A stretch of DNA of 64,000 nucleotides, taken from contig CALFPA010000051.1 in the NCBI GenBank assembly GCA_937919825.1, positions 1 to 64,000 of the forward strand, given 5' to 3'. Position numbers and translations under genes: made by a program. The stretch's first letter is position 1. Every line of letters begins with the position of its first letter. The DNA comes from an uncultured Spartobacteria bacterium (GTDB lineage Bacteria; Verrucomicrobiota; Verrucomicrobiia; Chthoniobacterales; Terrimicrobiaceae). The notes beneath the pieces are model-generated. The model was not told where the DNA came from, searched no databases, and was given only the letters and a program-made list of their open reading frames with translations. Below are positions 1 through 64,000 of this stretch, one piece after another.

Positions 1-30
1 GGAGGGTTTAGGTGTTAAGCTGGTATTAGA

Positions 31-912
31 TTAGAACGAGAAGGTGACTTTTGCACCACCCCAGATTGTGTTGCGGTCGGTGGTTTGTGCTCCAGCGCCT
101 TTCAAGTCGTTGAAAGCAATGCTGTATGCGACATAACCAGAGAGAGTGATCACATCATTAATATTCCAAGGCACAGCGGCACCAAACTCAAGATTGTTTG
201 CGCCATCAAAAGGTTGTGCGTTGGGTCCCTCGAGATTTGAACCGAAATTCAAACCAAATGCAGTCCAAGGGTTGATCGAAACCACATCTCCAATCACAGG
301 GATTGCACCTGAGAGTCGGAGGTCAAGGTAGCTGCTACCGACAACAGTGACTCCGCTCGCGCCAGGATTGACGGCGTCGCTATCAGGTCCGAGATTGAAG
401 TAGTAGGTTGTCGAAGGAGTCAAGGTCATGAAACCGAGGTCAATATTGTAAGCCGCACTAGCGTTCAGCTCATTGGCATAACCATCGGTATCGTCTTGGT
501 ATACCGCATACAGAGTGTAACCCAATCCGAGGGCGAGGTTATCGATTGTATGCACATAGTTGAGGCGAGCATCAAATTCTTGATACCCCCAGTTGCCTGC
601 ACCCCAACCCATCCAACCACCGGCGGTGATGGAATCATTTTCAGTGATATTGTAAGTAGCGCTGACATCGGTCCAGAAGATGCCGTCGCCATAGTTGCCG
701 CCTTTATCACGATTGCCGTTACGATCCCGAAGCACATTCACGCCGCGGAACATATAGAGGCTGTCATAGCCGGTGCTGAGGGCAGCGCCCCAAGCAGGAG
801 TCTCTTCTTGGACCACGACGGTCTCTTGGAAGGTTTTGGATCCCGCAAAAACGGGAGCGGCCGAGATGGCCACGGCGCTCGTGAGAGCGATCAACGATTT
901 GGTGAGTTTCAT
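31..912 (-). CDS. Outer-membrane beta-barrel protein, putative porin (TorF-like)
   Basis: 293 residues. A Sec signal peptide is visible (MKLT start, hydrophobic core, cleavage expected after VFA near residue 23). The mature part is rich in Gly, Tyr, Asn and alternating polar/hydrophobic residues, opens with a stretch like the TorF/Gcw_chp family (STGYDSLYMFRG near residue 46) and ends in VTFSF. A terminal Phe is the usual mark of BAM-inserted barrels. It probably forms a channel or structural barrel in the outer membrane; the substrate is unknown. The gene stands alone, with a GG-N10-GC promoter-like site upstream and an A-rich leader lacking a clear Shine-Dalgarno. The DNA is more AT-rich than that of its neighbours. 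Barrel nature is fairly sure; the TorF assignment is inference from the N-terminal resemblance. Confidence 0.75.
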   Translation of the reverse strand: MKLTKSLIALTSAVAISAAPVFAGSKTFQETVVVQEETPAWGAALSTGYDSLYMFRGVNVLRDRNGNRDKGGNYGDGIFWTDVSATYNITENDSITAGGWMGWGAGNWGYQEFDARLNYVHTIDNLALGLGYTLYAVYQDDTDGYANELNASAAYNIDLGFMTLTPSTTYYFNLGPDSDAVNPGASGVTVVGSSYLDLRLSGAIPVIGDVVSINPWTAFGLNFGSNLEGPNAQPFDGANNLEFGAAVPWNINDVITLSGYVAYSIAFNDLKGAGAQTTDRNTIWGGAKVTFSF

Positions 913-948
913 AGTTTATTTATGTATGTTTGTTTTTTTTGTTGGTTA

Positions 949-974
949 GATGCCGTCGTCTTTGCGGCGACATC
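949..974 (-). other. Imperfect stem-loop in porin leader region
   Basis: Read on the minus strand, two 10-nt arms (GATGTCGCCG and CGACGGCATC) can pair with one wobble and one mismatch around a 6-nt loop. It lies between the putative promoter and the porin start. If transcription starts 12 nt after the GC of the sigma-54-like site, the 5' arm is only partly transcribed, so the hairpin may matter only for an upstream start. Function is unknown. Confidence 0.3.
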
Positions 975-977
975 TAT

Positions 978-994
978 TAGCACTAACCGTGCCA
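978..994 (-). promoter_or_regulatory. Sigma-54 (-24/-12) like promoter of the porin gene
   Basis: The minus strand reads TGGCACGGTTAGTGCTA. It keeps the invariant GG, ten bases, then GC, and differs from TGGCACG-N4-TTGCW at one of those defined positions. The -12 C falls at 980, placing a start near 968 and a leader of about 55 nt before the porin ATG at 912. An 8-bp inverted repeat just upstream (1023-1066) could be an activator site. No rpoN or bacterial enhancer-binding protein gene lies in the window, so this rests on sequence match only. Confidence 0.4.
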
Positions 995-1022
995 TGCTTC
1001 TCACAAGCCATTTGAACCTGTC

Positions 1023-1066
1023 AAGCCCTGAATAGAAAATTTTTTGATAAATTTAAGACAGGGCTT
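1023..1066. repeat. Inverted repeat between potA and the porin gene
   Basis: AAGCCCTG (1023-1030) and CAGGGCTT (1059-1066) are perfect 8-bp arms around a 28-nt AT-rich centre. The repeat follows the potA stop by 9 nt and lies upstream of the porin promoter. No T-run follows the stem in the potA direction, so it is a weak candidate for an intrinsic terminator. It could equally be a regulator-binding dyad for the porin. Confidence 0.35.
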
Positions 1067-1075
1067 TGGCGTTTT

Positions 1076-2143
1076 TTAAGCGGCGATGATGTGAATATCT
1101 TCGGGCTGGATCCGGGCGAAGACACGTTCACCTTCGTGGAGGTCGGACTCGGCCTGGCCGTCGTTGGTCAAGACGGCACCGAGTTGGAGCCCGCCTTGGA
1201 CGGAAATGGTCAAATCGTCCACGGCGCCCTTGAAGATTTCCATCTCGATGGTCCCAGGGAAGGAATTTCGTCCACCGTGGTTCTCGCGGGTGAGGCGGAT
1301 TTTTTCCGGACGGAGGGAGAGGAGGATTTGGGAATGGGCGGGAGGATTTGGAGTGCGGACATCGAGTTCGAGTCCGCCCTCGAGGCGGCAATGGAGGAAC
1401 TCGCCCTCGGAGCGCAGGATTTCGGCTTCCACAATGTTCGATTCGCCGATGAACGAGGCGACGAAACGGGTGGCGGGTTTGTAGTAGATCTCGTTGACGG
1501 TGCCGATCTGCTCGACGCGGCCGGTGTTGATGACGGCCACGCGGTCGCTCATGGTGAGAGCCTCCTCTTGATCGTGGGTGACGAAAATAAAAGTGATGCC
1601 GAGTTTTTTCTGGAGCTGTTTGAGTTCGACGCGCATTTGGGTGCGGAGTTTGGCATCTAGGGCGCTGAGGGGCTCGTCGAGGAGGAGGACCTTGGGTTCG
1701 CAAACGATGGCGCGGGCGAGGGCGACGCGTTGACGCTGGCCGCCGCTGAGTTGGGCCGGCTTGCGATCGATGAAGGCCTCGAGCGAGGTCATCTTCACCA
1801 CGCGGTCCACGCGCTCGCGGATTTGGGCGGCAGGGACTTTTTTCATCCGCAGGCCGAAGGCGATGTTTTCGTAAATCGTGAGGTGGGGGAAGAGGGCGTA
1901 ATTTTGAAAAACCTGATTCACATCGCGCCGGTAGGGCGGCTCCAAAGTGACATCTTTCCCGTCGAGGAGGATTTGGCCGGAGGTGGGTGTGTCGAATCCG
2001 CTGATGAGGCGAAGGCAGGTCGTCTTGCCGCAGCCTGAGGGGCCGAGGAAGGTCATGAATTCGCCTGCGCGAATCTCGAAGTTGGCGTCCTTGAGGGCCT
2101 CATAGGCGCCAAAGCGCTTGGTGACATTGCGGAGTTCGACCAT
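1076..2143 (-). CDS. potA: ABC transporter ATP-binding protein, PotA/spermidine-putrescine type
   Basis: 355 residues from the ATG at 2143; an in-frame TTG at 2158 is possible but less natural. Walker A is GPSGCGKTT (about residues 34-42), followed by the Q-loop, the LSGGQRQRVALARA signature, Walker B LLLDEPLSALD and the H-loop THDQEEA. The last ~90 residues form a TOBE-type domain. This layout is that of the PotA/UgpC/FbpC importer ATPases and the sequence is closest to PotA. It would energise uptake of polyamines or a similar small solute at the inner membrane. No permease (PotB/PotC) or binding protein gene flanks it, so it is an orphan here and the substrate is inferred. Family confidence is high; substrate confidence is moderate. 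Confidence 0.82.
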   Translation of the reverse strand: MVELRNVTKRFGAYEALKDANFEIRAGEFMTFLGPSGCGKTTCLRLISGFDTPTSGQILLDGKDVTLEPPYRRDVNQVFQNYALFPHLTIYENIAFGLRMKKVPAAQIRERVDRVVKMTSLEAFIDRKPAQLSGGQRQRVALARAIVCEPKVLLLDEPLSALDAKLRTQMRVELKQLQKKLGITFIFVTHDQEEALTMSDRVAVINTGRVEQIGTVNEIYYKPATRFVASFIGESNIVEAEILRSEGEFLHCRLEGGLELDVRTPNPPAHSQILLSLRPEKIRLTRENHGGRNSFPGTIEMEIFKGAVDDLTISVQGGLQLGAVLTNDGQAESDLHEGERVFARIQPEDIHIIAA

Positions 2144-2205
2144 GGGCAACGCGGCCAAGCTATGCCGCGGCGAAGGCGAGTGCCACGAATTTTATAAAAA
2201 CGGAT

Positions 2206-2240
2206 GGATTGACCACAGAGGATACAGAAAGCACAGAGGA
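2206..2240 (+). repeat. 35-nt dispersed repeat, copy 1
   Basis: Starts GGATTGACCACAGAGGATAC and ends AGCACAGAGGA. It matches the reverse complement of 5695-5729 at 32 of 35 positions. It lies in the 161-nt gap between rarA (ends 2305) and the potA start (2143), 62 nt upstream of the potA ATG. Read in the direction of potA it has the same orientation as copy 2 has towards pyrC. CACAGAGG-type repeats like this occur in many environmental bacterial genomes; their role is not known to me. Confidence 0.6.
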
Positions 2241-2304
2241 GTTTTGATCAGCTTTTGAAAATTGTTTCCTTGGATAACACCTGCCTGATCTTGCGCTGCT
2301 GGGT

Positions 2305-3633
2305 TTATTTTCTATTGGCCTCTTCGAAAATCTCGCGCCAGTGGGCGAGGCGTTCCTTGATGCGTTTTTCGAGGCCGTTCTCGGTGGGTTCGAAATAGCA
2401 CCGTCCCTCGGGCAGGTAGGCTTGGGGCACATAGGAACCCTCGAAGTCATGACTGTAAAGGTAGCCCTTGCCATGGCCGAGGCGCTCGGAGCCTTTGTAG
2501 TGGCCGTCGCGGAGATGTTCGGGGACGGCGAGTGTGCGGCCTTCGCGCACCTCTGCCGAGGCTTTACCGATGGCCATGGTGGCGCTGTTGCTTTTCGGCG
2601 CGGTGGCGAGATAGAGCGTCGCGTGGGCGAGGAGGAGATTCGCCTCCGGCAGGCCGATGAACTCCACCGCCTGCGCAGCAGCCTGGGCGACGACGAGTGC
2701 GTTGGAGTCCGCCAGGCCGATGTCCTCACTGGCGCAAATCACCAACCGCCGTGTGATGAAGCGCACCTCCTCGCCGGCGTGGAGCATCTTCGCGAGCCAG
2801 TAAATGGCGGCGTCGGGGTCGCTGCCGCGGATGCTTTTAATAAACGCGCTGATCGTGTCGTAGTGCGCGTCGCCCGTGCCGTCGTAGACCACGGCCTTGC
2901 GCTGGATGCTCTCTTGCGCGGCTTCAAGGTCGATCCGCACTGCGCCATCGGAGCTGGGCGGCGTGGTCAGTGCCGCGATTTCGAGGGCGTTCAGGCATTT
3001 TCTCGCATCGCCATCGGCCAGCCTGGCCAAAAAGGCCGCCGCGTCAGGCTCGATGATATTTTTTTGTTTCCCGAGACCCCGCCCCGCATCAGCTAAAGCG
3101 CGGTGGATCAGCACGAGCAAATCGGATTCCTCGAGTGAACGGAGTTCGAAAATCTGCGAACGCGAGACGAGCGCGCTGTTGATGCTGAAAAGCGGATTCT
3201 GCGTTGTCGCGCCGATCAATCGCACCACGCCGCTCTCGACCTCGGGGAGGAGCACATCCTGCTGGGCTTTGTTGAAGCGGTGGATTTCGTCGATGAAGAG
3301 AATTGTCCGGACGCCATTCGCGCGGCGTTGCGCGGCCTGAGCCACCACGCGGCGGATGTCGGCCACATTGCTCTCGACGCCGCTCAGACTCTCGAATTTC
3401 GAGCAGGTCGCGCCGGCGATGATTTTCGCGAGGGTGGTTTTTCCGGTTCCCGGCGGGCCGAACAAAATCAGCGAGGAAATCCTGTCGGCCTCAATGGCGC
3501 GGCGAAGAAGTTTTCCCGGTCCGAGGATGTGGGTTTGGCCGACATATTCCTCCAACGACTCCGGGCGCATTCGAGTGGAAAGCGGGGCGTCGCTCAAGGT
3601 GTCTGCGGGTTTTTGCTGAAAAAAATCCTCCAT
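2305..3633 (-). CDS. rarA: Replication-associated recombination protein A (AAA+ ATPase, RarA/MgsA)
   Basis: 442 residues from the ATG at 3633 (MEDFFQQ); an in-frame ATG at 3657 would add eight residues, but GGGAGAG precedes 3633, though at a long 13-nt spacing. It has the family's N-terminus, Walker A GPPGTGKTT (about residues 59-67), Walker B FIDEIHRFNKAQQD, a sensor-1 GATTQNP and the long C-terminal oligomerisation part. RarA is a clamp-loader-like ATPase acting at stalled or gapped replication forks. Length and motifs are standard (about 440-450 residues). It is transcribed away from the pyr cluster and no operon partner is visible. Confidence 0.93.
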   Translation of the reverse strand: MEDFFQQKPADTLSDAPLSTRMRPESLEEYVGQTHILGPGKLLRRAIEADRISSLILFGPPGTGKTTLAKIIAGATCSKFESLSGVESNVADIRRVVAQAAQRRANGVRTILFIDEIHRFNKAQQDVLLPEVESGVVRLIGATTQNPLFSINSALVSRSQIFELRSLEESDLLVLIHRALADAGRGLGKQKNIIEPDAAAFLARLADGDARKCLNALEIAALTTPPSSDGAVRIDLEAAQESIQRKAVVYDGTGDAHYDTISAFIKSIRGSDPDAAIYWLAKMLHAGEEVRFITRRLVICASEDIGLADSNALVVAQAAAQAVEFIGLPEANLLLAHATLYLATAPKSNSATMAIGKASAEVREGRTLAVPEHLRDGHYKGSERLGHGKGYLYSHDFEGSYVPQAYLPEGRCYFEPTENGLEKRIKERLAHWREIFEEANRK

Positions 3634-3726
3634 GCGGTCTGGTCCACTCTCCCGCATCCCGTGTTCAAAATGAACCCCGAAATTCCCGGATCGAAACTTT
3701 TTGTATCTTCCAAATGAGGCCTGCCG

Positions 3727-3749
3727 TAATCCCGCTCAAATCGGGATTA
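3727..3749. repeat. Short perfect inverted repeat upstream of rarA and the small gene
   Basis: TAATCCCG (3727-3734) and CGGGATTA (3742-3749) with a 7-nt spacer. It sits in the divergent intergenic region, just upstream of a TTGACA box. No T-run follows it on the plus strand, so it looks more like an operator dyad than a terminator. Confidence 0.35.
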
Positions 3750-3752
3750 AAA

Positions 3753-3780
3753 TTGACACTTCCGACTCTCTCATTATGTT
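3753..3780 (+). promoter_or_regulatory. Possible sigma-70 promoter ahead of the small gene and pyrRBC
   Basis: TTGACA (3753-3758), 16 nt, TATGTT (3775-3780). The -35 is perfect and the -10 matches 4 of 6. The dyad at 3727-3749 ends three bases upstream of the -35. If real, transcription would start near 3787, which would favour a downstream start codon (3791 or 3812) for the small gene. It could also serve pyrR, which begins 46 nt after that gene. Confidence 0.35.
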
Positions 3781-4021
3781 TACGGCAGATATGAACCCGC
3801 CAGCGACCGAGATGAACGACTTGGTCAAAAACTCTGTCCTCTACAAAGAATTCTTGGCCGAAAGAGATGAAATTCTCCGCCACAAGTGGATCGAAAGCGA
3901 AAAACGAGGTCACGATATCGGCTTCGAAAAGGCTTTGCTTGATTGGATTATAAAATACAGGTCCGCGTGGCGCTCTGAGCGCGCCAAAGTCATGAGGGAT
4001 CAATCAACCACCAAAGAATAA
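3776..4021 (+). CDS. Small conserved charged helical protein, unknown function
   Basis: 81 residues from the ATG at 3776; starts at 3791 and 3812 are also possible, and the latter would suit the predicted promoter. The core is a charged helix-rich segment containing HKWIESEKRGHDIGFEKAL and then DWIIKYRSAWR. I associate this pattern with short conserved Verrucomicrobia proteins and with helical tails of larger proteins, but can give no function. There is no signal peptide and no membrane segment, so it is probably cytosolic. It stops 46 nt before pyrR on the same strand and may be the first gene of that transcript. Coding is supported by the in-frame length and plausible composition. Confidence 0.55.
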   Translation: MFTADMNPPATEMNDLVKNSVLYKEFLAERDEILRHKWIESEKRGHDIGFEKALLDWIIKYRSAWRSERAKVMRDQSTTKE

Positions 4022-4067
4022 TACCAACCCGCCCTTTAAAGCGGTCCCGCGAGGCCGCCAAGGTCGC

Positions 4068-4631
4068 ATGAAAAACCAAACCGCTCCAGCGGAGACCAAC
4101 TCCGCAATCGCCCTCGACGCCGATGCGATCCAAAAAGCCATTCGCCGAATGGCCCACGAGATTGTCGAGCAGCATCCCGACCCCGCCACACTCGTTCTTG
4201 CTGGCATTCCCACACGCGGTCTCGAAGTAGCCCTTCGCCTTGCCGATCACATTGAGAAAATCGACGGCGCCCGTCCCTACCTCGGCGCGGTCGATATTTC
4301 GATGCACCGCGACGACCTCTCTACGCGCGGTAAATTGACCGCCCTCGAGGTCACCGATCTCCCTATCGATCTGGATAGCCGCCCACTGATTCTGGTGGAC
4401 GATGTGTTTTTCACCGGACGCACGACCCGCGCCGCGCTGGATGCGGTGGCGTCGTTTGGCCGTCCCTCGAAAATCCAACTCGCTGTCCTCGTAGACCGCG
4501 GCCACCGCGAACTTCCCATCCGTCCCGATTTTGTCGGGAAAAACCTCCCCACGGCGCGCGAGGAAAAAATCCGCGTCCGTTTTGAAAACATCGACGGCCT
4601 TCCCGACTCCGTCCTCGTTGTGAAACCATGA
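4068..4631 (+). CDS. pyrR: Bifunctional pyr operon regulator / uracil phosphoribosyltransferase PyrR
   Basis: 187 residues. The PRPP-binding loop is LVDDVFFTGRTTRAAL (about residues 109-124). The C-terminus has the PyrR block around VLVDRGHRELPIRPDFVGK, which separates PyrR from other phosphoribosyltransferases. The family binds pyr mRNA leaders in a UMP-dependent way to cause attenuation, and makes UMP from uracil and PRPP. The stop overlaps the pyrB start (ATGA at 4628-4631), indicating translational coupling. I see no convincing terminator/antiterminator leader in the 46 nt upstream, so how it regulates here is unclear; some PyrR act only as enzymes or at the translational level. Confidence 0.92.
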   Translation: MKNQTAPAETNSAIALDADAIQKAIRRMAHEIVEQHPDPATLVLAGIPTRGLEVALRLADHIEKIDGARPYLGAVDISMHRDDLSTRGKLTALEVTDLPIDLDSRPLILVDDVFFTGRTTRAALDAVASFGRPSKIQLAVLVDRGHRELPIRPDFVGKNLPTAREEKIRVRFENIDGLPDSVLVVKP

Positions 4632-5566
4632 GCATCTGGACCCGCAAAGACCTCACCGGCCTCGACGAACTCTCCGCCGAGGAGATCACCTTTCTCTTGG
4701 ACACGGCCCGCGCCTTCAAAGGCGTCGGCGAACGCAGCCTCAAAAAAGTCCCTGCCCTTCGCGGTAAGACGCTTGTTAATTTCTTCGTCGAGCCCAGCAC
4801 CCGCACGCGCACTTCGTTCGAGGTCGCCGCGATGCGGCTCAGCGCGGATGTGGTCAACATCTCCGCCACCGCCTCCAGCCTGCAAAAAGGCGAAACGCTC
4901 AAAGACACCGCCCTCAATCTTCAAGCCCTCCGCGCCGACATCATCGTTCTCCGTCACAGCTCGCCTGGCTCCTCGAAGTTCCTCGCCGAGCGACTCGATT
5001 CCAGCATCATCAACGCTGGCGACGGCGCCCACGAGCATCCGACGCAGGGCCTTCTCGACATCTTCACCATCCGCGAAAAGTTCGGAAAAATCGAAGGGCT
5101 GAACATCGCCATCGTCGGTGATATCCTCTTCAGCCGAGTCGCCCGCTCGAACATCTTCGGCCTCCTCAAACTTGGCGCGAAAGTGACGCTCGTCGGTCCC
5201 TCCACTCTCGTTCCGAAACGCTTTGAAAAGCTCGGTGTCCGCGTCAGTCACCGGATCGACGACATCCTCGCCGAGGCCGATGTCGTCAACCTCCTCCGCA
5301 TCCAGCACGAACGCCAGCGCAAGGAATACTTCCCCGGCCTTGGTGAATACATCGCGCTTTTCGGCCTCACCAAAGCCCGCGCGGAAAAACTGAAACCCTC
5401 CTGCCTCATCATGCACCCCGGTCCGATCAATCGCGGCGTCGAGATCGACAGCGAGGTCGCCGATGGAAAACAAAGTGTGATCCTCGAGCAGGTCACCAAC
5501 GGCATCGCGGTCCGCATGGCTGTCCTCTACGCCTGTGCCGGCGGCGCCCACATCCCCGCACCATGA
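4628..5566 (+). CDS. pyrB: Aspartate carbamoyltransferase catalytic subunit
   Basis: 312 residues. It carries the carbamoyl-phosphate motif EPSTRTRTSFE (residues 55-65), the HPTQGLLD block (137-144) and an aspartate-site HPGPINRG near the C-terminus. It catalyses carbamoyl phosphate + aspartate to carbamoyl aspartate, the first committed step of pyrimidine synthesis, in the cytosol. It overlaps pyrR by 4 nt and is followed by pyrC after a 163-nt gap filled by two repeat elements. Length is typical of the PyrR-linked catalytic chains. No pyrI regulatory chain is present, which fits regulation through PyrR. Confidence 0.95.
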   Translation: MSIWTRKDLTGLDELSAEEITFLLDTARAFKGVGERSLKKVPALRGKTLVNFFVEPSTRTRTSFEVAAMRLSADVVNISATASSLQKGETLKDTALNLQALRADIIVLRHSSPGSSKFLAERLDSSIINAGDGAHEHPTQGLLDIFTIREKFGKIEGLNIAIVGDILFSRVARSNIFGLLKLGAKVTLVGPSTLVPKRFEKLGVRVSHRIDDILAEADVVNLLRIQHERQRKEYFPGLGEYIALFGLTKARAEKLKPSCLIMHPGPINRGVEIDSEVADGKQSVILEQVTNGIAVRMAVLYACAGGAHIPAP

Positions 5567-5592
5567 AAAATCCCCCATGCCTTTCGGCAGCC

Positions 5593-5670
5593 CAGGAGGG
5601 CGCTGCTTGTCAGAGCCGGAGCGGTTCCCGCAAACACATCAGCCCGGCGCTGACAAGCAGCGCCCTCCTG
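5593..5670. repeat. REP-like foldback element between pyrB and pyrC
   Basis: A 21-bp perfect inverted repeat: arms 5593-5613 (CAGGAGGGCGCTGCTTG..) and 5650-5670. After one mismatch each arm extends by GCCGG, giving about 27 paired bases around a ~24-nt loop. The element lies 26 nt after the pyrB stop and 59 nt before the pyrC ATG. There is no T-run after it. The GGAGGGC-type tip resembles intergenic palindromes that recur in verrucomicrobial genomes. In the transcript it would form a very stable hairpin inside the operon, possibly separating pyrB from pyrC expression. Confidence 0.75.
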
Positions 5671-5694
5671 TTCGAGTCAACCTCCCAACAATCT

Positions 5695-5729
5695 TCCTCC
5701 GTGCTCTCTGTGTCCTCTGTGGTCAATCC
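5695..5729 (-). repeat. 35-nt dispersed repeat, copy 2
   Basis: The reverse complement starts GGATTGACCACAGAGGACAC and ends GCACGGAGGA; 32 of 35 positions match copy 1 (2206-2240). It ends at 5729, the base before the pyrC ATG, so the bases where a Shine-Dalgarno would be are repeat-derived (CTGTGGTCAATCC). Direction relative to the downstream gene is the same as for copy 1 and potA. Confidence 0.65.
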
Positions 5730-7004
5730 ATGAAAATCACCCGCATCGCCAACGGCCGAATCATCGATCCCGCCAACCAACGCAACGAAGTCGCTGACCT
5801 CTGGCTTGCCGATGGCAAAATTATCGCGCCCCAGCCTGGCACCGAAACCGAGACGATCGATGCCACCCATCTTGTTGTCGCTCCCGGCCTCATCGACATC
5901 CATGTCCACCTCCGCGAACCGGGGCAGTCGCACAAGGAAACCATTGCGAGCGCCACCCGTGCCGCTGCGGCCGGAGGTTTCACCTCGGTCGTGGCCATGC
6001 CGAACACCTCACCGACCGCCGATAGCGCGGCGACGATTGCCTGGATCAAAGACAAAGCCGCGCGCACGGCTTGCGTGAATGTCTTCACCACTGGGGCGAT
6101 CACCAAGGGGCTCAAGGGCGAGGAACTCGCGCCCTACGGCTCGTTGTTTAACGCTGGGGTCGTCGCGCTCACCGACGATGGGCATTGTGTGCAGAACCAC
6201 GAAGTCATGCGCCGTGCGGTCGAATACGCCAAAATGTTCGGCCTCGTCGTGATGGATCATTGCCAGGATTATTCGCTCGTCGGCGACGGCATCATGCACG
6301 AGGGCGAGTGGAGCCTCCGCCTCGGCCTGCCCGGTTGGCCTCGCGCAGGCGAGGAAATGATCGTCGCCCGCAACATCCTCCTCGCCGAACTTCTCGACTC
6401 ACCCATCCACTGCCAGCACATCAGCTCCGGCGGGAGTGTGCGGCTCCTCCGCGAAGCCCGTGCGCGGGGCGTGAAAATTTCTGGCGAAGTTTGCCCTCAC
6501 CATATCGCGCTCACCGACGCGGAGCTCGCCGCGTTCGACAGCAATTTCAAAATGAATCCGCCGTTGCGCGCCGAGGCCGACATCGAGGCCATTATCGAAG
6601 GCATCGCCGACGGCACGCTCACGATTCTCTGCAGCGACCACGCCCCGCACGCCGCCTACGAGAAGGAGGTCGAGATCGACCACGCGCCCTTCGGTATCAC
6701 CGGCCTCGAAAACGAATTCGCCACATTCCATGACATCCTCGTTCACAAACGACGCGTCATCGACCTTCCGCGCCTCATCGCGCTCTATACCTCCGAGCCA
6801 GCCAGACTCCTGAAGCTCGATCGCGGCACCCTCTCACCCGGTGTGCCGGCCGACATCACGCTGATCGACCCGAATCTCGACTGGACCTTCGATAAAACCA
6901 CCTCGCTTTCGTTGTCGAAAAACACACCCTTCCACGGCCACACTTGGCGCGGCCGCGCGGTGCGCACCATCGTTTCCGGTGAGACGGTGTGGAGTCTTTC
7001 GTGA
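5730..7004 (+). CDS. pyrC: Dihydroorotase
   Basis: 424 residues from the ATG at 5730. The reading frame stays open upstream to 5535, but that part translates the repeat elements and has no family similarity, so the internal ATG (MKITRIANGR) is chosen. Metal-site motif DIHVHLREPGQ (H58, H60), an AMPNT block, NPPLR and SDHAPH identify the type-I dihydroorotase/allantoinase family. The enzyme cyclises carbamoyl aspartate to dihydroorotate, the step after PyrB. No good Shine-Dalgarno is visible because the 35-nt repeat abuts the start codon. Clustering with pyrR and pyrB supports an active dihydroorotase rather than a PyrC-like pseudoenzyme, and the metal-ligand motifs are intact. Confidence 0.93.
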   Translation: MKITRIANGRIIDPANQRNEVADLWLADGKIIAPQPGTETETIDATHLVVAPGLIDIHVHLREPGQSHKETIASATRAAAAGGFTSVVAMPNTSPTADSAATIAWIKDKAARTACVNVFTTGAITKGLKGEELAPYGSLFNAGVVALTDDGHCVQNHEVMRRAVEYAKMFGLVVMDHCQDYSLVGDGIMHEGEWSLRLGLPGWPRAGEEMIVARNILLAELLDSPIHCQHISSGGSVRLLREARARGVKISGEVCPHHIALTDAELAAFDSNFKMNPPLRAEADIEAIIEGIADGTLTILCSDHAPHAAYEKEVEIDHAPFGITGLENEFATFHDILVHKRRVIDLPRLIALYTSEPARLLKLDRGTLSPGVPADITLIDPNLDWTFDKTTSLSLSKNTPFHGHTWRGRAVRTIVSGETVWSLS

Positions 7005-7057
7005 ACGGATTTTACATTCCACGCCGCTGAGACCATGTTTCCCAAACTTTTGAACGA

Positions 7058-7990
7058 ATGAACCCGATGCTCCGTTCCTTTCTAGCAATCTCCTTTGCGT
7101 TTCTGATTTTGCCCGGCATGGCCCCCGCCAAGGCCCAACTCCCGGTTCGACCGACTGAGGGGGTAGCGCCTGCCGTTTTTCCTGATCCTACCAATTCTTC
7201 TCAAGCCCCCCAGCCTTCCGCCGTGGCCACTCCCCCCGTGCCCGCGCCTCCTCCCGCTCCGCGCAAGCTGAGCTACAACAGCTGCAATGTGGAGGGACCG
7301 TATGTGGCGATCACTTTCGATGATGGACCGCATCCCAAGCTGACGCCCCGTCTGCTCGACATGCTCAACGAGAGGGGACTCAAAGCCACCTTCTATGTGA
7401 TCGGCCAGAATGTCGTGCAGTATCCCGAAATCATGCAGCGGATGGTTGCGGAGGGCCATGAGATCGGGAACCACAGCTACACACACCCCGCCCTCAGCAA
7501 ATGCAGCCCTGCCAAGTTGACCGAGGAAATCACCAAATCCAACGACGCGATTTTACAAGCCTGCGGCGTGAGTCCTACGACGGTCCGCCCACCCTACGGA
7601 GCGACGAATGCCGCTGTTACAAAACGCCTCAACGACGAATTTGGCCTCGCAGTCATTATGTGGTCGGTGGATCCTCAAGACTGGAAAATCCGCAAGGCCT
7701 CCCATGTCTCGAACCACATCCTCCAAAATACCAAGCCAGGTGGAATCCTTCTCGCCCACGACATTCATCCTTCCACCATTGACGCCATGCCCGCCGTGCT
7801 AGATGGACTCCTCTCGAAGGGATACCAATTCGTCACCGTCTCGGAATTGATTGCGATGGATCGTCCGTCAGGCCCTGGAGTTCCGGCTACACCTGGAGTT
7901 GGAGCGGGTCCTGTGACCATTCGAGGGCCAGGTGTTCCTGCCAATCCCGTTTCCTACGAATCCACGCCCGTTTCCTCGCCCAGCCCGTAG
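7058..7990 (+). CDS. Secreted polysaccharide deacetylase (NodB domain, CE4)
   Basis: 310 residues. A signal peptide (cleavage near residue 26, AKA-Q) is followed by a Pro-rich linker (to ~70), a NodB domain (~75-265) and a Pro/Gly/Ser-rich tail. The CE4 motifs are complete: TFDDGPH (86-92), the HSYTH metal pair (139-143), RPPYG, VDPQDW and LAHDIH. The family removes N- or O-acetyl groups from peptidoglycan or exopolysaccharides outside the cytoplasmic membrane. It could act on the wall or on an exopolysaccharide of the kind made by the 40-kb cluster; the substrate cannot be read. The sensor-kinase gene starts 6 nt after the stop, so the two may be co-transcribed. Confidence 0.88.
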   Translation: MNPMLRSFLAISFAFLILPGMAPAKAQLPVRPTEGVAPAVFPDPTNSSQAPQPSAVATPPVPAPPPAPRKLSYNSCNVEGPYVAITFDDGPHPKLTPRLLDMLNERGLKATFYVIGQNVVQYPEIMQRMVAEGHEIGNHSYTHPALSKCSPAKLTEEITKSNDAILQACGVSPTTVRPPYGATNAAVTKRLNDEFGLAVIMWSVDPQDWKIRKASHVSNHILQNTKPGGILLAHDIHPSTIDAMPAVLDGLLSKGYQFVTVSELIAMDRPSGPGVPATPGVGAGPVTIRGPGVPANPVSYESTPVSSPSP

Positions 7991-7995
7991 TTTTT

Positions 7996-10488
7996 ATGAA
8001 AATCCCCCCTCTGCCGGATTCAGAAAAAGAACGGCTTGCCTCTCTTTACGAGCTGGAGCTTCTGGATACCAAGAGTGAGGATGTGTATGATGAAATTACG
8101 AAGCTGGCATCCATCCTTTGCGGCACTCCCATAGCAGCTATTTCATTGATAGATACAGATCGCCAATGGTTTAAAAGCATTACAGGCCTGAGTGTTTCCG
8201 AAACAGCCCGGGATATTTCTTTTTGTGGGCACACCATTTTGGGGGATGATTTGATGGAAGTCTCCAATGCGTGCATGGATGAGCGGTTTTCTGACAACCC
8301 ATTGGTTCTGCAAGACCCTCAGATTCGTTTTTATGCGGGAATGCCGCTGAAAATTGATGACAAGCATAACATTGGATCGCTCTGTGTTATTGATAGAATA
8401 CCTAAAAAACTTACGAATGAGCAAAAAGAGGGTTTGAAGGCCCTGGCTCATTTGCTCACAAAGAGTCTGGAGCAGCGCAGTTTGTTTAAAGCGCACATGG
8501 AGTTGCGTCGTGAGATCGCCAACAAGACGGCCGTGAACGACGCGATTGTCTCGAATGCGGGCACGGCAATTATTTCAACGGATCTGGAGGGGGTTGTCGT
8601 GACCTTCAATCCCACAGCCGAGGAGATTCTGGGGTATTCTTCTGCCGAGATGGTCGGCAAGTTCACGCCGGCCCTATGGCATGATGAGGAAGAGGTTCTG
8701 CAGGAGGCGGAATCCCTATCGAAAAAATATGGGGAGACTGTAAGCCCCGGTTTTCAAACCTTTGTCAGACCTCTGCAGGAGGTTAAGCTTTACGCCAAGG
8801 AATGGACCTATATCCGCAAGGATGGAACCCGCATTCCTGTGATGCTCAAAGTATCCACCCTCCTGACCGCGGAAGGCGAGGCGATTGGTTATTTAGGAGT
8901 GGCCCGGGATATCACCAGTGAAAAGAAGGCGGCCCGGCTTTTAGAGTCCAATGTGATGATCTCGAAAATGGCCCAGCGGTGCCAAGAGGCGTTTATCACT
9001 GGGCAACCGGCGAGTATTTTCTTCAATCAATTGCTAAATGATTTGCTGAATTTTACCGGGAGTGAATACGGCTTCATCGGGGAGACGCTTAATGATGACG
9101 ATGGCCCCTACCTCCGGACCTACAGCATCACCGATATTTCTTGGAGCGAGGAAACCAAGAAACTCTATGAAGAATATCGCCAGAAGGGTTTTGTTTTTAA
9201 AAACCATAAAACACTTTTCGGGGTGGCTTTAGTTACCCAAGAGGTGGTGATCAGCAATGATCCGGCCAACGACCCTCGGAGGGGCGGTCTACCCCACGGA
9301 CATCCGCCAATGAGGTCTTTCCTGGGAATGCCCTGTCGATTCGGTGGGAATATGGTCGGCTTGGTCGGAATTGCCAACAGGCCAGGCGGATACAGCATGG
9401 AATTGGTCACGGAGCTCGAGCCTCTGCTGAATGCGATTGGCGCGCTCATCGAGGCCTTGCGACTCTCTCAAAGCCGTGAAACGACGAGACAATCGCTGGC
9501 CGCCGAGAAAGACAGGTTCCAGAAAATATTAATGTCCTCAAAAACACCGATTGTGGAATCCACAGACTGCGGACTTGTCGCGGAATGGAATGCCTCGGCG
9601 GTGGAGACCTTTGGGGTCAGTGCGGCGGAAGCCGTTGGGAACAAGATGACGAACCTCTTTGTGCTTCGGGATGCGCAAGGCCACGAAGGGGGGCTGATTC
9701 AGCATTTCCAAAGGCAGGAGGATTTCTCTGCGGACGGAAAGGAATTAACGATTATCCGTAGGGATGGCACGCATTTTCCAGCCCAAGTGATTGCCTGGAA
9801 GGTGGCTCACGAAACATCTCACAGCGTGTGTGCGTTCATTCGGGATATGACAGCGCGCTATGATTTGGAAGCGCAGCAACGAAAGCGCTTTGAGTCGGAG
9901 ACGATGCTCAAGGAAATCCACCACCGGGTGAAGAACAACATGCAGGTGATTTCGAGCTTGCTGAGCCTCCAATCCGCGCACATGGATCCGAGTCAGCGTG
10001 GGGTTTTCATGGAGTGCCGGGATCGCATTCGTGCCATGTCGTTGATTCATGAAAAGCTTTATACCACCGGCCAATTTGGAGCGATTGATTTTGGTGAATA
10101 CCTGCGCGAGATGGTCACCCTTGTGAGTTCCTCGAACAAGCCGGCGGATACCGAGATAGACTACGACATCCAGGTGGAGTCTATTGAGGTATCTCTAGAT
10201 CAAGCGGTTCCGCTCTCGCTGATCGCGAGCGAATTGATTCTGAATTCGATGAAGCATGCATTTCACGATCGGGCCAAGGGGTTGATCATTGTTCGTCTGC
10301 ACCGGGAAGACGGGGTCTGTCGTTTATTTATCGGGGACGACGGGCCTGGGATCCCGCCCGAAGAGCATCGGGTCAATAGCCAAAGCATCGGCATGAAGCT
10401 GATCGATGGATTGTCCAAGCAAATCCGGGCCCAGTTGGAAAAATATCCCGGCCCCGGTGCCGGTCTGACGGTTCGTTGGAAATTATGA
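7996..10488 (+). CDS. Cytosolic multi-sensor histidine kinase (GAF-PAS-GAF-PAS-HisKA_2-HATPase)
   Basis: 830 residues with no membrane segment. Domains by eye: GAF (~20-165, with the SFCGHTI pattern common in such GAFs), PAS (~175-310), a second GAF (~315-490), a second PAS (~510-635), then the HisKA_2 block EIHHRVKNNMQ (phosphoacceptor His at 642 or 643), and an HATPase domain with SELILNSMKHAF and GDDGPGIP. This is the HisKA_2/HWE-like class, which often signals to response regulators lacking DNA-binding domains. Its stop overlaps the start of the REC-GGDEF gene (ATGA), so it very likely phosphorylates that protein and controls c-di-GMP. Ligands of the sensor domains are unknown. Base composition is more AT-rich than the flanking pyr genes. 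Confidence 0.9.
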   Translation: MKIPPLPDSEKERLASLYELELLDTKSEDVYDEITKLASILCGTPIAAISLIDTDRQWFKSITGLSVSETARDISFCGHTILGDDLMEVSNACMDERFSDNPLVLQDPQIRFYAGMPLKIDDKHNIGSLCVIDRIPKKLTNEQKEGLKALAHLLTKSLEQRSLFKAHMELRREIANKTAVNDAIVSNAGTAIISTDLEGVVVTFNPTAEEILGYSSAEMVGKFTPALWHDEEEVLQEAESLSKKYGETVSPGFQTFVRPLQEVKLYAKEWTYIRKDGTRIPVMLKVSTLLTAEGEAIGYLGVARDITSEKKAARLLESNVMISKMAQRCQEAFITGQPASIFFNQLLNDLLNFTGSEYGFIGETLNDDDGPYLRTYSITDISWSEETKKLYEEYRQKGFVFKNHKTLFGVALVTQEVVISNDPANDPRRGGLPHGHPPMRSFLGMPCRFGGNMVGLVGIANRPGGYSMELVTELEPLLNAIGALIEALRLSQSRETTRQSLAAEKDRFQKILMSSKTPIVESTDCGLVAEWNASAVETFGVSAAEAVGNKMTNLFVLRDAQGHEGGLIQHFQRQEDFSADGKELTIIRRDGTHFPAQVIAWKVAHETSHSVCAFIRDMTARYDLEAQQRKRFESETMLKEIHHRVKNNMQVISSLLSLQSAHMDPSQRGVFMECRDRIRAMSLIHEKLYTTGQFGAIDFGEYLREMVTLVSSSNKPADTEIDYDIQVESIEVSLDQAVPLSLIASELILNSMKHAFHDRAKGLIIVRLHREDGVCRLFIGDDGPGIPPEEHRVNSQSIGMKLIDGLSKQIRAQLEKYPGPGAGLTVRWKL

Positions 10489-11426
10489 GCAGTAGCCAAA
10501 AAGACACGCGCTTGAAAATCTTGATTGTGGAAGATGAGTCGATCACGGCTTTGGATATTTCCGTTGAACTGACCCAAATTGGATATGAGGTCTGTGGCAT
10601 GGAAGACACGGCGAGCGGTGCCATCGCCGCCGTTCTAGAGAATAAGCCAGACTTGATCTTGATGGATATTCGACTGGGGGATGGGGGGGATGGCGTGGAA
10701 GCCGCCAAGCAAATCCTCCGCGATCATGATCTTCCTATTGTTTTTCTCACCGCCCACTCGGATGGCCAGACATTGTCCCGGGCTTTGGATGTCTCGCCTT
10801 ATGGTTATCTTGTGAAGCCATTTCGAACGCAGGACTTGAGGGTCACCATTGAGTTGGCCATTTCCAAGCACTCTGCTGACAAGGCAAAAGAACAAGAGAA
10901 ATCTCAAGAGGCACTCACGGATCCATTGACTGGATTGGGGAACCGTCGGTGTTTTGATGAAACCCTCACGCGCGAGTGGCTTCGCTCGGAAAGAGAGATT
11001 CAGCCGATGGCTCTCATAATGGTCGATATAGACCATTTCAAAGCGTTTAACGACACTTATGGCCATGCGCGTGGGGATGAATGCTTGCATGCGGTGGCAG
11101 AGGCCTTGAAAAGCTGCTGTAACCGGCCGGGGGATCTTGTTTGTCGATGGGGAGGGGAGGAGTTTGCCGTGATCCTGACCCGGACGGATTTGTCTGGAGC
11201 CAATAAAGTGGGCCTTGCTTTGATTGAGGCGGTGGAGGCGCTTGGCATCACCCATTCGGGATCCTCTACCGCGCCGCATGTCACAATTTCCGCCGGGGCG
11301 GCTTCCACGGCGATGGGAGTGGAATCGCAAAATTTACTGCTCAAGCAAGCCGATGAGGCTCTTTATAAAGCCAAAAAATCTGGCCGCAATCGCTTGATTT
11401 TGGCTGATTCTACCGGGCTCGATTGA
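10485..11426 (+). CDS. Response regulator with GGDEF output (diguanylate cyclase)
   Basis: 313 residues from the ATG at 10485, which overlaps the kinase stop by 4 nt; a start at 10476 is less likely. The REC domain (~8-125) has the acidic pocket VEDES, the phospho-Asp in LMDIRLGD and a conserved Lys in VKPF. The GGDEF domain (~140-305) has DPLTGLGNRR, the metal-binding VDIDHFKAFND and the active-site WGGEEF. RPGD five residues before GGEEF fits the allosteric I-site (RxxD). All catalytic positions are present, so it should make c-di-GMP from two GTP when activated by the adjoining kinase. The last bases of the gene form the left arm of the foldback repeat at 11425-11595. Confidence 0.92.
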   Translation: MSSSQKDTRLKILIVEDESITALDISVELTQIGYEVCGMEDTASGAIAAVLENKPDLILMDIRLGDGGDGVEAAKQILRDHDLPIVFLTAHSDGQTLSRALDVSPYGYLVKPFRTQDLRVTIELAISKHSADKAKEQEKSQEALTDPLTGLGNRRCFDETLTREWLRSEREIQPMALIMVDIDHFKAFNDTYGHARGDECLHAVAEALKSCCNRPGDLVCRWGGEEFAVILTRTDLSGANKVGLALIEAVEALGITHSGSSTAPHVTISAGAASTAMGVESQNLLLKQADEALYKAKKSGRNRLILADSTGLD

Positions 11427-11595
11427 AGCACCTTTCGGCCGCATCCGAATGGGTAGGGTCGGCTCGCCGTAGCGGACCCAAGATTCAGGCGCACGGCGCC
11501 GTGAAAGGTGGAAAGCCGGGTGTGGGCCGCCTTCGGCGGCACAAAATGGGACGGCTCGGCGAGCCATCCCTACCTTGGTTTTCGAAAGGTGCTTC
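11425..11595. repeat. 171-nt foldback element between convergent genes
   Basis: Outer arms 11425-11437 (GAAGCACCTTTCG) and 11583-11595 are perfect 13-bp inverted repeats. Inner arms 11452-11469 and 11557-11574 match at 16 of 18 positions and contain GGTAGGG and GGCTCGCCG. A small hairpin (GCCGCC-TTC-GGCGGC) sits inside. The element overlaps the stop of the diguanylate cyclase gene and the last codons of the convergent gene at 11570. It contains ATTCAGGCGCACGGCGCCG (11483-11501), nearly repeated at 52421-52440. It looks like a REP/MITE-like palindrome and may act as a bidirectional terminator. No transposase is encoded. Confidence 0.75.
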
Positions 11596-12319
11596 CGCGC
11601 CACAGGATCGCCGCAACCGAGTCCGGGGGAGTTTGCAGCTTGGGAGCGGGCCGCTGCGCGGCGAGTTTCAACGCCACTTGATCCAGGGCGGTTTGGAGTC
11701 GCCGGTCTCCGGGTCGCAGGGAGCGGGCGGTTTGGATTTCGTCAGCAGCAGCGGAGTTTTCCTGGAGAGCCACCAGCACTCGGGCGAGTTCCAAGCGCAG
11801 CAGCGGTTCGTCGGCTTTCTGGCCGATCAACTCCCGCAGGATGGCTTTTGCTTCTTCTGGAGAGCCGGACCAATAGAGTTCCCGCGCGTATTGCAAGCGG
11901 TCGGCAGGCTGTTCGGCCGGAGGAGCCTGGGCAGGTCGCTTGGCTGGCCCGGGTGCCACGCCGTTTTCCACGCCGAGCTCGTGTCGCAAATGCCTGAGGG
12001 CGGCTTGCACAGCGGTTGGATCCTGCGAGTTGGGCAAAGCCGCCTCGAACAATTCGACGGTCTTTTGGTCATGGTAGCCGGCGAGATAGTTTTGCCAGGC
12101 GGTGTATTCGGCCAGACCCGGCAAGTTCGGTTCCTGGCGGTAAGCCTCCTCGAGTTTTTCAAAGGCCATCGAGATTTTCATCTCCCGGGTGTCCGAGATC
12201 GCCTGCTCAAACAGGGCGGAGGAGGTTTCGCATAGGACTCCTGCGGTCTGACACAAAAATGCGAGGGCAAGAAGGTGGAGGCGGGAGCTGAAGGTGTATT
12301 TTACGAGGAAGGCTTTCAT
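11570..12319 (-). CDS. Secreted helical-repeat (TPR-like) protein, unknown function
   Basis: 249 residues. The N-terminus has a signal peptide (hydrophobic ~12-26, Cys-containing, cleavage before ETSSALF). The rest is Ala/Leu/Glu-rich helical repeat sequence resembling TPRs in two blocks (~30-95 and ~140-225), separated by a Pro/Ala linker near 125-140. No catalytic motif is visible; a periplasmic scaffold is the likely role. The final eight codons (RGSTFRKPR region) and the stop lie inside the foldback repeat, so the C-terminus is repeat-derived. The gene is followed downstream by the convergent diguanylate cyclase and preceded, same strand, by the HD-GYP gene 28 nt away, suggesting co-transcription. 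Confidence 0.65.
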   Translation of the reverse strand: MKAFLVKYTFSSRLHLLALAFLCQTAGVLCETSSALFEQAISDTREMKISMAFEKLEEAYRQEPNLPGLAEYTAWQNYLAGYHDQKTVELFEAALPNSQDPTAVQAALRHLRHELGVENGVAPGPAKRPAQAPPAEQPADRLQYARELYWSGSPEEAKAILRELIGQKADEPLLRLELARVLVALQENSAAADEIQTARSLRPGDRRLQTALDQVALKLAAQRPAPKLQTPPDSVAAILWRGSTFRKPR

Positions 12320-12347
12320 CGATCGAGGAACTCTCGGACGGGCTTTA

Positions 12348-13505
12348 TTATTGGAAGCGCTGAATGATTTTTACGGCCTCCGGCAGATTGTTTTTCAGGG
12401 CATCGACGCAAGCGGGATCGAGCTTCCCCTCGGCGGCCATGTGCTCGAGGTTATTTATTGCGTCCTCCGCACTCCAAGCGGCCTTGTAAACGCGCTTGCT
12501 GGTGAGCGCGTCGAAAATGTCTGCCACTGTGACGATGCGCGCCTCGATCGGTATGGCGGTGCCATTCACCCGGTGGGGATAGCCGCTGCCGTCGAGATAG
12601 TCATGGTGGTAGGCTACTAGGTTGCGGAGGATATCGATGCCATCCACTTGCCTAAGATTGAAGTCTTGGATGAGGCGTTCGATCATTCGGCTGCCGATCT
12701 CCACATGCGTCTCCATGGTCTTGCGCTCTTCCGGAGTGAATCCCCCGGGCTTGTGCAGCACGGCATCCGGGATGCCCACCTTTCCGATGTCGTGCATGGG
12801 CGCGAACAGGAAAAGCTGCTCGATGAACTCGTCGCTCAACTGGTGGCTGGCGGCCAGGGCTCGCGCGATCAAGCGGCAAAAGCGCGACATGCGGTCCAGA
12901 TGCCCGCCGGTCTCCTCATCGCGCAGGTCGCTGATATCACGAGCCAACTGCAACGAACTCAACATCGCGCGAAAGCTCGACATCTCGCGGCTGAAGAGAA
13001 CCATGATCAGGCTGATGTAGACCTCCAGCCCGCTCCGCATTTCGGGCGTGAAGGTGCCTTTTTCTTGCGAATCCAGAAAAAGAAACCCCTCGAATGTATC
13101 GCGGTAAAACACCGGCAGGGTGTAGGAGGAGCGATACCCCATTTGCTTGATGTGGAGCGTGTGCTCCGTCTCCGCAGTGAGAGATTGTGGGATGTCGTCG
13201 ATCACGCGCTCACGCCTTTCCTCCTTGAGGCTGAGCAGGCTGGGGATACTCGAGAGTTTGCGCTGATAGGTGCTCAGAGTGTTCGTCTTCTCCGAGCTGT
13301 GGACAAATGTCTTCAGCAGATCCTCTTTGGGATCGTAGAGGGCAAAGCTGATGCGGTCTATCCCCGGAAACTTGCGGCGAAGGTGCGCGTGAATGCAGGC
13401 CAACCGCTCGGAAAAGCTTGCCGTGGAATTTCCTAAAAGTCCGGTTTCCGTATTGCTTTTGGGGGGGTGTTCTTGAAACACGACGCCACCTTGAGTCCGC
13501 TGCAT
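12348..13505 (-). CDS. HD-GYP domain protein with GAF sensor (c-di-GMP phosphodiesterase)
   Basis: 385 residues from the ATG at 13505; an in-frame ATG at 13568 would add 21 residues of poor character. The N-terminal half is GAF-like (~25-175). The C-terminal HD-GYP domain carries HDIGKVGIP (His near residue 236) and HHDYLDGSGYP (near 298-308), the latter a full HHExxDGxGYP-type motif with Asp for Glu at one place. The family hydrolyses c-di-GMP to pGpG or GMP. With a diguanylate cyclase 1 kb away, the locus holds both sides of c-di-GMP turnover. It is cytosolic, with no membrane segment. The gene is the likely first member of a two-gene minus-strand unit with the TPR-like gene. Confidence 0.87.
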   Translation of the reverse strand: MQRTQGGVVFQEHPPKSNTETGLLGNSTASFSERLACIHAHLRRKFPGIDRISFALYDPKEDLLKTFVHSSEKTNTLSTYQRKLSSIPSLLSLKEERRERVIDDIPQSLTAETEHTLHIKQMGYRSSYTLPVFYRDTFEGFLFLDSQEKGTFTPEMRSGLEVYISLIMVLFSREMSSFRAMLSSLQLARDISDLRDEETGGHLDRMSRFCRLIARALAASHQLSDEFIEQLFLFAPMHDIGKVGIPDAVLHKPGGFTPEERKTMETHVEIGSRMIERLIQDFNLRQVDGIDILRNLVAYHHDYLDGSGYPHRVNGTAIPIEARIVTVADIFDALTSKRVYKAAWSAEDAINNLEHMAAEGKLDPACVDALKNNLPEAVKIIQRFQ

Positions 13506-13586
13506 GCCAAACTCAATTTGAAAACCAACGATCCTTTCCGTCGCATTCGGGTGACGGCCAGAAAGCATGGGGCTCCCCGGGCGGAG

Positions 13587-14222
13587 TTACTTTTCCCCCT
13601 CGACGACTTCGGGGGCGACGGATTTGAGCGCGCGGTGGGCGGCTTGGGTGATCCACCAAGTCACCGCGATGGTGATCGCAATCTCGAGCGCATACACCGC
13701 CCACTCCCAAGGGCCTTGATGCAAACCGGCTTTCGTGGCTTTCCCGACAACGGAACCGCTGTAGGCATACGCTGCGCTGATGGGAAAAAAACCGATCCAA
13801 GATGCAAGTAGGAAGCGCCACGAACGGATGCGCGAAAGACCAAACGCGCAGCTCACGAGACTGTGCGGAAGGATCGGCGAGATGCGTGTCAGGATCACCA
13901 TGCGCCACGCGTCTTTCACCGCCACATGATTAAGGGCTTGGAATTTTTTGCTGCCCGCGAAACGGCGCTCCATCAGGCCTCGGAGGAGGAATCGCGCGGA
14001 GACGAAATTCGCCAGCGCACCGGCGACCGAGGCGAGTGAGACGAGAGCTGTGCCTCCCCAAAATCCATAGACCGCCCCCGCGCCGACGCTCAGCACCGAG
14101 CCTGGCAGAAAAAGCACGCACGAGAGCGTGTAGAGAACAACGAACCACACCCAGCCGACGGGCCCGGTCTGCTCGATCCACGCCATCGATTGGCGCATCC
14201 ACTCGGTCCATTGCTCGAGCAT
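13587..14222 (-). CDS. TVP38/TMEM64 (SNARE-associated/VTT) family membrane protein
   Basis: 211 residues with about five hydrophobic segments. The VTT-domain pattern is present: a re-entrant region LFLPGSVLSVGAGAVYGFWGG (split by conserved Gly), FLLRGLMERRF, then RISPILPHSLVSCAFGLSRI. The family sits in the inner membrane; its DedA relatives act as lipid-carrier or phospholipid scramblases/flippases, but the specific role of the TVP38 branch is uncertain. It stops 82 nt before the HD-GYP start on the same strand and begins 30 nt after the gatB stop. Confidence 0.82.
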   Translation of the reverse strand: MLEQWTEWMRQSMAWIEQTGPVGWVWFVVLYTLSCVLFLPGSVLSVGAGAVYGFWGGTALVSLASVAGALANFVSARFLLRGLMERRFAGSKKFQALNHVAVKDAWRMVILTRISPILPHSLVSCAFGLSRIRSWRFLLASWIGFFPISAAYAYSGSVVGKATKAGLHQGPWEWAVYALEIAITIAVTWWITQAAHRALKSVAPEVVEGEK

Positions 14223-14251
14223 TCAGCGGCGCTGGCTTGAGCCGTGTTGGG

Positions 14252-15706
14252 TCACGAGAGTTTCTTCTCCAAAATCTCCCCGGCGAGGGCGGGGTTGGCT
14301 TTGCCCTTGGAGAGTTTCATCACCTGGCCTTTGAGGAAATTCAGCGCCGAGACTTTGCCAGCCTTGAAATCAGCGGCGGGGCCGGGGTTGGCGGCGATGA
14401 CTTGGTCCACAAACACCTCGATGGCTCCGGTATCGCTTTCCTGTTTCAGGCCCTTTTCCTCGACGATGGTGGCGGCGGGTTTTCTGCTGGAGAACATCTC
14501 GGCGAAGACTTCCTTGCCCTGCTTGGAATTGATCGCGCCGGTGTCGATGAGGTTCACAAGTTCATCGAGCGCATGCGGCGGCACGGGGCAATCGGTGATG
14601 GCGAGCGAGGCCGCGCTGAGGGCGCTCTGAAGGTCGTTGAGAATCCAGTTTGCGACATTCTTGGGTTTCTTCGCGCCTTTGGCGGCCGTCTCAAAATACG
14701 AGGCGAGCGCGAGGTCGTTCGCCAACACAGCGGCGTCGTAGTCGCTCACGCCGAAGTCGGCAACGAAGCGCGCGCGTTTTTCCCAGGGCAACTCGGGTTT
14801 GCGGGCGCGGGCGGCTTCGACGAGCGAGGCGGTTTTGACCGGTAGGAGATCGGGGTCGGGGAAGTAGCGGTAGTCATGGGCGCTTTCCTTGATGCGCATG
14901 AGGGTGGTCTCGCCGCGGGTGTCGTCCCAACGGCGGGTTTCCTGCTGGAGGACCGCGCCACCGCGCAGGGCCTCGATCTGGCGGGGAATTTCAAAAGCCA
15001 GCGCGCGGCGGACGCCGGAGATGGAATTCAAATTTTTGACTTCGATCTTCGTGCCGAATTTTTCGGTGCCGACGGGGCGAACCGAGATATTCACATCGCA
15101 GCGGAGTTGGCCTTTTTCCATGTCGGCGTCGCTGATGCCGCCGTAGATCATCACTTGCTGGAGAACAGTAAGGTAGGCGAAGGCTTCTTCGGGCGAGGCG
15201 ATGTCAGCCTCTCCGACGATCTCCATCAGCGGCGTGCCGGCGCGGTTGAAGTCGATGCCGGTGGCAGTTTCCATGTGGAAGCTCTTCGCGACATCCTCCT
15301 CGAGGTGGATCCGGGTGAGGCGGGCTTTTTTGTCCTTCGTGGCGATGGTTTTCTGGGCGTCCTTCGGATAGGCGAGATCGTGGAGCGGGACGGCACCGCC
15401 GAGGCAGAGGGGCAGATCATATTGGCTGATCTGGTAGTTCTTCGGCATGTCGGGGTAGAAATAATTTTTGCGGTCGAACTTGCAGACCGGCCCGATCTCA
15501 CAGCCGAGCATGAGGCCGGCGAGCGCGGTGAGCTTGAGAGCCTCCTCGTTCATCACCGGCAACGCACCGGGCATTCCGAGGCAGACGGGGCAGACATTCG
15601 TATTCGGCTCGGCGCCGTATTCAACCGCGCAGGAGCAGAACATTTTGCTGCAGGTCTTGAGCTGGACATGGACTTCGAGGCCGATGGTGGCGATGTATTC
15701 GGTCAT
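14252..15706 (-). CDS. gatB: Asp-tRNA(Asn)/Glu-tRNA(Gln) amidotransferase subunit B
   Basis: 484 residues, standard length. The start IGLEVHVQLKT, the zinc-site cysteines (MFCSCAVEYG and CPVCLGMPG), the DYRYFPDPDL motif and the C-terminal YqeY-like tail are all visible. GatB is the kinase-like subunit that activates misacylated Glu-tRNA(Gln) or Asp-tRNA(Asn); ammonia comes from GatA. gatA and gatC are not in the window, so the GatCAB genes are dispersed here. The start overlaps the stop of the upstream CvpA-like gene by 4 nt, in a run aroC-cvpA-gatB on the minus strand. Confidence 0.96.
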   Translation of the reverse strand: MTEYIATIGLEVHVQLKTCSKMFCSCAVEYGAEPNTNVCPVCLGMPGALPVMNEEALKLTALAGLMLGCEIGPVCKFDRKNYFYPDMPKNYQISQYDLPLCLGGAVPLHDLAYPKDAQKTIATKDKKARLTRIHLEEDVAKSFHMETATGIDFNRAGTPLMEIVGEADIASPEEAFAYLTVLQQVMIYGGISDADMEKGQLRCDVNISVRPVGTEKFGTKIEVKNLNSISGVRRALAFEIPRQIEALRGGAVLQQETRRWDDTRGETTLMRIKESAHDYRYFPDPDLLPVKTASLVEAARARKPELPWEKRARFVADFGVSDYDAAVLANDLALASYFETAAKGAKKPKNVANWILNDLQSALSAASLAITDCPVPPHALDELVNLIDTGAINSKQGKEVFAEMFSSRKPAATIVEEKGLKQESDTGAIEVFVDQVIAANPGPAADFKAGKVSALNFLKGQVMKLSKGKANPALAGEILEKKLS

Positions 15707-16551
15707 GGTTTCTTTTTGGAAGGTTCGGGATTCTGTTTTGTGACGACGGCGCGATCGAGCGCTTTTTCGAGGTCGATTTCGGTCACGAGCTTTTGAACGG
15801 AGGGGTCAGTGATGGCATTCATGACCGATCGGTTTTGCAGGATGACTAGGAAATTTTTTGTCTCAGCGGCTTGGATGAGTTCGCGATCGTCCATGAGGGC
15901 CTGAATTCGCGGGTGGGCGAGGAGTTTTTGAACCCCGGGATCATCTAGAAAGCGCATCATTGCGTCGCTGTCTTTGGATAATTCGCCCAGCCGAGCCATG
16001 TGGTCGTAGGTCTCGGTGGGGAGAATGTCGATGGACTTCACCACGCCTCCAAGCGGACCATTTTCCAGGGCTTCCTTGATGGCGATGAGGGAGCGCGAGG
16101 TTTCTGAATTTTTGGGGGCGGTCTGGGCGATGGCCCCTGCGGAGCGAATGATCGACACGGTGCCCCAGAGAATGAACAAGCCCGTGAGGAGTCCAAAAAA
16201 CGCACCACCCATTCCAAAAAGCCAGCGCACCAAGCCGGGGGGTTGCTGGTGGGTTCGCTTAAAAACAATCGTGCTCAAAAACAGGCAGGTTCCGAGAACG
16301 AGGAGAGTGACGACAGCGCCTGCGAGCAAGCCTGCAAAAAGCGAAAATCCGGGCATGACGATGCCGAGGATGGCGGCTGTGCTTTTGCCTGCGAGGAGGC
16401 CCAGAAATCCCGAGGCGACAAAGGCCCCAAAATGAAGGCCGGCTCGAATCACGCCGCGTCTCCAACCGCCGAAAATTTCCCAAAGGAGAAACAATCCAGC
16501 CAAGTAGAGGATCGTGTTTTGCCAGAAAGGCGAAGAGAGATCGGAGCTCAC
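15703..16551 (-). CDS. CvpA-like inner-membrane protein
   Basis: 282 residues from a GTG at 16551, which lies 5 nt after the aroC stop with AGG seven bases upstream. An open frame to 16605 overlaps aroC and looks spurious. Four hydrophobic segments (~10-150) with GWRRGVIRAGLHFGAFVASGFLG resemble the CvpA/colicin V production family. The C-terminal half (~160-282) is soluble and helical, with short repeats such as DPGVQKLLAHPRIQALM. The function of the family is unclear; links to envelope stress, septum and purine metabolism are known in other bacteria. Coupled to gatB by a 4-nt overlap. Confidence 0.65.
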   Translation of the reverse strand: MSSDLSSPFWQNTILYLAGLFLLWEIFGGWRRGVIRAGLHFGAFVASGFLGLLAGKSTAAILGIVMPGFSLFAGLLAGAVVTLLVLGTCLFLSTIVFKRTHQQPPGLVRWLFGMGGAFFGLLTGLFILWGTVSIIRSAGAIAQTAPKNSETSRSLIAIKEALENGPLGGVVKSIDILPTETYDHMARLGELSKDSDAMMRFLDDPGVQKLLAHPRIQALMDDRELIQAAETKNFLVILQNRSVMNAITDPSVQKLVTEIDLEKALDRAVVTKQNPEPSKKKP

Positions 16552-16555
16552 CGGC

Positions 16556-17647
16556 TTACCTAGGAAGGCAATCCTGCGCGCGCTGGCGGAGGGCGTGATC
16601 GACAAGAACGAGGGCGGTCATCGCCTCAACCATCACCACGGCGCGGGGAAGAACGCAGGGATCGTGACGCCCGCGCGCGGCGAGGGTGGATTCAGAACCC
16701 TCGACCGTAACGGTCGATTGTGGCTTGGAGATGGTGGCGGTGGGTTTGAAGGCCACGCGGAATGTCAGCGGCTCGCCATTGCTGATGCCGCCTTGCACGC
16801 CGCCGGAGTGGTTGGTTTTTGTGTGAACGCGGCCGTCGCGGATTTCAAAGGGGTCGTTGTGTTCCGCGCCGGTGAGCAGCGTTCCCGCAAAGCCTGAGCC
16901 GACCTCGAAGCCCTTCGTTGCCGGAAGGCTCAGCATGGCTTTGGCGAGGTCCGCCTCGAGTCGGTCAAAAACCGGTTCGCCGAGGCCGACAGGCATTCCA
17001 CGCACGGCGGCATCGATCAACCCGCCAACGCTGTTTCCCTCGCTGCGAATTTTTTTAATGCGGGCAATCATCTCCTCGGCCGCAGCTGGGTCGGGGCAAC
17101 GGACGGCATTGGATTCGATGGCGTCGAGGGTCACCAAGTTCGCATCGACGCGGGATTCGATGTCATGGATGCGTGACACCCAAGCGAGGATTTCGATTTC
17201 AGGAAAAAGGGAGCGTAGGATTTTTTTTGCGACCGCCGCAGCCGCCACGCGACCAATCGTCTCGCGTGCGGAAGAACGCCCGCCGCCTTCCCAGTTGCGA
17301 ATGCCGTATTTCGATTGGTAGGTGAAATCCGCGTGCGACGGGCGGAAATGGGTTTCCATTTCCGTGTAGGCTTCGGGGCGCGCGTCAGTGTTCGGCACCA
17401 TGATCGAGATCGGCGTGCCGAGCGTGACCCCGCGAAAGACGCCCGAGAGAATTTTGCAGGTATCCGCCTCCTTGCGCGGCGTGACGATATCACTCTGCCC
17501 CGGCCGCCGCCGATCGAGATCCGGCTGAATGTCCTCCTCGGAGAGCGGTAGTCGCGGAGGGCAACCATCAATGACAACGCCCACGCCTCCGCCATGCGAT
17601 TCGCCCCAGGTCGAAATGCGGAAAAGAGTTCCAAAAGTGCTGGCCAT
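16556..17647 (-). CDS. aroC: Chorismate synthase
   Basis: 363 residues. Signature blocks are present: the [16 protein letters not shown] start, [38 protein letters not shown] and the C-terminal [13 protein letters not shown] and FKPTATI. The enzyme converts EPSP to chorismate with reduced FMN, the last step of the shikimate pathway, in the cytosol. Length is typical. It is first in a minus-strand run with the CvpA-like gene and gatB. No other aro gene is nearby, which is common outside the enterics. Confidence 0.96.
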
Positions 17648-17756
17648 GTGGATTGAAAAAAACAGAACCCGCCGAGGGGATCACGCCAATAATTCATAAG
17701 CGAGGTTTTGAATTTCCAGCTTAGCAATCCCGTCATTAATGTATTTGTATGATGCC

Positions 17757-18317
17757 ATGACCAGAATGCGCCTCGATCGTTTCGACGCCTCCCGCAATCT
17801 CGACCGCGGCCGTCCGGTATTTGTCGAGGCGCTGTGGTATGTCTGCAAAATGGTGTTTTTCCTCTCCGCGATTCCCTGGCCGTCGGGTCTGAAACGCGGA
17901 CTGCTGCGGATCTTCGGCGCAAAGATCGGCACGGGGGTGGTCATCAAGCCTCGGGTGAATATCCACCTGCCTTGGAGGCTCGAGGTCGGTAGTCACTCTT
18001 GGATTGGCGAGGAGGTGTTCATTCTGAATTTCGCCTCTGTCCGGATTGGGGCCCATGCGTGCGTCTCGCAGCGGGCTTTTCTTTGCACCGGCAACCATGA
18101 TTTTCGGGACCCGGAGTTCGCATTTCGCAGCGGGCCGATTTCAGTGGGTGATGGAGCCTGGGTCGGTGCAGGGGTTTTTGTGGGGCCAAGTGTCGATATT
18201 GGCGACGAGGCGGTTGTCAGTGCTGGCTCTGTTGTTTTAAAAACACTCGAAGGCGGAATGATTTGCTCTGGAAATCCTGCCATTCCAAAAGGTAGGCGGT
18301 GGAAAGAAGCTGAGTAA
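17757..18317 (+). CDS. Left-handed beta-helix acyltransferase, WcaF-like
   Basis: 186 residues from the ATG at 17757; ATGs at 17739 and 17766 are alternatives and no Shine-Dalgarno decides. The protein shows an N-terminal hydrophobic stretch, then hexapeptide repeats (IGTGVVIKPRVNI, VGSHSWIGEEVFI, IGAHACVSQRAFL), the catalytic-type His in CTGNHDF, and a closing SAGSVVLKTL. This is the pattern of the putative colanic acid acetyltransferase WcaF group (CoA-dependent O-acetylation of sugars in exopolysaccharide or LPS precursors). It sits alone next to tRNA-His. The sugar substrate is unknown. Confidence 0.83.
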   Translation: MTRMRLDRFDASRNLDRGRPVFVEALWYVCKMVFFLSAIPWPSGLKRGLLRIFGAKIGTGVVIKPRVNIHLPWRLEVGSHSWIGEEVFILNFASVRIGAHACVSQRAFLCTGNHDFRDPEFAFRSGPISVGDGAWVGAGVFVGPSVDIGDEAVVSAGSVVLKTLEGGMICSGNPAIPKGRRWKEAE

Positions 18318-18320
18318 AAT

Positions 18321-18396
18321 TGGGGTGATCGACGGGACTCGAACCCGCAACAGCCAGGACCACAACCTGGAGCTCTGCCATTGAGCTACGACCACC
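18321..18396 (-). tRNA. tRNA-His (GTG anticodon)
   Basis: A full cloverleaf folds on the minus strand. The acceptor GTGGTCG pairs with CGATCAC (one G-U). The D-arm is AGCTCAATGGCAGAGCT. The anticodon stem CCAGG/CCTGG holds loop TTGTGGT (anticodon GTG, His). The T-arm is GCGGGTTCGAGTCCCGT. The extra 5' G at -1 (position 18396) faces discriminator C, the identity pair of bacterial tRNA-His, and CCA is encoded. Confidence 0.96.
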
Positions 18397-18434
18397 ATTT
18401 TGACGCGCAAGAGACCGCGCTTGTCTGATGAAAC

Positions 18435-19289
18435 CTATCTCCCCGCGACGGGACTTTTGTCAACGCCGTTCTTCGCGGGCGGCAAGGCAGGGACCTCGCC
18501 GGTTCGCTGGTAATCGACGATCTCGGCAAAAACATAGCCGATGAAAATATCCACTTCGGCGCGAAGGGGAATTCGCTCGGCATCGTTCGAAATCCAGATT
18601 TTGCCGGAGCGAAATTTGGAGTGCGGCTCGAGCTTGTGGTCTTTTTTGTGATTCACTCGTTGGATGTTCAGGTCGAGTTGGAGTGCCTCGCGCGGACCGT
18701 CCTCCAGGTGGATCGTGCTCGGGCCAGCGGATTCGATTTCCACTAAAAACGAGGAGCCGCCGGGATAGATCAGCAATCGCACGGTATCGCCTTGGGCAAG
18801 AGGCTGGCTGCGGATGAAGAGGATTCCTGCAAAAAGATCCCGCACAGGCTGGATTTTCAAATCCTTCCATTTCGGCGTTTTTTTCCCGGCAGGGATGGTC
18901 TCGCTGAAAGTGCGAAGTGTGCCGTTGGAGCCAGTGACAATGGTTGTGAGCGAGCGGTCGAAATAGGTTTCCACCTGATCGGAGCGGAGCGTGTGGAGAG
19001 TCGAGCGATCGACGGTTCCCTGAAAAGTCGCGTCCAACTGGTAAAGCGAGCGGGCCAGTCCCTCGGTGCCTCCTCGCGTGTCGAGGGCGACTTGTGTGCC
19101 GTTGTAGGTGATGGCCGTGCGGGCCTGGGCGGCTTCGATTTCAGACCAGCCGATTTTGTATTTGGCGATGAATGGAGCGAATTCGGGAAACGGGCCGATC
19201 TGGTCGGGAGTGAGGGATTCCTGCCAAGCCAGTAAGGCGGGAGCGGCGACGATGGTGAGGACCGCCAACAGGCTCGGCCAAAACTTCAC
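18435..19289 (-). CDS. DUF3108 family periplasmic protein
   Basis: 284 residues. A signal peptide (hydrophobic ~5-20, AWQ region) leads into a DUF3108-type domain: an early PFIAKYKIGWSEIEAAQA block, strands typical of a lipid-binding-like beta fold, and a late KIWISNDAERIPLRAEVDI block that closes the domain. DUF3108 proteins are exported; their function is not established. Its start overlaps the stop of the TPR-SH3 gene by 4 nt, making it the last gene of the Bat operon. A short Pro/Lys tail follows the domain. Confidence 0.8.
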   Translation of the reverse strand: MKFWPSLLAVLTIVAAPALLAWQESLTPDQIGPFPEFAPFIAKYKIGWSEIEAAQARTAITYNGTQVALDTRGGTEGLARSLYQLDATFQGTVDRSTLHTLRSDQVETYFDRSLTTIVTGSNGTLRTFSETIPAGKKTPKWKDLKIQPVRDLFAGILFIRSQPLAQGDTVRLLIYPGGSSFLVEIESAGPSTIHLEDGPREALQLDLNIQRVNHKKDHKLEPHSKFRSGKIWISNDAERIPLRAEVDIFIGYVFAEIVDYQRTGEVPALPPAKNGVDKSPVAGR

Positions 19290-20047
19290 GCGGCGGGGAT
19301 GACTGGCGTTGTTCCCTCCAGCAAAAACCAGCCCCGCTGCCCGCCGGGCAATTCGCCGTGGCCCCAGCGCCCGCGCTTGGAGAGGATTTTCACCACGCTG
19401 CCTTGGCCAAGGCTGGTGATTTTTTGAGAGGGGTCCTCAGAGGGGGTTTTATAAAGCACGGCTCCGGTAGTGGAGAGGAACATTGCGTCGCGCGAGTCGG
19501 TTTCGCGCGGATCGACAAGCCACAGCACGACCAACGCGGCCACGCCACAGACAATCAAGATGAGCGAGGCGGAGACAAGGGCGCGTCGGGATTTTGCAGC
19601 GATCAAGCCGGCCAAAAACAAAAACGCCCCAACCCAGAATGCGGCGGCGCCGCCAATCGCGAGGTCGTCGAGGGGAATCCGGCTAGTAACGGCGTTGTGC
19701 CAATTTCTGGAAGGTGAGGTGAGGCCGAGTTGGGCGTTGGCGTCACGCAGGGCGGTTTCGGCGGGAGCGAATCGGGGGTCGAGAATGAGCGTGCGGCGGA
19801 AGGCCAGCGCCGCATCGGCCTCCTTGTCGGCCTTCGCAAGGGCCTGGCCGAACTCGAAGTAGGCGGCGGCGGACGGCGGTGCGGCTTGAAAATGTTTTTC
19901 AAAATACGGAATCGCCGATTCGTGCTCGCCGTGGGCGACGCGGTCGCGGGCATCGGCGAGAAAATCGGCTCGCAAAAAACCTCCCGATGCAGCCAAGGCC
20001 GCACAGAGGATCAAAAGGAATCGGAAAATCCGGTTGCGCATCATCAT
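19286..20047 (-). CDS. TPR and SH3-domain membrane protein of the Bat operon (BatE-like)
   Basis: 253 residues from the ATG at 20047, which overlaps the batD stop as ATGA; the open frame to 20131 runs inside batD and is unlikely as a start. A signal peptide or anchor (~5-25) precedes TPR-like helices (~28-110), two membrane segments (~135-185) and a C-terminal bacterial SH3-like domain (~195-253; AVLYKTPSEDPSQKITSLGQGS, GRWGHGELPGGQRGWF). Bacteroides-type BatE proteins have this TPR-TM-SH3 plan. Probably inner membrane with the SH3 domain in the periplasm. Confidence 0.75.
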   Translation of the reverse strand: MMMRNRIFRFLLILCAALAASGGFLRADFLADARDRVAHGEHESAIPYFEKHFQAAPPSAAAYFEFGQALAKADKEADAALAFRRTLILDPRFAPAETALRDANAQLGLTSPSRNWHNAVTSRIPLDDLAIGGAAAFWVGAFLFLAGLIAAKSRRALVSASLILIVCGVAALVVLWLVDPRETDSRDAMFLSTTGAVLYKTPSEDPSQKITSLGQGSVVKILSKRGRWGHGELPGGQRGWFLLEGTTPVIPAA

Positions 20048-21831
20048 GAGGAGATTTTTTTGAGGGCTTCGAGAATCCGTGAACGGGTTTCCCGCTCGGG
20101 GGAGGCGGTGGCGCCGAAGGAGTATTTGCACTCCGCGTCGCGAGCGAGGAGATCCTGCAAGACATCCTTCGAGTCGTCGTCCAGCTCGAGAATATCCAGC
20201 TCCTCTTCGGCTTCGAGCGGGTGGTCTTCAACATGGAGTAGGGAACGCAGGCAGTCGGCCGCACGGGAGAAAAATTCCTTGTCCGGGCAATCTTTCAAAG
20301 CGGCAAGGAGAGACTTGGTTTTGCGGGCCTTTTTGCGGCGAAGACCACCTTCGGAGCGCGAGATCAAACGGACCACCACGATGATCAAGGCCAGCAACCA
20401 AACCAATCCCAGCGCTGCATTCGCAATGAGGAACGCCGGATTGAGAATCGGGAGCGTCCAACTCGAGGACCCGACGGGCTTCAGCGGAGCGGGTGCCGCT
20501 GCTTTGGCGTCCATACCGTTTTCGGATTTGGAAGCAGCGGATTCGGCGGCGGCAGGAGGCGCTTGATTAGGCTCGCCCGCCCGAGCTTCGACGGCGAGAG
20601 GGGCTTGCGTGAGCGTCTCGTATTTTCCGGTGTCGGGATCGAAATAACTGAAGGTCACGCCCGGTGTTTGGTTTTGATCGGTGCGGGCCACGAGCATGAA
20701 CTCGTAAACTTTCTCTCCGGAAAAATTCACGCCGTCGGTCGGTTGGAACTTCTCGCTTGGCGGATAGGTTCTCCAATTTTCGTCACTCGTCAGAACTGGC
20801 GCGCCCATCGCCTCGAAATTCCCTTGGCCAGAAACCACCACGCGGAGGGTGACAGGATCACCGGGGCCGTTTTTTTTGGGATTCACCGAGGCCTCCATTT
20901 TGAATTTCCCGATCGCGCCGCTGAAATTCTCCGGCCGCCCCTGCTTGGGCAGCGGGGAAACCTCGATTTGGACCGGGCGGGTTTCGACGGCGACCTGCCG
21001 CGCATTCGTGAACATGCCTGGCGGAACCATCCCGCCGAAATTCCGGAAGAAGTCGTCGAAGCCCGGCGGGACGCTGCCAGGGAGTTGCAGACGGGCCTCC
21101 AGCGCGGCGGGCGGGATTTCAAGCATTCCCGATTTCGCAGGCGTGATCGAGGTTTGGAAGGCGAAGACGACATAGTTTTCACCGTTCACGATTTGCTCGC
21201 GCTTCGGAACATTGTTGAGCTTTTGGGTGGTGAATCCCTCGCCGGTGAGATTCGGGCGGTCACCGACCTCGCCTCCGATCGATCCCAGAAAATAGTAGCG
21301 CAACTCGACGGGAATCGGTTCGCCGACCCAGGCTTTTTTCTTGGAAAGAACCAACTCACCGAAAAATGGCGCGGCTTGGCCTTGCGGCGTCGGCGGGGCG
21401 ATGCCGGGATCGGTGGCCGGCGGCAGCATGGGCAGAGCGGAGGGCGCTCCGAGGGCGGAATCGACAACAGTGAGGCGGACAGGATTTGTCTGAATGGTTT
21501 TCCCGCCGACGTGCACGCTGACTGGCGGGATATCGAACTCGCCGGTCTGCTCGGGAACAACCGTATAGGTGAAGGTGAGCGACGAGGTGATCTGAAAATT
21601 ATTCATCTCGAAGCGGGTCGAGCGGCCGAAAAGCTGAATCTTGAGGCCCGGCACATTGATCGTTTCGGGCACCTCGGCGGAGCGGGCGTCACGGACGGTG
21701 AGAACGATTTCCATTGGTTGGCCGGGGGCCGTTGTGGGACTGCTCAATCCGAGAGTCGCTTCCTGAGCGCAAAGCGGGAGCGCGAAGAAAAATGCGGCAA
21801 GAAGCCCGAGAATCGTGGCGGTTTTTTTCAT
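20044..21831 (-). CDS. batD: BatD family protein
   Basis: 595 residues from the ATG at 21831 (MKKTATILG), chosen because a signal peptide starts there and it lies after the batB/C stop at 21842; an in-frame ATG at 21861 would overlap that gene. The protein has a signal peptide (~1-22), several Ig-like beta domains in the periplasm, one membrane segment (~465-490, ALGLVWLLALIIVVVRLI) and a cytosolic helical tail. This is the BatD/oxygen-tolerance layout. In this operon it should partner with BatA and BatB at the inner membrane. The molecular function is unproven. Confidence 0.87.
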   Translation of the reverse strand: MKKTATILGLLAAFFFALPLCAQEATLGLSSPTTAPGQPMEIVLTVRDARSAEVPETINVPGLKIQLFGRSTRFEMNNFQITSSLTFTYTVVPEQTGEFDIPPVSVHVGGKTIQTNPVRLTVVDSALGAPSALPMLPPATDPGIAPPTPQGQAAPFFGELVLSKKKAWVGEPIPVELRYYFLGSIGGEVGDRPNLTGEGFTTQKLNNVPKREQIVNGENYVVFAFQTSITPAKSGMLEIPPAALEARLQLPGSVPPGFDDFFRNFGGMVPPGMFTNARQVAVETRPVQIEVSPLPKQGRPENFSGAIGKFKMEASVNPKKNGPGDPVTLRVVVSGQGNFEAMGAPVLTSDENWRTYPPSEKFQPTDGVNFSGEKVYEFMLVARTDQNQTPGVTFSYFDPDTGKYETLTQAPLAVEARAGEPNQAPPAAAESAASKSENGMDAKAAAPAPLKPVGSSSWTLPILNPAFLIANAALGLVWLLALIIVVVRLISRSEGGLRRKKARKTKSLLAALKDCPDKEFFSRAADCLRSLLHVEDHPLEAEEELDILELDDDSKDVLQDLLARDAECKYSFGATASPERETRSRILEALKKISS

Positions 21832-21841
21832 CGGCAGGGTC

Positions 21842-23860
21842 TTACCAATCGCGGAGGACATCTTGCGAGGGTTGCTGGGTTTCCATGAGATTCACTTTTT
21901 CCTCCTCGCCTCGGAGGGCATTGAGCAGGGCGCGGGCTTGGCTTGGTGAAATTTGGCCCTCCTGCTCCTCCTCGGCCTGTGCGGGAACGCCCTGCGCGGC
22001 GCTGGCTGGAGTCGGGGTGGGTTGGGGTTGTTCGTTGGAGCTCTTAATGTCGCCCTTCTTCTTATCGCCGGGCGTGGGCGTGGCCTGGGGTCGCGCCTGA
22101 GGTTGTTTCTTCTTTTCGGAATCGGGCTCCTGTTCGGGCTGGCCGGATTGTTCTTTGGGCTTGTCCTTGTTTTTCTGCTGTTCGTCCTTCGGTTCCTTGC
22201 CCTCTTTTTCCTGCTGGTCTTGCTGGCCCTGTTGCCCGTCTTGTTCCTTTTGCTGGGAGTCTTTTTTGTCCTGCTCCTCAGGCTTCTGGTCTTGGTTCTG
22301 CTGTTGATCTTGCTGCTGCTGGGGATCGTTCTTTTGTTCGTCCTTTTTGTCCTGCTCCTGTTGTTGCTGCTGGTCCTGCTTTTGATCCTGTTTCTGCTCT
22401 TGCTGCTGCTGCTGTTTCTCGAGGTCCTCGATGAGTTTCTTGACCAGCTCGCGGTTTTCCTTGGCGAAATTGTTGTCCGGATTGAGCTGCAGGGCTTCGT
22501 CGTATTGTTCGATGGCGTTTTTCCAGTTGGTTTTCTTGGCTTCGGGCTCCGCCGCCGCCTCGCCTTTTCGAACGAGCGTGTTGGCCAGATTGTAAGCTGC
22601 CGCTTCGCGGAGCTTGGGGTTTGAGGAAAGCAGGGCCTCGGTGAAATAGGTGGCGGCTTTTTCGTGGTCGCCGGTTTTGTAGGCGGCGGCTCCGGCGTTG
22701 AACTGCAATTCGCGCGAGCCCGGTTGGGCTTGGAGTTTGTCCTCAAAAACCGCGCCGGCTTTGTCGAACTGGCCGTTGTTGAATTCTTCGACGCCGGTCT
22801 GCGCCTGGGCGTTTGGCAAAAAGGCCAGCAGCACGGCCGAGGTTTTTGCCAAGCGCCGGCGGCGGTCGCCAGGAAGCAACGAGAGGGCCAGCAGGATGGA
22901 CGCCACCGCAAGCGGCCATTGGTAGCGTTCGATGGGATGGCGCGCGTTGAAAACCCCGTTCTCGGAGAGTTCCATCGGCACGATGCCCTTCTCGAAAATA
23001 TCCCGGGCCGCCTCGGGGCCGATCGGAATGAAGAAGCCTCCGGTGGCGGCGGCGATCTCGCGCAGGCGCGACTCGTCGAGCTTGGAGGTGACGGGCTTGC
23101 CGTCCTTGTCGCGAACGAAATCAGGCTGCCCGTCATCAAGACGGATCGGAATCAATGACCCCTCGGGCGAGCCGATGCCGACTGTAAAAATGCGAATGCC
23201 CTCCTGCGCGGCGCGTTTCGCGGCAGCGATGCCGTCGGCGTCCAATTCCTCGCCGTCGGTAAGAACGACAAGCGCGCGGGTGTTTCCCTCGGCCTTGCCG
23301 AACGCCTCCAGTGCGGCATTGATCGCGGCGGCGAGGTTCGTGCCGCCGACAGGGATCAAATCCGTGTCGAGTTCATCCAGGGAATTCGTCACCGCCGAGT
23401 AGTCGAGCGTGAGCGGAGCCTGCAGGAAGGCTGAACCGGCGAAGGCGATCAGCCCCACGCGGTCGCCTTGCATGAGGCGCACGAGGTCTTGGGTGAAAAG
23501 TTTGGCGCGGGCAAGGCGGGTGGGGGAGACATCGGTGGCCATCATGCTTCGCGAGGTGTCGATGGCGACAATGACATCGCGGCCCTTTTGCTTGGTTTCC
23601 TTTTCAATGAATCCATAGCGAGGCTGAGCGAGGGCGATGGCGGCAAAGACCAGTGCTGCCAGCATTAAGGCGGCGCGGATCGAGCGGCGCAGCGGGCTCA
23701 CCGATCCCGCGAGCTGCTCGCGCAGGCGGGGGGCGACGATTTTGGAAACGAGTTCCCGCCCGCGCTTGTGGGACCACAGGAACAGGATGGCCGCCAGCGG
23801 GATCGCCGCCAGCAACCAGAACCAGTCGGGTGCGCCGAATGTCAGGGAAGTCGTCTCCAT
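21842..23860 (-). CDS. batB: BatB-BatC fusion: VWA membrane protein with TPRs and a Gln/Lys-rich tail
   Basis: 672 residues. Membrane segments at ~12-28 and ~62-78 are followed by a VWA domain (~93-280) with MIDAS DTSRS (101-105), another membrane segment (~312-330), then TPRs (~350-465) and a strongly biased Q/E/K/D/P-rich region (~470-620). In Bacteroidetes BatB and BatC are separate; here the TPR protein (BatC-like) is fused on. It starts 19 nt inside batA. The charged low-complexity tail lies on the side of the membrane opposite or equal to the VWA domain, depending on the third segment. It is probably a complex scaffold linked to MoxR. Confidence 0.85.
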   Translation of the reverse strand: METTSLTFGAPDWFWLLAAIPLAAILFLWSHKRGRELVSKIVAPRLREQLAGSVSPLRRSIRAALMLAALVFAAIALAQPRYGFIEKETKQKGRDVIVAIDTSRSMMATDVSPTRLARAKLFTQDLVRLMQGDRVGLIAFAGSAFLQAPLTLDYSAVTNSLDELDTDLIPVGGTNLAAAINAALEAFGKAEGNTRALVVLTDGEELDADGIAAAKRAAQEGIRIFTVGIGSPEGSLIPIRLDDGQPDFVRDKDGKPVTSKLDESRLREIAAATGGFFIPIGPEAARDIFEKGIVPMELSENGVFNARHPIERYQWPLAVASILLALSLLPGDRRRRLAKTSAVLLAFLPNAQAQTGVEEFNNGQFDKAGAVFEDKLQAQPGSRELQFNAGAAAYKTGDHEKAATYFTEALLSSNPKLREAAAYNLANTLVRKGEAAAEPEAKKTNWKNAIEQYDEALQLNPDNNFAKENRELVKKLIEDLEKQQQQQEQKQDQKQDQQQQQEQDKKDEQKNDPQQQQDQQQNQDQKPEEQDKKDSQQKEQDGQQGQQDQQEKEGKEPKDEQQKNKDKPKEQSGQPEQEPDSEKKKQPQARPQATPTPGDKKKGDIKSSNEQPQPTPTPASAAQGVPAQAEEEQEGQISPSQARALLNALRGEEEKVNLMETQQPSQDVLRDW

Positions 23861-24858
23861 ACAGTTTGCGAAAGCAGGATTTCCAGAAGCAGGCAGGCGA
23901 TGCCGGGGATCAGGACATATTGAAAAAGGTCGCGGTATTGAGCCGTCCGCTCCACTTCGATCTTCGTCTTCTCCATTTTATCGATCTCAGAAAAAATTTT
24001 GCGGAGCGAGTTGGTGTCGGTCGCCCGGAAGTATTGGCCATTCGTGATCGTGGCAATTTCGCTGAGCGTCTTCTCGTCAAATTTCACGAGGACATTGCGA
24101 TAGACGGTCCGGCCGAAGGCATTTTGGAGTGGGAACGGAGCCTTGCCCTCGGTGCCGGCTCCGATCGTGTAGATGCGGATGCCGAGAGCTTTGGCGGCCT
24201 CGGCGGCGGTAAGGGGTTGGACCTTGCCGGCGTTGTTGTCGCCGTCGGTGAGAAGAACGATGAGTTTGGTTTTTGCCTCTTTGTCTTTCAGGCGGTTCGC
24301 GGCGGAGGCGATCGCGGAGCCAATGGCTGTGCCGTCCTCGACCAACCCGATGCGCAAGCGCTCGAGGTTCCGGATGAGCCAGTCGTGGTCCAGCGTGAGC
24401 GGACTCACGAGGTAGGGGCGGCCAGCGAAGGCGACGATGCCGATGCGGTCGTTCGGGCGCTGGCGGATGAATTGCTCGGTGACGAGTTTGACCGTATCGA
24501 TGCGGTTCGAGCGGCTGTTTCCAATCGTGAAATCCTCGGCGAGCATCGAGCGCGAGACATCGATCACGAGCATGATGTCCACGCCGGTGGCTTGGACGCG
24601 CGTTGTCACGCGGCCGAGTTGCGGGCGGGCAAGAGCGATGATGAAAAGGGCGAGGGCGAGGTAGCTGAGTCCGGCGAGGAAGGCCCCAGCGCGGTTGCGT
24701 TGGCGACTACCGATTTCTGCCAGCATCGAGGTGGTGGAAAATGTCACCGCCGCCGTGCCGCCGAATTTGCCCTTCAGCCAAGCCAGAACGGGGATGCCGA
24801 GCAGGAGCAGGAGCAGCCAGGGGTGGGCGAAGGAAAATTCGGACAACCAGTTCCTCAT
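23842..24858 (-). CDS. batA: BatA VWA-domain membrane protein
   Basis: 338 residues: membrane segments at ~12-28 and ~60-78, a VWA domain (~93-290) with MIDAS DVSRS (100-104), and a closing membrane segment (~315-335). This is the classical BatA plan, paralogous to BatB. VWA domains with intact MIDAS bind ligands through a divalent metal. It overlaps the DUF4381 gene by 4 nt upstream and batB by 19 nt downstream, so the Bat proteins are translated in a coupled series. Confidence 0.9.
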   Translation of the reverse strand: MRNWLSEFSFAHPWLLLLLLGIPVLAWLKGKFGGTAAVTFSTTSMLAEIGSRQRNRAGAFLAGLSYLALALFIIALARPQLGRVTTRVQATGVDIMLVIDVSRSMLAEDFTIGNSRSNRIDTVKLVTEQFIRQRPNDRIGIVAFAGRPYLVSPLTLDHDWLIRNLERLRIGLVEDGTAIGSAIASAANRLKDKEAKTKLIVLLTDGDNNAGKVQPLTAAEAAKALGIRIYTIGAGTEGKAPFPLQNAFGRTVYRNVLVKFDEKTLSEIATITNGQYFRATDTNSLRKIFSEIDKMEKTKIEVERTAQYRDLFQYVLIPGIACLLLEILLSQTVWRRLP

Positions 24859-25397
24859 TTGGCGGGCTCCTTGCCGGGCGATTGGGCCTCGCCGCGAACG
24901 AGGCGGGCCGAGATGTCGAGAAGGTCGAGGAGTTCAGTCTCCGGCGCGCCGGAGCGGGCGTATTTCAGCAAGTCGGTCTTCGAGAGGAAAACCTCGAGGC
25001 CATCTTTTTCATGGTCGGTGAAAAACGGGCTCTCTCGCAGCGTGTCGAGGAATTCGATCGAGGTCTGTGTGGACGCCTCCAATCCATATTCCGCTTGGAT
25101 GTATCGGCGGAGGGCGTTGGAAACATTGATGCCGAATTTGTAGGGATCGGCCCCGGAGACACCGGCGCGGAGTTTTTCCAAAGCCTCGAGCGCCTTTTGC
25201 CGATTGGTGAGCGGCGGGGCCTTGCGGGTGAGGAATTTTTTCACCAATTGGAAAAGCAGAAAAAGAAGGACGGCCAACACAGCCGCGCCAGTGATCGTCA
25301 TCCAGAGCGGATATGGCCAATACCAGACCGGCCCGACGATGTCGTGGAGCGGGGCAGGCGTGGGAGTCGGGGTGGGGCCTTGGTTGAACGGGTTCAT
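24855..25397 (-). CDS. DUF4381-like single-pass membrane protein of the Bat operon
   Basis: 180 residues: a Pro/Thr-rich N-terminus (~1-18), one membrane segment (~30-50) and a cytosolic helical domain including NALRRYIQAEYGLEASTQT and FLSKTDLLKYARSG. This matches the DUF4381-type protein that sits between the DUF58 and VWA genes in many MoxR/Bat operons. Function is unknown. It has 4-nt overlaps with both neighbours. Confidence 0.78.
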   Translation of the reverse strand: MNPFNQGPTPTPTPAPLHDIVGPVWYWPYPLWMTITGAAVLAVLLFLLFQLVKKFLTRKAPPLTNRQKALEALEKLRAGVSGADPYKFGINVSNALRRYIQAEYGLEASTQTSIEFLDTLRESPFFTDHEKDGLEVFLSKTDLLKYARSGAPETELLDLLDISARLVRGEAQSPGKEPAK

Positions 25398-26302
25398 GCG
25401 GCCTGGCGGCGCTCGCGCTGCTCGAAGAAATTTCGCAGAGGAATCAGATAATCCTCCGTGGTGGTGAGCCGGACGATGTCCACCCGGCGCGAGCGAAGGA
25501 GGTATTCCAAGTCGGCGAGGCGGTCGTCGTTGATCTCCCGGAGGGCGCGCCGGACGGCCTTGCTGCTGGTGTTCACATCGATCTGCTCACCGGTCTCGGC
25601 ATCCTCGAGCGTGATGATTCCGACATTCGGCAATTCGCTTTCGCCTTTGTCGATCACCGGCATCGCCACGAGGTCGTGGCGTTTGCTTGAGACCGTGAGG
25701 GCTTTGGTGAAATCCGGTGCCAGGAAGTCCGAGATCATAAAAACCACCGAGCGGCGACTGACGACGAGATTCAGGTAGTCGAGCGCGCCGGCAAGGTCGG
25801 TGCCGCGGCCCTCGGGCTCGAAGTAGAGCATCTCGCGGATGAGGCGGAGCGTGTGCAGGCGGCCTTTTTTCGGCGGGATGAAAAGCTCGATCCGGTCGGT
25901 GAAAAGAATCAGGCCGACCTTGTCGTTGTTGTTGATCGCGCTGAAGGCGAGGATCGACGCGACCTCGGCGGCGAGTTCGCGTTTGCTCAGCTCCACGCTG
26001 CCAAAAATGCCCGACGCGCTCACATCCACGAGAAGCATCACGGTGAGTTCGCGCTCCTCGGTGTATTTCTTGATGTAGGGGGCGTTCATGCGGGCGGTGA
26101 CATTCCAATCGATCGATCGGATTTCGTCGCCCGGCGCGTATTCACGGACCTCCTCGAAATTCATGCCACGGCCCTTGAAAACACTGTGGTATTGGCCGGC
26201 GAACATGGAGTTCACGAGGCGCCGGGTCCGCAGCTCGATGCGGCGGATTTTTTTCAGGATTTCCTTGGGATCGCGCGTCATGGCTTTCGAAAACAGGGTC
26301 AC
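25394..26302 (-). CDS. DUF58 domain protein of the Bat operon
   Basis: 302 residues; ATG at 26302, or 26281 giving a product that begins MTRDPKE. It contains the DUF58 core GRGMNFEEVREYAPGDE then IRSIDWNVTARM, and a VWA-like second half with LLVDVSASG. DUF58 proteins nearly always accompany MoxR ATPases. Cytosolic by sequence. Starts 18 nt after the moxR stop and overlaps the DUF4381 gene by 4 nt. Probably works with MoxR in assembling or activating the VWA complex; that is inference from co-occurrence. Confidence 0.9.
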   Translation of the reverse strand: MTLFSKAMTRDPKEILKKIRRIELRTRRLVNSMFAGQYHSVFKGRGMNFEEVREYAPGDEIRSIDWNVTARMNAPYIKKYTEERELTVMLLVDVSASGIFGSVELSKRELAAEVASILAFSAINNNDKVGLILFTDRIELFIPPKKGRLHTLRLIREMLYFEPEGRGTDLAGALDYLNLVVSRRSVVFMISDFLAPDFTKALTVSSKRHDLVAMPVIDKGESELPNVGIITLEDAETGEQIDVNTSSKAVRRALREINDDRLADLEYLLRSRRVDIVRLTTTEDYLIPLRNFFEQRERRQAA

Positions 26303-26319
26303 CCGTTTTCTAGAAAAAA

Positions 26320-27309
26320 TCAGGGAACCGGCACGCCGGCGAAGATTTGTTCGACGACCGACTCGGTGGTGATCGACTCCGCTTCGGCCTCGTAGCTCAC
26401 GCCAATGCGGTGGCGAAGGACATCGAGTCCCACACCTTTCACATCCTGCGGCGTGACATACCCGCGGCCGGCGATGAAGGCGTTCGCCTTCGCGGCGAGC
26501 GTGAGGAAGATCGTGGCACGCGGCGAGGCACCGTAGCGGATCATGCCGTCGAGCTTGAGCTTCGCGGAAGCGGGATCGCGCGTGGCCCAGACAATGTTGA
26601 CGATGTAGTCCTTCACCCGGTCGTCGACATAGATGTCATTCACGATGCCACGGGCGCGGATGATGTCGTCAGTGCCGACGACCTGATCCACACCGAGGCG
26701 CGGGGAGGAAGTCGCCATCGAATCGAGGATCGAGCGTTCCTCCTCACGGGTCGGGTAGCCGACATGGACCTTGAGCATGAAGCGGTCGAGTTGGGCCTCG
26801 GGAAGTTGGTAGGTGCCCTCCTGCTCGATCGGGTTTTGAGTCGCGAGAACGAGGAATGGATCGGGAAGAGGGAAGGTTTTTTCGCCGATCGTGACCTGGC
26901 GTTCCTGCATGGCCTCGAGTAGCGCGCTCTGGACTTTGGCCGGGGCGCGGTTGATTTCGTCGGCGAGGATGAGGTTCGAAAAAATCGGGCCGAGCTTGGT
27001 GGTGAACTCGCCGTCGCGGGGATTGTAGATCAGCGTGCCGATAAGGTCGGCGGGGAGGAGATCCGGCGTGAATTGCAGACGCTGGAAGCCGGTGCGGATC
27101 GAGTTCGCCAGCGTGCGGACGGTAAGCGTCTTGGCCAAGCCAGGAACGCCTTCGAGGAGCACATGGCCGTTGCAAAGAAGGCCGATGAGTAGGCGATGGA
27201 CGAGGACTTTTTGCCCGACGACCACGCGGGAGACTTCATTGACGAGGGGTTCCACCCACTTGCGGTTATCTTGGACATGCTGGGTGAGCTCGGATGTGTT
27301 GATACTCAT
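26320..27309 (-). CDS. moxR: MoxR-family AAA+ ATPase
   Basis: 329 residues from the ATG at 27309 (MSINTSELT); an in-frame ATG at 27360 would add 17 residues and neither has a clear Shine-Dalgarno. Walker A appears as LEGVPGLAKTL, followed by the GRIQFTPD-like LQFTPDLLPADLIGT, Walker B ILADEINRAPAKVQSALLEAM, sensor-1 LATQNPIEQEGTYQLPEAQ and a sensor-2 region. MoxR ATPases are chaperone-like and act with VWA proteins. First gene of the eight-gene operon reaching to 18435; divergent from kdsB. Confidence 0.94.
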   Translation of the reverse strand: MSINTSELTQHVQDNRKWVEPLVNEVSRVVVGQKVLVHRLLIGLLCNGHVLLEGVPGLAKTLTVRTLANSIRTGFQRLQFTPDLLPADLIGTLIYNPRDGEFTTKLGPIFSNLILADEINRAPAKVQSALLEAMQERQVTIGEKTFPLPDPFLVLATQNPIEQEGTYQLPEAQLDRFMLKVHVGYPTREEERSILDSMATSSPRLGVDQVVGTDDIIRARGIVNDIYVDDRVKDYIVNIVWATRDPASAKLKLDGMIRYGASPRATIFLTLAAKANAFIAGRGYVTPQDVKGVGLDVLRHRIGVSYEAEAESITTESVVEQIFAGVPVP

Positions 27310-27462
27310 GGAATGTTGGTTGGTGGATTTTTGAGACAGGCTGGCTGGTGTTTCGTTCAATTTCCGGCGAGAGCACCGATACTTAGAGATTGAGGATAAT
27401 TGTTGATTGAAGGACAGGAATCAAGCTGGCGCATGCCGGAAAACCAATCTATTTCCTCGTGC

Positions 27463-28194
27463 ATGTCGAAGACCGCCATCGTCATACCCGCCCGTTGGGC
27501 CTCAACACGCCTTCCCGCAAAACCGCTCCTGCCCTTGGCGGGTAAACCACTCGTCCGCCATGTGTGGGAACGCTGCAGCAAGGTTCGCGGAGTGGATGCG
27601 GTGATTGTCGCGACCGATGACATGCGGATCGCTGAGGCCGCGTTTGAGTTCGGCGCGGAGGTGGCGATGACCTCGCCACACCACCCGAGCGGCACGGATC
27701 GCATTGCGGAGGTGGCAAAAAATCTCGCCGGGTTCGACATCGTGCTGAATGTCCAGGGCGACGAGCCCTTCATCGAGCCGAAGCTTGTCGAAAAACTCGC
27801 CGACGCCCTGCGCGACGAAAAAGAGATTCAGATGTCCACCGCTGCCTGTGCGCTCGATCCCGCTGATCTTGCGAATCCCAATTGCGTGAAAGTCGTCACC
27901 GACCTCGCTGGCAACGCGCTCTATTTTTCCCGCGCGCCGATTCCCTGTGACCGTGATGGTGACGCCAATCCCTCGCGCCTGCGCCATCTCGGCATCTACG
28001 GCTACCGTAGAAAATTCCTCCTCGATTTCGTGAAGTGGAAACAAACACCGCTCGAAAAATCCGAAAAGCTCGAGCAACTCCGCGCGCTCGAGCACAGCGC
28101 GAAAATCCGGGTGATTAAAACTAAGCCCGTCGGCCCCGGCATCGACACGCCCGAGGATTTGAAAGCCGCCGAGAAATTCCTCGCGAAGCGCTAG
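27463..28194 (+). CDS. kdsB: 3-deoxy-manno-octulosonate cytidylyltransferase
   Basis: 243 residues from the ATG at 27463 (MSKTAIVIPA); the open frame back to 27400 adds 21 poorly conserved residues. The N-terminal ARWASTRLPAKPL motif binds CTP; VQGDEPFI and the YGYRRKFLLDF block are characteristic. The enzyme makes CMP-KDO for LPS inner core assembly, which indicates a Gram-negative outer membrane with LPS. Cytosolic, normal length. The 3' end overlaps the end of the convergent ABC-transporter remnant by 4 nt. Confidence 0.95.
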   Translation: MSKTAIVIPARWASTRLPAKPLLPLAGKPLVRHVWERCSKVRGVDAVIVATDDMRIAEAAFEFGAEVAMTSPHHPSGTDRIAEVAKNLAGFDIVLNVQGDEPFIEPKLVEKLADALRDEKEIQMSTAACALDPADLANPNCVKVVTDLAGNALYFSRAPIPCDRDGDANPSRLRHLGIYGYRRKFLLDFVKWKQTPLEKSEKLEQLRALEHSAKIRVIKTKPVGPGIDTPEDLKAAEKFLAKR

Positions 28195-28907
28195 CCGGCG
28201 TGAGCCATCGCGTCGCGGTAGAGCGCGGCGTAGACTCCGTTTTTTGCGAGCAGCTCCGGCCCAGAACCGTCTTCAACGAGCCGCCCGTCTTTCAGAACCA
28301 CGATTCGGCCGAGCCCGTGAACAGTCGTCAACCGGTGCGTGACAATCAGCGTCGTCCGCCCGCGCATCAGCTCGAAAATCGTTCCCATGATGGCGCTCTC
28401 TGTGCTGGGGTCGAGCGCGCTGGTTGGCTCGTTGAGAAGGAGGATCGGCGCGTTTTTCAGAAACGCCCGCGCGATTCCGATGCGCTGGCGTTGGCCAACG
28501 CGGAAGCTCGAGTCCGCACTGCGCCGTGCGTCGTGGAATTTCAGCGGCAACGCCTGGAGCGCGCTGTAGAGATCGGTTCGGAGCTTCAAGAGCGCCTGGA
28601 GGCCGACATGAACGAAAAGGTAGTTCGAGACGAGGTTGATCAGGCCACCGAGCAGACTGATCAAAACCATGGCGACGCAGAGTCAGAGGACCATGGTGGC
28701 AGTCTCAGTCTCGCCGAACCAATGTTGCAAAAGCTCGCGCGTGTCGGCCGTTCCCGCCGATTTGTCGAGCACGCCATCGACGATGAATTTGAAGGGCCAG
28801 GGCTTGAGGAGATTGAAGCCGATGTTGGCCAGAGTGAGTGCCACGCCACCTGCTGTGGCCCAAAGGAAGGGCCGGAAATAACGAATCGTCCGCGCGTAGA
28901 TATTCAC
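28191..28907 (-). pseudogene. Decayed ABC exporter gene (MsbA-like), internal deletion plus in-frame TGA
   Basis: One reading frame runs from the ATG at 28907 to 28191 (239 codons), interrupted by a TGA at 28683-28685. Before the stop: MNIYARTIRYFRPFLW and the first transmembrane region. After it: LISLLGGLINLVSNYLF and a coupling-helix-like LPLKFHDARRSADSSFRV, which joins directly to the ABC signature end GQRQRIGIARAF. The rest of the transmembrane domain, Walker A and the Q-loop are missing, about 330 codons by comparison with full-length exporters. Walker B is also altered (LLLNEPTSALD, Asp to Asn). The D-loop and H-loop (VTHRLTTV) remain. It cannot encode a working transporter. The two pieces were probably once a homodimeric lipid or drug exporter of about 570 residues. 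Confidence 0.85.
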
Positions 28908-28968
28908 TGATCCCTAGCTAGGCGAGGGGCTTCTGTCGCGCAAGCCCTCAACTGGCGTCAGAATTGGT

Positions 28969-30819
28969 TTGATCGAGCGCCGCCTCTGCCATGATATCCA
29001 CGGCCTCTTGGACAACATTTCCATTCAGCGCCCGCGCAATCTCGATTGGCAGCGGGCCTCAGCGCTCCTTTACGGAGATTGGGGAACCAGTAAGGCCTAT
29101 GTGCTGGGTCTCGCCTTTGCGGCGACAGGGTTTTCCTCCTTGCCCGTTATTGCGGCGGTCTGCGCCCTGACCCTGCTGGTCGGCCTGAACTACATCGTCA
29201 TCTGCCGCTGCTTTCCCGACGGAGGGGGCGTTTACTCCTCTGCCGGCGTGCATGGCAAAGTCCTGTCCGTCGTGGCCGCACTCCTCTTGGTGGCGGATCT
29301 CACGGTCACGGCGGCCCTGAGTGGTTGGGCGGCGCTGAGCTACCTCGGGATTCCGAGGGATTACATCATGGTTTCGACGATCGGCGTGATCCTGCTCATC
29401 GGAGCGCTGAATTATCTCGGGCCAAAACACAGCGGCAGCTTCGCGATGGCGCTGGCCCTGCCAACCGTCGCAGTCATCATCGCCATCATCGCGCTGGCGA
29501 TCCCGCATCTGACTTTTGAAAACCTCCAGCCCCTGGACGGCTCTGCGAGCCACATTTGGGTTTCCTTCGTGGGTGTCATCCTCGCACTCAGCGGCGTGGA
29601 GGCGATCGCCAACCTGACCGGAACCCTCAAGTCCGACAAAAACTCCCCGATCGGCCATCCACGGGTTGGCAAAACCTCGGCCAAGGCGATCATCCCTGTG
29701 GCGCTCGAGGTTTCCCTCGGAACGCTTCTCCTCGGCTGGGCCATGCTCTCGCTCTCGCCCTCGCTGGCGCCGCAAATGGTCGAGCGCAAGGAGGACATGC
29801 TCCGCTTCGCGGCCGAGCAATATGCCACGATGGCCTTTGGTCCGATGATCGGCCAAGGCTTTGGTTTGGTTGTCGGTGTGGTTTTCGCCCTCCTCTTGCT
29901 GAGCGCGGTGAATACCGCCGTGGCGGCGCAACTGGGTTTGCTTTTCATGATGTCCCGCGAAGGAGACATGCCGAAATCCTTCTCCAAGCTGAACTCCTCC
30001 GGCGTTCCCTTAGCCCCGCTCGCCATTTCGATCGCATTACCGATTTTGATCCTGTTGATGACCGATAATTTCTACAGTCTCGCCGGCCTCTATGCGATCG
30101 GCGTGGTGGGTGCGATTGCCATCAACCTCGGATCCTCCGCGACCAATCTCAAACTCGAGATGGCGATTCCGGAGCGGGCGCTAATGGTCGTGACCGCGGT
30201 CATCCTCGTTGCCGTCGAAATCACCCTTGCCTACACGAAACACGATGCGCTTTTCTTCGTGGTTTGCGTGCTAATTGTCGGTCTATCGCTGTGGGCTTAT
30301 TCGCGGCGCCTGAGCGGCATTACAACTCTCACGGTGAGCAGTGAAGTCGCGAAAATCGTAAAGCCCGAGGTGGTCGAAAACCTCCGCCAGCCGGTGCAGG
30401 AATCTCAAAAAATCCTTGTCGCCGTGCGCGGTCTCACTCCCGCATTGAGCTTTGCCTTCGACGAGGCGGAGCTTCGCAAAGCCACGCTCTATGTCCTGTA
30501 TTCCCGTGAGATCGCGGTGCTCTACCCGGGCGCGAACACGAAGGGCCGTGTGTCGTGGAAGGACGACCCCGAGGCGAACGCCATTCTCTCCACCGCCGTG
30601 CAAATCGGAAACGCCCGGAACATCCCGACGATCCCGCTTTTTGCGACAGCCACTGAGGCCGCCTCACTCATTGTGGACACCGCCGCAACGATCGGCGCGG
30701 ATTTCCTGATCCTCGGCGCCTCGCACCGCGGCTCACTCGCGAAAGTGCTCAAGGGGAATGTCGCCACGCAGGTCGCAGCGAGCCTGCCGGACAATATCCA
30801 GCTCGTCATCCACGGTTGA
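28969..30819 (+). CDS. APC-superfamily amino-acid permease with C-terminal USP domain
   Basis: 616 residues from a TTG at 28969; a TTG at 29008 is also possible. An N-terminal LLYGDWGTSKAYVLGLAF block opens about twelve hydrophobic segments (~35-440), typical of the APC transporters. The last ~150 residues form a universal-stress-protein domain: ILVAVRGLTPALSFAFDEA near 480 and ATIGADFLILGASHRGSL near 585, the ATP-binding Gx2Gx9GS-type end. Such fusions probably sense nucleotide or redox state and tune import at the inner membrane. The 3' end overlaps the convergent dus gene by 14 nt. The substrate is unknown. Confidence 0.85.
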   Translation: MIERRLCHDIHGLLDNISIQRPRNLDWQRASALLYGDWGTSKAYVLGLAFAATGFSSLPVIAAVCALTLLVGLNYIVICRCFPDGGGVYSSAGVHGKVLSVVAALLLVADLTVTAALSGWAALSYLGIPRDYIMVSTIGVILLIGALNYLGPKHSGSFAMALALPTVAVIIAIIALAIPHLTFENLQPLDGSASHIWVSFVGVILALSGVEAIANLTGTLKSDKNSPIGHPRVGKTSAKAIIPVALEVSLGTLLLGWAMLSLSPSLAPQMVERKEDMLRFAAEQYATMAFGPMIGQGFGLVVGVVFALLLLSAVNTAVAAQLGLLFMMSREGDMPKSFSKLNSSGVPLAPLAISIALPILILLMTDNFYSLAGLYAIGVVGAIAINLGSSATNLKLEMAIPERALMVVTAVILVAVEITLAYTKHDALFFVVCVLIVGLSLWAYSRRLSGITTLTVSSEVAKIVKPEVVENLRQPVQESQKILVAVRGLTPALSFAFDEAELRKATLYVLYSREIAVLYPGANTKGRVSWKDDPEANAILSTAVQIGNARNIPTIPLFATATEAASLIVDTAATIGADFLILGASHRGSLAKVLKGNVATQVAASLPDNIQLVIHG

Positions 30820-31846
30820 CCATTGCCGCCTCGAGGGGCATCGGGCGGTCGTGCTCGAGGTGACGCGAGCAAATGGCAAAAAACTCCCCGCGCGAATCGC
30901 AACGCCGGATGTCGTGCAGGAAATCCTCGGACTCCTCCAAACCCTCGCCGAGAAAGTTCATGTATTTTTTCATCTTCTGCACCTGGGCTTTCTCCGCGAC
31001 GCCGGGAGTGCAAACCGCCTCGTAAAGTTCCGCGATGTAACCTAAAACCTCGCGCCCAGTCGGCAGCCGCGCTTCGCGGCCCTCCAGTTGGTCACGGATT
31101 TGGGAAAAAACCCACGGGTTCCTGATCGCGCCGCGTCCAATCATCAACCCGGCGGCGCCGGTTTTTTCGAGGGTTTCCATCGCGCTTGCGGCCGAGCTGA
31201 CATTGCCATTCGCCTGCACAGGAAACGGCAGGGCGCGCACGGCCTGGGCGATCCGGTCCAAATGAACCCTAGGGCCGTATTTTTCGGTTACCGTTCGTCC
31301 GTGAACCGTCAGCAAATCCAGACGATGCCCGGCGAAAACCTCCAGCAAGGCGTCAAACTCGGCAGGACTCTCAAACCCGATGCGCGTCTTAACCGTAAAC
31401 GCCCCCCGCACCGCGCCGCGCAGAACGCCGAGGAGTTCGTCCACCCGGGGCAGATCCCGGAGAAGCCCGCCGCCGGCGCACTTGCGATAAACAACCGGCG
31501 CGGGACAGCCGAGGTTGAGATCGATCGCCGCGACGGGGTGCTTTTCCAGAGCCTGTGCCACGCGGGCCATCGCCACGAGGTCGTTGCCGATGATTTGGGC
31601 AACCGCTGGCCGGCCGGTGGGATTTTCGACAATCGAGCGCAGGATCGATTTCTCCGGCACATAGTCGGGCGTTACCCGAAAAAATTCGGTGAAATACAAA
31701 TCTGCCCCACCATGGAGGGCCATCAACCGCCAGAACGGCCAGTCCGTAATGTCCTGCATCGGCGCGAGCGAAAGAACCGGCCGCCCGCTCTGGAACAACT
31801 GCGCGAACGCCTCGCGCCGCCCGCTCAGATCTTCGACTTGATCCAT
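30806..31846 (-). CDS. dus: tRNA-dihydrouridine synthase family protein
   Basis: 346 residues. The FMN-binding TIM barrel opens with LSLAPMQDITDWPFWRL, then DLNLGCPAPVVYRKCAGGGLL, where the Cys is the general acid. KTRIGF, LLTVHGRT, ANGNVSS and LMIGRGAIRNPWVF follow. It reduces specific uridines in tRNA with NADPH; which position (DusA/B/C class) cannot be told from this view. The 5' end overlaps the upstream lipoprotein gene by 22 nt, so the two are probably co-transcribed. Confidence 0.93.
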   Translation of the reverse strand: MDQVEDLSGRREAFAQLFQSGRPVLSLAPMQDITDWPFWRLMALHGGADLYFTEFFRVTPDYVPEKSILRSIVENPTGRPAVAQIIGNDLVAMARVAQALEKHPVAAIDLNLGCPAPVVYRKCAGGGLLRDLPRVDELLGVLRGAVRGAFTVKTRIGFESPAEFDALLEVFAGHRLDLLTVHGRTVTEKYGPRVHLDRIAQAVRALPFPVQANGNVSSAASAMETLEKTGAAGLMIGRGAIRNPWVFSQIRDQLEGREARLPTGREVLGYIAELYEAVCTPGVAEKAQVQKMKKYMNFLGEGLEESEDFLHDIRRCDSRGEFFAICSRHLEHDRPMPLEAAMVNRG

Positions 31847-32379
31847 CGCATCACCCCGCCGAGCACCGGCAAATGCTCGTAAAATCCGGCCGCCGGGTCC
31901 CAGAAATCCTGGTGAAGCACCGCACGCCCCTCGCGGTCAAAGCGCAGGAGCGTCACCCCGATCGTGCGCACAGGTTCCTTCGCGCTCTTGAACCGCACAT
32001 CCATCGTCCAGCGCACATAAAAATTCCCGCCCGAGCGTGCGAAATCGTCCACTTCGGTCCGGAACGAATCAACATGATCCATCGTCTTCAAAAAATAAGC
32101 CTCCACCGCCGCACGGCCGCGCAGGGTTTTCAGCGTGTCGTTAAACCAAACATCCTCCGCGTAGAGATCATCGGTTTTTTCCTGGATGCTCTGCGTCGTC
32201 ACATTCTGGAAAAATTCGCGGAAGCGCGCGACTGCGGCCTCGCCGTCGGCGGGAGAAAGATCCACGCCGGGAGCGGTGGCGGCGGCTTTTTGAAATTCCG
32301 CCGGGTAGCCACCGCCATGCGGCGCGCCGCATCCAGCCAAGGCCGCCGCCAATCCGAGAGTCGCGAGAAATTTTTTCAT
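31825..32379 (-). CDS. Putative lipoprotein with SnoaL/NTF2-like domain
   Basis: 184 residues from the ATG at 32379 (MKKFLATLG). The open frame extends to 32673, but the true start is fixed by a lipobox signal: AALAGCG at about residues 13-18, lipidated Cys at 17. The mature part has an NTF2-like fold pattern: helix FREFFQNV, YAEDVWFNDTLKTLRGRAAVEAYF, then strands ending HQDFWDP. AGGAGGTG occurs about 15 nt upstream. Likely anchored in the outer or inner membrane; SnoaL-like domains bind small ligands, but none can be named. It overlaps dus by 22 nt. Confidence 0.75.
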   Translation of the reverse strand: MKKFLATLGLAAALAGCGAPHGGGYPAEFQKAAATAPGVDLSPADGEAAVARFREFFQNVTTQSIQEKTDDLYAEDVWFNDTLKTLRGRAAVEAYFLKTMDHVDSFRTEVDDFARSGGNFYVRWTMDVRFKSAKEPVRTIGVTLLRFDREGRAVLHQDFWDPAAGFYEHLPVLGGVMRWIKSKI

Positions 32380-32487
32380 GCCGCCGATCCTACACCTCCT
32401 GTCCCCGGGGAACGGAAGAAAAGTTGTTGATCTCGGCAGGGGGATTCTCGAAAACTGCGCCCGATTCAAACGATTCAACGCCCCCGA

Positions 32488-33252
32488 ATGTTTCGGCTCC
32501 TCACATTCAATATCCAGAACGGTCAGCCTTGGGACCCGAACGATCCGGACAATCTCCGTGTGGATATCGATGGCGTGGGGCGTTTCCTTGCCGCGCAGAA
32601 GTCCGACATCATTTGCCTGCAGGAGGTCGAGCGCGGCTACGACGGCGGGCGCCAAATCGAGCCGCCACCTCATTACAACCGGCTCAAGGACATCCTCTCC
32701 GGCTACGATTCGGTCTTCTTATATCCTCAAAAAAACCACACCGAGATTCCCTTCGGCCTCGGCCTCGCGATTTTTTCGAGGACACCATTGCGGGATTTCG
32801 AGCGGCTGGATTTGCCGGCGGCGGCGATCGAGTTCGAGTTCGGCGAAAAAAAACGGCACGCCTCCTCGCGGTTGCTGATCGGTGCGACGACCGAGATCGA
32901 CGGCTCGCGGTTGCGGATTTTAAATACCCACCTGCAGGCATTTTTCATGATCGGAGCGTTGAGCGATGCCTGCCCCGAGCAGCGCAATCTCGTGGAGGCC
33001 GAACTCCGCAAGCAGAGTGGACCGGCGATTCTTGCTGGCGACATGAACGCCGCGCCTCAGGAAAGTCTCGTGGCGCAGTTTGAGGCGGCGGGTTTTTCCA
33101 CGGTTCAAAAAACCGAGCCGACTTGGAAGCGTCGCCCGTATGTGGTGGACCACATTTTCCGCAATGCCGGCCTGCGGTTGGTCTCCCACCAAATCCTCCC
33201 CACGCCGACCTCCGACCATGATGCGATCGTGGCGGATTTTGAATTCGTCTAA
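32488..33252 (+). CDS. Endonuclease/exonuclease/phosphatase (EEP) family protein
   Basis: 254 residues. The EEP motifs are in order: LLTFNIQNG (metal Asn), ICLQEVERGYDGG (metal Glu), LNTHLQ, AGDMNAAP and the closing TSDHDAIVADF (His/Asp). The fold acts on phosphodiesters; without specificity residues I cannot choose among nuclease, sphingomyelinase-like or phosphatase roles. No signal peptide, so probably cytosolic. Transcribed divergently from the lipoprotein gene; its stop overlaps panB by 4 nt on the opposite strand. Confidence 0.85.
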   Translation: MFRLLTFNIQNGQPWDPNDPDNLRVDIDGVGRFLAAQKSDIICLQEVERGYDGGRQIEPPPHYNRLKDILSGYDSVFLYPQKNHTEIPFGLGLAIFSRTPLRDFERLDLPAAAIEFEFGEKKRHASSRLLIGATTEIDGSRLRILNTHLQAFFMIGALSDACPEQRNLVEAELRKQSGPAILAGDMNAAPQESLVAQFEAAGFSTVQKTEPTWKRRPYVVDHIFRNAGLRLVSHQILPTPTSDHDAIVADFEFV

Positions 33253-34010
33253 TCGCCGCGCACTTCGCGCGCAAATTCGCCGACAGCCCGCTCGATCTCC
33301 CCCGCCAAGTCCGCGCGAGGCGTGGCGAATTTTGGACGGAACCATGGAAAAAACCCGACGAGGTCGTGGAAGACCAGGATGTTCCCGTCGCAATCCTTCC
33401 CGCTCCCGATTCCAATGGTGGGGCAGAGGACAGCACGGGTGATTTGCGCCGCGAGCGGGGCGTGGACGAGTTCCAACACGAGGGCCTGGACTCCAGCCTC
33501 CGCGAGGGCTTGGGCATCGGTCGCAAGGCGCTCGGCCTCGGTGTCGCTTTTGCCTTTGATCCGGTAGCCGCCTTCCTCGATGACCCGCTGGGGAAGCATT
33601 CCGAGATGGCCGATGACGGGAATGCCCTCGGCAATGATCGCTTGAACCATCGGGAGGATTTCCCGGCCGCCCTCGATTTTTACAAGGTCTGCACCGGCCT
33701 CACGGAGGAGGTGGGAATTTTTCACCGCGAGTTCCGGCGTGGCGCAACTCCCGGCGGGAAGGTCGGCGGCGATAAGAGTTTTTTCCGCTCCCCGGGCCAC
33801 GGCGCGCGTGTGGTGGAGCATGTCTGCCATGGTCACTTGGGTCGTGTCAGGTTGGCCGAGGACGACCATGCCCAGCGAGTCGCCAACAAGCAAAAGGTCC
33901 AACCCGCAGCCATCGAGCAACCGTGCTGTCGGGTAATCGTAGGCTGTCAGCCAAGCGAGGCGTCGGCCGGAGGATTTGGAGGCGCGGAGCGATGCGGGTG
34001 TGGGTTTCAC
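33249..34010 (-). CDS. panB: 3-methyl-2-oxobutanoate hydroxymethyltransferase
   Basis: 253 residues. Family blocks: LTAYDYPTARLLDGCGLDLLLVGDSLGMVVLG, GAEKTLIAADLP, VKIEGG, PVIGHLGMLPQ and the LELVHAPLA region with a catalytic Glu. It adds a hydroxymethyl group from 5,10-methylene-THF to alpha-ketoisovalerate, the first step to pantothenate and CoA. Cytosolic. panC is not adjacent. Slightly shorter than the E. coli enzyme but complete at both ends. Confidence 0.95.
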   Translation of the reverse strand: MKPTPASLRASKSSGRRLAWLTAYDYPTARLLDGCGLDLLLVGDSLGMVVLGQPDTTQVTMADMLHHTRAVARGAEKTLIAADLPAGSCATPELAVKNSHLLREAGADLVKIEGGREILPMVQAIIAEGIPVIGHLGMLPQRVIEEGGYRIKGKSDTEAERLATDAQALAEAGVQALVLELVHAPLAAQITRAVLCPTIGIGSGKDCDGNILVFHDLVGFFPWFRPKFATPRADLAGEIERAVGEFAREVRGD

Positions 34011-34095
34011 GGAAAGGTCGGGGAGTATTCACGAACTGGTGTGCGGAGGCACGGAGGTTTTTTTGCAGAAAACGAATCCTGTCACGGGAAGCCAG

Positions 34096-34123
34096 TTGAC
34101 ACCTGGCGAGGCGGGCTTTTAGT
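34096..34123 (+). promoter_or_regulatory. Possible sigma-70 promoter of the HNH gene
   Basis: TTGACA (34096-34101), 16 nt, TTTAGT (34118-34123; 4 of 6). A start near 34130 would leave a leader of about 55 nt containing a small GCGGG/CCCGC hairpin (34135-34147). The upstream part of this 175-nt intergenic region also contains a short GGAGGCACGGAGG stretch (34045-34057) resembling the dispersed CACAGAGG repeat. Confidence 0.3.
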
Positions 34124-34185
34124 GTCCGGCGTCTGCGGGGCATCCCGCCTCAAGCCGTGGGATCTGCCATCGGGACGCATTACCC

Positions 34186-34797
34186 ATGCAATCGACTCTC
34201 GAAACACCTGTGTTGGTTCTGAATCGGCTCTGGCAGGCGGTTAACACCTGCAGCGCCAAGCGAGCCTTCACCCTCCTTTATCAAGGCCACGCTCAAGTGG
34301 TCTCCACGGCTCCCGGCAACGAATTCGTGACCCACGACTTCGCGAGCTGGCAGGATTTTTCAAACGAGAACCCTGATCGCGAGATGGTGCAGACCATTTC
34401 GATGAGAATCCGAATCCCGCGTATCATCGTGCTGTTGATGTTCGAGCGCTTGCCGAAGAAAGAGGTGAAATTCACGCGGCACAATGTCTTCGAGCGCGAT
34501 GCGAACACCTGCCAATACTGCGGTGTTGTCTTCTCTCGCGACTCGCTGAATCTCGACCACATCATGCCGCGTGATCGGGGAGGGCAGACAACTTGGGAAA
34601 ACATTGTTTGCTCGTGCATCCCCTGCAACACGCGCAAAGGCAACCGTCTCCCACACGAGGCTCGCATGGCGCTCATCCGAAAACCGAAGCGCCCGAAGTG
34701 GCGTCCATTCATCCACATTTCCGTTTCCACCAATCCGCATGATAGTTGGAAGCACTTCCTCGATATTGCGTATTGGAATGTCGAGTTGGGTGATTAG
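34186..34797 (+). CDS. HNH endonuclease family protein
   Basis: 203 residues. The HNH core is at ~108-155: CQYCG (zinc pair), LNLDHIMPRDRGG (catalytic His), the central Asn in TTWENIVCSC, and CIPCNTRKGNR (second zinc pair). The N-terminal half starts VLVLNRLWQAVNTCSAKRAF, which is characteristic of a widespread chromosomal HNH group found in many phyla, not of a phage or restriction enzyme. Function of that group is not established; a role in DNA repair or processing is a guess. The L,D-transpeptidase gene begins 4 nt after the stop. Confidence 0.88.
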   Translation: MQSTLETPVLVLNRLWQAVNTCSAKRAFTLLYQGHAQVVSTAPGNEFVTHDFASWQDFSNENPDREMVQTISMRIRIPRIIVLLMFERLPKKEVKFTRHNVFERDANTCQYCGVVFSRDSLNLDHIMPRDRGGQTTWENIVCSCIPCNTRKGNRLPHEARMALIRKPKRPKWRPFIHISVSTNPHDSWKHFLDIAYWNVELGD

Positions 34798-34800
34798 AGG

Positions 34801-35562
34801 ATGAACGAATTCCTTGCCCGGATTGGGTTGGCGTTCTTTTTTTCGGCCACACTGGCGTCTGGATTCGAGATGCCCGCGGATTGCCGCCAGTGCATTCTTG
34901 GGTTGGCTCCGGATTGGAATTCCTCGCGGGTGCAGGTGCGGGTCTTTGAAAAAAAAGACGGCGCCTGGGCACAATCCGCCGGACCCTGGAGCGGGAGGCT
35001 TGGGAAAAACGGGCTGGCTTGGGGTCTGGGTTTGCATCCCGTGCCGACGGGGGTGGCTGCCAAACGCGAAGGGGATTTTCGCGCGCCGGCGGGAGTTTTT
35101 GCTTTAGGGGGAGCTTATGGCTATGCGCCGCAGATCGCGAAAAATCCCGCCCTACCGTATCGGCAGATCACAACGCGCGATCTGTGGGTGGAGGATCCCG
35201 CATCGCCCGACTACAATCGTTACTTGCGACTCCCCACCGAGCCACGCACGGCGTGGGAGAAAAAACAGCAGATGAAGCAGGGCGACCACGCGCACTCCTT
35301 GAAACTCTTCATTGCCCATAACCCCGCTCCTCGAGCGGTTCCTGGCGCAGGGAGCTCGATTTTTTTCCACATCTGGCGAGCCGAGGGCGCGAAGCCGTCG
35401 GCGGGCTGCACGGTGCTCTCGGAGCCAAACCTCCGAAGCCTCATCGCCGCGATCGATCCGGCGAAAAATCCGGTTTATGTTTTGCTGCCGGAGGAGGAAT
35501 ACCGCCGGTTGGCGAGGGCGTGGAAGTTGCCCTCCGTCGAGTCGCCGCGTGCCTCGCGCTGA
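34801..35562 (+). CDS. L,D-transpeptidase family (YkuD-like) exported protein
   Basis: 253 residues. A signal peptide covers ~1-21 (ASGFE). The YkuD-type catalytic block is IFFHIWRAEGAKPSAGCTVL (~188-207), with the conserved His, Ser/Gly and nucleophilic Cys. Upstream elements (TPTGVAAKREGDFRAPAGVF, GDHAHSLKLFIAHN) fit the larger DUF-type YkuD subfamily seen in many Gram-negatives. These enzymes form 3-3 peptidoglycan crosslinks or attach proteins to the wall; this branch may instead be a wall hydrolase or unknown. Periplasmic. Confidence 0.8.
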   Translation: MNEFLARIGLAFFFSATLASGFEMPADCRQCILGLAPDWNSSRVQVRVFEKKDGAWAQSAGPWSGRLGKNGLAWGLGLHPVPTGVAAKREGDFRAPAGVFALGGAYGYAPQIAKNPALPYRQITTRDLWVEDPASPDYNRYLRLPTEPRTAWEKKQQMKQGDHAHSLKLFIAHNPAPRAVPGAGSSIFFHIWRAEGAKPSAGCTVLSEPNLRSLIAAIDPAKNPVYVLLPEEEYRRLARAWKLPSVESPRASR

Positions 35563-35566
35563 GTGG

Positions 35567-36031
35567 CTAGAGTTTGTTTTCCCAGCCGAGCAGGAGATCC
35601 AAAAAACTACGGGCGCTGGGAGCATTGAGGAGTTTTTGAAGGGTCTCCGGCTTGCCGCACAGGCGGGCGATCGTGCCGACGACGCGGAGGTATTCCTGAT
35701 TCAGCGCCGTGGGGATGCCGACGACGAAAACAAGCTGCACCGACCCTTGGATGTCGGGGGAGGGGAAGCCATTTGGCGAGCGTCCAGCGGACATCACGAG
35801 AGAGTTCACGGCATTCGTCCGGCCGTGGGCAATGACGATGCCGAATCCGTCGTCGGTGGAAACCGCCGGCGCGGCGCGTTCGAGAATGCTGGCGCGAAGG
35901 GTGTCCCAATTTTCGATGCGGATATCGCCGCGCAGAGGGAAGAGGAGTTCTTCCACGGCGGTGGTTTGATCGAGCGCGTCGAGTTGGAGGTTGATGTGTT
36001 CGGGAAGGAGGATTTCGGAGAGAGAAATCAT
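35567..36031 (-). CDS. PTS EIIA-Ntr-like protein (PtsN-like)
   Basis: 154 residues with an EIIA fructose/Ntr-type domain: ISLSEILLPEHINLQL start, FGIVIAHGRTNAV with the phosphorylatable His near 69, then PDIQGSVQLVFVVGIPT and LLRVVGTIARL-type helices. In many bacteria such proteins are regulators rather than sugar transporters, and no EIIB or EIIC is encoded nearby. It overlaps nadK by 4 nt, so the two are co-translated on the minus strand. Regulation of metabolism is plausible but unproven. Confidence 0.82.
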   Translation of the reverse strand: MISLSEILLPEHINLQLDALDQTTAVEELLFPLRGDIRIENWDTLRASILERAAPAVSTDDGFGIVIAHGRTNAVNSLVMSAGRSPNGFPSPDIQGSVQLVFVVGIPTALNQEYLRVVGTIARLCGKPETLQKLLNAPSARSFLDLLLGWENKL

Positions 36032-36882
36032 ATATTGCTACCGGTCCACTTGAGCTTCTGGCGAATCACCTCGGTGAATGGCCTTTCGGGGAGCATGGCC
36101 AGCGGAAGCACGCGCGGGCTTTTTTTGAGAACCAAAAGATCGCCGATGCCAAGCTGTCCGCAGCTCTGGGAATCCACGGAGACCGTGACGGTCTGCCCTG
36201 GCTTGGCGACTTGCATTTTGATGACCGAGGCGTCGCTCATCACCACCGAGCGGATCGAGAGCACATGGGGGCAGATCGGGGTGATTACGAAACATCCGCA
36301 GTCCGGCATGAGGATCGGGCCGCCGGCGGAAATGGAATACGCCGTCGAGCCGGTGGGGGTTGAAACAATGAGGCCGTCGGCGTTGTAATCGGTGAGTGGC
36401 AGATCATCGAGGCCGACACGGATTTGGACGAGTTGCGAGCGCTCGCCTCGGCTGACCACGACATCGTTCAGTGCGAAAAAGGTCCTTGAGGCTCCGTTTT
36501 TTTCCACGAGGTCGGCCTGCATGAGATTACGAGGGCTCACGATGTAATCGCGGTTCCGGATGCATTCGACAGCGCGCTGGACTTCGCCGGACCCGAGGCA
36601 GGTGAGAAATCCGAGCGTGCCGATGTTGATTCCAAAAACGGTGGGAATGGCATCGCGCATTTTCTGCACGGCTCGAAGGATCGTGCCATCGCCACCCATG
36701 ATGACGAGGAGTTCACAGCGCTCGGCGAGATCCGCGATATCGAGGCTGGAGGATTTTCCCGCCAGCGGGGCGGTGGAGGCTTCGAGTTCGTAGGGCAGGC
36801 CGGCGAGATCAAGTTCCCGCACCATGGCGCGCACGACCTCGGCGGCGGCCGGTTTTTCCGCATGGGCATGGAGTCCGATCAT
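36028..36882 (-). CDS. nadK: NAD kinase
   Basis: 284 residues from the ATG at 36882 (MIGLHAHAEKP). The frame is open to 37050, but the extra part lies opposite the next gene and is not NAD-kinase-like. Catalytic motifs: VIMGGDGTILRAV (GGDGT), GINIGTLGFLT, NADGLIVSTPTGSTAYSISAGG and the C-terminal beta-sandwich. It phosphorylates NAD to NADP. Length is typical (about 290). No clear Shine-Dalgarno. Confidence 0.92.
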   Translation of the reverse strand: MIGLHAHAEKPAAAEVVRAMVRELDLAGLPYELEASTAPLAGKSSSLDIADLAERCELLVIMGGDGTILRAVQKMRDAIPTVFGINIGTLGFLTCLGSGEVQRAVECIRNRDYIVSPRNLMQADLVEKNGASRTFFALNDVVVSRGERSQLVQIRVGLDDLPLTDYNADGLIVSTPTGSTAYSISAGGPILMPDCGCFVITPICPHVLSIRSVVMSDASVIKMQVAKPGQTVTVSVDSQSCGQLGIGDLLVLKKSPRVLPLAMLPERPFTEVIRQKLKWTGSNI

Positions 36883-36991
36883 GAATTCGGTGGGAGTTAG
36901 ACAAACCCCGGCCGTGAAAGCAACGCCAACCTCGTTACCCCCTCGGGAGAATCGCTTGCACCTCCTCGGGCTGCGGGGAATAATTTGCGGC

Positions 36992-37201
36992 ATGAGCACA
37001 GGACCTGGATCTGGTGGAAATGTCATTGCGGCCCTTTGCAGTTTGCTCATCCCTGGCTTGGGGCAATTGGTTCAGGGGAGGATTCTCGTGGCGGTCGTTT
37101 TTTTCGTGGGATCGGGGGTGTTGTGGTTCATCAGCTTCGGCACCTTGGGGTGGATCATCCACTTGTGGGCCTGCTTGAACGCGGCTCTTTGGAAGCCATA
37201 G
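36992..37201 (+). CDS. Small inner-membrane protein, unknown
   Basis: 69 residues from the ATG at 36992. Two hydrophobic segments (~10-26 and ~30-48) with a GLGQLVQGR turn between them, and a final WACLNAALWKP. The PGLGQ-hxxGR pattern is seen in many small two-helix membrane proteins of the TM2/DUF5683 type. Function is unknown. The aldehyde dehydrogenase starts 2 nt after its stop, so they are co-transcribed. The start is supported by the absence of sense further upstream. Confidence 0.65.
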   Translation: MSTGPGSGGNVIAALCSLLIPGLGQLVQGRILVAVVFFVGSGVLWFISFGTLGWIIHLWACLNAALWKP

Positions 37202-37203
37202 GC

Positions 37204-38679
37204 ATGACTCTAAAAAACTACATCAATGGACGATTCGTCTCGGCCCAAGAAGGGTCGGTGCGGGCGTTTCTCAATCCTGCCGACAACACCCAGATCGGCG
37301 AGGCGGCGGAGTCCGCGCCTGCTGACATGGAGGCGGCGATCCATGCGGCGCGCAAGGCCTTCGACGAAGGTCCTTGGCCAAGAACTCCCGCCCAGGAACG
37401 GGCTGCGAAACTCCTGAAGCTCGCGGCGTTGATTGACTCCCGCGCGGCCCAACTTGCGGAATTTGAATCCCGAAACAACGGCAAGCCCCTTCGCGAGGCG
37501 GAATACGATGTCGCCGATGCGGCGGGATGCTTCCGCTACTACGCGGGGCTGGCGACCAAGCCGCACGGTCAGACCTTCGAGGTGGGGGATCCGAACATCG
37601 TGTGCCAAACGATTCGCGAGCCGATCGGTGTTTGCGGTCAGATCATTCCTTGGAACTATCCGCTGCTGATGGCGGCATGGAAACTCGCTCCCGGCCTCGC
37701 GGCGGGGAATTGCTGCATCCTCAAGCCCTCGGAGTTGACGCCATTGTCGGTCTCCGTGCTGTTCGAGTTGATCGATGAGGTGGGCTTTCCGCCGGGCGTG
37801 GTGCAGTTGGTTTACGGCGAGGGCGCAACGATCGGGCAACATCTCGCCGCCAGTATGCTGGTGGACAAAATCGCTTTCACTGGAGGGGGAGTCACGGGCC
37901 GCAAGATCATGACGGCCGCCGCGTCGAATTTCAAAAAAGTCACCCTCGAACTCGGCGGTAAGAGCCCCAACATCGTCTTTGCCGATGCGGACCAAAACCT
38001 CGCGCTCGAATATGCGATGTTCGGAATTTTTGCCGGTCAGGGCGAGGTGTGCAGCGCCGGATCGCGTCTTTTGCTCCAGCGCTCGCTGGTGGATTCTTTT
38101 TTGCCAAGGCTCGCGGCGGCGTGTGAAAAAATCGTTGTTGGCCCCGGTCTCGACGCCGGCACCGAAATGGGACCGCTCATTTCCCGGGCCCACCAGAAAA
38201 AGGTCCTCGATTACATCCAGGCCGGCCACGATGAGGGCGCTGAGCTTTTGTGCGGAGGCGGAGGCTACACCGACCATCGCGCCGTGGGGAATTTCGTGCA
38301 GCCGACCGTTTTTTTAAGCACCTGTTCCGACATGAGAATCGTCCGCGAGGAGATTTTTGGCCCGGTGCTCGTCGTGCAATTGTTCGACACCGAGGAGGAG
38401 GCGCTCCGGTTGGCGAACGACTCCATTTACGGCCTTGCCGGCGGGGTTTTCACGAACGACGCCTCCCGCGCCCAGCGCGTCGTTCGAGGTTTGCGAGCGG
38501 GCATTACTTGGATCAACTGCTACCACCCGACCTTCAACGAGGCGCCATGGGGCGGCTACAAACAAAGCGGCATCGGGCGCGAACTCGGCACCTATGGCTA
38601 CGAGGCCTACACGGAGGTGAAACAAATCACCCACTGCATCAATCCCCAGCCGCTCGGTTGGTTCAAAAATCTCGCCTGA
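37204..38679 (+). CDS. Aldehyde dehydrogenase, betaine-aldehyde dehydrogenase-like
   Basis: 491 residues from the ATG at 37204 (MTLKNYING); the frame is open upstream through the small membrane gene but that part is unrelated. NAD-site and catalytic motifs: PWNYPLLMAAWKLAPGLAAGN, TGGGVTGRKIM, VTLELGGKSPNIV (general base Glu) and GQGEVCSAGSRL (nucleophilic Cys). C-terminal WGGYKQSGIGRELG is complete. The closest pattern is BetB-type betaine-aldehyde or aminoaldehyde dehydrogenases. Cytosolic, NAD(P)-dependent. No choline oxidase nearby, so the substrate is uncertain. Confidence 0.92.
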   Translation: MTLKNYINGRFVSAQEGSVRAFLNPADNTQIGEAAESAPADMEAAIHAARKAFDEGPWPRTPAQERAAKLLKLAALIDSRAAQLAEFESRNNGKPLREAEYDVADAAGCFRYYAGLATKPHGQTFEVGDPNIVCQTIREPIGVCGQIIPWNYPLLMAAWKLAPGLAAGNCCILKPSELTPLSVSVLFELIDEVGFPPGVVQLVYGEGATIGQHLAASMLVDKIAFTGGGVTGRKIMTAAASNFKKVTLELGGKSPNIVFADADQNLALEYAMFGIFAGQGEVCSAGSRLLLQRSLVDSFLPRLAAACEKIVVGPGLDAGTEMGPLISRAHQKKVLDYIQAGHDEGAELLCGGGGYTDHRAVGNFVQPTVFLSTCSDMRIVREEIFGPVLVVQLFDTEEEALRLANDSIYGLAGGVFTNDASRAQRVVRGLRAGITWINCYHPTFNEAPWGGYKQSGIGRELGTYGYEAYTEVKQITHCINPQPLGWFKNLA

Positions 38680-39582
38680 ATGCGGCTCACGAATTTTCAA
38701 GGTCAGCCGGTGATCGAATTGAAAAACGGGCCGTCCCGCGCGCTGGTCTCTCCTGCTCATGGCGCGAGGTTGCTGCAGTGGAGTGTCGGGGATTGGGAGG
38801 TTGTTCGATGGCCCGAGACGGCCGATTGGAGCAAGCCGCAGAAAGTTCGCGGCGGGAATCCGGTGTTGTTCCCCTTTATCGCCCGGAGTTTTCACGACAA
38901 GCGGATTGGATTCTGGAAATCCTCGGACGGCACTGTGCGTCCCGCCCCGATGCATGGATTCGCCCGCGATTCGGCTTTCTCGATCGTGACGGCAGACGAC
39001 TCCTCGGTGGAAATGAGGCTCGAGGCGAACGACACCACGCGGGCGGTTTATCCTTTCGATTTCCGATTGGAGGTCACCCTGCGGCTCAGGGTGGATTCAC
39101 TCCTGGTCTGCTACCGAGTGACGAATCCCGGTAAAGACCCGTTGCCATGGTCTGCCGGGCACCATTTTTACTTCGGCATCCCCGCCAGTGAGCGCGCTGA
39201 TTGGGAGCTGGAACTTCCCTGTCGTCACTGGGCCTCTCAGGATTTTTCGACAGGGGAAATTCAACTCCGCGATCCCTCGACAGCTCGTGATGCCCTCTCC
39301 AATCCGGATTGGATCGACCGCCTGCATGTTCAGCCCGATCTCGACCGGATTCAGCTTACACACGCCTCATCGGGACGAACGATCTCGTTCCAGGACACCT
39401 CGCCGCAGTCCGGGAGTTGGTATTGTGCGACGACATGGACCGAAAAGCCGGACTCCGATTTTTTCTGTGTCGAGCCCTGGAGCGCTCTCCCCAACGCCGC
39501 CGCCAACGGCTTCGGTTTGCAAACCACCCCGCCCGGCGAATCCCTCGAAATCTCCTGCCAAATCCTCGCTCGGAACGCCTGA
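38680..39582 (+). CDS. Aldose 1-epimerase family protein
   Basis: 300 residues, starting at the base after the dehydrogenase stop. Galactose-mutarotase-like motifs: GARLLQWSVGDWEV, GGNPVLFPFIAR, PMHGFARD (catalytic-type His), SAGHHFYFGIP (second His) and the Glu in FCVEPWSALPNAAANG. This is the aldose epimerase/YeaD-like beta-sandwich family that interconverts alpha and beta sugars (or hexose-6-phosphate). No signal peptide. Co-transcribed with the dehydrogenase. The sugar specificity cannot be read. Confidence 0.88.
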   Translation: MRLTNFQGQPVIELKNGPSRALVSPAHGARLLQWSVGDWEVVRWPETADWSKPQKVRGGNPVLFPFIARSFHDKRIGFWKSSDGTVRPAPMHGFARDSAFSIVTADDSSVEMRLEANDTTRAVYPFDFRLEVTLRLRVDSLLVCYRVTNPGKDPLPWSAGHHFYFGIPASERADWELELPCRHWASQDFSTGEIQLRDPSTARDALSNPDWIDRLHVQPDLDRIQLTHASSGRTISFQDTSPQSGSWYCATTWTEKPDSDFFCVEPWSALPNAAANGFGLQTTPPGESLEISCQILARNA

Positions 39583-39598
39583 TCGGATTTGAAATTCT

Positions 39599-40276
39599 TC
39601 AGCGTCGGGCTGGGAAACGGGCTTCGGCAAACCTCCACACGACCCAGGCCACCAGAAAAGAAATCAGGATCGAAACCGTCACATCCGAGGGATGGTGGGC
39701 TCCGATGCCGATACTCGCTCCGGCGATGGAGGCGGCGATCGGGATCGCAATCACGAGTCCCCATGCGGGCGAGGCGAGCATGATCACCGCGGCAAAGCCA
39801 AAGGCGGTGGCCGTGTGACCCGAGGGAAAGGAATTGTAGGCCGGAACGCCGATGAGCCACCGGCCTTCATGCCGTAGGCCGTAGAAGCCCTGCTCGATCT
39901 TGGGGCTTTCGCGCGGGCGGGTGCGCCCCGTGGTGAGTCGGGAGGCATTGGCCACCATGCCGGCGAGCGTGGAGGCTACCATCGCAATCAGGAAAATGCG
40001 GCTCCATCGGCGGCTTCCCTTCCATTTCGCAACCAGAAACCCCAGCGCTCCAATGACCATGAGTTGAGGCCAGTCCCCCCACCGGCGAATGGTCTCGTAG
40101 GTTTTGCGAAGCGGGGACTTTTTCCAGTTTGGTCCCTGCGACGCGACAAGTGTCTCGCGAACGGGATGATCCCACGAAAACGAGGCTGGGATCAAAATGA
40201 CGCCCAGCAGGATAAAGAAAATCGGGAATCGGAATTTGGCGAGCAGGCTCAAGGCAATGACGCGAAGATTGGCCAT
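39599..40276 (-). CDS. PAP2-family membrane phosphatase
   Basis: 225 residues from the ATG at 40276 (MANLRVIAL). About five or six hydrophobic segments and the PAP2 motifs: TTGRTRPRE (motif 1, Arg-Pro), NSFPSGHTATAFGFA (motif 2, catalytic His) and GIGAHHPSDV (motif 3, His/Asp). The motif-3 Ser-Arg is replaced by Ser-Ile-Gly, a mild deviation. The family dephosphorylates lipid phosphates such as undecaprenyl pyrophosphate or phosphatidic acid at the membrane. Next to the exopolysaccharide operon, an undecaprenyl-PP recycling role would make sense but is inference. Confidence 0.86.
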   Translation of the reverse strand: MANLRVIALSLLAKFRFPIFFILLGVILIPASFSWDHPVRETLVASQGPNWKKSPLRKTYETIRRWGDWPQLMVIGALGFLVAKWKGSRRWSRIFLIAMVASTLAGMVANASRLTTGRTRPRESPKIEQGFYGLRHEGRWLIGVPAYNSFPSGHTATAFGFAAVIMLASPAWGLVIAIPIAASIAGASIGIGAHHPSDVTVSILISFLVAWVVWRFAEARFPARR

Positions 40277-40392
40277 TGGGAGCGGGGGCGTCAAGCAACA
40301 GACCGCAAAAAATAAATTGCCCCGCCCCTGTAGGCAGTTATGTATGTGAAGCTTTGTTTTTCACCGACTCGATTTGATTAGCACCCCAGCCC

Positions 40393-41856
40393 ATGCAGGT
40401 TACAGAACACACGCCTGAAATTTTTGCCACCCGTCCGGAGCATTTGTTTCCTGCGGGCTTGAAAGTTGCCCGGGGCTCGACTCGGGAGCGGTCGATGATG
40501 CTGTTGTTTCTCCTGCTGGATGCGGCGGCTTGGGTGGGAACTTACTTGGCCCTGTCGGAGTTCACCGGGGATTTCAACCGATTCGGGTGGGCTGAAGTGC
40601 TTCTGCCGATGATTATTTCGGTGTTCACGCTCAGCTTGATCGGGGCCTACGACCGGCGGTCGGAGATGAAATCCCTGGGCTACACGAGCGAGCACCTGAT
40701 CGCCTGTTTCGCGGCCTTTCTGCTCTCGGCTTTTGCGGTTTACTTGGTGGCGAGCTTTGGTGGCGCGGTGGCCTCGAGTCGCGCGATTTTCTCGGGTTCG
40801 TTTCTGGCTTTCACCCTTTTCTCACTCTTCCAAAGGCGGTTGTTTTACTCGACCCCAGGCATGGCGAGGGAAAATCGCCGCCTGCTAGTGATTAGCGATG
40901 CCGAGTCGGGTGAGAGGTTTTTTAAAACTTCCGCCGCAAAGGGTCTCCGGGAGCAGTTGCATTTTTTTGCCACGGGCGATGCGGAGGTCGGTCGGAATGT
41001 CGCAGGTCCTGGAACTCCGGTTTACGAGGGATTGGCCGCCGAGGTAATCAAGGATCTGGAAGGGCATTCGAACTTTGAGCACGAGGGCATCGTCATTGCC
41101 ATGCACACGGACCACCTCGATAACGATGTCCTCGAAGCGCTGGTTGCCGTGCATTTCCGCGAACTGCCAGTTTATACGATGCATTCGTTCCACGAAACCT
41201 TCTGGCACAAAATGCCTCCCGACCTGCTCAGTCGGAGCTGGCCGTTGGATTCGGGGTTCCAACTCGTGCAGCACTCGGCTTTCGCTTCGCTGAAGCGGAT
41301 TTTCGATCTCGTCCTGGCCTCGCTCACGCTTTTGGTCATGGCCCCGTTGATGGCCCTCGTCGCCTTGCTGATCAAGCTCGAGAGACGCGGGCCGGTTTTT
41401 TTCAACCAGACGCGCGTCGGTCAGCACGGAAGTCTTTTCACCTTGCACAAATTCCGCACGATGGAGGTCGGGAGCGAATTCAAGGGACTCTACACCGTGG
41501 AAGGTGATCCCCGCGTAACCCGTCTCGGGCATTGGCTGCGCCTCACGCGCCTCGATGAGCTGCCCCAACTCTGGAATGTGCTCCGGGGCGAAATGAGCCT
41601 CATCGGGCCGCGCGCGGAGTGGATCAAATGCGTGGAGCGCTACGAGCAAGCGATCCCTTATTATCACTTCCGTCACCTCGTCCGGCCGGGCATCACCGGT
41701 TGGGCCCAAGTGAATTACCCCTACGGGGCCAGCATCGAGGATACGATCGAGAAATTGATGTATGACCTCTACTACATCCGGCACTTTTCCATTGCGCTCG
41801 ATGCCACCGTGATCCTGAAAACTCTTCATGTGATGCTTTTCGGCAAGGGCCGGTGA
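40393..41856 (+). CDS. Undecaprenyl-phosphate sugar phosphotransferase (WcaJ/EpsB-like)
   Basis: 487 residues. Four hydrophobic segments (~35-150), a CoA-binding-like middle part (~160-280), a further membrane helix (~300-325) and the bacterial sugar transferase domain (~295-487): KRIFDLVLASLTLLVM, FFNQTRVGQHG, LHKFRTM, LTRLDELPQLWNVLRGEMSLIGPR and RPGITGWAQV. It is the initiating enzyme that transfers a sugar-phosphate to undecaprenyl phosphate to begin exopolysaccharide. First gene of the exosortase operon; overlaps the exosortase gene by 4 nt. Confidence 0.92.
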   Translation: MQVTEHTPEIFATRPEHLFPAGLKVARGSTRERSMMLLFLLLDAAAWVGTYLALSEFTGDFNRFGWAEVLLPMIISVFTLSLIGAYDRRSEMKSLGYTSEHLIACFAAFLLSAFAVYLVASFGGAVASSRAIFSGSFLAFTLFSLFQRRLFYSTPGMARENRRLLVISDAESGERFFKTSAAKGLREQLHFFATGDAEVGRNVAGPGTPVYEGLAAEVIKDLEGHSNFEHEGIVIAMHTDHLDNDVLEALVAVHFRELPVYTMHSFHETFWHKMPPDLLSRSWPLDSGFQLVQHSAFASLKRIFDLVLASLTLLVMAPLMALVALLIKLERRGPVFFNQTRVGQHGSLFTLHKFRTMEVGSEFKGLYTVEGDPRVTRLGHWLRLTRLDELPQLWNVLRGEMSLIGPRAEWIKCVERYEQAIPYYHFRHLVRPGITGWAQVNYPYGASIEDTIEKLMYDLYYIRHFSIALDATVILKTLHVMLFGKGR

Positions 41857-43439
41857 AACTCGAAAATTCTGCCAACCGAAATTCCCTCGGGGACTTTCTG
41901 CCCCTCGCTGCCGGTCTCGCAGCCGTGTGGTGGCTTGCCATTCGGATGCTTTGGTCTGATTGGGAGATCGATCCGCAATACAGCTACGGATTTCTCGTTC
42001 CCCTTCTTTGCGCCGGGCTGTTTCTTCAACGCTGGGGAGACCGCCCGGCGGCGGCGCCGCCCGCCAACCTGACGCGGAACCTCCTTCTCGCCCTCCCTCC
42101 GCTGGTTTTCCTTGCGGGAATTCAGCCGTTTTTCGAAGCCAACCCCGAATGGCGTATTCCGGGGATGTTCGGAGCGATCAGCGCGGTGGCGATCTCGTTG
42201 GTGTTGGTTCACTCGCTGGGCGGCCGGCCTTGGCTTAGGCACTTTTTTTTCCCGATCGCATTTTTTCTAATCGCCGTTCCCTGGCCGCGCAACGCGGAGG
42301 AGGCATTTATGGGATTTCTGATGGAAAAAAACGCCATCGCGGCGCTTGAGGTCCTTCATTGGTGCGGTTTCGAGGCCGTCCGGCGCGGAAATCTGATCTC
42401 GGTGCCGGGCGGATTGATCGGCGTGGAGGAGGCCTGTAGCGGAGTGCGCTCCCTGCAAAGTGGCCTGATGGCTTCGCTGTTTTTCGGGGAGATTTTCCGG
42501 TTCGGGCTCTTCACGCGCGGGATGCTGGTTTTTTCAGCCCTGGGATTCGCCGTTTTTGGGAATTTCATTCGTGCCACCACGCTCTCGCTCGTCGCCGCCA
42601 CGCAGGGCCTGGCCACTTTGGAGTCGTGGCATGACGCCGCTGGCTTCGCGACCCTGGCTTTCACCCTGGGTTCCTTGTGGCTTCTCTCGTATGCCCTTCA
42701 CTACCGGCGGACTCGCCACATGCCTCCGCAGAAACTGCCGTCACCCCCTCCTGCCCCCGAGGTGCCGGGTCAGCTCCGAAGGGCCGCTTATTTTGGATTC
42801 GCGCTCTTGGTTCTTTCGCTGGGTGGAACGGAGGCATGGTATCGCCTACATGAACGCCAGTCGCCTTTCTCGGCCGGCTGGACCATCCGTGAAGGCACGG
42901 CCGGAACGAAGCCCATCCCCGTGGCCGACAAAACACGCCGGATTCTGTTTTTCCCCGAGGGATTTTCGGAAACCTTCCGAGATGCCCAAGAGCGCCCCTG
43001 GCAGTTTTTCTATTTTCGCTGGCCCGCCGGTCGCACGGCGGCGCAGGCCATCAATATTCATAATCCCGAGACCTGCCTCGGAAGTATCGGAATGAAAATG
43101 GTGCGCCAGCTTGACCCTCTTGAAATCCGTGCAAAGGGAATCATCTTGCCATTCAATGTGTATCTTTTCTCCGATAGGGGACGGCCAATTCTTGTTTTTC
43201 ATTCGATTATTGCAGACCGCCAACCGGATTCCCATAATGCGCCCATGTTGGAATCTGAAAGGGGCAGCGGCTCAAGCCAGGGAAGATGGGCTGACGTTGC
43301 AAATGGAGTCAGGAATCGCGGTCAGCGTCTATTGGAAGCCGCCGTGTGGGGAACGGATCATGTCGCAGAAGCGAGCGTGGTCCTTCAGCGTTATTTGGAG
43401 CAATCCCTGGAAGTCGGCCCCCCAGCCGTCCAGCCATGA
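41853..43439 (+). CDS. Exosortase fused to EpsI-like domain
   Basis: 528 residues. The exosortase part (~15-290) has about eight membrane segments and the catalytic triad: Cys195 in VEEACSGVRS, Arg240 in FGNFIRATTL, His260 in SWHDAAGF. The EpsI/DUF3485 part (~310-460) has one membrane helix and NIHNPETCLGSIG with Cys408. Exosortases cut and anchor proteins carrying PEP-CTERM-like tails and are tied to exopolysaccharide loci, as here. Overlaps both neighbours by 4 nt. No C-terminal sorting-signal protein is encoded in this window, so its substrates lie elsewhere. A soluble tail of ~65 residues (~460-528) follows the EpsI domain. Confidence 0.93.
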   Translation: MKLENSANRNSLGDFLPLAAGLAAVWWLAIRMLWSDWEIDPQYSYGFLVPLLCAGLFLQRWGDRPAAAPPANLTRNLLLALPPLVFLAGIQPFFEANPEWRIPGMFGAISAVAISLVLVHSLGGRPWLRHFFFPIAFFLIAVPWPRNAEEAFMGFLMEKNAIAALEVLHWCGFEAVRRGNLISVPGGLIGVEEACSGVRSLQSGLMASLFFGEIFRFGLFTRGMLVFSALGFAVFGNFIRATTLSLVAATQGLATLESWHDAAGFATLAFTLGSLWLLSYALHYRRTRHMPPQKLPSPPPAPEVPGQLRRAAYFGFALLVLSLGGTEAWYRLHERQSPFSAGWTIREGTAGTKPIPVADKTRRILFFPEGFSETFRDAQERPWQFFYFRWPAGRTAAQAINIHNPETCLGSIGMKMVRQLDPLEIRAKGIILPFNVYLFSDRGRPILVFHSIIADRQPDSHNAPMLESERGSGSSQGRWADVANGVRNRGQRLLEAAVWGTDHVAEASVVLQRYLEQSLEVGPPAVQP

Positions 43440-45268
43440 GTGGAATGTTTGATAAAAAAGAGCCCCTTCGTGGTTCCGAGGTCCTGCCTCCCAACAGCGA
43501 GGAAAATTCCGGCCCCGTTTCCCTGCCTAATCACAATCACCTGCCGGATTACGATGACGACCGTGGCCATAAGCAACCCACCCACATCCTTCGGGATATT
43601 TTCTTCGACATCCGCTTCCAGATTGTCGCGGGCATCCTGATTTTTTGCATTATCGCCGCACTCTCCGCCCCGCCGGTTTACCGCAAGTTCAAGGTCTGGC
43701 GCGCAAGCCAGTTAATGGATCGCTGCGAGCAATACGGAGCCGCCGGAAATCTCCAAAAGGCGTTTATTTTCATGCGACAGGCCGTCGTCCTTGCTCCCGG
43801 GGATGAAGGCATCTTTCGCCGCGTCCGGCTCTTCAATGCCAGTATCGGGGACCAGGCCGCGCTTGGGATTCTGGAGGCCCTGATGCTCGAAGGCCAGGCC
43901 CGGCCCGACGAATTAATCCTCCTTGCCGAGCAATCCCTCGTTTTCCGCAAGACCGCCATCACGAAAGAAGCCTTGAAAAAACTCGAGGCCCATCCCTCCG
44001 CGCGCCGCACCATCGTTGAGATGCGGCTCACCGCCTCCGAGGGAAATCCCCAAGCCGCCGTGGACCTCGCCCGATCTTCGTTGAAGAATTTTCCAGTCGT
44101 CGAAGGCGAGAAAATCATGCTCGCCACGGCCGATCTCGTTCTGAAAACCAACCCCGAAGTCAGTCGTCAAATCCTCACTCCTCTTTCCAAAAAGAATTCT
44201 GAAAACGGCCTCGCCGCGCTTCGTTTGCTGGCCAGTCAGTCGCTCGAAGCGGGAGCCAAAAACTCCCCTGAATCCATCACCCTTGTGAAAAGCCTCGAAG
44301 CCCACCCGCTCCGTGCCAATGCCGATTACTTACTCGCCGGACGACTGCGAATTCTCCACGACCCCGCTGCCAAGTCGGCCGTTCTTTCCCAACTCTCCGC
44401 CCGCCTCTCCACTCAGAACGAGGAGGAGCAAATCAGCTACGCGCGATGGTTGGCCGCCCGCCAATTCCAAGAAGAATCCCTCGCCTTTATCGGCCGCGAC
44501 CGCGCCCTTGCCAAAACCGAGTGGCTCCTCATCTATCTCGACTCCCTCGCCGGACTTGGCCGCTGGAATGATGTTTTCACCATGCTCGATGCCAATACCG
44601 TCTCGGGCCTGTCTGAAAGTATTCGGATGCTGTTCCTGGCACGCGCCGCTGAAAAATCCGGCGACTCCGTGAACGCCTCCAAGAACTGGCGCGAGATGCA
44701 CCGGTCCCTCCAATACGAAAAACCCGAGGTCGTTTCGTTCGTGGCCTCCTACACGGTGCGGATTGGCGAAAACAAACAAGCCGCCAAGGTTTTCACAATC
44801 CTCGCCGGTCGGCGCGAGACGGCTCTGGAAGGCTATCTCGGCATCATCCGATGCACCCCGAAAAACTCCCCAGCCATCGACTTGATTCCAATTTACAACG
44901 AATTCCTCGAAGTTTTTCCGAACCTCGAAGAGGCCCGCAGCGACCGTGCCTACCTGCAACTCCTTACGAACCAGAGCGGATTCGATGCGGCCGTGCTTGC
45001 CAGAGAAAACCTCAAGAAATCTCCGAATTCCCTCGCCGCGATGAGCATCGCCGCGCTCGCTCTCTTAAAGGATGGAGAGCCCGCCCAAGCCGATGAAATC
45101 TACAAGGACAAGCTCATCGCCTGGTCCACCGCACCCGACCCTTGGAAAAATATCCGCGCCGCCGTGCTCTACGCCAACGGCAAAAAATCCGAGGCCGACG
45201 AGATCGCATCCACGATCGATAAAAACCAACTCCGCCCCGAGGAGCGCGCCCTCCTGCCCGCCGAATAG
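43436..45268 (+). CDS. Membrane-anchored TPR protein of the exosortase operon
   Basis: 610 residues from the ATG at 43436, which overlaps the exosortase stop (ATGA); the upstream open frame runs inside that gene. An N-terminal cytosolic part of ~60 residues is followed by one membrane segment (~63-83, GILIFCIIAALSAPPVY) and then ~520 residues of TPR-like helical repeats with ALKKLEA, ARWLAARQFQEESLAF and AALALLKDGEPAQADEIYKD units. It resembles the TPR proteins that accompany exosortases and exopolysaccharide export (PrsT-like), but without a lipobox. Probably a periplasmic scaffold for polymer synthesis or export. Confidence 0.8.
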   Translation: MSGMFDKKEPLRGSEVLPPNSEENSGPVSLPNHNHLPDYDDDRGHKQPTHILRDIFFDIRFQIVAGILIFCIIAALSAPPVYRKFKVWRASQLMDRCEQYGAAGNLQKAFIFMRQAVVLAPGDEGIFRRVRLFNASIGDQAALGILEALMLEGQARPDELILLAEQSLVFRKTAITKEALKKLEAHPSARRTIVEMRLTASEGNPQAAVDLARSSLKNFPVVEGEKIMLATADLVLKTNPEVSRQILTPLSKKNSENGLAALRLLASQSLEAGAKNSPESITLVKSLEAHPLRANADYLLAGRLRILHDPAAKSAVLSQLSARLSTQNEEEQISYARWLAARQFQEESLAFIGRDRALAKTEWLLIYLDSLAGLGRWNDVFTMLDANTVSGLSESIRMLFLARAAEKSGDSVNASKNWREMHRSLQYEKPEVVSFVASYTVRIGENKQAAKVFTILAGRRETALEGYLGIIRCTPKNSPAIDLIPIYNEFLEVFPNLEEARSDRAYLQLLTNQSGFDAAVLARENLKKSPNSLAAMSIAALALLKDGEPAQADEIYKDKLIAWSTAPDPWKNIRAAVLYANGKKSEADEIASTIDKNQLRPEERALLPAE

Positions 45269-45273
45269 CCACC

Positions 45274-45921
45274 ATGCCTCCCGGCGTCGCAAAGTCCGCC
45301 ACTTGCCGACAGGACGAAGTCCTCCGCGAAATCAAATCCTCCGGCCCGCTCCCCGTCCGCCCCCTCGCCGATAAACTTGGCCTCAGCTACATGGGCGCGA
45401 AATCCCACTGCCTCGCCCTCGAAAAACGCGGACTCCTCGCCAGCCGCAATACCCACCGCGGCCCCGGTCGCCCGCTGCTCGTCTATGCCCTCACCCGCCG
45501 CGGCCAGGCTTGGTTCGAGGAAAACGACAACGCTCCCGCGATCTCCATCCTCCGCCACGCTCAAAACCTCTTCGGTTCCGCCAGCGCCGGGAAGCTCCTC
45601 TTCCTCTACTTTCAAGAACGCCTCGAAAAATACCGCACCTCAATTCCCGCCAACCTCCCGATCCCTGAAAAAATGGAACGGCTCACCGCCCTGCGCGATG
45701 CCGAGGGCTACATGGCATCCCTCGAGATCGGCTTCCGAATTGTCGAGCGCCACAACCCCCAGGCCGCGCTCCACAAGGCTTTCCCCGAGGCCGACACCCT
45801 GGAGGAATCGATGTTTCGCCAAATCCTTGGCGTCCCCGTGCGGCGCAAAATTCAAATCCTCGGCGAGCAATACGAAATCCGGCACGAACTCCACACGCCG
45901 CTCTCCCAGCGACCGGCCTGA
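45274..45921 (+). CDS. Winged-helix transcriptional regulator
   Basis: 215 residues. The N-terminal ~75 residues form a winged helix: LREIKSSGPLPVRPLADKLGLSYMGAKSHCLALEKRGLL, with a GPGRPLLVYALTRRG wing. The C-terminal ~130 residues are helical and sensor-like; no iron-sulfur cysteine motif of the SufR type is seen. It begins 6 nt after the TPR gene, so it may be co-transcribed and could regulate the exosortase operon. MarR- or ArsR-like classes share this fold; the ligand is unknown. Confidence 0.78.
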   Translation: MPPGVAKSATCRQDEVLREIKSSGPLPVRPLADKLGLSYMGAKSHCLALEKRGLLASRNTHRGPGRPLLVYALTRRGQAWFEENDNAPAISILRHAQNLFGSASAGKLLFLYFQERLEKYRTSIPANLPIPEKMERLTALRDAEGYMASLEIGFRIVERHNPQAALHKAFPEADTLEESMFRQILGVPVRRKIQILGEQYEIRHELHTPLSQRPA

Positions 45922-45927
45922 TCCCCG

Positions 45928-47301
45928 CTACTCGAGCGAGTATTTCCGTCCCGGCACCGGAATCACCACCTCGGCCCCCTCGAGCCCCTTGAAAAATTCC
46001 AGCTGGAACCACTGCATCGCCGGCTCATCGCCATGCACCAGCACGATCTTCGCCGGTTTCAGGGCCAGCACATAGTTCCGCAAAGTCTCCCGACTTGAGT
46101 GAGCGCTGAAGCTGAATTCCTGCACGCGGCAACGCACTGGCACGGCGGGGAAATCCTTGTCGAGCTTCACCTCGTCACCCGGCGCCGCCTTGCGGACTTT
46201 TGCCGCCGGGGAGTCGGGGTCGGAATAGCCAACAAACAACAAGGTCTGCGAGGCATCACTCAGAATCCGCCGCGCGAAAATATTCGAGAGAGTGTGTTCC
46301 GTCATCATCCCACTCGAGAGAGCATAGATCGCCTTCTTGCGAGGCATCGCATCCACAATCTCGCGGCCCGACAGCACATACGGCGCCATCTCTTGGAGTA
46401 GCTGCAACTCGGGATGATTCCGCGTCGAGTTCCCTGCCAGCGCGTCATAGACCGTCGTGACCTTCACGCTCAATCCACCGATGTAGATCGGCAGCGCCGG
46501 AATTTCGCCGTGGAGCCGCATTTTCCAAAGGATCGCCAGGATTTCCTGCGTCTTGCCGAGAGCGAAAACAGGAATCGTCACTGTCCCGCCCTCATCGATT
46601 GCCCGCCGCACCGCACGTGAAAACTTCTCCTCCTCACTCGCCCGCGAGAAGCCCGCCGGCGTCTGCGCATCGCCGCGCGTCGTCTCCATGATCAAAAAAT
46701 CCACCCCGCCCTCGGGAAAAGCCGCCCCGCTCATGATCGTCTGGTTTTCGAAATTCACATCGCCCGTGTAGAAAAGTGACTTCCCCTTGTGCCGAATCAT
46801 CACGCCCGCCGAACCAAGAATGTGGCCGGCGTGGTAGAACTCGAAAGTCACCTCGTCCTCGTCCACCGACGGCTCGCCCGCGAGGTTGTAGCGCTGGCGC
46901 AAGCCGCACCGCACCCAGGCCTGCTCGCAAAAGTCCACCCCACGGTGGGTGAAGAGTGGATACTCCATCAGGCTCAACTCCTCCCGCTGCCGCGTCATCA
47001 CGCTCACCGAATTGTGCAGCATGATCTCGCAAATGTGCGCCGTCGGCTCGGTCAAGAAAACCGGCGCCTGCGGCTCGCGACGCGTCAGCACCGGCAACGA
47101 ACCGATGTGGTCCTGGTGCGCGTGGGTGATGATGATCGCATCCACCGAACCCTCGGGAACTTTGGAAAAATCGGCCGTCATGCCGAGTCCATCGACCTTC
47201 GGGTCCGCGCCGGCATCGAGTATAATATTTTTCCCCCCGACCCGGATCCAATATGAGTTCGCACCGATTCCCAAGTGGCGCGTGAGATTAACAAAATCCA
47301 T
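45928..47301 (-). CDS. Metallo-beta-lactamase/beta-CASP RNase family protein
   Basis: 457 residues. The MBL motif is ITHAHQDHIGSL, then a second metal His in YHAGHILGSAGV, TGDVNFE (metal Asp) and the beta-CASP block with SSGMMTEHTLS. The C-terminal pair SAHSSRE and VHGDEPAMQWF completes the RNA-specificity domain. These are archaeal/bacterial CPSF73-like nucleases that act on RNA; TTHA0252 is a studied relative. Cytosolic. It is convergent with the HTH gene and divergent from the 47.4-kb small-gene pair. Confidence 0.9.
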   Translation of the reverse strand: MDFVNLTRHLGIGANSYWIRVGGKNIILDAGADPKVDGLGMTADFSKVPEGSVDAIIITHAHQDHIGSLPVLTRREPQAPVFLTEPTAHICEIMLHNSVSVMTRQREELSLMEYPLFTHRGVDFCEQAWVRCGLRQRYNLAGEPSVDEDEVTFEFYHAGHILGSAGVMIRHKGKSLFYTGDVNFENQTIMSGAAFPEGGVDFLIMETTRGDAQTPAGFSRASEEEKFSRAVRRAIDEGGTVTIPVFALGKTQEILAILWKMRLHGEIPALPIYIGGLSVKVTTVYDALAGNSTRNHPELQLLQEMAPYVLSGREIVDAMPRKKAIYALSSGMMTEHTLSNIFARRILSDASQTLLFVGYSDPDSPAAKVRKAAPGDEVKLDKDFPAVPVRCRVQEFSFSAHSSRETLRNYVLALKPAKIVLVHGDEPAMQWFQLEFFKGLEGAEVVIPVPGRKYSLE

Positions 47302-47358
47302 TCCGGCGGAAGGTGCGTCCCCCCGCCCATTAGCTCAATTCAAAAATGCCCCGCCGCG

Positions 47359-47387
47359 TTGACTCTCCCTCCGACGGCACATAGGCT
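47359..47387 (+). promoter_or_regulatory. Possible promoter of the 47.4-kb two-gene module
   Basis: TTGACT (47359-47364), 17 nt, TAGGCT (47382-47387). The -35 is good (5 of 6); the -10 is weak (3 of 6). It would give a transcription start near 47394, very close to an in-frame GTG at 47395 and about 20 nt before the ATG at 47416. Confidence 0.25.
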
Positions 47388-47415
47388 CCGTCAGGTGAAA
47401 AAAAAACGGCTGCAC

Positions 47416-47592
47416 ATGGAAAGGCTTCTGAGAAAAGTCCCCGGCCTCAGCGAACACGAAAGGTTCCTGTTCGCCCGAAGCCTCTCCGCAACACCCGACG
47501 AAAGGTGGGCGATGCACCAAGCCCATCTCCGCTCGCTCGGCTTGTTGACGCGCTCACAGAGGAAGGCATTCGGTTTCAATTTGCCGGAATGA
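47416..47592 (+). CDS. Very small basic protein overlapping the nucleotidyltransferase gene
   Basis: 58 residues from the ATG at 47416; an in-frame GTG at 47395 would add seven residues. Charged and helical, no membrane segment: MERLLRKVPGLSEHERFLFA then RSLSATPDERWAMHQAHLRS. The last 88 nt overlap the start of the nucleotidyltransferase-like gene in another frame, which suggests coupling. I recognise no family. As a partner of a nucleotidyltransferase it could be an antitoxin-like or accessory protein, but that is only a guess from context. A shadow reading is possible; the plausible amino-acid composition and spacing favour a gene. Confidence 0.45.
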   Translation: MERLLRKVPGLSEHERFLFARSLSATPDERWAMHQAHLRSLGLLTRSQRKAFGFNLPE

Positions 47593-47960
47593 CGGCTGCC
47601 ATTCTGCAAGGAGTCCCTGCGACCACCTTGGACACCGACATCTGGCTGGAGTTGCCAGAGCGCCGATATGTGAAGGCCCTCGATATCGCAAAAAAACTCG
47701 GCGCCGAAATCCTTGCTCGAACTGTCGTGGCACTCGCCGACGACACGCTCGTGAATTTTCTTTATCGCATCGATGGACTCAAATCCTTCGCCGACGAGTA
47801 TGACCACGCCGTTGCGCTGGATTGGAATGGACGCCAGATTCGCGTTCTACCTCTCCAAAGAATCATCGCCAGCAAGAAGCACATCAAGCGACCGAAGGAT
47901 ATCGCCCACCTCCCGCTGCTGAACCAAACGCTGAAACTGAAAAAGAAGGTTAGCGAGTAG
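47505..47960 (+). CDS. Nucleotidyltransferase-like protein (DUF6036/AbiEii-like)
   Basis: 151 residues from a GTG at 47505. The N-terminus LARLVDALTEEGIRFQFAGMTAAILQGVPATTLDTDIWLEL has the minimal nucleotidyltransferase pattern: G-hhAhh-G-hxxxT.DhD, with the paired acidic residues at D43 and D45. The middle (ILARTVVALADDTLVNFLYR) and a basic C-terminus (IIASKKHIKRPKDIAHLPLL) resemble the DUF6036 or AbiEii-type proteins, in which the final KxxxxRxKDxxHLP helix is typical. Such proteins can be toxins that modify tRNA or proteins, or housekeeping enzymes. It overlaps the small gene by 88 nt. Confidence 0.7.
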   Translation: MGDAPSPSPLARLVDALTEEGIRFQFAGMTAAILQGVPATTLDTDIWLELPERRYVKALDIAKKLGAEILARTVVALADDTLVNFLYRIDGLKSFADEYDHAVALDWNGRQIRVLPLQRIIASKKHIKRPKDIAHLPLLNQTLKLKKKVSE

Positions 47961-47963
47961 TCC

Positions 47964-48377
47964 TTAGCCCCGCCCCTCGTCGGCATCGATGTATTGGAAC
48001 ATCGTCAGGATGTCGTCGCGGCCCTCGAAGCCGCTCTCTTTTTTCCGTCGCACGAGAGTCTCCGACAACTCGTCATTCCAACCCCGCTTCAGCATGAAGC
48101 CATTCCATATCTCGATCTGCTCTTCCGAGGGCCGAGTGCCGTTTTGGAAACACCACGCGAGGATTTCGTCGTCGGTGCCGCCCTCGCCCACGCGGGCGCG
48201 GAGGGTTTCGTATGGCACGCCGACCAGCGAGTTCGCCCGCTCGTCGAAGCCCTTGCCGAGATTGGCGTGGAGCTCGGGATGCAACTCTCCGGCATTCATC
48301 AACCGGATTTTGTCGATCATCCGGCCGAAGTAGACGATTCCACCGACGGTGTCTTTGGGTGAGCGTGGATATTTCAT
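47964..48377 (-). CDS. DUF5069 domain protein
   Basis: 137 residues from the ATG at 48377 ([13 protein letters not shown]). It matches the DUF5069 pattern: LGRMIDK-like [16 protein letters not shown] near the start, [15 protein letters not shown] in the middle and EEILAWCF-type [12 protein letters not shown]. The family is found mostly in Verrucomicrobiota and Planctomycetes and has no known function. Soluble and small. It is convergent with the nucleotidyltransferase gene (3 nt between stops) and divergent from yjbQ. The same strand is open far upstream (to 50891), but that reading is the shadow of resB. Confidence 0.82.
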
Positions 48378-48452
48378 GGAGGGGAAAATAAAACAGCCCC
48401 CTCGGAGCGGGAAGCTTTTCCACCGCCCGGCGCCGCTGTAGTCGTTCCGCTC

Positions 48453-48869
48453 ATGAAATCCCACCGCAAGGAACTCTGGTTCGAAATCCCCCGCCGGCGT
48501 GCGTTTTTGAATATCACCCCGGAGGTCCAGGCCTGCCTGCGCGAGAGCGGCATTCGCGAGGGCCTCTGCCTCGTGAACGCCATGCACATCTCGGCCAGCG
48601 TCTTTATCAACGACGACGAGTCCGGCCTGCACCGGGATTTTGAAAAGTGGCTCGAAAAGCTCGCGCCCGAGCATCCCCATGCCCAATACGCGCACAACGG
48701 TGCCGAGGACAACGCCGACGCCCACCTCAAGCGCACGATCATGGGCCGCGAGGTCATGGTGGCGGTAACCGATGGCCAGCTCGATTTCGGCCCGTGGGAG
48801 CAGATCTTCTACGGCGAATTCGACGGACTCCGCCGCAAGCGCGTCCTCGTAAAAATCATCGGCGAGTAG
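48453..48869 (+). CDS. yjbQ: YjbQ family (UPF0047) protein
   Basis: 138 residues, full family length. The YjbQ signature is present: [45 protein letters not shown] and [20 protein letters not shown]. coli YjbQ can replace thiamine-phosphate synthase weakly when overproduced, so the family is sometimes named secondary thiamine-phosphate synthase, though its normal role is uncertain. Cytosolic. Divergent from the DUF5069 gene, with 75 nt between them. Confidence 0.92.
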
Positions 48870-48899
48870 CCGGACGCCGGTGCAGCTTGAAAAAAACCC

Positions 48900-49005
48900 G
48901 GCGGGCAATAGGTTTCTACCCGCCATGACGACATTCGATCCGTCCCGCAGAAGCCGCACCTCCCCCGCGCCGGCGCGTTCATCCGCGCGGAGGTGGGTTT
49001 CTTGA
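48900..49005 (+). other. Hairpin and short leader ORF ahead of resB
   Basis: GGCGGG (48900-48905) and CCCGCC (48919-48924) can pair around a 13-nt loop. The ATG of a 26-codon ORF follows immediately (48925-49005, MTTFDPSRRSRTS.., Arg/Ser-rich). Its TGA overlaps a TTG at 49002 that is a good candidate start for ResB, having GGAGG eight or nine bases upstream. This arrangement could couple ResB translation to the leader, but no Shine-Dalgarno precedes the short ORF, so it is only a candidate. Confidence 0.25.
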
Positions 49006-50777
49006 CTGCCGCCGAGCGTCGGCGACTCGTCGAAGAGCGCAAGGCCCGTTCGGCCGTGTGGAGGGTGATCCATTGGCTGGGCTCGATGCAGCTCGCCCTC
49101 ATTCTTCTCTCCACAATCGCCATCGCCTGCGCCGCCGCCACGATCGCGGAATCCGAGTTCAGCACAAAAGTCGCGCAGGTTTATATCTACAAGGCCCCGT
49201 GGTTCATCGTCTGGCTGATCGTTCTTTGCGTGAATCTCCTGGCCGTCACGATCACCCGCTGGCCTTGGGCAAAAGCCCACACCGGCTTCATCATCACCCA
49301 TTACGGAATCATCACCCTGCTCATCGGCGCGATGATCGGCCTCCAGACTGGCTTCGAGGGAAATGTCACTCTGCACAAGGACAAGCCACCCGTCCGCAAG
49401 CTCACCATCAACCGCAGCATCATCCAGGTCGAAAGCCCGAACGACACCGCGCTCTATGTCATGCCATTCGACGCCTCCGCTGCCCGACCCAGCGAGAAAC
49501 GCCCGCGCGTTTTCGAGGTTCCCAAGACCGATCTCGAAATCATCGCCGATGGCTTCAGTGACAATTTGATCAAAGAGGAAAAGCTCGTTCCTGCCGAGGG
49601 TCGCCAGCCCGGCGTGTCGCTCCGCTTCACCAGCGCCCGCATGGGCCAAAACCTCGAAATGCCGATCGTCCTCGAAAACTCCGCGCCACAGGAGAAGGAC
49701 TTCTTCGGCCTCGCGCGGATCGTTTTTCAAAAAGACCTCCCCCCGCCCAAATCTTCGGGTGGAGCCGAAACCCAGATGGTTTTTGGGAAATTCGCCTCGG
49801 TTGTGCAGGGCGAAAAATCCACCGGCTTCCAAGTCATGCTCAGCGCCGACGGCCGCAAGGTCACCATCACTCCCCCCGACGGCGCCTCGGCCACCTACCT
49901 CCGCGAGGAGATCATGAAAAAGCCCGTCCCCACGATGGGCGCCACGGTGACCGTGGAGGACTACTGGCCGGATTTTGAAATGCGCGATGGCAAGCCCGCC
50001 ACGAAATCCGACCAACCGCTCAACCCCGCCGCGATTGTGCGCGTTCAGACCACTTCCTCGGACCCCGCCGATACCAAGCCCACTCTTCTCCTCGCGCCAA
50101 CGGCCGATGGCATGCGCTACCAACTCCAGCGCCAAGGTGCCACCTACGCCTCGGGCGAAGCCAAAACCGGCGAGTCGTTTTCCACCGGTTGGGCTGATTG
50201 GAGCGTGGAGCTGAAAGCCTTCTATCCCGAGGCGAACATTGTCAGCACCATGATCCCCGGGCCGCCGCTGCCCAAGGACGAGCAGGGCATCCCCGGGTTC
50301 CGGGCCCGCCTCGTTTCGCCGGAAATCCCAAACTCCGAAAAACGCTGGATCGCCAGCGGCGACATCACCTCGCTCACCGACGGAAAAAATGTCGTCCGCA
50401 TCGGTTACGGTCTCGAACTCCGACCCGTGCCTTTCACCATCCGTCTCGTGAATTTCGAGGTCCCGCGCTACGAGGGCACCGACAAACCCTCGAACTTTAT
50501 CGCCACCGTGGAATTCAAGGAGGACGGCACGGGCCTCACCAAAACCGGCACCGCTCGGATGAACCACCCCGCGAGCTTCCCCGGAACGCTGTTCGCGAAT
50601 TTCACCGGCATCAACTACAAGTTCTCCCAGGCCGAGTGGAACCCCCGCGACCTCGGCGAGACAACGCTCCAAGTCCTCTACGATCCCGGCTGGCTGTTGA
50701 AATGGCTCGGTTCGCTCGGCATCTGTATCGGCATCACCATCATGTTCTACGGAAAACCAAAAACGAAAAACGCATGA
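49002..50777 (+). CDS. resB: ResB-like cytochrome c biogenesis protein (System II)
   Basis: 591 residues from the TTG at 49002 (GGAGG upstream); a GTG at 48993 would add three residues. Three membrane segments near the N-terminus (~25-45, ~65-85, ~92-115), a long periplasmic region (~120-555), and a final membrane helix (~565-583, WLGSLGICIGITIMFY). The LGSMQLALILLSTIAIACAAATI start and the RWPWAKAHTGFIITHYGIITLLIG segment are ResB-type. ResB works with CcsA to carry heme out and attach it to apocytochromes c. Its stop overlaps the ccsA start by 4 nt. Confidence 0.85.
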   Translation: MTAAERRRLVEERKARSAVWRVIHWLGSMQLALILLSTIAIACAAATIAESEFSTKVAQVYIYKAPWFIVWLIVLCVNLLAVTITRWPWAKAHTGFIITHYGIITLLIGAMIGLQTGFEGNVTLHKDKPPVRKLTINRSIIQVESPNDTALYVMPFDASAARPSEKRPRVFEVPKTDLEIIADGFSDNLIKEEKLVPAEGRQPGVSLRFTSARMGQNLEMPIVLENSAPQEKDFFGLARIVFQKDLPPPKSSGGAETQMVFGKFASVVQGEKSTGFQVMLSADGRKVTITPPDGASATYLREEIMKKPVPTMGATVTVEDYWPDFEMRDGKPATKSDQPLNPAAIVRVQTTSSDPADTKPTLLLAPTADGMRYQLQRQGATYASGEAKTGESFSTGWADWSVELKAFYPEANIVSTMIPGPPLPKDEQGIPGFRARLVSPEIPNSEKRWIASGDITSLTDGKNVVRIGYGLELRPVPFTIRLVNFEVPRYEGTDKPSNFIATVEFKEDGTGLTKTGTARMNHPASFPGTLFANFTGINYKFSQAEWNPRDLGETTLQVLYDPGWLLKWLGSLGICIGITIMFYGKPKTKNA

Positions 50778-52360
50778 AAAACCTCGCCCTACTCGCCACT
50801 CTGTTTTTCGTCCTCGCCGCCCCCGCGCGCGGACTCGACCTCTCGAAGCTCGAAGCCGTCCCGATCCAGGAGGGCGGCCGCAAAAAGCCATTCCTCGTTT
50901 TCGCCGAGGAATCCCTCCTCGGAATGACCGGCAAAGCCCGCTACAAAAAAGGCGACCAAAAGCTCCCCGCGCTCCTCGTCGTTAGTTCTCTCTGGCTCTC
51001 GCCCGTCGGCTGGGAAAACGAACCGCTCATCCTCATCGGAAACAAAAAATTCAAAGAGTCGATCGGCCTTGATCCTACCAAAAAACTTTTCTCCTACCGC
51101 GAACTCGCCGCGAGCGACGGCCTCCGCGCTGCGCTCGAAAATGTCTCCGCCCTCCGCGCCAAAAATCCCAAAGCCCAACTCGATGCCAACGAGCGCGAGG
51201 CCTCGAATATCGGCATGCGCCTCGCCTTGTTCGAAGGCATCATCAGCAACCAACTCGTCACCCTCCTTCCCACCGGCGCCGCCGCTTGGAGTCCCCTCGG
51301 CAAGGATGATCCTGCCCTAGCCAAGCTGCGCGAGGGTTTCACCAAGTCCGACCAGAAAATTTTTGACGAAGGCGCCGCACTCCTCCTCTCCGAGCAATCC
51401 CGCGAGGAGGCCCGCTTCCAAGCCGATCCCGGCAAAATCTCGCTCGAGCTCACCTACCAAAAACTCCACCCCGCCCGTTGGGCCTGGATTCTTTATCTCG
51501 TTGCTGGCATCGCCCTCCTCGCCATTCCCGGCCGCGCGGGCTACGGGCTCGGCTGGCTTTTCGCTGGCGCCGGATTCCTCATGCAGTTCGTCGGCATCCT
51601 TCTCCGTGTTCTCATCTCCGGCCGAGCACCGGTGACGAACATGTATGAATCCGTCGTCTGGGTCGCCTTCGGCACGATCCTCTTCGCGCTGATTTTCGAA
51701 GCGATCTACCGCAGCCGGTATTTCCTCCTCGGCGCAGTTCCTGTGGCTGTCGCCTCCCTCATTCTTGCCGACACCCAGCCCGTCATCCTCGACCGATCGA
51801 TCCACCCACTCGTGCCGGTGTTGATGGATAATTTCTGGCTCACCACGCATGTGCTCACGATCACGCTCAGCTACGCCGCCTTCGCCCTCGCGCTTGGAGT
51901 CGGTCACATCATCCTCGGCAAATCCCTCTTCGGCTCCAAAGCCTCGCCCGCCCTCCACAATTACCTCTACCGCACGCTTCAGATCGGCGTCCTGCTGCTC
52001 GCTGTCGGCACCATCCTCGGCGCCGTGTGGGCGAACTACTCGTGGGGCCGCTTCTGGGATTGGGACCCCAAGGAAACCTGGGCGCTCATCGCGTTGCTCG
52101 GCTACCTGTTCCTCCTTCACGGCCGCATCGCCGGCAAATGGGGAGGATTTGGCATGGCCGTTGGCGCAGTGCTCGCCTTCCAAAGCGTCATCATGGCCTG
52201 GTATGGTGTGAACTTCATCCTCGGTGTGGGCTTGCACAGCTACGGCTTCGGCAGCGGCGGCCTCCCCGGTGCCGTCACATTCGTCAGCATCGAAGTCGCC
52301 TTCGTCCTCCTCTGCGTGTGGCGTCACTACGCCACCATCTCCAAAGCCAAACCCGCCTGA
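50774..52360 (+). CDS. ccsA: CcsA-type cytochrome c assembly protein with N-terminal extension
   Basis: 528 residues from the ATG at 50774, overlapping the resB stop (ATGA); an open frame from 50198 runs inside resB. A signal peptide (~1-19) leads to a periplasmic region of ~210 residues with no motif I recognise, then about eight membrane segments (~240-520). The heme-handling WWD block is WGRFWDWDPKETWALI. Conserved His residues occur in HVLTITLSYAAF, in HGRIAGKWGG and near the end. CcsA presents heme for attachment to apocytochrome c on the periplasmic side. A standard CcsA is ~300 residues, so the N-terminal part is an addition of this lineage. Confidence 0.88.
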   Translation: MKNLALLATLFFVLAAPARGLDLSKLEAVPIQEGGRKKPFLVFAEESLLGMTGKARYKKGDQKLPALLVVSSLWLSPVGWENEPLILIGNKKFKESIGLDPTKKLFSYRELAASDGLRAALENVSALRAKNPKAQLDANEREASNIGMRLALFEGIISNQLVTLLPTGAAAWSPLGKDDPALAKLREGFTKSDQKIFDEGAALLLSEQSREEARFQADPGKISLELTYQKLHPARWAWILYLVAGIALLAIPGRAGYGLGWLFAGAGFLMQFVGILLRVLISGRAPVTNMYESVVWVAFGTILFALIFEAIYRSRYFLLGAVPVAVASLILADTQPVILDRSIHPLVPVLMDNFWLTTHVLTITLSYAAFALALGVGHIILGKSLFGSKASPALHNYLYRTLQIGVLLLAVGTILGAVWANYSWGRFWDWDPKETWALIALLGYLFLLHGRIAGKWGGFGMAVGAVLAFQSVIMAWYGVNFILGVGLHSYGFGSGGLPGAVTFVSIEVAFVLLCVWRHYATISKAKPA

Positions 52361-52667
52361 CCCGCCTCCAGGCGTCCCAGTCCGAAATCCTTGGAGGGCT
52401 GACCTCCGTGTCAGCCCAAAATTCAGGCGCAACCGCGCCGTTCTGCTTTCACCAAAACCTCCCGCCGAGCCGCCGAAGCGCAGAGAAAAACAAGAGGGGG
52501 GCGCGGCCGTCTCGACCGTAAAAGACACTGGCCCGCGAATAAGAAGAATTCTCACAAAAAGCCATGAAAGTTCCAAGACCAGGCGAAGCGAGGTTGGCTG
52601 AAAATCATTAAGCTTGGAGACTTTAGTATGAGCCCTCCCCTTGCGGGCTTGCCGAGCACCCTAGTGA
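52361..52667. other. Intergenic region between convergent ccsA and pyrD
   Basis: 307 nt with no credible gene. It holds the hairpin at 52396-52417, a copy of the ATTCAGGCGCA..GCGCCG motif (52421-52440) also found in the foldback element at 11425-11595, and, nearer pyrD, an AGCCC/GGGCT short stem without a T-run. The region probably carries 3' ends of both transcripts. Confidence 0.5.
52396..52417. repeat. Perfect hairpin repeat (GGGCTGAC/GTCAGCCC)
   Basis: Arms GGGCTGAC (52396-52403) and GTCAGCCC (52410-52417) with a 6-nt loop CTCCGT. GGAGGGCTGACCTCCGTGTC resembles the GGAGGGxxGACCTCCGTGTC palindromes scattered between genes in several verrucomicrobial genomes, and the 5' end of the foldback at 5593. 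It follows the ccsA stop by 35 nt, so it may help end that transcript. Confidence 0.6.
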
Positions 52668-53699
52668 TCAAACTGCTATAAGGTGATCAATGCGGGTTTT
52701 GATACGGGATAATTCGACCGAGATGCTTCGGATGATCGCCGGCCCGGAATACACGAAGCCCGTGTAAATCTGAACCAGATTGGCGCCCGCTTCGATTTTT
52801 TTGCGGGCGTCCTCCGCGCTCATCACGCCTCCTGAGGCGATGATCGGGAGCGAAGTTTGGCGACGCAGGGATTTAACCACTTCTGTGGCTCGCTCGGAAA
52901 GCGGCGCGCCACTTAGTCCGCCTGCCCGGCGAACTGCGGACGGCAGCGATGTTTGATCGAGTGTGGTGTTTGTCGCTATGAGTCCGGCGATCCCTTCCTG
53001 CATCGAGACTCCCGCGATCTCCTCGATCTGCGACTCGCTTAAATCAGGGGAGATTTTGACCAGCACCGGTTTTCCTCCATCGACCATACGCACCGCCCGG
53101 ACGATCCGGCTCAACGATTCCCCGGCTTGGAGAGCACGAAGCTCCGGCGTGTTTGGGGAGCTGACATTAATGGTGAAGAAGTCCCCGTAAGGTTGGAGAA
53201 GCCTGAAACTCGCGACATAGTCGGATGCCGCCTCCCTGTTGGGGGTGACTTTCGATTTGCCGATATTGATGCCCACGGGAACACGGGGCCAATGGCCGGA
53301 GGCTTTCAGCCGGGCCAATCGCTTGGCGACGGCATCAGCACCTGCGTTGTTGAATCCCATCCGGTTCACGAGAGCCCGCTGTTCAGGATGTCGGAAGCAG
53401 CGTGGCTTGGGGTTTCCCGGCTGAGGCAATGCGGTGACTGTTCCCGCCTCGATGAAGCCGAAGCCGAGCGCCTCCCAGGCGGGCAGGGCGCGGGCGTCCT
53501 TGTCCATTCCGGCACCAAGACCGACGCGGTTGGGAAAATTGAGGCCGAAGAGCTTCACCGGATCGCTGGGCATCGACCCGAATGCCCACCTTAAAACAGG
53601 AGAGGGCGTAAGTCGCAGGCCGGCTACCGCCAAACGGTGCGCCGGCTCCGGCGGCAGCAGGAACAGAAATGGTTTCAGAAGTTTTGAGTAGATGTCCAT
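52668..53699 (-). CDS. pyrD: Dihydroorotate dehydrogenase (quinone), class 2
   Basis: 343 residues. The N-terminal membrane-associating helices (LLKPFLFLLPPEPAHRLA) mark class 2. FMN and catalytic motifs: NRVGLGAGMDKDARALPAW, RMGFNNAGADA, INVSSPNTPELRALQ (catalytic Ser) and a C-terminal GGVMSAEDARKKIEAGANLVQIYTG. It oxidises dihydroorotate to orotate, passing electrons to quinone at the inner membrane. It follows pyrC in the pathway but lies 46 kb from it, with no PyrR site visible. Starts 27 nt downstream of the P-ATPase stop, possibly in the same transcript. Confidence 0.95.
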   Translation of the reverse strand: MDIYSKLLKPFLFLLPPEPAHRLAVAGLRLTPSPVLRWAFGSMPSDPVKLFGLNFPNRVGLGAGMDKDARALPAWEALGFGFIEAGTVTALPQPGNPKPRCFRHPEQRALVNRMGFNNAGADAVAKRLARLKASGHWPRVPVGINIGKSKVTPNREAASDYVASFRLLQPYGDFFTINVSSPNTPELRALQAGESLSRIVRAVRMVDGGKPVLVKISPDLSESQIEEIAGVSMQEGIAGLIATNTTLDQTSLPSAVRRAGGLSGAPLSERATEVVKSLRRQTSLPIIASGGVMSAEDARKKIEAGANLVQIYTGFVYSGPAIIRSISVELSRIKTRIDHLIAV

Positions 53700-53725
53700 G
53701 GCCCTACAATTTTCCAGTGTCCTTT

Positions 53726-56440
53726 TCAGCGCAACCCAGACCGGCCTTGGGTTTTTCCCGCACGGATTGTTTTTTCAATTTCAACAGTGGTGAACGCGAG
53801 CAAGGCTCCTCCCAGAATGATGGCCCAGGCTCCCCAGCCGAGAGGAGCGGTTTGGAAGAGTCGGTTCATCGCGGGTGAATAGGTGAAAAAGAGTTGCAGG
53901 CCCACCATGACGGAGGCTCCGGCCAAGGCCAGGGGGTTCGAGAAAAACGGAATCCTAAAAAGCGGGCGCTCCAGCGAGCGGCAATTGAAAAGATAGAATG
54001 TCTCGATGAGCACAATCAAGTTCACCACCGCTGTCCGGGCCTCGGCCACGGTATCCCCGGTCAGGCGCATTTGGCTGAAGAAAATTCCCAGGCCTCCAAG
54101 CACAATGAATGCCCCCACCATGCAGGTTCGCAGCACGAGCACGGAGGTGAGTAGCGGTTGCGAGGGCGAGCGGGGCGGACGGAGCATCAAACCGCTTTCC
54201 TTCGGCTCGAAGACAAGCATCAAGCCGAGAAGGATCGCAGTGGACATATTGACCCAGAGCACCTGAACCGGAGCGATCGGCAGGGTAATGCCGAGGAGGA
54301 TCGAAACCAAAACAATGCCGCCTTCCCCCAGGTTGGTCGGGAGTGTCCACACGATGAATTTCCGCAAGTTGTCGAAGACACCGCGGCCCTCCTCCACCGC
54401 CGCCTCGATCGAGGCGAAATTGTCATCCGTGAGGATCATGTCGGCCGCGCCCTTGGAGACATCGGTTCCCGCGATGCCCATGGCAATGCCGATATCCGCC
54501 TGCTTAAGCGCAGGGGCGTCGTTTACGCCGTCGCCGGTCATCGCCACCACATCCCCCTTCCGCTGCAGGGCACGCACCAAGCGAAGTTTCTGCTCTGGAG
54601 CCACCCGGGCAAAGACCTGTGTCCGCTCCGCAAGGGAGGGCAGATCCTCTTCGGTAATCCCCTCCAATTCCCGCCCGGTGACAGCTTTCACCTCTTCGCC
54701 AGCGGGAACCAAGCCGATCCGCGAAGCAATCACCTTGGCCGTGGAGGCGTGGTCGCCGGTGATCATTTTCACGGCGATGCCGGCTCGTTGGCACTGCGCG
54801 ACGGCACGCACGGCCTCCGGTCTCGGCGGGTCGATCATTCCCTGCAGTCCAAGAAAAGTGAGCCCTTCCCGCACATGGTTGTGTCCAAACTCCTCGCCAT
54901 CCACATCCAGATGCCGACGCGCCATCGCGAGCACTCGCAATCCCTGCGAAGCCATGGCCTCGACCGCCTCTTGCGCCCGCTCCGCATCCAAAGGCACCAA
55001 GTGCCCGTTTGCATCCAGCGTATCCACACACCGCTCCAGCAGCCGCTCCACGGCACCGACCTTGTAAACCACGCCACCCGAAGGCCCACAATGCAAGGTG
55101 GCCCGGAACATGTGGGCCGACTCGAAGGGAATCATCCCAACGCGGGGCACCTGCACATGGATATCCTCGAAAAAAATCCCCGCCTTTGCGCCCGAGACCA
55201 GCAATGCGGTCTCGGTGGGATCCCCATCCGCAGTCCACGCCCCGCCCTCTCCGCACACGAGTTGCGATTCGTTGCAGAGCACGCCAGCCACCAGGCATTC
55301 GCGCAAGGCGGGCCGGGACGCCGCCTCTACTGGAGCGTCTTGGTATAGGATTTTTCCCAAGGGGTCGTAGCCATTCCCGGTGACATCGAAAAACTCGCCA
55401 CCTGCGTGGATGAGTTGGACTGTCATCCTGTTCTCGGTGAGCGTCCCGGTTTTATCCGAGCAAATCACTGTTGTGCCGCCCAGGGTTTCGACGGCGGGGA
55501 GTTTGCGGATGATCGCCCTGCGCTTGGCCATGCGGTTCACGCCGATCGCCAGGACGATGGTGACGGCGGCTGGCAAGCCCTCGGGAATTGCTGCCACCGC
55601 CAGCGCAACCGCCGCCAGGAACATCTGGAAAGCCGGTTCGCCTCGCAGAATTCCCACAGCAAAAGTCAGCGCCGCCAGGCCAAGGATCACCCATAGGAGG
55701 GCTTTGCCGAAGGCCTTGATCTTTCGCGTGAGCGGCGTGTCGAGATCCTCGGCTTCCGAGATGAGCTGGGCGATGCGGCCCGTTTCGGTCGAATCGCCTG
55801 TGGCCCATACCAAGCCTTCACCTCGGCCCGAGACAACCATTGTCCCTGCATAGGCGTTGCATTTCCGGTCCGCCAGCGGGGCGTCCTCCTCCACGGAATC
55901 CACCTCTTTCGCGACGGGAAGCGATTCGCCCGTGAGCGCCGACTCGTCCACATGCAGGTTCGTGGCCTCCAGGAGCCGGAGATCCGCGGGCACGCGGTCG
56001 CCTGCCTCGAGGATCACCATGTCGCCGGGAACAAGGTCCCTGGATTCCAAACGCAAACGCCGCCCGCCGCGTCGCACCGTGGCGCAGGTCTTAACCATTC
56101 GCCCCAGCGCCTCGATCGCTTTTCCCGCCTTCGATTCCTGGATGAATCCGATGATGGCATTCAAGACGACGACACCAGCGATCACGGAGGAATCCACCCA
56201 TTCGCCCAACGCCGCAGTGACCGCCACCGCAGCCAGCAGCGCGTAAACCAGCGGTGCATGGAATTGAAGCAAGAAAATCTTCCATACCGGAGAGCCACTC
56301 TTGGCTGTAACCACATTCGGTCCGTATTTTTCGAGCCGCTGCTGCGCCTCCCGATCATCAAGTCCCCGGCTGGGATCGACCTCCAATCCCGCGGCAGCCA
56401 CGCTTGGCTCCAGATGGTGCCATATCACTTTGGTGTTCAT
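53726..56440 (-). CDS. Cation-translocating P-type ATPase (P2 Ca2+-type, PacL-like)
   Basis: 904 residues. Domain order: cation-ATPase N-terminal domain, membrane helices M1-M2 (~55-95), actuator domain with the TGES motif (~178), M3-M4 containing PEGLP, the phosphorylation motif DKTGTLTENRMT (near 328), nucleotide-binding region, MTGDGVNDAPALKQADIGIAMG, then six C-terminal membrane helices. The layout and NLHVDESALTGES match P2A/P2B Ca2+ pumps or Na+/Mn2+ relatives. It would export a cation from the cytosol at the cost of ATP. The ion is not certain. A divergent 323-nt region separates it from the PEPCK-like gene. Confidence 0.92.
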   Translation of the reverse strand: MNTKVIWHHLEPSVAAAGLEVDPSRGLDDREAQQRLEKYGPNVVTAKSGSPVWKIFLLQFHAPLVYALLAAVAVTAALGEWVDSSVIAGVVVLNAIIGFIQESKAGKAIEALGRMVKTCATVRRGGRRLRLESRDLVPGDMVILEAGDRVPADLRLLEATNLHVDESALTGESLPVAKEVDSVEEDAPLADRKCNAYAGTMVVSGRGEGLVWATGDSTETGRIAQLISEAEDLDTPLTRKIKAFGKALLWVILGLAALTFAVGILRGEPAFQMFLAAVALAVAAIPEGLPAAVTIVLAIGVNRMAKRRAIIRKLPAVETLGGTTVICSDKTGTLTENRMTVQLIHAGGEFFDVTGNGYDPLGKILYQDAPVEAASRPALRECLVAGVLCNESQLVCGEGGAWTADGDPTETALLVSGAKAGIFFEDIHVQVPRVGMIPFESAHMFRATLHCGPSGGVVYKVGAVERLLERCVDTLDANGHLVPLDAERAQEAVEAMASQGLRVLAMARRHLDVDGEEFGHNHVREGLTFLGLQGMIDPPRPEAVRAVAQCQRAGIAVKMITGDHASTAKVIASRIGLVPAGEEVKAVTGRELEGITEEDLPSLAERTQVFARVAPEQKLRLVRALQRKGDVVAMTGDGVNDAPALKQADIGIAMGIAGTDVSKGAADMILTDDNFASIEAAVEEGRGVFDNLRKFIVWTLPTNLGEGGIVLVSILLGITLPIAPVQVLWVNMSTAILLGLMLVFEPKESGLMLRPPRSPSQPLLTSVLVLRTCMVGAFIVLGGLGIFFSQMRLTGDTVAEARTAVVNLIVLIETFYLFNCRSLERPLFRIPFFSNPLALAGASVMVGLQLFFTYSPAMNRLFQTAPLGWGAWAIILGGALLAFTTVEIEKTIRAGKTQGRSGLR

Positions 56441-56763
56441 GTCAAAAGTTCCGGGTGCCCCAGCGTGTTTTCAAGTAAAAGTGGCCTTTCTCAGGTGTTG
56501 TTCGGATTAGGCGGAGCGGCGCTTGCCTTTGATCGACGCGCTGATCGCTGGCTGCGCCTCGGCCAATGATATGGAATTGGTTCATCGGGACAGCCACATG
56601 GATCGCCTTTCCGGGGAGAATCCGAGGACCATTTCCCTTCCGACAAAATCCTGATCCCAAATCCTCCTGATACTGCTGAGCTGTGCGGGTTTCTTGGGGG
56701 GTCGGTGAGCTTGCCAGTGCCGCGCAATTCAACGAGTTTTTAAAGAAACTTGGGAGTCGAACC
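56441..56763. other. Divergent intergenic region, P-ATPase / PEPCK-like
   Basis: 323 nt. Open frames here look like noise and do not resemble any protein. It must hold the two divergent promoters, but I see no clear -35/-10 pair. GGGAG seven bases before the ATG at 56764 is the PEPCK-like gene's ribosome-binding site. Confidence 0.5.
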
Positions 56764-59700
56764 ATGGAAAATATTGCCGCAAAAATCGGTCTCGAGCCGC
56801 AACCGGCCGTCATCGGCCAGCGCCTTCGCACCTATATCAATCTGAAACTCGCGGCGATCGGTTGTCCGGTGGCCGACCTCGCCACTGATGAGAACGGCTT
56901 TGGCAATCTCGCCGAGTCGATGCTCGCTCACAATCGCGAGACCGCGCGGTTGCTTTCGGATTACCAATGCCCTGCCGATTGGCGCATTCAGCGGTTTCTA
57001 GACGAATACCTCCACGAGACGGGGAAAACACCGCGCCTGCCTTCGCAAACTTTCATCCTCGACCGTCACGGCCTCGCCCGCGCGCTGTCGCTGCCGGCGG
57101 AGGGCGACGAGTTCGTTTCGGATATCGTCAGCAGTTACCGCGTTCGGCAAGGTGTGCTGCACAATCCCGCCAAGGACCGCCGCACGACGCAGGGCGTCTT
57201 TCACATTGCCGACGGCGGGTTGCCGATTCCTGATGACAAAAAAGCCGTTCCCTTGGTGGCCTTTGCCCGGATGCTGGAAATCGCCCTCGTTCCCCCTCGC
57301 GATTTGATGCGGCTGCCTTTTACGGCAGGCCGGAGCGAGGAGGCAGCGTGCATGGTTTCGCTGTTGCTCCGCCCGCTTGTCTGCCCCGCCGTTCCGGGCT
57401 TCACCCCCGAGAAGCGCATGGAGATCCGTTTCTTCGCGCCGGGAAATCTCGTGAGCAACCTCGACTTCGTCGAAAGCATCTTTGGAAACGCCGGCGATCC
57501 CTTCCTGCCGCAGAACGACGCCGGGCTGGATTCTGAGCACTGGAGCGGCCACACGGGCTGCGTGATCCTCGCCCCGCATCTCACCCGCGTCACCAAGCGC
57601 GAGGCGGGCCTGCCGCACTGGGACAGCGCCACCGAGCGTCAGCGCCGCGATGGCATGTGCTGGAAAAACGGGGACGAATTCTACAACGACGGTTCGGCCT
57701 TCAAGCTCACCGCCCGCAATAAATCCGGCGTGATCGTCACACTCATCGCCGACAATTATTTCGGCTACTGCAAAAAGGAGGTGAAGACCCAGATCGGTTT
57801 TGCTGCGAACCTTCTCGGCCGCGCCGAGGAGGAGCACTCGGGCGGCGCGCTGGTTTTTGCCGCCTACGACCTCGGCGAGGAATTCGATGGATCGCTCCAT
57901 GTGCGTCACCGTGGGCACACTCTGGAAGAGGCCGCGAGGCTGCTTCCGGATGCGATCGAGTTGCGCAAAGGAGGCTACGCGGTGGACAAAAACCACCCCG
58001 AGATTTTCTACATTCCCACCGAGGCGAAGGTGAGTCTGCAAACCCTGCGCGTCTCGTGGATCGATTCCGACGGCACCGATCAGTCGCTGAAGCTCCTGCC
58101 GGGCCGGTATTACACCCGACCCTCGGGCTACCGGATTCATCTTCACCGCAACGAGGGCGACCGCCGCTGGAGGCTCGTCGGCACACGGGCGGATGCGGTG
58201 TTTTGCCACAAGCCCTGCACCGTCTCGGGCGGCGGAAAATCCGAAATCTCGAAATCCATCGCCGACGCCATCATCCAGGGGCCGGTCTATGTGTCGGATT
58301 TCAGGGAGGACTTCGACCGCGTCGGCGAACTCCTCGCCCGCGACTACTCGAACCGATTCCGTGATTCCGCACGCAACGGCAAGGACCTCCGCCCCGTGCT
58401 CAGCGCCGAGCGTTCCCTTGGATCGGTGATCAAACTTTTCACGCCCTCTCCGGCCGAATTCTCGGACGAATACAACGCCTGGCTCGATGCCGTGCCCCAA
58501 CATGTGAAGGAGCTGCTTTTCGTGGTGAAGCGTTATCACAACGCCAGTCTGGGTGATGACTGGCGATCGCGCTTCTCTGTGGACTCCGTCAACGGCCGCC
58601 CGGGTCACGAACTCAAATTTCAAAACAAACACCTCGCCACGGATTTCCTTCGGGTCGGCTTTGATCCGGACGGCTCCTGGCGTGTTTTCAGCCTGAGACA
58701 GGATTTTTTCCCAGCCGCGAAGCTTCAGATGGAAGACGACATCACCGCATCCGTCGTGGTGCCGCTCTCCGCGCTCGCGAACACGCCTGGGGAAGTTCCC
58801 GGCGCTTCGGTGAAGTTCGCCGAGAACTGCGAATTTCATCTTTTCCAGCGCCCAGACGACGCGATCCATCCTGGCTACGACAAACAAACCGAGATCGACT
58901 TCTCGAAGCCGGGAAATTTCTTCTCGAACTACCAACCGCTCGATCGTGCCGAGGTTCGCGGGACTTTCGAGGATGCGGTGAATTTTTCGAAATTCACACG
59001 CCCCATGCAGGACGCGATCCGCGCCGCACTCGATGGCGAGGAGTCGCCGCGCTTTTTCGTTTGTTCCGCATCGCCGCGCCTTGTGGATGGCAAGCCGACC
59101 AAAAACCCGCGCTACTTGCAGACTCGGCAGGATCTCGTTCGGCCGATTGACGCCTATCTCGCCACGCTCACCCGGAGACTCCTCCAACGCATTCCCGCCA
59201 CCGAGCCTCTCTACACGCCTATCAATGCCATCCTGCCCGGGCGCCGCAACAATCCGGCGGAGAAAGGTGTTCGCTCCCTTGCGGTGTTCAATCCCATCCA
59301 CCATCTCGAGTTGCCCGAGCTTTTCCTCGAATACATCTGCTCGCTCACCGGCAAATCGCCTTCCACAACCGGTGCGGGCAGTGAAGGCGCGTTGACGAAG
59401 GGGCCCTTCAATGCGCTCCCGCCGATCTACGACCTGAATGCCGCGCTCGTTGCCCAACTCCTCACGCGGCAACCGGTTTTTCTCACTGCCGCCGGCCATG
59501 TCGGTCCGAAAATAAGGGTGGACCACGATGTGAGCCTTCTCGTTCCCGAGGTTTGGTCCCGCATGCTTCCCTCCGAGCGTTTGCCGGAGTTTCTCATCGG
59601 TCACGGCTGTCTCGAGCGCGTGCCCGATATCGAATTTGAGGGCCGCATACTTCCCTCAAGTCGCCTCGGTTGGCGCATTACAGAGAACTTCGTCCGGATG

Positions 59701-60213
59701 TTTCTCGGTCGTGTTTTCAACTACCCGCATCGAGTTTTCACCCAAGACCTCCTGCGCCCCGAAACCCAAGACCTCGCCGCATTTGCCGATGGAATCGACA
59801 ACATCGTGCAGACTCAAAAATCGGTCGCCGAAGCGTATTTCGCAGATGGAGGAATCGAGTGGGCCTGCCCGCCGCTGCGCGCCCTCCTGCACATCATGCG
59901 CGACGGGCATTTCGAGGGGAGGGGACTCAACGATCCCGCCGTGCGCGAGTTGTTCGATCCCGAAAAGGCATTAGCGAGCGATTGGTATCGCGCGCGCCTC
60001 GAAAGCACAGCGGTTGGCGATCAGGAACTCTGGTCGCGCCATGTGAAAAATCTGGAAGCCTTTATCCACCGCCCGCGAAACGAAGAAACTTCGAAGCGGC
60101 TGGGCCTTCACGCACGACTCGATAGGGCCAGAGAACAACTCCGCGAAACCCGCTCACCCGGCTACGCTGAAAGTCTCCGGGGAACGATTGGAACCCAGCC
60201 GATTTCAGGCTGA
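56764..60213 (+). CDS. Probable diphosphate-dependent phosphoenolpyruvate carboxykinase (PPi-PEPCK)
   Basis: 1149 residues from the ATG at 56764, preceded by GGGAG at a good spacing; an in-frame start at 56683 is unlikely. No signal peptide or membrane segment. Conserved-looking blocks: LDEYLHETGKTPRLPSQTFILD, GVLHNPAKDRRTTQGVFHIA, FVESIFGNAGDPFLPQND, SGHTGCVILAPHLT, DNYFGYCKKEVKTQI (~330) and a P-loop-like CTVSGGGKSEISKS (~489). Size (about 130 kDa) and these blocks fit the PPi-PEPCK group known from Entamoeba and Propionibacterium, from my memory of the family. That enzyme interconverts oxaloacetate + PPi with PEP + CO2 + Pi. It is unrelated in length to the ATP and GTP PEPCKs. The TauE gene follows after 5 nt. 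Confidence 0.7.
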   Translation: MENIAAKIGLEPQPAVIGQRLRTYINLKLAAIGCPVADLATDENGFGNLAESMLAHNRETARLLSDYQCPADWRIQRFLDEYLHETGKTPRLPSQTFILDRHGLARALSLPAEGDEFVSDIVSSYRVRQGVLHNPAKDRRTTQGVFHIADGGLPIPDDKKAVPLVAFARMLEIALVPPRDLMRLPFTAGRSEEAACMVSLLLRPLVCPAVPGFTPEKRMEIRFFAPGNLVSNLDFVESIFGNAGDPFLPQNDAGLDSEHWSGHTGCVILAPHLTRVTKREAGLPHWDSATERQRRDGMCWKNGDEFYNDGSAFKLTARNKSGVIVTLIADNYFGYCKKEVKTQIGFAANLLGRAEEEHSGGALVFAAYDLGEEFDGSLHVRHRGHTLEEAARLLPDAIELRKGGYAVDKNHPEIFYIPTEAKVSLQTLRVSWIDSDGTDQSLKLLPGRYYTRPSGYRIHLHRNEGDRRWRLVGTRADAVFCHKPCTVSGGGKSEISKSIADAIIQGPVYVSDFREDFDRVGELLARDYSNRFRDSARNGKDLRPVLSAERSLGSVIKLFTPSPAEFSDEYNAWLDAVPQHVKELLFVVKRYHNASLGDDWRSRFSVDSVNGRPGHELKFQNKHLATDFLRVGFDPDGSWRVFSLRQDFFPAAKLQMEDDITASVVVPLSALANTPGEVPGASVKFAENCEFHLFQRPDDAIHPGYDKQTEIDFSKPGNFFSNYQPLDRAEVRGTFEDAVNFSKFTRPMQDAIRAALDGEESPRFFVCSASPRLVDGKPTKNPRYLQTRQDLVRPIDAYLATLTRRLLQRIPATEPLYTPINAILPGRRNNPAEKGVRSLAVFNPIHHLELPELFLEYICSLTGKSPSTTGAGSEGALTKGPFNALPPIYDLNAALVAQLLTRQPVFLTAAGHVGPKIRVDHDVSLLVPEVWSRMLPSERLPEFLIGHGCLERVPDIEFEGRILPSSRLGWRITENFVRMFLGRVFNYPHRVFTQDLLRPETQDLAAFADGIDNIVQTQKSVAEAYFADGGIEWACPPLRALLHIMRDGHFEGRGLNDPAVRELFDPEKALASDWYRARLESTAVGDQELWSRHVKNLEAFIHRPRNEETSKRLGLHARLDRAREQLRETRSPGYAESLRGTIGTQPISG

Positions 60214-60218
60214 GCACT

Positions 60219-60971
60219 TTGCCGAACCTCACTGATTTCACTGCTTTCCAATGGACCCTCGCCGCCCTTGCGGCGTTGGGACTCGGGATGAGCAAAAGCG
60301 GCTTCGGCGGCATGGCGATGGTTGGCATTCTCTTGATGGCCCAAATCATCCCAGCCCGCGAGTCCACTGGCGTGATCCTGCCGATGCTTATTCTGGCCGA
60401 TGTTTTCGCCGTGCGGGCCTTCCATCACCATGCGGTTTGGCGGGTGCTTTGGAGAATCATGCCCGCCGCTGTGGTTGGCGTGATTGTCGGATGGGTTGCG
60501 ATGCCGTTCATCCCAGCTGGTCTGTTCGCCCCGGTAATTGGATGGATTGTCACCGCCCTGCTCGGTCTGATGATTCTCCAAAAGTGCTCGCCACGTTTGC
60601 AGGAGATCGCGGCGGACCATCCAGCCATCGCCTGGCCGCTGGGCGTGCTTGCGGGGTTCACAACGATGATTGCCAACGCCGCTGGCGCGGTGATGACGAT
60701 CTACCTCCTCGCCTGCCGCCTCCCGAAATACGAATTCGTGGGCACAGCCGCATGGTTTTTCTTTTTGATCAATGTTTTCAAAATTCCCTTCAGCGCCTCG
60801 CTGGGTCTGATCACGCCGGAGACCCTGATCTTCAACGCCATGCTCGCTCCCGCTGTGATCCTCGGCGTTTTCGGGGGGCGAATCCTGCTCGGTAAAATCA
60901 ATCAGCAGGTCTTCGAATGGCTCCTGATCGCCATGGCCCTCGCCGGCAGCCTGCGACTCGCGCTCAGCTGA
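60219..60971 (+). CDS. TauE/SafE family inner-membrane transporter
   Basis: 250 residues from a TTG at 60219, five bases after the PEPCK-like stop. About seven or eight hydrophobic segments. The two family repeats appear as LGMSKSGFGGMAMVGILLM near 22 and the related GVLAGFTTMIANAAGAVMTIYLL near 145. The family exports sulfite, sulfoacetate or other small anions, and many members are uncharacterised. Likely co-transcribed with the PEPCK-like gene; a functional link is not obvious. It overlaps the ybeY 3' end by 8 nt on the opposite strand. Confidence 0.87.
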   Translation: MPNLTDFTAFQWTLAALAALGLGMSKSGFGGMAMVGILLMAQIIPARESTGVILPMLILADVFAVRAFHHHAVWRVLWRIMPAAVVGVIVGWVAMPFIPAGLFAPVIGWIVTALLGLMILQKCSPRLQEIAADHPAIAWPLGVLAGFTTMIANAAGAVMTIYLLACRLPKYEFVGTAAWFFFLINVFKIPFSASLGLITPETLIFNAMLAPAVILGVFGGRILLGKINQQVFEWLLIAMALAGSLRLALS

Positions 60972-61413
60972 TTTTGAGAACCGCTGCGAGGATTTTTTCC
61001 TGCGCGGCGGCCATGCGTTTTTCTTGGGCGGGGGTGGTATCGTCGTGTCCGGAGAGGTGCAGGAGGCCGTGGATGGCGTAGAGCGTAAGTTCGGTGGTGG
61101 TGTCGTGTCCAAACTCCCGGGCGCGTTCCGCGGCAATGGGAGCGCAGACGAGGATTTCGCCGTAGGGAAAAGTGATCACATCCGTCGGGCCGGGGATTCC
61201 GAGAAAGTCGCGGTGGACTTTCGCCATCGCGCGCGCGCCGAGGACCGTGATCTCGATGCCAGGGAGGGACGCGAGCTCGGCATGGTTTTTGCGGGCAATC
61301 TGCAGGCAGTGGGGGAGGCCACGAAGGATTAACGAATTCAATTGTTCGCGATCATAAGGCACCGAATGGCAACGGTGGATGAGCGAGATGGATGGGCTCG
61401 AATATTGGTTCAC
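60964..61413 (-). CDS. ybeY: Endoribonuclease YbeY (rRNA maturation factor)
   Basis: 149 residues. The zinc site H3xH5xH is visible as HGLLHLSGHDD with the third ligand place occupied by Asp rather than His, and the preceding LGIPGPTDVITFPYG block is typical. YbeY trims the 3' end of 16S rRNA and takes part in ribosome quality control; it is widely conserved. It overlaps the next gene's stop by 4 nt (ATGA), so it belongs to the same minus-strand transcript as the two genes on its right. Slightly short at the N-terminus but complete. Confidence 0.92.
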   Translation of the reverse strand: MNQYSSPSISLIHRCHSVPYDREQLNSLILRGLPHCLQIARKNHAELASLPGIEITVLGARAMAKVHRDFLGIPGPTDVITFPYGEILVCAPIAAERAREFGHDTTTELTLYAIHGLLHLSGHDDTTPAQEKRMAAAQEKILAAVLKIS

Positions 61414-61805
61414 CGAATTTCGTAATTCGTGCAGACGATCCCTTCTTGAGCCCCGACATGAACCGCCATCAACAGGCGCTGGCCGCGCTGGATGGGCTTT
61501 TTTCCCGAATCCACGAGCACCGGGATGAGATGCCCGTTTTTTCCAGTTTGGACAGAGACAAGAAAGCGACGCCCTGTTCCATCGCGGAGAAGAACATTTT
61601 CCACCGTTCCATCGATTAGAAAATCTTCTTGGCTGATGACGCCATTGTTCTCGAGGTAGTTTTCAACAGGAAATTCGGCAAGATTAGAAAATTGACGGGT
61701 GGCATCTGATTTTAAAAAAACGGCTCCAACGGCAACCAGGAACAGTATGGCGCCCGCGATTAGGAGTTTTTGTTTGTTGAGAAAGGAATTGGAGTTGCGA
61801 GGCAT
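61410..61805 (-). CDS. Small membrane-anchored protein, unknown
   Basis: 131 residues from the ATG at 61805, just after the stop of the upstream gene; an in-frame ATG at 61856 would overlap it. One N-terminal membrane segment (~14-31, LLIAGAILFLVAVGAVFL), then ~100 residues outside with beta-strand character: GVISQEDFLIDGTVENVLLR, GRRFLVSVQT, LIPVLVDSGKKPIQRGQRLLMAV, resembling an OB-like barrel. I recognise no family. It lies between ybeY and the large coiled-coil protein in one operon; DNA is more AT-rich than most of the window. Confidence 0.6.
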   Translation of the reverse strand: MPRNSNSFLNKQKLLIAGAILFLVAVGAVFLKSDATRQFSNLAEFPVENYLENNGVISQEDFLIDGTVENVLLRDGTGRRFLVSVQTGKNGHLIPVLVDSGKKPIQRGQRLLMAVHVGAQEGIVCTNYEIR

Positions 61806-61809
61806 GGGG

Positions 61810-63768
61810 TCAGTTTTTAAGCATGGAGTTCCCGAGAGTTTGTATTTTTCCGACAATTTCCTCGTTGCCGGGGGATTCGGCTAGAGCATTAAGATACCAG
61901 GCGAGAGCCTTGGCAGGGCGGTTGGCTTGCTCGTTGGCGACAGCTTTTGTATGTGAGCCAATAAATTTCGGACATTGACCGGCTAGGCGGGCTTTCCTTT
62001 CAAGGGCGCGGGGGTCCTTGGCAATCGAGTCAGGAAGAGTTTCAAGAACTATCCACGCTTCTGGGTGGTTGCCACGGCGCTCCAAGGAGTCCGATTTCTC
62101 GATGGCCGCACGAAGGGATTTTTCGAGTTCCAACAAACTTTCGTAGTCGGACTTTAATTTTGGGTCGGTTTTTGCTTCCCGCGCTAGCGGAGCAAACTCG
62201 TTCATGCGATCAAATGCAGCACGGTGGTCGCCAGCGGAAACAATGCGTTTCAATTCATCGTAAAGAGCTTGGTTGTTTGTGGCATTGTCTTGGATCGTCT
62301 CAATTTTTTTGGCGACATCCGAGTCAAGGGGAGCGCGGCGCACCGCTATCTCCATGAGTGAATGCATGGATTTTAAATCACGAGCCTTCATGGCGAGTTC
62401 GGCTTGGCGGGCCCAGTGCATGGCTTTCCGAGGGTGTTCCGCTGCGAACGCCTTGAGATCGGCAAGTCCGGTATCGGAACCGTTCGACGCAAGTTCCTTA
62501 ACAAGGCGGTTTATTTCAGCGTAATCCCGGCTATTAACCGCCTCCGCGAGTCTTCGCATGGATTGGCCACCTTGGAGAATCTTCTGCCGACTATCGTAGG
62601 GTATGGTTTGAAGCTCGGGTTGGTATTTAGCCGTTAAAACCATCTTACGAACTAGCGACTCGGCGGCAGCGATCTGATTTTCTTGAAGCATGTTGTCAAT
62701 CGACTCCCGGTCTTTCACGGCATCGCGGACACGGTTAAGAAGGAATGCCTCCATGCCGGTGACCGTGGAAATCACCGGAACTTCAGTAGGTGCGCCACCG
62801 CTCGTAGGAGGCTTGCCGGGAGAGTTCTCGGATCCTCCGCCTCCGCTGCGACCTGAAGGGTAGGCTTCTTGGCGGAGCGCCAGATCGGCACCCTTGAAGG
62901 AATTTCGGTAAAAACCACAGGCAATGAGCGCGTGAATGTAGCGCTGTTGGATCGCAAGCTCGACGATAAACTGCTGAAATTGAAGCTTTCGAACTTCGCT
63001 GGTTACGCGATGCGAAAGAGAGTTTTTTTCATCTTCGCAGCGGGCTATTTCCTTTTTCACATCCTCGATTTGCTCGCGAATGAAATTCCGCTCATCTTGA
63101 GTTTTAGTTTCCCCGGTTAATGGATTAACATTATGGGCCATTTTATGATTCCACTCGAGGCGCTTGCGTTCTGCCTGAAGAGTGGTCAGCTCGCGATTGA
63201 GTTCGGTTTGTCGACGGTTGTCGTCCACGCGACCGCCAGAGAGCGCGGAAATATGACCACGAATACTGCGGCAAATGTCATCATCCTCCGGGTAACTTGA
63301 GAGCTTGAGCAATTTTTCAGAAGCGCGTTGGGGGTTCGAGGAATCCTTCGCGGAGCGGGTGTGGTAGGGACTCTCGGGAACGAGTTCGTTCAGTATGGAT
63401 TTCAATTCGGCGTAGTAAGCATTGCTGCGCTCGATATCTCCCGAATTGGCGCTTAGAAACGCACGGTAATCCGAGGGCATACTCTGAGGCAGAACCGAGG
63501 TGGCTGAAGCCTCTGCGAGTTTTTTCTGGAGCATGGAGACCTGTTTTTGGAAGTCGATTTCGTCGCGTTCCGCTTTGGAGGTCTCCTCTGCAAGACGAAG
63601 CCTCTCCATCTCCACGCTTTCGAAACTAGGGACTACGATGGGTTGATTTTGGATCGTCGAGGGCGATCCCGTGCCGATTGGAGGGGCGGAGTCAGCAGCA
63701 GTGGTTATTTGATCAAAAGCAAAAAACAGCAGAAAAAAAACGAACAGGACAGGGAGGCACTTGTGCAT
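61810..63768 (-). CDS. Large exported coiled-coil and TPR-like protein, unknown
   Basis: 652 residues. A signal peptide (~1-25, FFLLFFAFDQITTAADS) is followed by a coiled coil (~50-95, ERLRLAEETSKAERDEIDFQKQVSMLQKKL), a middle helical region with another coiled coil (~190-275), a Gly/Ser/Pro linker (~325-350) and a C-terminal set of TPR-like repeats (~350-650, with AEHPRKAMHWARQAELAMKARDL and the final ALAWYLNALAESPGNEEI). Periplasmic or outer-membrane-facing scaffold by composition. No enzyme motif. It is first in a minus-strand series with the small membrane protein and ybeY. Base composition is low-GC for this window. Confidence 0.7.
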   Translation of the reverse strand: MHKCLPVLFVFFLLFFAFDQITTAADSAPPIGTGSPSTIQNQPIVVPSFESVEMERLRLAEETSKAERDEIDFQKQVSMLQKKLAEASATSVLPQSMPSDYRAFLSANSGDIERSNAYYAELKSILNELVPESPYHTRSAKDSSNPQRASEKLLKLSSYPEDDDICRSIRGHISALSGGRVDDNRRQTELNRELTTLQAERKRLEWNHKMAHNVNPLTGETKTQDERNFIREQIEDVKKEIARCEDEKNSLSHRVTSEVRKLQFQQFIVELAIQQRYIHALIACGFYRNSFKGADLALRQEAYPSGRSGGGGSENSPGKPPTSGGAPTEVPVISTVTGMEAFLLNRVRDAVKDRESIDNMLQENQIAAAESLVRKMVLTAKYQPELQTIPYDSRQKILQGGQSMRRLAEAVNSRDYAEINRLVKELASNGSDTGLADLKAFAAEHPRKAMHWARQAELAMKARDLKSMHSLMEIAVRRAPLDSDVAKKIETIQDNATNNQALYDELKRIVSAGDHRAAFDRMNEFAPLAREAKTDPKLKSDYESLLELEKSLRAAIEKSDSLERRGNHPEAWIVLETLPDSIAKDPRALERKARLAGQCPKFIGSHTKAVANEQANRPAKALAWYLNALAESPGNEEIVGKIQTLGNSMLKN

Positions 63769-64000
63769 AGATGATATATCTCCAATTGGCGGCTAGAAAT
63801 TCGAGAAAAAACTCACTGAATTGCTGCGCCTAAAATCCATTATGTTAACCGCAAAATTCCACGAATGGATCGAGCCTCCAAAGAGAGTTGAAAATTTCGA
63901 ACAAATACTTGGGTAACCTCCGCTGCGAGGTCTTCCCAAGCCCTCCGGCACAGGGATTCCAACCGGATATAACGGGTGGAGAACTTTTCAAACCCTGAGC
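63769..64000. other. Right-edge non-coding region
   Basis: 232 nt with no credible gene. It should hold the promoter of the 652-residue protein on the minus strand. I see no clear -35/-10 pair, repeat or hairpin. A gene beyond the edge may begin to the right. Confidence 0.4.

Follow-up and report, generated by a model that had tools for sequence, protein, structure and literature searches.

In the survey by Di Nocera et al. (2013; PMC3733652), passages on genomic position describe GTAG repeats located where genes converge, in most cases no more than 20 bp from the 3' ends in the genomes examined. The same survey describes repeats that supply TAG stop codons to flanking genes. It also describes head-to-head dimers of GTAG repeats and their association with RAYTs, reports abundance in a verrucomicrobium and includes Opitutus terrae among the hosts.

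Here we analyzed a foldback at positions 11425-11595 of a 64,000-nucleotide stretch of DNA from an uncultured Spartobacteria bacterium, the whole of which is referred to as the window. Very probably, this foldback is a GTAG-family REP doublet (REPIN/BIME) that was moved by a RAYT and whose tag caps a truncated TPR gene. The features of the locus are as follows.

7996-13568: four-gene block (histidine kinase, cyclase, TPR and HD-domain genes) that surrounds the element.
10476-11426, plus strand: response-regulator/GGDEF cyclase (diguanylate cyclase) gene, 316 aa, the stop of which abuts the element.
11425-11437, plus strand: left outer arm, GAAGCACCTTTCG, which starts with the GA of the cyclase TGA.
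11452-11501, plus strand: REP unit of B type, with GTAG at 11453-11456, the core hairpin, AAGATTCA and an inner hairpin at 11488-11500.
11502-11524, no strand: spacer separating the inverted units.
11525-11574, minus strand: REP unit of A type, with GTAG at 11573-11570, the core hairpin at 11570-11548, a short T run and an inner hairpin at 11540-11526.
11583-11601: right outer arm (11583-11595) together with an outer mini-hairpin at about 11588-11601, resembling the flanks of several other units.
11570-12319, minus strand: TPR gene, 249 aa, with a coding score of 64; the gene is outside the training set of the score.

The 171-nt foldback reported in the preliminary description is real. The outer arms (11425-11437 and 11583-11595) are complementary at 13 of 13 positions, and a second, inner pair of 18-nt arms (11452-11469 and 11557-11574) is 89% complementary. 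When 11425-11595 was folded as RNA, the two strands gave z-scores of -5.37 and -6.12, and 0 of 200 shuffles folded as well. Folding of the plus strand as DNA gave a z-score of -5.99 against shuffles. The window has three places with perfect 13-bp inverted pairs no more than 200 nt apart. They amount to 11 pairs, nine of which belong to a single long arm at 5593-5670; in simulations, 20 windows contained a mean of 0.25 and a maximum of two such pairs. The foldback at 5593-5670, with perfect 21-bp arms (5593-5613 and 5650-5670), lies ahead of an amidohydrolase (dihydroorotase-like) gene that may start at 5730, and is another repeat candidate. Additionally, a perfect 13-bp inverted pair at 60448-60582 (60448-60460 and 60570-60582) lies within overlapping ORFs.

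The arm sequence is not rare by itself, as allowing up to two mismatches yielded three matches versus 2.7 expected. The outer arms are the least typical part of the foldback, which is diagnosed by the two GTAG-hairpin units that they enclose. Because the 13-bp ends are inverted, they could be read as the terminal inverted repeats of an ordinary MITE belonging to a DDE insertion sequence. However, perfect 13-bp outer arms are absent from the other doublets displayed, and what the copies share is the GTAG-hairpin. In addition, units are found both solo and in doublets, and the transposase linked to them is of the Y1 RAYT type (see below). We consider an origin as a MITE extremely improbable, and a MITE with 13-bp ends was rejected because solo units occur without the arms.

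Inside the arms, two GTAG-tagged REP units of 50 nt each, at 11452-11501 (plus strand) and 11525-11574 (minus strand), form a doublet that is of the head-to-head type in the nomenclature of the 2013 survey. In every unit of the family, a small second hairpin accompanies the GTAG core hairpin, and two types were defined by what follows the core: a AAGATTCA-like link and then a GGCGC hairpin in type B, a T-rich link and then a GGCGGC-type hairpin in type A. The window doublet pairs one unit of each type over 123 nt from tag to tag. The inverted doublet recurs as a unit, being seen in the window copy and in 11 other head-to-head doublets displayed, for which the tag-to-tag span is 105-117 nt in 10 and 161 nt in one. 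The tag is followed by an imperfect hairpin 20-40 nt long, as is characteristic of REPs, and reads GTAG in 21 and GCAG in two of 23 aligned units.

For more sensitive detection, a covariance model was built on 23 units, both window units among them. The B-type unit scored 66.1 bits (E 1e-10) and the A-type unit 51.4 bits (E 1.2e-7) against this model, each being part of its training set. In an alignment of 36 distinct rows fitted to the model, 94.3% of the stem cells are paired and seven of the 12 pairs have changed on both sides. The covariation score was 0.340, versus 0.121 for shuffled and at most 0.076 for slid alignments. Thus, the stems have been kept by compensatory changes. The window holds one further unit of the family, a weak one, at 52393-52440 (plus strand; 34.1 bits, E 5.4e-4). 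Its core stem differs (GGGCTGAC...GTCAGCCC) and GGAG replaces GTAG, while its AATTCAGGCGC link and inner hairpin resemble those of other units.

The preliminary description proposed a search for further copies, and these proved to be numerous. A DNA search of the same genome returned 23 matches, counting the window copy, and the covariance model (E ≤0.01) detected at least 43 units at 31 sites, a lower bound since 150 of 2331 candidates were scored. The genome therefore holds many dispersed copies, as is typical of REPs, and a single unit without a doublet is present at 21 of the 31 sites of this draft genome. The foldback lies between convergent genes, as first described, and so do 12 or 13 of the 31 sites. 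With a custom coding score, for which the window served as training sequence, we classified 13 sites as convergent, 11 as unidirectional and two as divergent, with five at contig edges. The gene caller missed the RAYT gene on contig 123; once that gene is counted, the site at 3040-3150 of this contig is unidirectional, which gives 12 convergent and 12 unidirectional sites. Either way, 24 of the 26 classifiable sites are convergent or unidirectional, indicating that the units are mainly extragenic and near 3' ends. Four sites in the genome overlap a called ORF, by 17-200 nt.

The foldback had also been proposed to act as a two-way terminator. A bidirectional intrinsic terminator that had evolved for this purpose at the convergent 3' ends would be in keeping with the gene arrangement, the very stable foldback and the short T run past the hairpin of the A-type unit (ATTTTGTG). 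This proposal was not upheld, as the foldback contains one intrinsic-type site, on the TPR side only, compared to 1.3 in shuffles. The T run is absent on the cyclase side, and units of the family are found at 31 sites in several gene orientations. We therefore regard a dedicated terminator as very unlikely. The intrinsic two-way form was rejected because a GC hairpin with a T run is present on one strand only and at a frequency not above that of shuffles. Attenuation or translational effects of the foldback are possible.

Beyond this genome, we scanned a total of 39 genomes, scoring 150 candidates in each (fewer in one). Units (E ≤0.001) were detected in 19 of the 39: the genome under study, 14 of the 15 others of its genus and four of the 23 outside the genus. 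A search of the named genome collection with the exact B-unit pattern found 22 loci in seven assemblies, all titled Verrucomicrobiota. The GTAG family was found mainly in one genus of Verrucomicrobia.

The genome contains one Y1_Tnp match, which corresponds to the following gene.

Contig 123, 2496-2942, minus strand: RAYT, 148 aa (NF047646, REP_Tyr_transpos).

This protein scored 87.7 bits, above the NF047646 cut-off of 80. It carries an HVH motif and a tyrosine ahead of NPVRAGL, which we take to be its catalytic residues. REP units border the gene on both sides, as expected for the cognate RAYT. Among the best 20 RAYT loci of a longer list, six have units on both sides, three have weak units on one side and 11 have none. 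A tree was generated in which the six flanked loci were joined by the RAYT on contig 26 of genome G003, added because its coordinates show it to be flanked by units. The seven flanked RAYTs, from seven genomes, make up one side of a branch with support of 89/95 that is present in 90% of bootstrap trees, and 0 of 500 label shuffles scored as low. A tight one-to-one link between RAYTs and units is disfavored, since RAYT model matches occur in 35 of the 39 genomes (22 above the cut-off) versus units in 19. Counter-examples are G005, where two RAYT matches but no units were detected, and G013, which has two units but lacks a RAYT match. Taken together, the units, their dispersed copies and the clade of flanked RAYTs indicate that the foldback is a REPIN/BIME.

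The suggestion of a mobile palindrome is thus supported, in that the foldback is a REP doublet and the same genome encodes its cognate RAYT; movement of the doublet is what we infer. The contig 123 RAYT is a candidate mobilizer of the window doublet, presumably through cleavage. At about 522400-525000 on contig 2 of G011, tandem arrays of doublets lie on both sides of a RAYT with the doublets approximately 173-175 nt apart, so the module amplified at that locus is about the length of the window foldback.

Both flanking proteins were initially thought to end in repeat-derived DNA, and this is correct for the TPR protein but not for the cyclase. The left arm does overlap the cyclase stop, sharing two bases of the TGA at 11424-11426, but no residue upstream of the stop is encoded within the arm. 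The cyclase is complete, with all 161 profile positions of the GGDEF domain matched by residues 146-306 of 316. Among the relatives' loci listed, cyclases with 29-48% identity were found, none of them a clear orthologue. For the TPR gene, the TAG stop is formed by the last three bases of the GTAG tag (11573-11570), and the codons for WRGSTFRKPR, extending to about 11602, are in what appears to be the outer part of the element. Judged by likeness to other copies, the last nine to ten TPR residues appear to be element DNA, and this tail should not be annotated as conserved sequence.

The tag of a unit provides the TAG of a gene at two of the 31 sites in the genome, the TPR gene in the window and one other.

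Contig 42, locus L146, 4525-5637, minus strand: AbiEii-type gene (Pfam: type IV toxin-antitoxin toxin) that ends on a REP tag.

The last ten residues of the AbiEii protein, GAAAPFENHW, are encoded by the same outer part of the element in another frame. Within the relatives' loci examined, one of 82 distinct units supplies a stop, and that unit is weak and has TTAG as its tag. Stop provision by the units is therefore rare.

With 39% identity, the TPR protein aligns to the N-terminal ~220 residues of a 633-aa protein from G013 and lacks ~400 C-terminal residues of this best full-length homologue. Because the homologue is ~400 residues longer, truncation is likelier than a natural 3' end, and the sequence comparison indicates that the TPR gene has probably been cut short. 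The TPR protein likewise matches the N-terminal ~220 residues encoded by a copy of the long gene on contig 76 of its own genome. This copy is split between two frames; the split, at about 886-938 of the contig, reflects a frameshift or an assembly error. Overall, 25 of 117 genomes have a match, and the other 23 match solely in the TPR part (query residues 41-306). The long gene of G013 is accompanied by genes for a cellulose-synthase-like glycosyltransferase and a GGDEF-EAL protein, and the contig 76 copy likewise has a GGDEF-EAL gene after it. No relative of the TPR protein was confirmed in the named genome collection. A search of solved structures with the long homologue gave no match at E 0.01, so the terms barrel and outer-membrane for its C-terminal part are based on sequence reading and operon context.

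In G003, the closest relative found, the counterparts of 6600-7884 (which ends in a polysaccharide deacetylase gene) and 13572-14600 (a VTT-domain gene and beyond) are on one contig, 43 bases apart. The four-gene block and the element are missing at this place. For the 14 remaining genomes of the genus, the matches listed (to about E 4e-5) are REP units and short kinase stretches, the latter in G005 and G012. An empty site for the palindrome itself was not found. Two further REP sites were compared with G003. At each, one flank adjoins a unit or doublet in G003 and the other matches a different contig, suggesting rearrangement at the repeats, albeit in draft assemblies.

These comparisons lend some weight to a different history, in which recombination between repeats or a deletion brought a TPR fragment next to the cyclase, with no insertion of the element as such. 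The ~400 residues that the TPR protein lacks, the absence of the four-gene block from its place in G003 and the split flanks at the two REP sites are all consistent with such a scar. However, the contigs are drafts and the sites compared were two. Moreover, TPR residues 215-239 aligned to the homologues no better than shuffles did (fractions as good, 0.59 and 0.86), and loss of the C-terminal part may therefore predate the element. We consider the rearrangement a credible possibility, though we lean against it.

In the preferred reading, that of a REP doublet moved by a RAYT, the contig 123 RAYT would recognize the GTAG tag and hairpin in single-stranded DNA and copy or move the doublet in trans, by analogy with the known family. 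The doublet would have landed between the cyclase and TPR genes at their 3' ends, or have come to join these ends. Its tag would have become the TPR stop, adding approximately ten element codons to a gene truncated earlier or at that time. With a strong foldback at the end of both convergent messages, 3' protection or attenuation of read-through might follow. Points against this reading are the failure to find an empty site, the uneven match between RAYTs and units across genomes, the many single-unit sites, the rarity of stop provision and the perfect outer arms, which the other doublets displayed do not share. REPs and translation are reportedly the subject of a study by Liang from 2015. In E. 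coli, REPs less than 16 nt from a stop codon stall ribosomes, according to work cited in a 2025 paper (PMC12306157). In the window, the RNA hairpin begins with the final base of the TPR stop and, by the E. coli rule, should slow ribosomes and lower TPR output.

A mobile repeat of a known kind thus explains a striking foldback. Its GTAG REP family, together with the matching clade of RAYTs, is described here for a genus of uncultured Verrucomicrobia. The TPR and AbiEii genes provide two documented examples of protein ends derived from REPs, and one of the capped genes is probably a truncated relic. More speculatively, and on balance unlikely, REP doublets in this genus might serve as ready-made gene ends that, on inserting into broken genes or becoming joined to them, offer a stop, a short tail in more than one frame and a ribosome-slowing hairpin, by which a gene for an outer-membrane TPR-barrel export protein was turned into one for a short periplasmic TPR protein that has been kept.

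Among the publications searched, including the text of the 2013 survey, we found none that names the GTAG family of the window in this lineage. The window family resembles the families of that survey by description, as distinct from alignment to the 24 published consensus sequences (PMC3733652). As portrayed there, shared features include the tag, the hairpin, inverted dimers, structured spacers and a RAYT between units, as well as placement between convergent or same-direction genes and tags that give TAG stops. In contrast to the GTAG families as that text describes them, units of the window family bear a second, inner hairpin past the core. With REPINs, as outlined by Bertels and Rainey (2011; PMC3116915), the window family has in common the inverted REP doublet as a unit and tandem clusters beside RAYTs, but it differs from that outline in showing a single unit at 21 of 31 draft-genome sites. 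The position of a RAYT between inverted REPs and the dispersal of the repeats are likewise found in BIME/RAYT systems, in the descriptions given by Nunvar et al. (2010; PMC2817692) and in a 2018 survey of HUH enzymes (PMC6006769). Thus, the window family adds a member to a known kind of repeat, and its gene-ending behavior is of a type already described.
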